From an uncultured Bacteroidales bacterium (GTDB taxonomy: Bacteria > Bacteroidota > Bacteroidia > Bacteroidales > Bacteroidaceae): 6,767 nt of DNA. Location: the NCBI GenBank assembly GCA_937896105.1, contig CALBKR010000175.1:1-6767 (forward strand), given 5' to 3'. Every line of letters begins with the position of its first letter. Position 1 is the first letter of the stretch. The notes under the pieces are model-generated. The model did not search any database, had not been told where the DNA came from, and saw nothing but the letters and a program-made list of their open reading frames with translations. Positions 1 through 6,767 of the stretch are shown in pieces. Position numbers and translations under genes: made by a program.

Positions 1-1
1 C

Positions 2-493
2 GACCTGCTCGATAACTTCGGCGGCCACACCTACGCCGCAGGTTTCTCGCTCAAAGTCGAGAATATCGAGGCCTTTGCCGAGCGTTTCGAGAGTTTTGTA
101 ACCGACAACATACTGCCCGAGCAGACAGCACCCGTCATTGAGATAGATGCCGAGCTCGAGTTCCAGCAGATAAGCCGCCGTTTCTTCAACGACTTGAAAA
201 AATTCGCACCCCACGGCCCCGAGAACAGCAAGCCCGTCTTCTGTACCCGTAACGTGTGCGATTATGGCACAAGCAAGGTCGTGGGTCGTCGCCAGGAGCA
301 CATCAAGCTCGAACTTGTCGACAACAAGTCCAATACTATCCTCAACGGCATAGCTTTCGGGCAGAGCCGTCAGGCAAAATATATCAAGTCGAAGCAGTCG
401 TTCGACATCTGCTACACCCTCGAGGACAACACCTACAAGCACGGAGAGGTGCAGCTGCAGATAGAGAGCATCAATACCAAGGCAACACGCTAA
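2..493 (+). CDS. recJ: RecJ single-stranded-DNA exonuclease, C-terminal part (5' end outside window)
   Basis: The frame is open from the window edge and gives the last 163 residues of a protein whose family is usually about 570 long. The fragment opens with NFGGHTYAAGF (residues 5-15), the GGH..AAG signature of the DHHA1 domain that follows the catalytic DHH domain in RecJ. After it comes a beta-rich region (about 45-155) matching the RecJ OB-fold domain, including FAPHGPENSKPVF, the counterpart of the family's PFG.GN..P.F segment. RecJ is a cytoplasmic 5'-3' exonuclease on single-stranded DNA, used in RecF-pathway recombination, mismatch repair and base excision repair. The metal-binding DHH motifs lie upstream and cannot be checked. 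recQ starts 6 bases after the stop, so the two are very likely one transcript. The assignment rests on motif recognition and is strong. Confidence 0.93.
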   Translation, partial: DLLDNFGGHTYAAGFSLKVENIEAFAERFESFVTDNILPEQTAPVIEIDAELEFQQISRRFFNDLKKFAPHGPENSKPVFCTRNVCDYGTSKVVGRRQEHIKLELVDNKSNTILNGIAFGQSRQAKYIKSKQSFDICYTLEDNTYKHGEVQLQIESINTKATR

Positions 494-499
494 AGGCCG

Positions 500-2404
500 A
501 TGAAATATCGCGAAATCCTTAAAAGGTATTGGGGCTATGACGATTTTCGTGGCATACAGCGCGATATAATCGAAAGCATAGGCCGGGGGCAGGACACCCT
601 CGGCCTTATGCCTACCGGTGGCGGAAAGAGTATCACCTTCCAGGTGCCCACGCTTGCCGGTGAGGGGCTGTGCATCGTTGTCACACCGCTGATAGCACTT
701 ATGAAAGACCAGGTAGCAAACCTTCGTAGCCGTGGCATCAAGGCATTGGCTATATACACCGGTATGAAGACAAGCGAGGTGGTCACAGCGCTCGAGAACT
801 GCATCTTCGGTGACTATAAATTCCTCTACATATCACCCGAGCGCATCGGTTCAGAACTTTTTCTAAAGAAGATAAGGCGTGTCAATGTCACTATGATAAC
901 GGTCGACGAGGCGCACTGTATATCGCAGTGGGGGCACGATTTCCGCCCGGCCTACAGGCGCATAGCCGAGTTGCGCGATATCTTCCCCACGGCTCCGCTG
1001 CTTGCACTCACCGCTACGGCTACTCCCGAGGTGGTCGAGGATATACAGCAGCAGCTCAATTTCCGCGAGCGGAACTGCTACAGGATGAGTTTCGCGCGCA
1101 CGAACCTCGCCTATGTGGTGCGTCACACCGAGAACAAGGCAAGTGAGCTGCTTCACATCCTCGGTCGTGTAGACGGCTCTGCGATAATATACACCCAGAA
1201 CCGCAAGAAAACCAAGGAAGTGTGCGATTTCCTAACGGCCAACGGCATCACAGCCGAGTATTACCACGCAGGCCTCTCGCCCGATAGCAAGGATGCCAAG
1301 GAAGATGCGTGGAAAAGCGGTCGCGCCCGTGTTATGGTCTCCACCAACGCCTTCGGGATGGGTATCGACAAACCCGATGTCCGTCTGGTGGTGCACATCG
1401 ACCTGCCAAGTTCCATCGAGGCCTATTTCCAGGAGGCAGGCCGTGCCGGCCGCGACGGCGAGAAGGCCTATGCCGTGACACTCTTCAGCCGCATCGACAA
1501 GCAGACAGTGTCGCGTCGTCTCTCCGACAACTACCCCCCTCAGGATTTTATCCGTGATATATACGATGAGCTCTGCTACTACTACAATATGGCATTGGGG
1601 GATGGTCTTGACTGCACCTTCGAGTTCTCGTTGGGCGATTTCTGCAAGAAATATCACCGTCCCACGTTGCAGACAGACAGTGCACTGCGCCTGCTCACCC
1701 GAATGGGCTACATCGAATATGTCGAGGAGATGGAGTACTCCTCGCGTGTGCGTTTCATTGTCGACAAGGATGCCCTCTACCGCTTCAAGGGCTTGCCTGC
1801 CGATTACGAACTGCTCATCAATGCCATACTGCGCAACTATAGCGGTCTTTTCACCGATTACGCCTTTATCGACGAGCGCTACCTCTCGCGCATAACCAAG
1901 CTGTCGCGCCACCGTATGTACGAGATTCTCGTCTCGCTGCACAGCAAGCGTCTTGTGCAGTATGCCCCGTCGAAGAAGTGCCCTATAATAACCTTTACGC
2001 GCCATCGAGTGCTTGGCAGCGAGCTTCGTTTCGAGCGTACGGTCTACGACGAGCGCCGTGCAGTCTTCGGAGACAGGCTCAACTCCATAATAAGCTACGC
2101 CACATCAACAGGCCGCTGCCGCAGTGCAATGCTCCTCGACTATTTTGGCGAGAAGGGCTCTGCCCCCTGTGGCTGTTGCGATGTGTGTGCCGGCGAACGT
2201 GCGAAGAATAGCTCTTCGCTACCATTGCCGGTCGATGCGCTTATGCAGCTGCTTGCCGACGGCAAGCAGCACGCGCTCTCCGAGCTCGAAGCCCTCGGGC
2301 TGCAAAGCGCCACCCTTAAAGCCCTGTTGCGGGAGATGTGCGACGAAGAGCGCATAGCTATCAACGGCGACAGGATAACCCTGAAACAAAACACATTGCT
2401 ATGA
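500..2404 (+). CDS. recQ: RecQ-family ATP-dependent DNA helicase with displaced zinc module
   Basis: This 634-residue superfamily 2 helicase unwinds DNA 3'-5' using ATP. All core motifs are present: motif 0 around F16-Q20, Walker A PTGGGKS (38-44, K43), DEAH box (136-139) followed by the aromatic-rich loop ending WGHDFRP (144-150), motif III TATAT (171-175), motif IV near 228-241, motif V STNAFGMGIDKPD (281-293) and motif VI QEAGRAGRDG (311-320). A four-cysteine zinc site with the spacing of E. coli RecQ (C540-x16-C557-x2-C560-x2-C563, with LLDYFGE in the same place) is intact. It sits some 150 residues further downstream than usual, because a winged-helix-like segment (about 345-520) lies between it and the core. 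The tail (575-634) looks like a short winged helix; no HRDC domain is seen. The ATG follows an AAAGG 3 bases away and is 6 bases after recJ, which fits joint end processing by RecQ and RecJ. Confidence 0.95.
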   Translation: MKYREILKRYWGYDDFRGIQRDIIESIGRGQDTLGLMPTGGGKSITFQVPTLAGEGLCIVVTPLIALMKDQVANLRSRGIKALAIYTGMKTSEVVTALENCIFGDYKFLYISPERIGSELFLKKIRRVNVTMITVDEAHCISQWGHDFRPAYRRIAELRDIFPTAPLLALTATATPEVVEDIQQQLNFRERNCYRMSFARTNLAYVVRHTENKASELLHILGRVDGSAIIYTQNRKKTKEVCDFLTANGITAEYYHAGLSPDSKDAKEDAWKSGRARVMVSTNAFGMGIDKPDVRLVVHIDLPSSIEAYFQEAGRAGRDGEKAYAVTLFSRIDKQTVSRRLSDNYPPQDFIRDIYDELCYYYNMALGDGLDCTFEFSLGDFCKKYHRPTLQTDSALRLLTRMGYIEYVEEMEYSSRVRFIVDKDALYRFKGLPADYELLINAILRNYSGLFTDYAFIDERYLSRITKLSRHRMYEILVSLHSKRLVQYAPSKKCPIITFTRHRVLGSELRFERTVYDERRAVFGDRLNSIISYATSTGRCRSAMLLDYFGEKGSAPCGCCDVCAGERAKNSSSLPLPVDALMQLLADGKQHALSELEALGLQSATLKALLREMCDEERIAINGDRITLKQNTLL

Positions 2405-3861
2405 TAACGTTCATTATATGCCTTGCAGTGCTTGTCACTGCCTACTTCACCTACGGGCGCTACCTCGAAAGGGTGTGCGGTATCGATGAGAAGAACCCCG
2501 TGCCATCGAAGACAATGTACGACGGTGTCGACTATATACCAATGCCGCGCTGGAGAGTGTTTCTCATCCAGCTGCTCAACATCGCCGGCCTCGGCCCCAT
2601 CTTCGGAGCACTCCTCGGTGCCGCGTACGGCCCTGTTGCCTTTCTGTGGATAACCCTTGGCGGTGTCTTTATGGGTGCGATGCACGACTTCATCGCCGGT
2701 GTGATATCGTTGAAGAACGGCGGTGTAAGCCTTCCCGAAATTGTCGGCACACACCTCGGCAACGGCACAAAACTCTTTATGCGCCTCTTCTCGTTGCTTC
2801 TTATGGTGCTTGTGGGTGCGGTGTTTATGTCGCAGCCAGCCGAGCTCATAGCATCGAATGTGTCGGCGCCATCGCTCGAGAGCACAGCCTTCGGCTCAAT
2901 GTCGTGGGAGCTGCTTGCGGTGCTTGCAGTGATACTTGCATATTACATCCTTGCCACACTGCTGCCCATTGACAAGATAATAGGGCGCATATATCCGCTA
3001 TTCGGCATCGCACTGCTGCTGATGGCAGTGAGCATCCTCTTCGTGCTTTTTACCAATAGCGACAAATATACTATCCCCGAACTCACATCGCTGGCCAATG
3101 GGATAGCCGACCCTGAAAAATTCCCCATCGTGCCGATGCTCTTCACAACCATAGCCTGTGGTGCCTTGTCGGGCTTCCACGCAACGCAGTCGCCTATGAT
3201 GGCACGTTGTATGACAAACGAGAAGCAGAGCCGCAGTGTCTTCTACGGCGCAATGATAACAGAGAGCATTGTTGCGCTCATCTGGGCAGCCATCGGAATG
3301 TCCTTCTGGGGCGGTGTCGAGGGGCTTAACAATGCCATTGCACTCAACGGAGGCAGTGCTGCAAAGCTTGTGGGCATAATAACCGATGCCACACTGAGCA
3401 ACTGGCTTGCAGCCTGCGTGCTTGTAGGCATCATCGGCTGTGCAATAACATCGGGCGATACAGCCTTCCGTTGTGCAAGGCTCATCGTAGCCGATATGTT
3501 CGGTATCGGGCAGAAAAAGCTAAGCAAGAGAATAGCTGTGTCAGTTCCTTTGTTCATAGCCGCACTCTTCATCATCTTCGCCCTGCCGTTCCAGACAATA
3601 TGGAGCTATTTCGCCTGGTGCAACCAGACTCTTGCCGTTATAACGCTATGGTGCATTACCGTCTACCTGTCGCAAAAGGGCAAGCCTGTTGTCATCAGCC
3701 TTCTGCCGGCACTGATAATGACATATGTCTGCTCATCGTATATCTTCATCTCGCCGATGATGTGTGGAATGGAGAACCGCACGTTGGCTTATATCCTTGG
3801 CGGAGTGCTGACGCTGGTTGTCGCGGTTGCAGTGCATTTCAGGGCAAAGAGCAAAGAGTAA
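2401..3861 (+). CDS. cstA: CstA-family carbon starvation / peptide-pyruvate transporter, short form
   Basis: This is a 486-residue polytopic inner-membrane protein. The segment 57-97 (QLLNIAGLGPIFGALLG, then GPVAFLWITLGGVF and GAMHDF) is the hallmark of CstA. Further conserved stretches are CGALSGFHATQSPMMAR (253-269), SGDTAFRCARLIVAD (351-365) and FAWCNQTLAVITLW (404-417). About a dozen hydrophobic helices can be picked out. Known family members take up peptides or pyruvate when carbon is short; the substrate here cannot be told. It is much shorter than E. coli CstA (about 700 residues), as is common in Bacteroidetes. The start at 2401 is chosen because MITFIICLAV begins the first helix and its ATG overlaps the recQ stop as ATGA, suggesting translational coupling; an upstream in-frame ATG at 2338 would add 21 polar residues. 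The last ~50 codons recur, diverged, at 5343-5505. Codons 433-441 are identical in both copies. Confidence 0.93.
   Translation: MITFIICLAVLVTAYFTYGRYLERVCGIDEKNPVPSKTMYDGVDYIPMPRWRVFLIQLLNIAGLGPIFGALLGAAYGPVAFLWITLGGVFMGAMHDFIAGVISLKNGGVSLPEIVGTHLGNGTKLFMRLFSLLLMVLVGAVFMSQPAELIASNVSAPSLESTAFGSMSWELLAVLAVILAYYILATLLPIDKIIGRIYPLFGIALLLMAVSILFVLFTNSDKYTIPELTSLANGIADPEKFPIVPMLFTTIACGALSGFHATQSPMMARCMTNEKQSRSVFYGAMITESIVALIWAAIGMSFWGGVEGLNNAIALNGGSAAKLVGIITDATLSNWLAACVLVGIIGCAITSGDTAFRCARLIVADMFGIGQKKLSKRIAVSVPLFIAALFIIFALPFQTIWSYFAWCNQTLAVITLWCITVYLSQKGKPVVISLLPALIMTYVCSSYIFISPMMCGMENRTLAYILGGVLTLVVAVAVHFRAKSKE
3696..3725 (+). repeat. 30-base direct repeat, left copy (inside cstA)
   Basis: This stretch within cstA (codons 433-442) is identical base for base to 5343-5372. 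It starts CAGCCTTCTGCC and ends ATGACATA. Directly after it the two copies diverge at about two of every five codons, so the identity ends abruptly. It could be the crossover core of an integration or a recombination track. The distance between copies is 1647 bases. Confidence 0.8.
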
Positions 3862-3901
3862 AGATGAAAGATGAAAGATGAAAGATGGAAGATGAAAGAG
3901 A
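3860..3901 (+). repeat. Heptamer tandem repeat (AAAGATG)n
   Basis: Five 7-base units run without a gap: AAAGATG four times, then GAAGATG. A partial sixth unit, AAAGAG, follows. The array begins in the last two bases of the cstA stop codon. It is A/G-rich on the + strand and holds no reading frame of note. Seven-base units are prone to slippage, so unit number may vary between strains. No function is evident. Confidence 0.85.
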
Positions 3902-3910
3902 TTTTTGACA

Positions 3911-3940
3911 GTGTCATACTGAGCGAAGCGAAGTATCTCT
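3911..3940. repeat. Palindromic intergenic element, copy 1 (GAGCGAAGCGA core)
   Basis: The unit begins TGTCATACT and has the core GAGCGAAGCGA (3921-3931). The core is enclosed by complementary arms ATACT (3916-3920) and AGTAT (3932-3936). It resembles the dispersed TGTCATTCTGAGCGAAGCGAAGAATCT-like intergenic repeats that I recall from many Bacteroidetes genomes; that resemblance is from memory and was not searched. A second version lies at 3990-4025 with different but again complementary arms. Confidence 0.6.
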
Positions 3941-3949
3941 AAAACATCT

Positions 3950-3980
3950 TTGTTATTTCTCCCTGCGGTCGAAATAACAA
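3950..3980. repeat. Inverted repeat, 10-base arms, between the two GAGCGAAGCGA elements
   Basis: TTGTTATTTC (3950-3959) is the exact reverse complement of GAAATAACAA (3971-3980), with an 11-base loop containing CCTGCGGTC. There is no T-run directly after either arm, so it is a poor match for an intrinsic terminator, although it is the first stable hairpin downstream of cstA. It may be part of the same composite repeat as its neighbours. Confidence 0.6.
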
Positions 3981-3989
3981 GTAACGGAC

Positions 3990-4025
3990 AATGTCATTCT
4001 CGACAGAGCGAAGCGACGAGAGAGC
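3990..4025. repeat. Palindromic intergenic element, copy 2 (GAGCGAAGCGA core)
   Basis: It begins TGTCATTCT like copy 1, carries the same 11-base core at 4006-4016 and has a CGACA insertion before it. Its arms are TCTCG (3998-4002) and CGAGA (4017-4021). They differ from those of copy 1 yet still pair, which points to a hairpin kept by compensating changes. Confidence 0.6.
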
Positions 4026-4041
4026 TGCAAACCTCTGTCAC

Positions 4042-4061
4042 TTTGTAACAATTGCTACAAA
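4042..4061. repeat. Near-perfect 20-base palindrome
   Basis: TTTGTA (4042-4047) pairs with TACAAA (4056-4061) around a central CAATTG palindrome, with only one mismatched pair. It could be a small hairpin or a binding site for a dimeric regulator. It lies roughly 130-150 bases upstream of the predicted lipoprotein-gene promoter, so a direct operator role is doubtful. Confidence 0.4.
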
Positions 4062-4077
4062 CAGTGCTCCTCCGTAG

Positions 4078-4097
4078 GGACACGGCGTGCCGTGTCC
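4078..4097. repeat. Palindromic repeat GGACACGGC-GT-GCCGTGTCC
   Basis: Two 9-base arms are exact reverse complements around a two-base centre, preceded by CCGTAG. GTAGGG-led palindromes of this kind are familiar as dispersed intergenic repeats in several phyla, by recollection and not by search. With the preceding elements it makes 3860-4100 a patchwork of repeats. The rest of the gene-free stretch up to 4259 is AT-rich and holds only the candidate promoter. Confidence 0.6.
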
Positions 4098-4188
4098 GCT
4101 GCCTGCAAGGGCTGAGGTATATGAATAAAACAATTATTGGCTTTAATAGGCTCTATAAGAACTTGGTGAAAAAAATAAACAGTATCTG

Positions 4189-4220
4189 ATTGTTTTGTTA
4201 GTTTAAACTTCATACATTCG
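4189..4220 (+). promoter_or_regulatory. Candidate Bacteroidetes-type promoter for the lipoprotein gene
   Basis: TACATTCG at 4213-4220 matches the Bacteroidetes -7 element TAnnTTTG except for one base. ATTG at 4189-4192 stands 20 bases before it, the right distance for the -33 TTTG element. Transcription would start near 4227, leaving a leader of about 33 bases before the ATG at 4260. The leader is AT-rich with no clear Shine-Dalgarno site, which is normal in this phylum. The match is suggestive only; a TTTG at 4194-4197 would be too close. Confidence 0.35.
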
Positions 4221-4259
4221 CGAAGATAACTTAAATTAACAAATTAATTCAGGTAAATT

Positions 4260-5195
4260 ATGAAAAGGCATTTCTCACTTCTTTTAGGACTTGTTGTCGC
4301 TTTTTCGACACTTCTTGTCTCTTGTGACGAAAACGATAATGAGATGGATTCTCCTATTTGCGAAATTGTTGTTGAGTGTGATGGCAATGGCAAGGTTGCG
4401 ATTACCAACCACGTCGGTTCAGTGGTGACCATACTTAAAGGAAACAGCCTTGAGGTTGTGGCAACCCCCGACGAGGGTTATGAGTTTGTCGGTTGGTTCG
4501 TTGGTGACGATGCTACACCTGTGAGCACGGATGCAACCTATACATTCGTTGTCAGCAGGAGTGTTGTGCTGGTGGCGAAATTTACTTATCCGTTCGTGTC
4601 AAGCGGCAGGGTAGACGGGCATGAGTATGTCGATTTGGGCTTGCCAAGTGGTCTTAAATGGGCAACCTGCAATGTCGGTGCAACAGAAATCTATGATAAA
4701 GGAGTGCATTACGCATGGGGTGAAACCGAAGAAAAAACCAATTTTACAAAATGGGAAAACTATCGGTTGTGTAATGGAACGGATGAATATATGACAAGAT
4801 ATAATGGGCACGACGACAAGAAAACTCTTGACATGGCGGATGATGTTGCCCACAGTGAATGGGGTGGCGACTGGCGCATGCCTACAAAAGCAGAAATGCA
4901 GGAACTTTGTGACAACTGTACTTTTGAAAGCGTGAAAGTAAACGGTATGCTTGGCCTCAAGGTCAAAGGTCCTAACGGCAGATGCCTATTCCTCCCTGCT
5001 GCGTCATATAAAGGAAGCACGGGTAATGTCCTGCTTGGTTGGATGTGCTATTGGTCAAGTACAGTTTCCCCCGATGACTATGCCTATGCATGTAGTCTGG
5101 AAATGTTTATCGGCAGTCCCGGTCAATCATATGCTCCAAATGTAAAAACAGCCATGCGCCGTTTGGGTTATTCAATACGCCCTGTGGCCGAGTAA
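4260..5195 (+). CDS. Surface lipoprotein with InlB-like repeat and FISUMP (Fib_succ_major) domain
   Basis: The 311-residue product starts with a lipoprotein signal peptide: MKRH, a hydrophobic run (5-20) and lipobox LVSC with C22 as the lipidated cysteine. The acidic stretch after it (DENDNE) resembles the export signal that sends Bacteroidetes lipoproteins to the outer surface. Residues about 35-110 (ending in VVLVAKF, with DEGYEFVGWF at 71-80) fit a divergent InlB B-repeat, a small beta domain. From 119 to the end runs a FISUMP domain: GHEYVDLGLPSGLKWATCNVGA region (120-141), YAWGE (151-155), WGGDWRMPTKAEMQEL (201-216), YWSST (264-268) and a final SIRPV. This domain is common and often multi-copy in Bacteroidetes; its biochemical role is not established, and adhesion or glycan contact is only a guess. 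It is a single-gene unit, closed by the terminator at 5212-5253. Base composition is less GC-rich than the cstA side. Confidence 0.9.
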   Translation: MKRHFSLLLGLVVAFSTLLVSCDENDNEMDSPICEIVVECDGNGKVAITNHVGSVVTILKGNSLEVVATPDEGYEFVGWFVGDDATPVSTDATYTFVVSRSVVLVAKFTYPFVSSGRVDGHEYVDLGLPSGLKWATCNVGATEIYDKGVHYAWGETEEKTNFTKWENYRLCNGTDEYMTRYNGHDDKKTLDMADDVAHSEWGGDWRMPTKAEMQELCDNCTFESVKVNGMLGLKVKGPNGRCLFLPAASYKGSTGNVLLGWMCYWSSTVSPDDYAYACSLEMFIGSPGQSYAPNVKTAMRRLGYSIRPVAE

Positions 5196-5211
5196 GGTAA
5201 CAGAGAAACAT

Positions 5212-5253
5212 AAAAAAGACATCAACTTCAAATTTGAAGTTGATGTCTTTTTT
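5212..5253. terminator. Bidirectional intrinsic terminator, 42-base perfect palindrome
   Basis: A6 plus GACATCAACTTCAAA (5212-5232) is mirrored exactly by its reverse complement, ending in T6 (5233-5253). In RNA this makes a long stem with a U-tract on either strand. It serves the lipoprotein gene from the left and would serve the - strand gene whose remnant ends at 5269 from the right. The centre AAATTT must open to form the loop. Confidence 0.9.
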
Positions 5254-5268
5254 ATTGTTGAAGTGTAA

Positions 5269-5342
5269 TTACTTGCGCATTTTCTCGGCCTCCTTGTTCT
5301 GCTTTGCAATCTTCTTGGCCTGGCTCTTTGCAGCTTTTTCAG
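5269..5342 (-). pseudogene. Truncated C-terminal tail of an unknown Lys/Ala-rich protein
   Basis: Read on the - strand, this encodes about 24 residues ending in KKIAKQNKEAEKMRK before a TAA at 5271-5269. It is rich in Lys, Ala, Glu and Gln, as in a basic helical or coiled-coil tail, and the terminator at 5212-5253 sits where such a gene's terminator should be. Upstream of about 5343 the frame runs into the reverse complement of cstA tail sequence, so the 5' part of the gene is missing. The frame stays open to an ATG at 5484, giving a 71-residue chimera; I regard that N-terminal part as meaningless antisense of cstA. The parent protein is not recognised. Confidence 0.5.
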
Positions 5343-5372
5343 CAGCCTTCTGCCGGCACTGATAATGACATA
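5343..5372 (+). repeat. 30-base direct repeat, right copy (start of cstA tail fragment)
   Basis: It is identical to 3696-3725 in cstA. Homology to cstA begins here: the base before it (5342) already differs, although 5339-5341 match again. The sequence to its left belongs to the Lys/Ala-rich remnant, so this is a junction between unrelated sequences. Confidence 0.8.
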
Positions 5373-5505
5373 CGTATGCTCTTCGTACATATTTATCTCC
5401 CCGATGATGTGCGGCATGGAGAACCGCATGCTGGCATATATCCTCGGCGGAGTGCTGACGCTGCTTGTCGCAGTTGCAATGCATTTCAGGGCAAGGAAAG
5501 GCTAA
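5343..5505 (+). pseudogene. cstA 3'-end fragment (second, diverged copy of the last ~50 codons)
   Basis: In frame, this encodes SLLPALIMTYVCSSY and onward to HFRARKG and a TAA at 5503-5505. It corresponds to residues 433-486 of the intact CstA at 2401-3861. After the identical 30 bases, 16 of the next 41 codons differ. Thirteen of these changes are silent; the others are T461M, V473L and V478M. The extreme C-termini also differ (RARKG against RAKSKE). That pattern shows it came from a copy that was under selection as protein, not from a recent duplication that decayed here. It has no start codon or 5' part of its own. A hairpin terminator follows 32 bases after its stop, as one would expect behind a native cstA. 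Confidence 0.9.
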
Positions 5506-5536
5506 GAGAGTAAGTGCGTGCTGCTTTTAAAATAGT

Positions 5537-5575
5537 AAAACCAACTTGAGGCAAAATTACAAGTTGGTTTTTCTT
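5537..5575. terminator. Intrinsic terminator, probably bidirectional
   Basis: AAAACCAACTTG (5537-5548) pairs exactly with CAAGTTGGTTTT (5560-5571) across an 11-base loop. On the + strand the stem runs into TTTTCTTTT, a good U-tract behind the cstA tail fragment. On the - strand it lies about 20 bases after the stop of the 75-residue gene, with a weaker T-rich run. Confidence 0.8.
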
Positions 5576-5593
5576 TTATATGAACAATGATAT

Positions 5594-5821
5594 TTATTTA
5601 ATTTTACTTGAATTAAATAGAATGTCACCTTCGTTGTTGAATAGTTTTATATTCGTAGCAATTATTCCTTCTTTTTTACCACATTCCTTTTCAATAATTG
5701 TTTCAACAATATTGTATGCAATAGAGGCATATGTAAAATTGTCGTTTTTTGCATTGTATGATTTATTGATATACGTGTAAGTTTGACCGTCGTAATCAAA
5801 TTGTATTGTAAATGTTTTCAT
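5594..5821 (-). CDS. Small protein of unknown function (75 residues)
   Basis: I do not recognise this protein. It starts MKTFTIQFDYDGQTYTYINK and has an alternating polar/hydrophobic N-terminal stretch suggestive of beta strands. A helical stretch follows around 32-48 (ASIAYNIVETIIEKE), then a second strand-like part (ATNIKLFNNEGDILF). It has no signal peptide or membrane segment, so it should be cytoplasmic, unlike the secreted protein encoded just upstream. The ATG is 8 bases after the stop of the LRR gene on the same strand, so the two are probably co-transcribed. It is AT-rich like its partner. An overlapping + strand frame (5580-5780) would give a hydrophobic, unconvincing product, so the - strand was preferred. 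Existence of the gene is likely but not certain. Confidence 0.6.
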   Translation of the reverse strand: MKTFTIQFDYDGQTYTYINKSYNAKNDNFTYASIAYNIVETIIEKECGKKEGIIATNIKLFNNEGDILFNSSKIK

Positions 5822-5829
5822 GCAAATAT

Positions 5830-6767
5830 TTATAGTTTGATTTTTAAAGTTTTATTCTCAATACTTATTATGTATATTCCGTTTTCAAGATAAAATGCTT
5901 CTCCCATATAATTTTCGATTTTCTCTATAAGTTTGCCATTTACAGAATAAATACTAATGGTTTTGTGTTGAACTCCTTCTAATAAAATACTATTACAGGT
6001 CTTTTTTATTGTAATGTTTTCAGGCTTTATATTCATAACTTCAGTTATGTTGAATTCCTGAATGTCCCAAAATAAACTCCACCCATTGGTTGTTTGGTAC
6101 GTGGCAAGAGAACCAAGTGGTACATAAAGAGTTGCGTTTATATAAGTCTTATTTGAAAAAACATTCTCAGGAATATTGGAAGGAGCTGGAGCTAATGCAT
6201 AAACGCTTGTAAGCCCCGTGCAATTTTCGAACGCTCCACTTCCAATGCTTGTAACGCTGTTAGGTATTGTAATGCTTGTAAGCCCTGTGCAACCATAGAA
6301 CGCTTTATTTCCAATAATATAATTTTCACCATTATAGTCAGTCGGCAAGGTTAATTCAGTATCGTTGCCAATATATGCAACCAACGTATTTACAGCATTT
6401 GGTTTTCCAAATACATAGTCTCCCTCTATTGAACCATTTGGTGCATTAATTACTTTGCCGGCATAATATGCAATATACCCATTGTCTTTTGAACCCTTAA
6501 TGAATGTAAAATTTGATAAATTTATAACTGTATAAAGGTTTCTGCAACCGTCGAACGCATCGTCTTCAATGTTTATTACGCTGTTGCCGATTATAACTGT
6601 TTCAATATATGTAAAGCCGTTAGACCAACAACGGTCAACCCTGGGACAATTGAGTTCAACCCTCTTTAGCCCGGTGCAACCACTGAACGCATAATATCCA
6701 ATGCTTGTCACGCTGTTAGGGATTGTTATGCTTGTAAGTCCGGAGCAACCTTCGAACGCTCCAAGTT
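5830..6767 (-). CDS. BspA-like leucine-rich-repeat surface protein with T9SS sorting tail (N-terminus outside window)
   Basis: The frame is open to the window edge and gives the last 311 residues. It contains BspA/LRR_5 repeats of the type AF.GCTGLTSITIPNSVTSIG: clear units begin at fragment residues about 3, 26, 70, 155 and 178, with degenerate ones between. After the repeats comes the usual VPLGSLATYQ..NGW segment (about 215-229). The final 62 residues (about 250-311), with ISIYSVNGKLIEKI, LENGIYIISI and a basic end KTLKIKL, match a type A T9SS C-terminal sorting domain. The protein is therefore expected to cross the outer membrane by T9SS and be anchored or released, a common arrangement for adhesin-like BspA proteins. 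The GTG at 6711 is not the start: the repeat pattern continues unbroken upstream. It is strongly AT-rich compared with the left half of the window. Confidence 0.9.
   Translation of the reverse strand, partial: LGAFEGCSGLTSITIPNSVTSIGYYAFSGCTGLKRVELNCPRVDRCWSNGFTYIETVIIGNSVINIEDDAFDGCRNLYTVINLSNFTFIKGSKDNGYIAYYAGKVINAPNGSIEGDYVFGKPNAVNTLVAYIGNDTELTLPTDYNGENYIIGNKAFYGCTGLTSITIPNSVTSIGSGAFENCTGLTSVYALAPAPSNIPENVFSNKTYINATLYVPLGSLATYQTTNGWSLFWDIQEFNITEVMNIKPENITIKKTCNSILLEGVQHKTISIYSVNGKLIEKIENYMGEAFYLENGIYIISIENKTLKIKL
6242..6294 (-). repeat. LRR-coding DNA repeat, matching 6698-6750
   Basis: These 53 bases encode one LRR unit (GCTGLTSITIPNSVTSIG) and differ from 6698-6750 at only 6 positions, 456 bases away in the same gene. 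Such closeness suggests recent unit duplication or gene conversion and offers a substrate for repeat-number change by recombination. Confidence 0.75.
6698..6750 (-). repeat. LRR-coding DNA repeat, matching 6242-6294
   Basis: This partner of the repeat at 6242-6294 encodes the unit GCSGLTSITIPNSVTSIG. The six base differences produce one amino-acid change (Thr to Ser in GCxG). Confidence 0.75.

Follow-up and report, generated by a model that had tools for sequence, protein, structure and literature searches.

The window analysed here is the whole of one contig, 6767 nt long, from an uncultured member of the Bacteroidaceae. recJ is represented by its 3′ end and followed by recQ and cstA; behind cstA come a lipoprotein gene, the remnant of a gene that we call KAAG, another cstA tail with a hairpin after it, an ORF of 75 aa and a leucine-rich-repeat (LRR) gene (Table 1). 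The lipoprotein gene had been labelled FISUMP in the initial annotation; Pfam instead identifies an InlB-type B-repeat and a sub-threshold Lcl_C match, and NCBIfam gives nothing at E 1e-3. Scans of the window for tRNAs and Rfam families (gathering thresholds) gave no matches. The stretch 3912–4035 holds short dispersed intergenic repeats, among them a 29-nt family found at seven places in the genome of one relative (G004). For comparison we used 80 cstA loci, out of 182 confirmed stretches, which come mostly from Bacteroidaceae and Alistipes genomes from gut metagenomes (loci are numbered L, related proteins P).

Table 1. Features of the window, with the evidence for each
Feature	Position	Strand	Evidence
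Intact cstA, 486 aa, CstA family	2401..3861	+	Pfam PF02554; recJ-recQ-cstA stretch aligns across the 11 loci of the comparison
Left (in-gene) cstA tail, allele ending AKSKE	3696..3861	+	Repeat comparison; AKSKE also found in P0018; P0013 and P0014 carry it extended by 9 residues
Low-complexity run and short dispersed intergenic repeats	3862..4110		Pieces of 3896–4110 match sites in 12 of 44 genus genomes (E ≤ 1e-6)
Lipoprotein gene, InlB-type B-repeat, sub-threshold Lcl_C	4260..5195	+	Pfam; 89% identical gene in the same place in L021
Palindrome of 23 + 23 bp, terminator-like, between lipoprotein gene and KAAG remnant	5210..5255		Similar palindrome before KAAG in L004, L008, L012, L059 and L021
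Remnant of KAAG 3′ end, about 26 codons, Ala/Lys/Gly-repeat protein	5269..5349	-	DNA matches to L004, L008, L012, L021, L059 and L016
Junction, CAGCCTT common to KAAG genes and cstA	5343..5349		Sequence comparison; related joint in P0002
Right, detached cstA tail, allele ending ARKG, remnant	5343..5505	+	Repeat; intact protein P0022 has the same tail but for one residue
Hairpin region E, directly 3′ of the cstA stop	5506..5580	+	100% identity 3′ of cstA in L010 and L013 and, for its first 37 nt, in L001; RNA fold
75-aa ORF in E, without a Pfam family	5594..5821	-	10 proteins at E ≤ 0.01
BspA-type LRR protein gene, truncated by contig end	5830..6767	-	Pfam LRR_5; sub-threshold T9SS sorting tail

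The repeated cstA tail

The initial annotation had described the 3′ end of cstA as present twice, 1647 bases apart, and its coordinates and codon counts proved exact. The direct repeat (3689–3850 and 5336–5497) is 162 nt long and 88% identical at this spacing, and an E value of 2.4e-55 in a self-BLAST excludes chance. Base by base, 3696–3850 and 5343–5497 agree at 138 of 155 positions. The longest identical run, 30 nt, lies at the start of the tails (3696–3725). Between 3724 and 3846, 16 of the 41 codons differ, 13 of them silently and 3 with a replacement. If the 17 differing codons fell randomly among 51, nine identical leading codons would have a probability of about 0.02.

The 30-nt block was considered as a conserved crossover core and rejected, because it is not conserved between species. 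Each of the 31 aligned relatives has 6–12 mismatches to it, and the block shifted by one base gives the same range. As this holds for every relative, both window tails look like the cstA of one species. The 30 identical bases are better explained as the end of a cstA body that is shared and species-specific, not as a crossover core, and the alignments support the suggestion that the window tails are alternative ends of the cstA of one species. Trees of the two tails had been proposed earlier; the tree of the 147-nt tails is mostly unresolved and shows no more than that the window tails are nearest each other by path. Nine distant loci were left out of the trees; that of the cstA body has 23 rows.

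The initial annotation had also placed a terminator after the right-hand copy and none after the left, for which there is modest support. The region 5520–5590 folds (−14.2 kcal/mol, z −2.0, with 9 of 200 shuffles as good) and is not flagged by a consensus terminator scan; 3862–3990 has no excess structure (z −0.2). The strongest palindrome of the window is that between the lipoprotein gene and the KAAG remnant (z −8.5), which the scan flags on the minus strand.

The joint between KAAG and the second tail

At 3696 cstA is uninterrupted. The visible break is at 5343–5349, where KAAG is cut and cstA sequence resumes. KAAG is a minus-strand gene rich in Ala, Lys and Gly, with ORFs of 219 aa in L021 and 221 aa in L004; the C-terminus of the 219-aa product matches window 5269–5343. 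The word common to KAAG and cstA at the joint is CAGCCTT, 7 nt, extending to as many as 9 nt (CAGCCTTCT). In the KAAG stretches (660–666 nt) of L021, L004, L012 and L008, CAGCCTT occurs 15, 14, 11 and 10 times and CAGCCTTCT occurs 4, 6, 4 and 2 times respectively. To judge from these relatives, the KAAG parent in the species of the window presumably shared the word.

An antisense ORF of 71 aa runs across the joint, and a search for fusion proteins returned a full-length match to it only from the window's own contig. The 40-aa protein P0002, from a contig of 635 nt, reads MYDEQTYVIISAGR and then KAAEKAAKSQAKKIAKQNKEAEKMRK; it is the antisense of a cstA tail joined to the C-terminus of KAAG. Its tail type is unlike either tail of the window, and its residues and frame imply one base more at the joint than in the window. 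None of the 80 loci has a second cstA tail downstream of cstA (in 66 of them the sequence continues for 1.65 kb or more beyond the gene), and no match bridges the joint in 44 genus genomes, with at most nine candidates scored per genome. The joint is therefore rare. The same boundary, which the initial annotation had proposed to look for in other genomes, was thus absent from these loci and genomes; P0002 is an exception at the protein level. Tandem full-length cstA genes, which it had weighed against its own reading, were likewise seen at none of the loci.

Variation at and behind the cstA 3′ end

Among the best 120 of 2842 CstA proteins are 17 (P0013–P0029) that are 97–99% identical to that of the window and, at this level of identity, probably belong to the same species. 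P0013, P0016, P0019 and P0022 have an identical 432-residue body followed by four different tails, one of them of the right-copy type. This is P0022 (one contig of 1869 nt), which has three differences from the window in the body and one from the right-hand tail, so that the main prediction of the initial annotation, an intact CstA ending in the right-hand version, is borne out at the protein level. For the long AKSKE-type P0013 there are 14 contigs, for the ARKG-type P0019 there are 11.

The mean difference among 18 proteins (that of the window and P0013–P0029; P0030, at 96%, was left out) is 0.2–2.9% in segments of residues 1–457, 4.5% at 458–470 and 13.1% at 471–483, gaps excluded; P0017, P0026 and P0027 have no residue count in the comparison of body and tail. 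The C-terminus of cstA is also its most variable part between species (39.5% at 471–483), so part of the variety of tails may be ordinary drift. However, the ratio of within-species to between-species difference rises there too, from 0.01–0.11 over residues 1–457 to 0.55 at 458–470 and 0.33 at 471–483, which makes replacement likelier than drift as the cause of what appears to be a polymorphic cstA 3′ end within the species of the window. In P0032 a diverged body is followed by a 3′ part like that of the window. The cstA of L010 contains a 133-nt run identical to the window, from alignment column 562, and is elsewhere about 67–81% identical per 150 columns. This run would be either a conversion tract or an assembly patch, and together with P0032 it points either to real exchanges or to shared assembly faults. 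The four tails on one body, the L010 tract and the P0032 mosaic, observations at one gene and mostly at the protein level, would be in keeping with an excess of recombination in the core gene that flanks the variable region.

The region behind cstA is variable, as in a hotspot beside a core gene: it contains KAAG, the lipoprotein gene and KAAG, E or the sequence D described below, or neither before an oxidoreductase gene. In L021, cstA is followed by the lipoprotein gene and minus-strand KAAG, which is the order in the window before the joint. KAAG directly follows cstA in L004, L008 and L012 and lies about 1.5 kb after it in L059; in L016 a DNA match places it behind cstA at the contig end. 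The gene next after cstA in many relatives, which we take to be an oxidoreductase of the Gfo/Idh/MocA type, is downstream of cstA in 29 of 49 tabulated loci (query from L021), on the minus strand in 13 and on the plus strand in 16.

Sequence from 5506 onward is found 100% identical behind intact cstA in L010 (185 nt), L013 (116 nt) and L001 (37 nt). The initial annotation had proposed to look for an intact cstA running straight into 5506–5580; this arrangement exists in L010 and L013, and for the first 37 nt in L001, but in other species. The identity of the E flank extends into cstA by only 12, 16 and 9 bases in L010, L013 and L001 respectively, and the recJ-cstA stretch of these loci is 74–76% identical to that of the window. 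Such a contrast argues that the flank moved between species recently. In 301 genomes of the family, with two candidates scored in each, strong matches to E came only from the genomes of L013 and L001, and weak short ones from seven more. P0085 (a CstA, 80%) and P0005 (a homologue of the E ORF, 81%) are each encoded on a contig of 48,103 nt, probably the same one; in some lineage E may thus have stood beside cstA for a long time. Phage and plasmid records gave no megablast match to 5196–6767, and two exact patterns had no occurrence in viral contigs.

The lipoprotein-KAAG part of the window is 86% identical to L021 over 1176 nt, compared with 78% for the recJ-cstA stretch. In the tree of the cstA body the window groups with L014, L011 and L028 (99/99), apart from the KAAG carriers. 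The left tail is not L021-like (81% to L021, 89% to L013). E has perfect matches in other species, and the lipoprotein part resembles L021 more closely than the backbone does; either half may therefore be a recent import. Of the earlier proposal that 3696–5342 arrived as a unit, an import of the lipoprotein-KAAG part is accordingly possible on the strength of these identities and the tree; the att-like scar that formed part of it is not supported.

Sequence D, with a minus-strand gene of 420 aa, is 98–100% identical between five genomes of the genus wherever they share it (L001:11496-12635, L010:5920-6060, L013:11573-11713, L126:6555-7695 and L127:8846-9824). The gene has no NCBIfam match; its product may be PCMD-like. 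L001, L010 and L013 each join D to E at a different point, and in L126 and L127 D has pieces of LRR genes next to it; we take D to have spread recently, with variable left ends. The contigs of L010 (5920–6060) and L013 (11573–11713) both end after exactly 141 nt of D. This is the largest default k of MEGAHIT, and the ends look like assembler k-mer overlap, in which case D would be a branching repeat in the assembly graphs of L010 and L013. Upstream of D in L126 (30–6119, genome G324) is a run of minus-strand genes that, judged by eye, resemble phage head and tail genes. P0012, found in four contigs, combines an LRR piece with the C-terminal portion of the E ORF (75 aa) and is apparently a deletion variant of the LRR-E region.

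Origin of the joint

We propose that the region behind cstA holds two haplotypes that became linked end to end through homology-assisted illegitimate recombination, a reading to which we give a probability of about 0.55. The species of the window would have at least two haplotypes at this variable locus. In haplotype 1 cstA would end AKSKE, with repeats, the lipoprotein gene and KAAG behind it in the window; in haplotype 2 it would end ARKG, the right-copy type, with hairpin E and the LRR gene behind it in the window. Incoming DNA of one haplotype would recombine homologously on one side: in cstA had haplotype 1 entered, downstream of the window had it been haplotype 2. A crossover in cstA would sit upstream of 3726. 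The illegitimate side would be joined at CAGCCTT. As a result cstA would keep an intact tail, KAAG would lose its 5′ part and the second tail would be left as an inert relic of 163 nt. What is observed is that intact CstA proteins of one body carry both tail types, that L021 has the gene order of haplotype 1, that E stands behind intact cstA in other species, and that the joint with its shared word has a related counterpart in a second contig. Either haplotype could have been the recipient; any dependence on RecA, the entry of the DNA and what follows each allele outside the window are inferred.

The initial annotation had interpreted the repeat as an attL/attR-like scar left by site-specific, integrase-mediated integration into the 3′ end of cstA. 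Where integrative elements replace the 3′ end of a gene, the gene stays whole with one of the tails and the other is displaced; the window has this geometry. In three other loci, too, E starts directly behind the cstA stop, and identity to the window reaches only 9–16 bases into the gene, which could look site-directed. Yet no integrase, att core or element ends were found at the window. As the initial annotation had itself noted, an integrase is missing from the segment: there is none among the seven window proteins (Pfam). Downstream in L021 none was seen either, where ORFs were read by eye and two were scanned with NCBIfam. The supposed left end at 3696 is uninterrupted cstA, followed by the same gene order in L021, and the right joint lies inside another gene, KAAG, at a repeated word of 7–9 nt. 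Other species lack the 30-nt block in this form, and no second tail occurs in the 80 loci. We regard a scar of this kind as highly improbable. Single-crossover integration or tandem duplication might instead have given two full cstA genes, from which a later deletion ran from KAAG to the second cstA at CAGCCTT. The final structure would be the same and the deletion joint would use the same shared word, but this route requires two steps and again leaves the lack of a second tail in the 80 loci against it; we consider it unlikely.

An assembly chimera, in which a cstA-lipoprotein-KAAG contig and a cstA tail-E-LRR contig of two strains were falsely joined at 5343, would fit a window that is a single whole contig and the only source of the full fusion ORF; 14 of the 80 related contigs end within 1.65 kb after cstA. 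The parents, however, share at most about 9 nt at the joint. This is shorter than the k-mers commonly used by assemblers and counts against a chimera. So does P0002: as a second contig has a related fusion that involves a different tail allele and differs by one base, a chance assembly error is less likely. On balance such a chimera seems quite unlikely. The recombination of two haplotypes is thus preferred, and the window joint is probably a real, rare recombination scar at a busy locus of gene exchange, ordinary in kind and instructive as an example, not a new element.

Homology-facilitated illegitimate recombination (HFIR) has been reported in the transformation of Streptococcus pneumoniae, Acinetobacter and Pseudomonas stutzeri, with joints at 3–10 nt of shared sequence (PMC6382021, PMC8504540). 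The window is alike in having one homologous anchor, presumed here, and a joint whose 7 nt (up to 9) fit this range. It differs in that HFIR has been reported from laboratory transformation, whereas our case is deduced from the DNA of an uncultured bacterium. Hotspots of gene turnover beside core genes, without an integrase and with recombination in the flanking core gene, are described in a study that tested species-wide rates (2017, PMC5635113). The locus resembles them in its turnover beside a core gene, the lack of a visible integrase and, possibly, recombination in the flanking core gene. Unlike the hotspots described there, the window retains an incomplete second copy of the core gene, which implies that the exchange was not cleanly homologous on one side; and the rates studied there are species-wide, whereas a single locus is treated here. 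A search of literature titles and abstract openings found no description of the cstA locus, which may nevertheless have been published.

More tentatively, and with considerable doubt, the cstA 3′ terminus could be a general, integrase-free docking point in this ruminant-gut genus of the Bacteroidaceae, at which cassettes of surface-protein genes are swapped within and between species through short-homology joints. The blunt or near-blunt and variously placed cassette joints (E to D in L001, L010 and L013; the LRR-E fusion P0012) would then suggest an end-joining-like process that repeatedly rebuilds the locus and is able to stack two haplotypes.

A duplicated 3′ gene end is not in itself proof of an att site. 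The window offers one concrete joint by which accessory surface genes can accumulate beside a core gene without a visible mobile element, and it suggests that the C-terminus of a core transporter may be swapped along with its neighbourhood.
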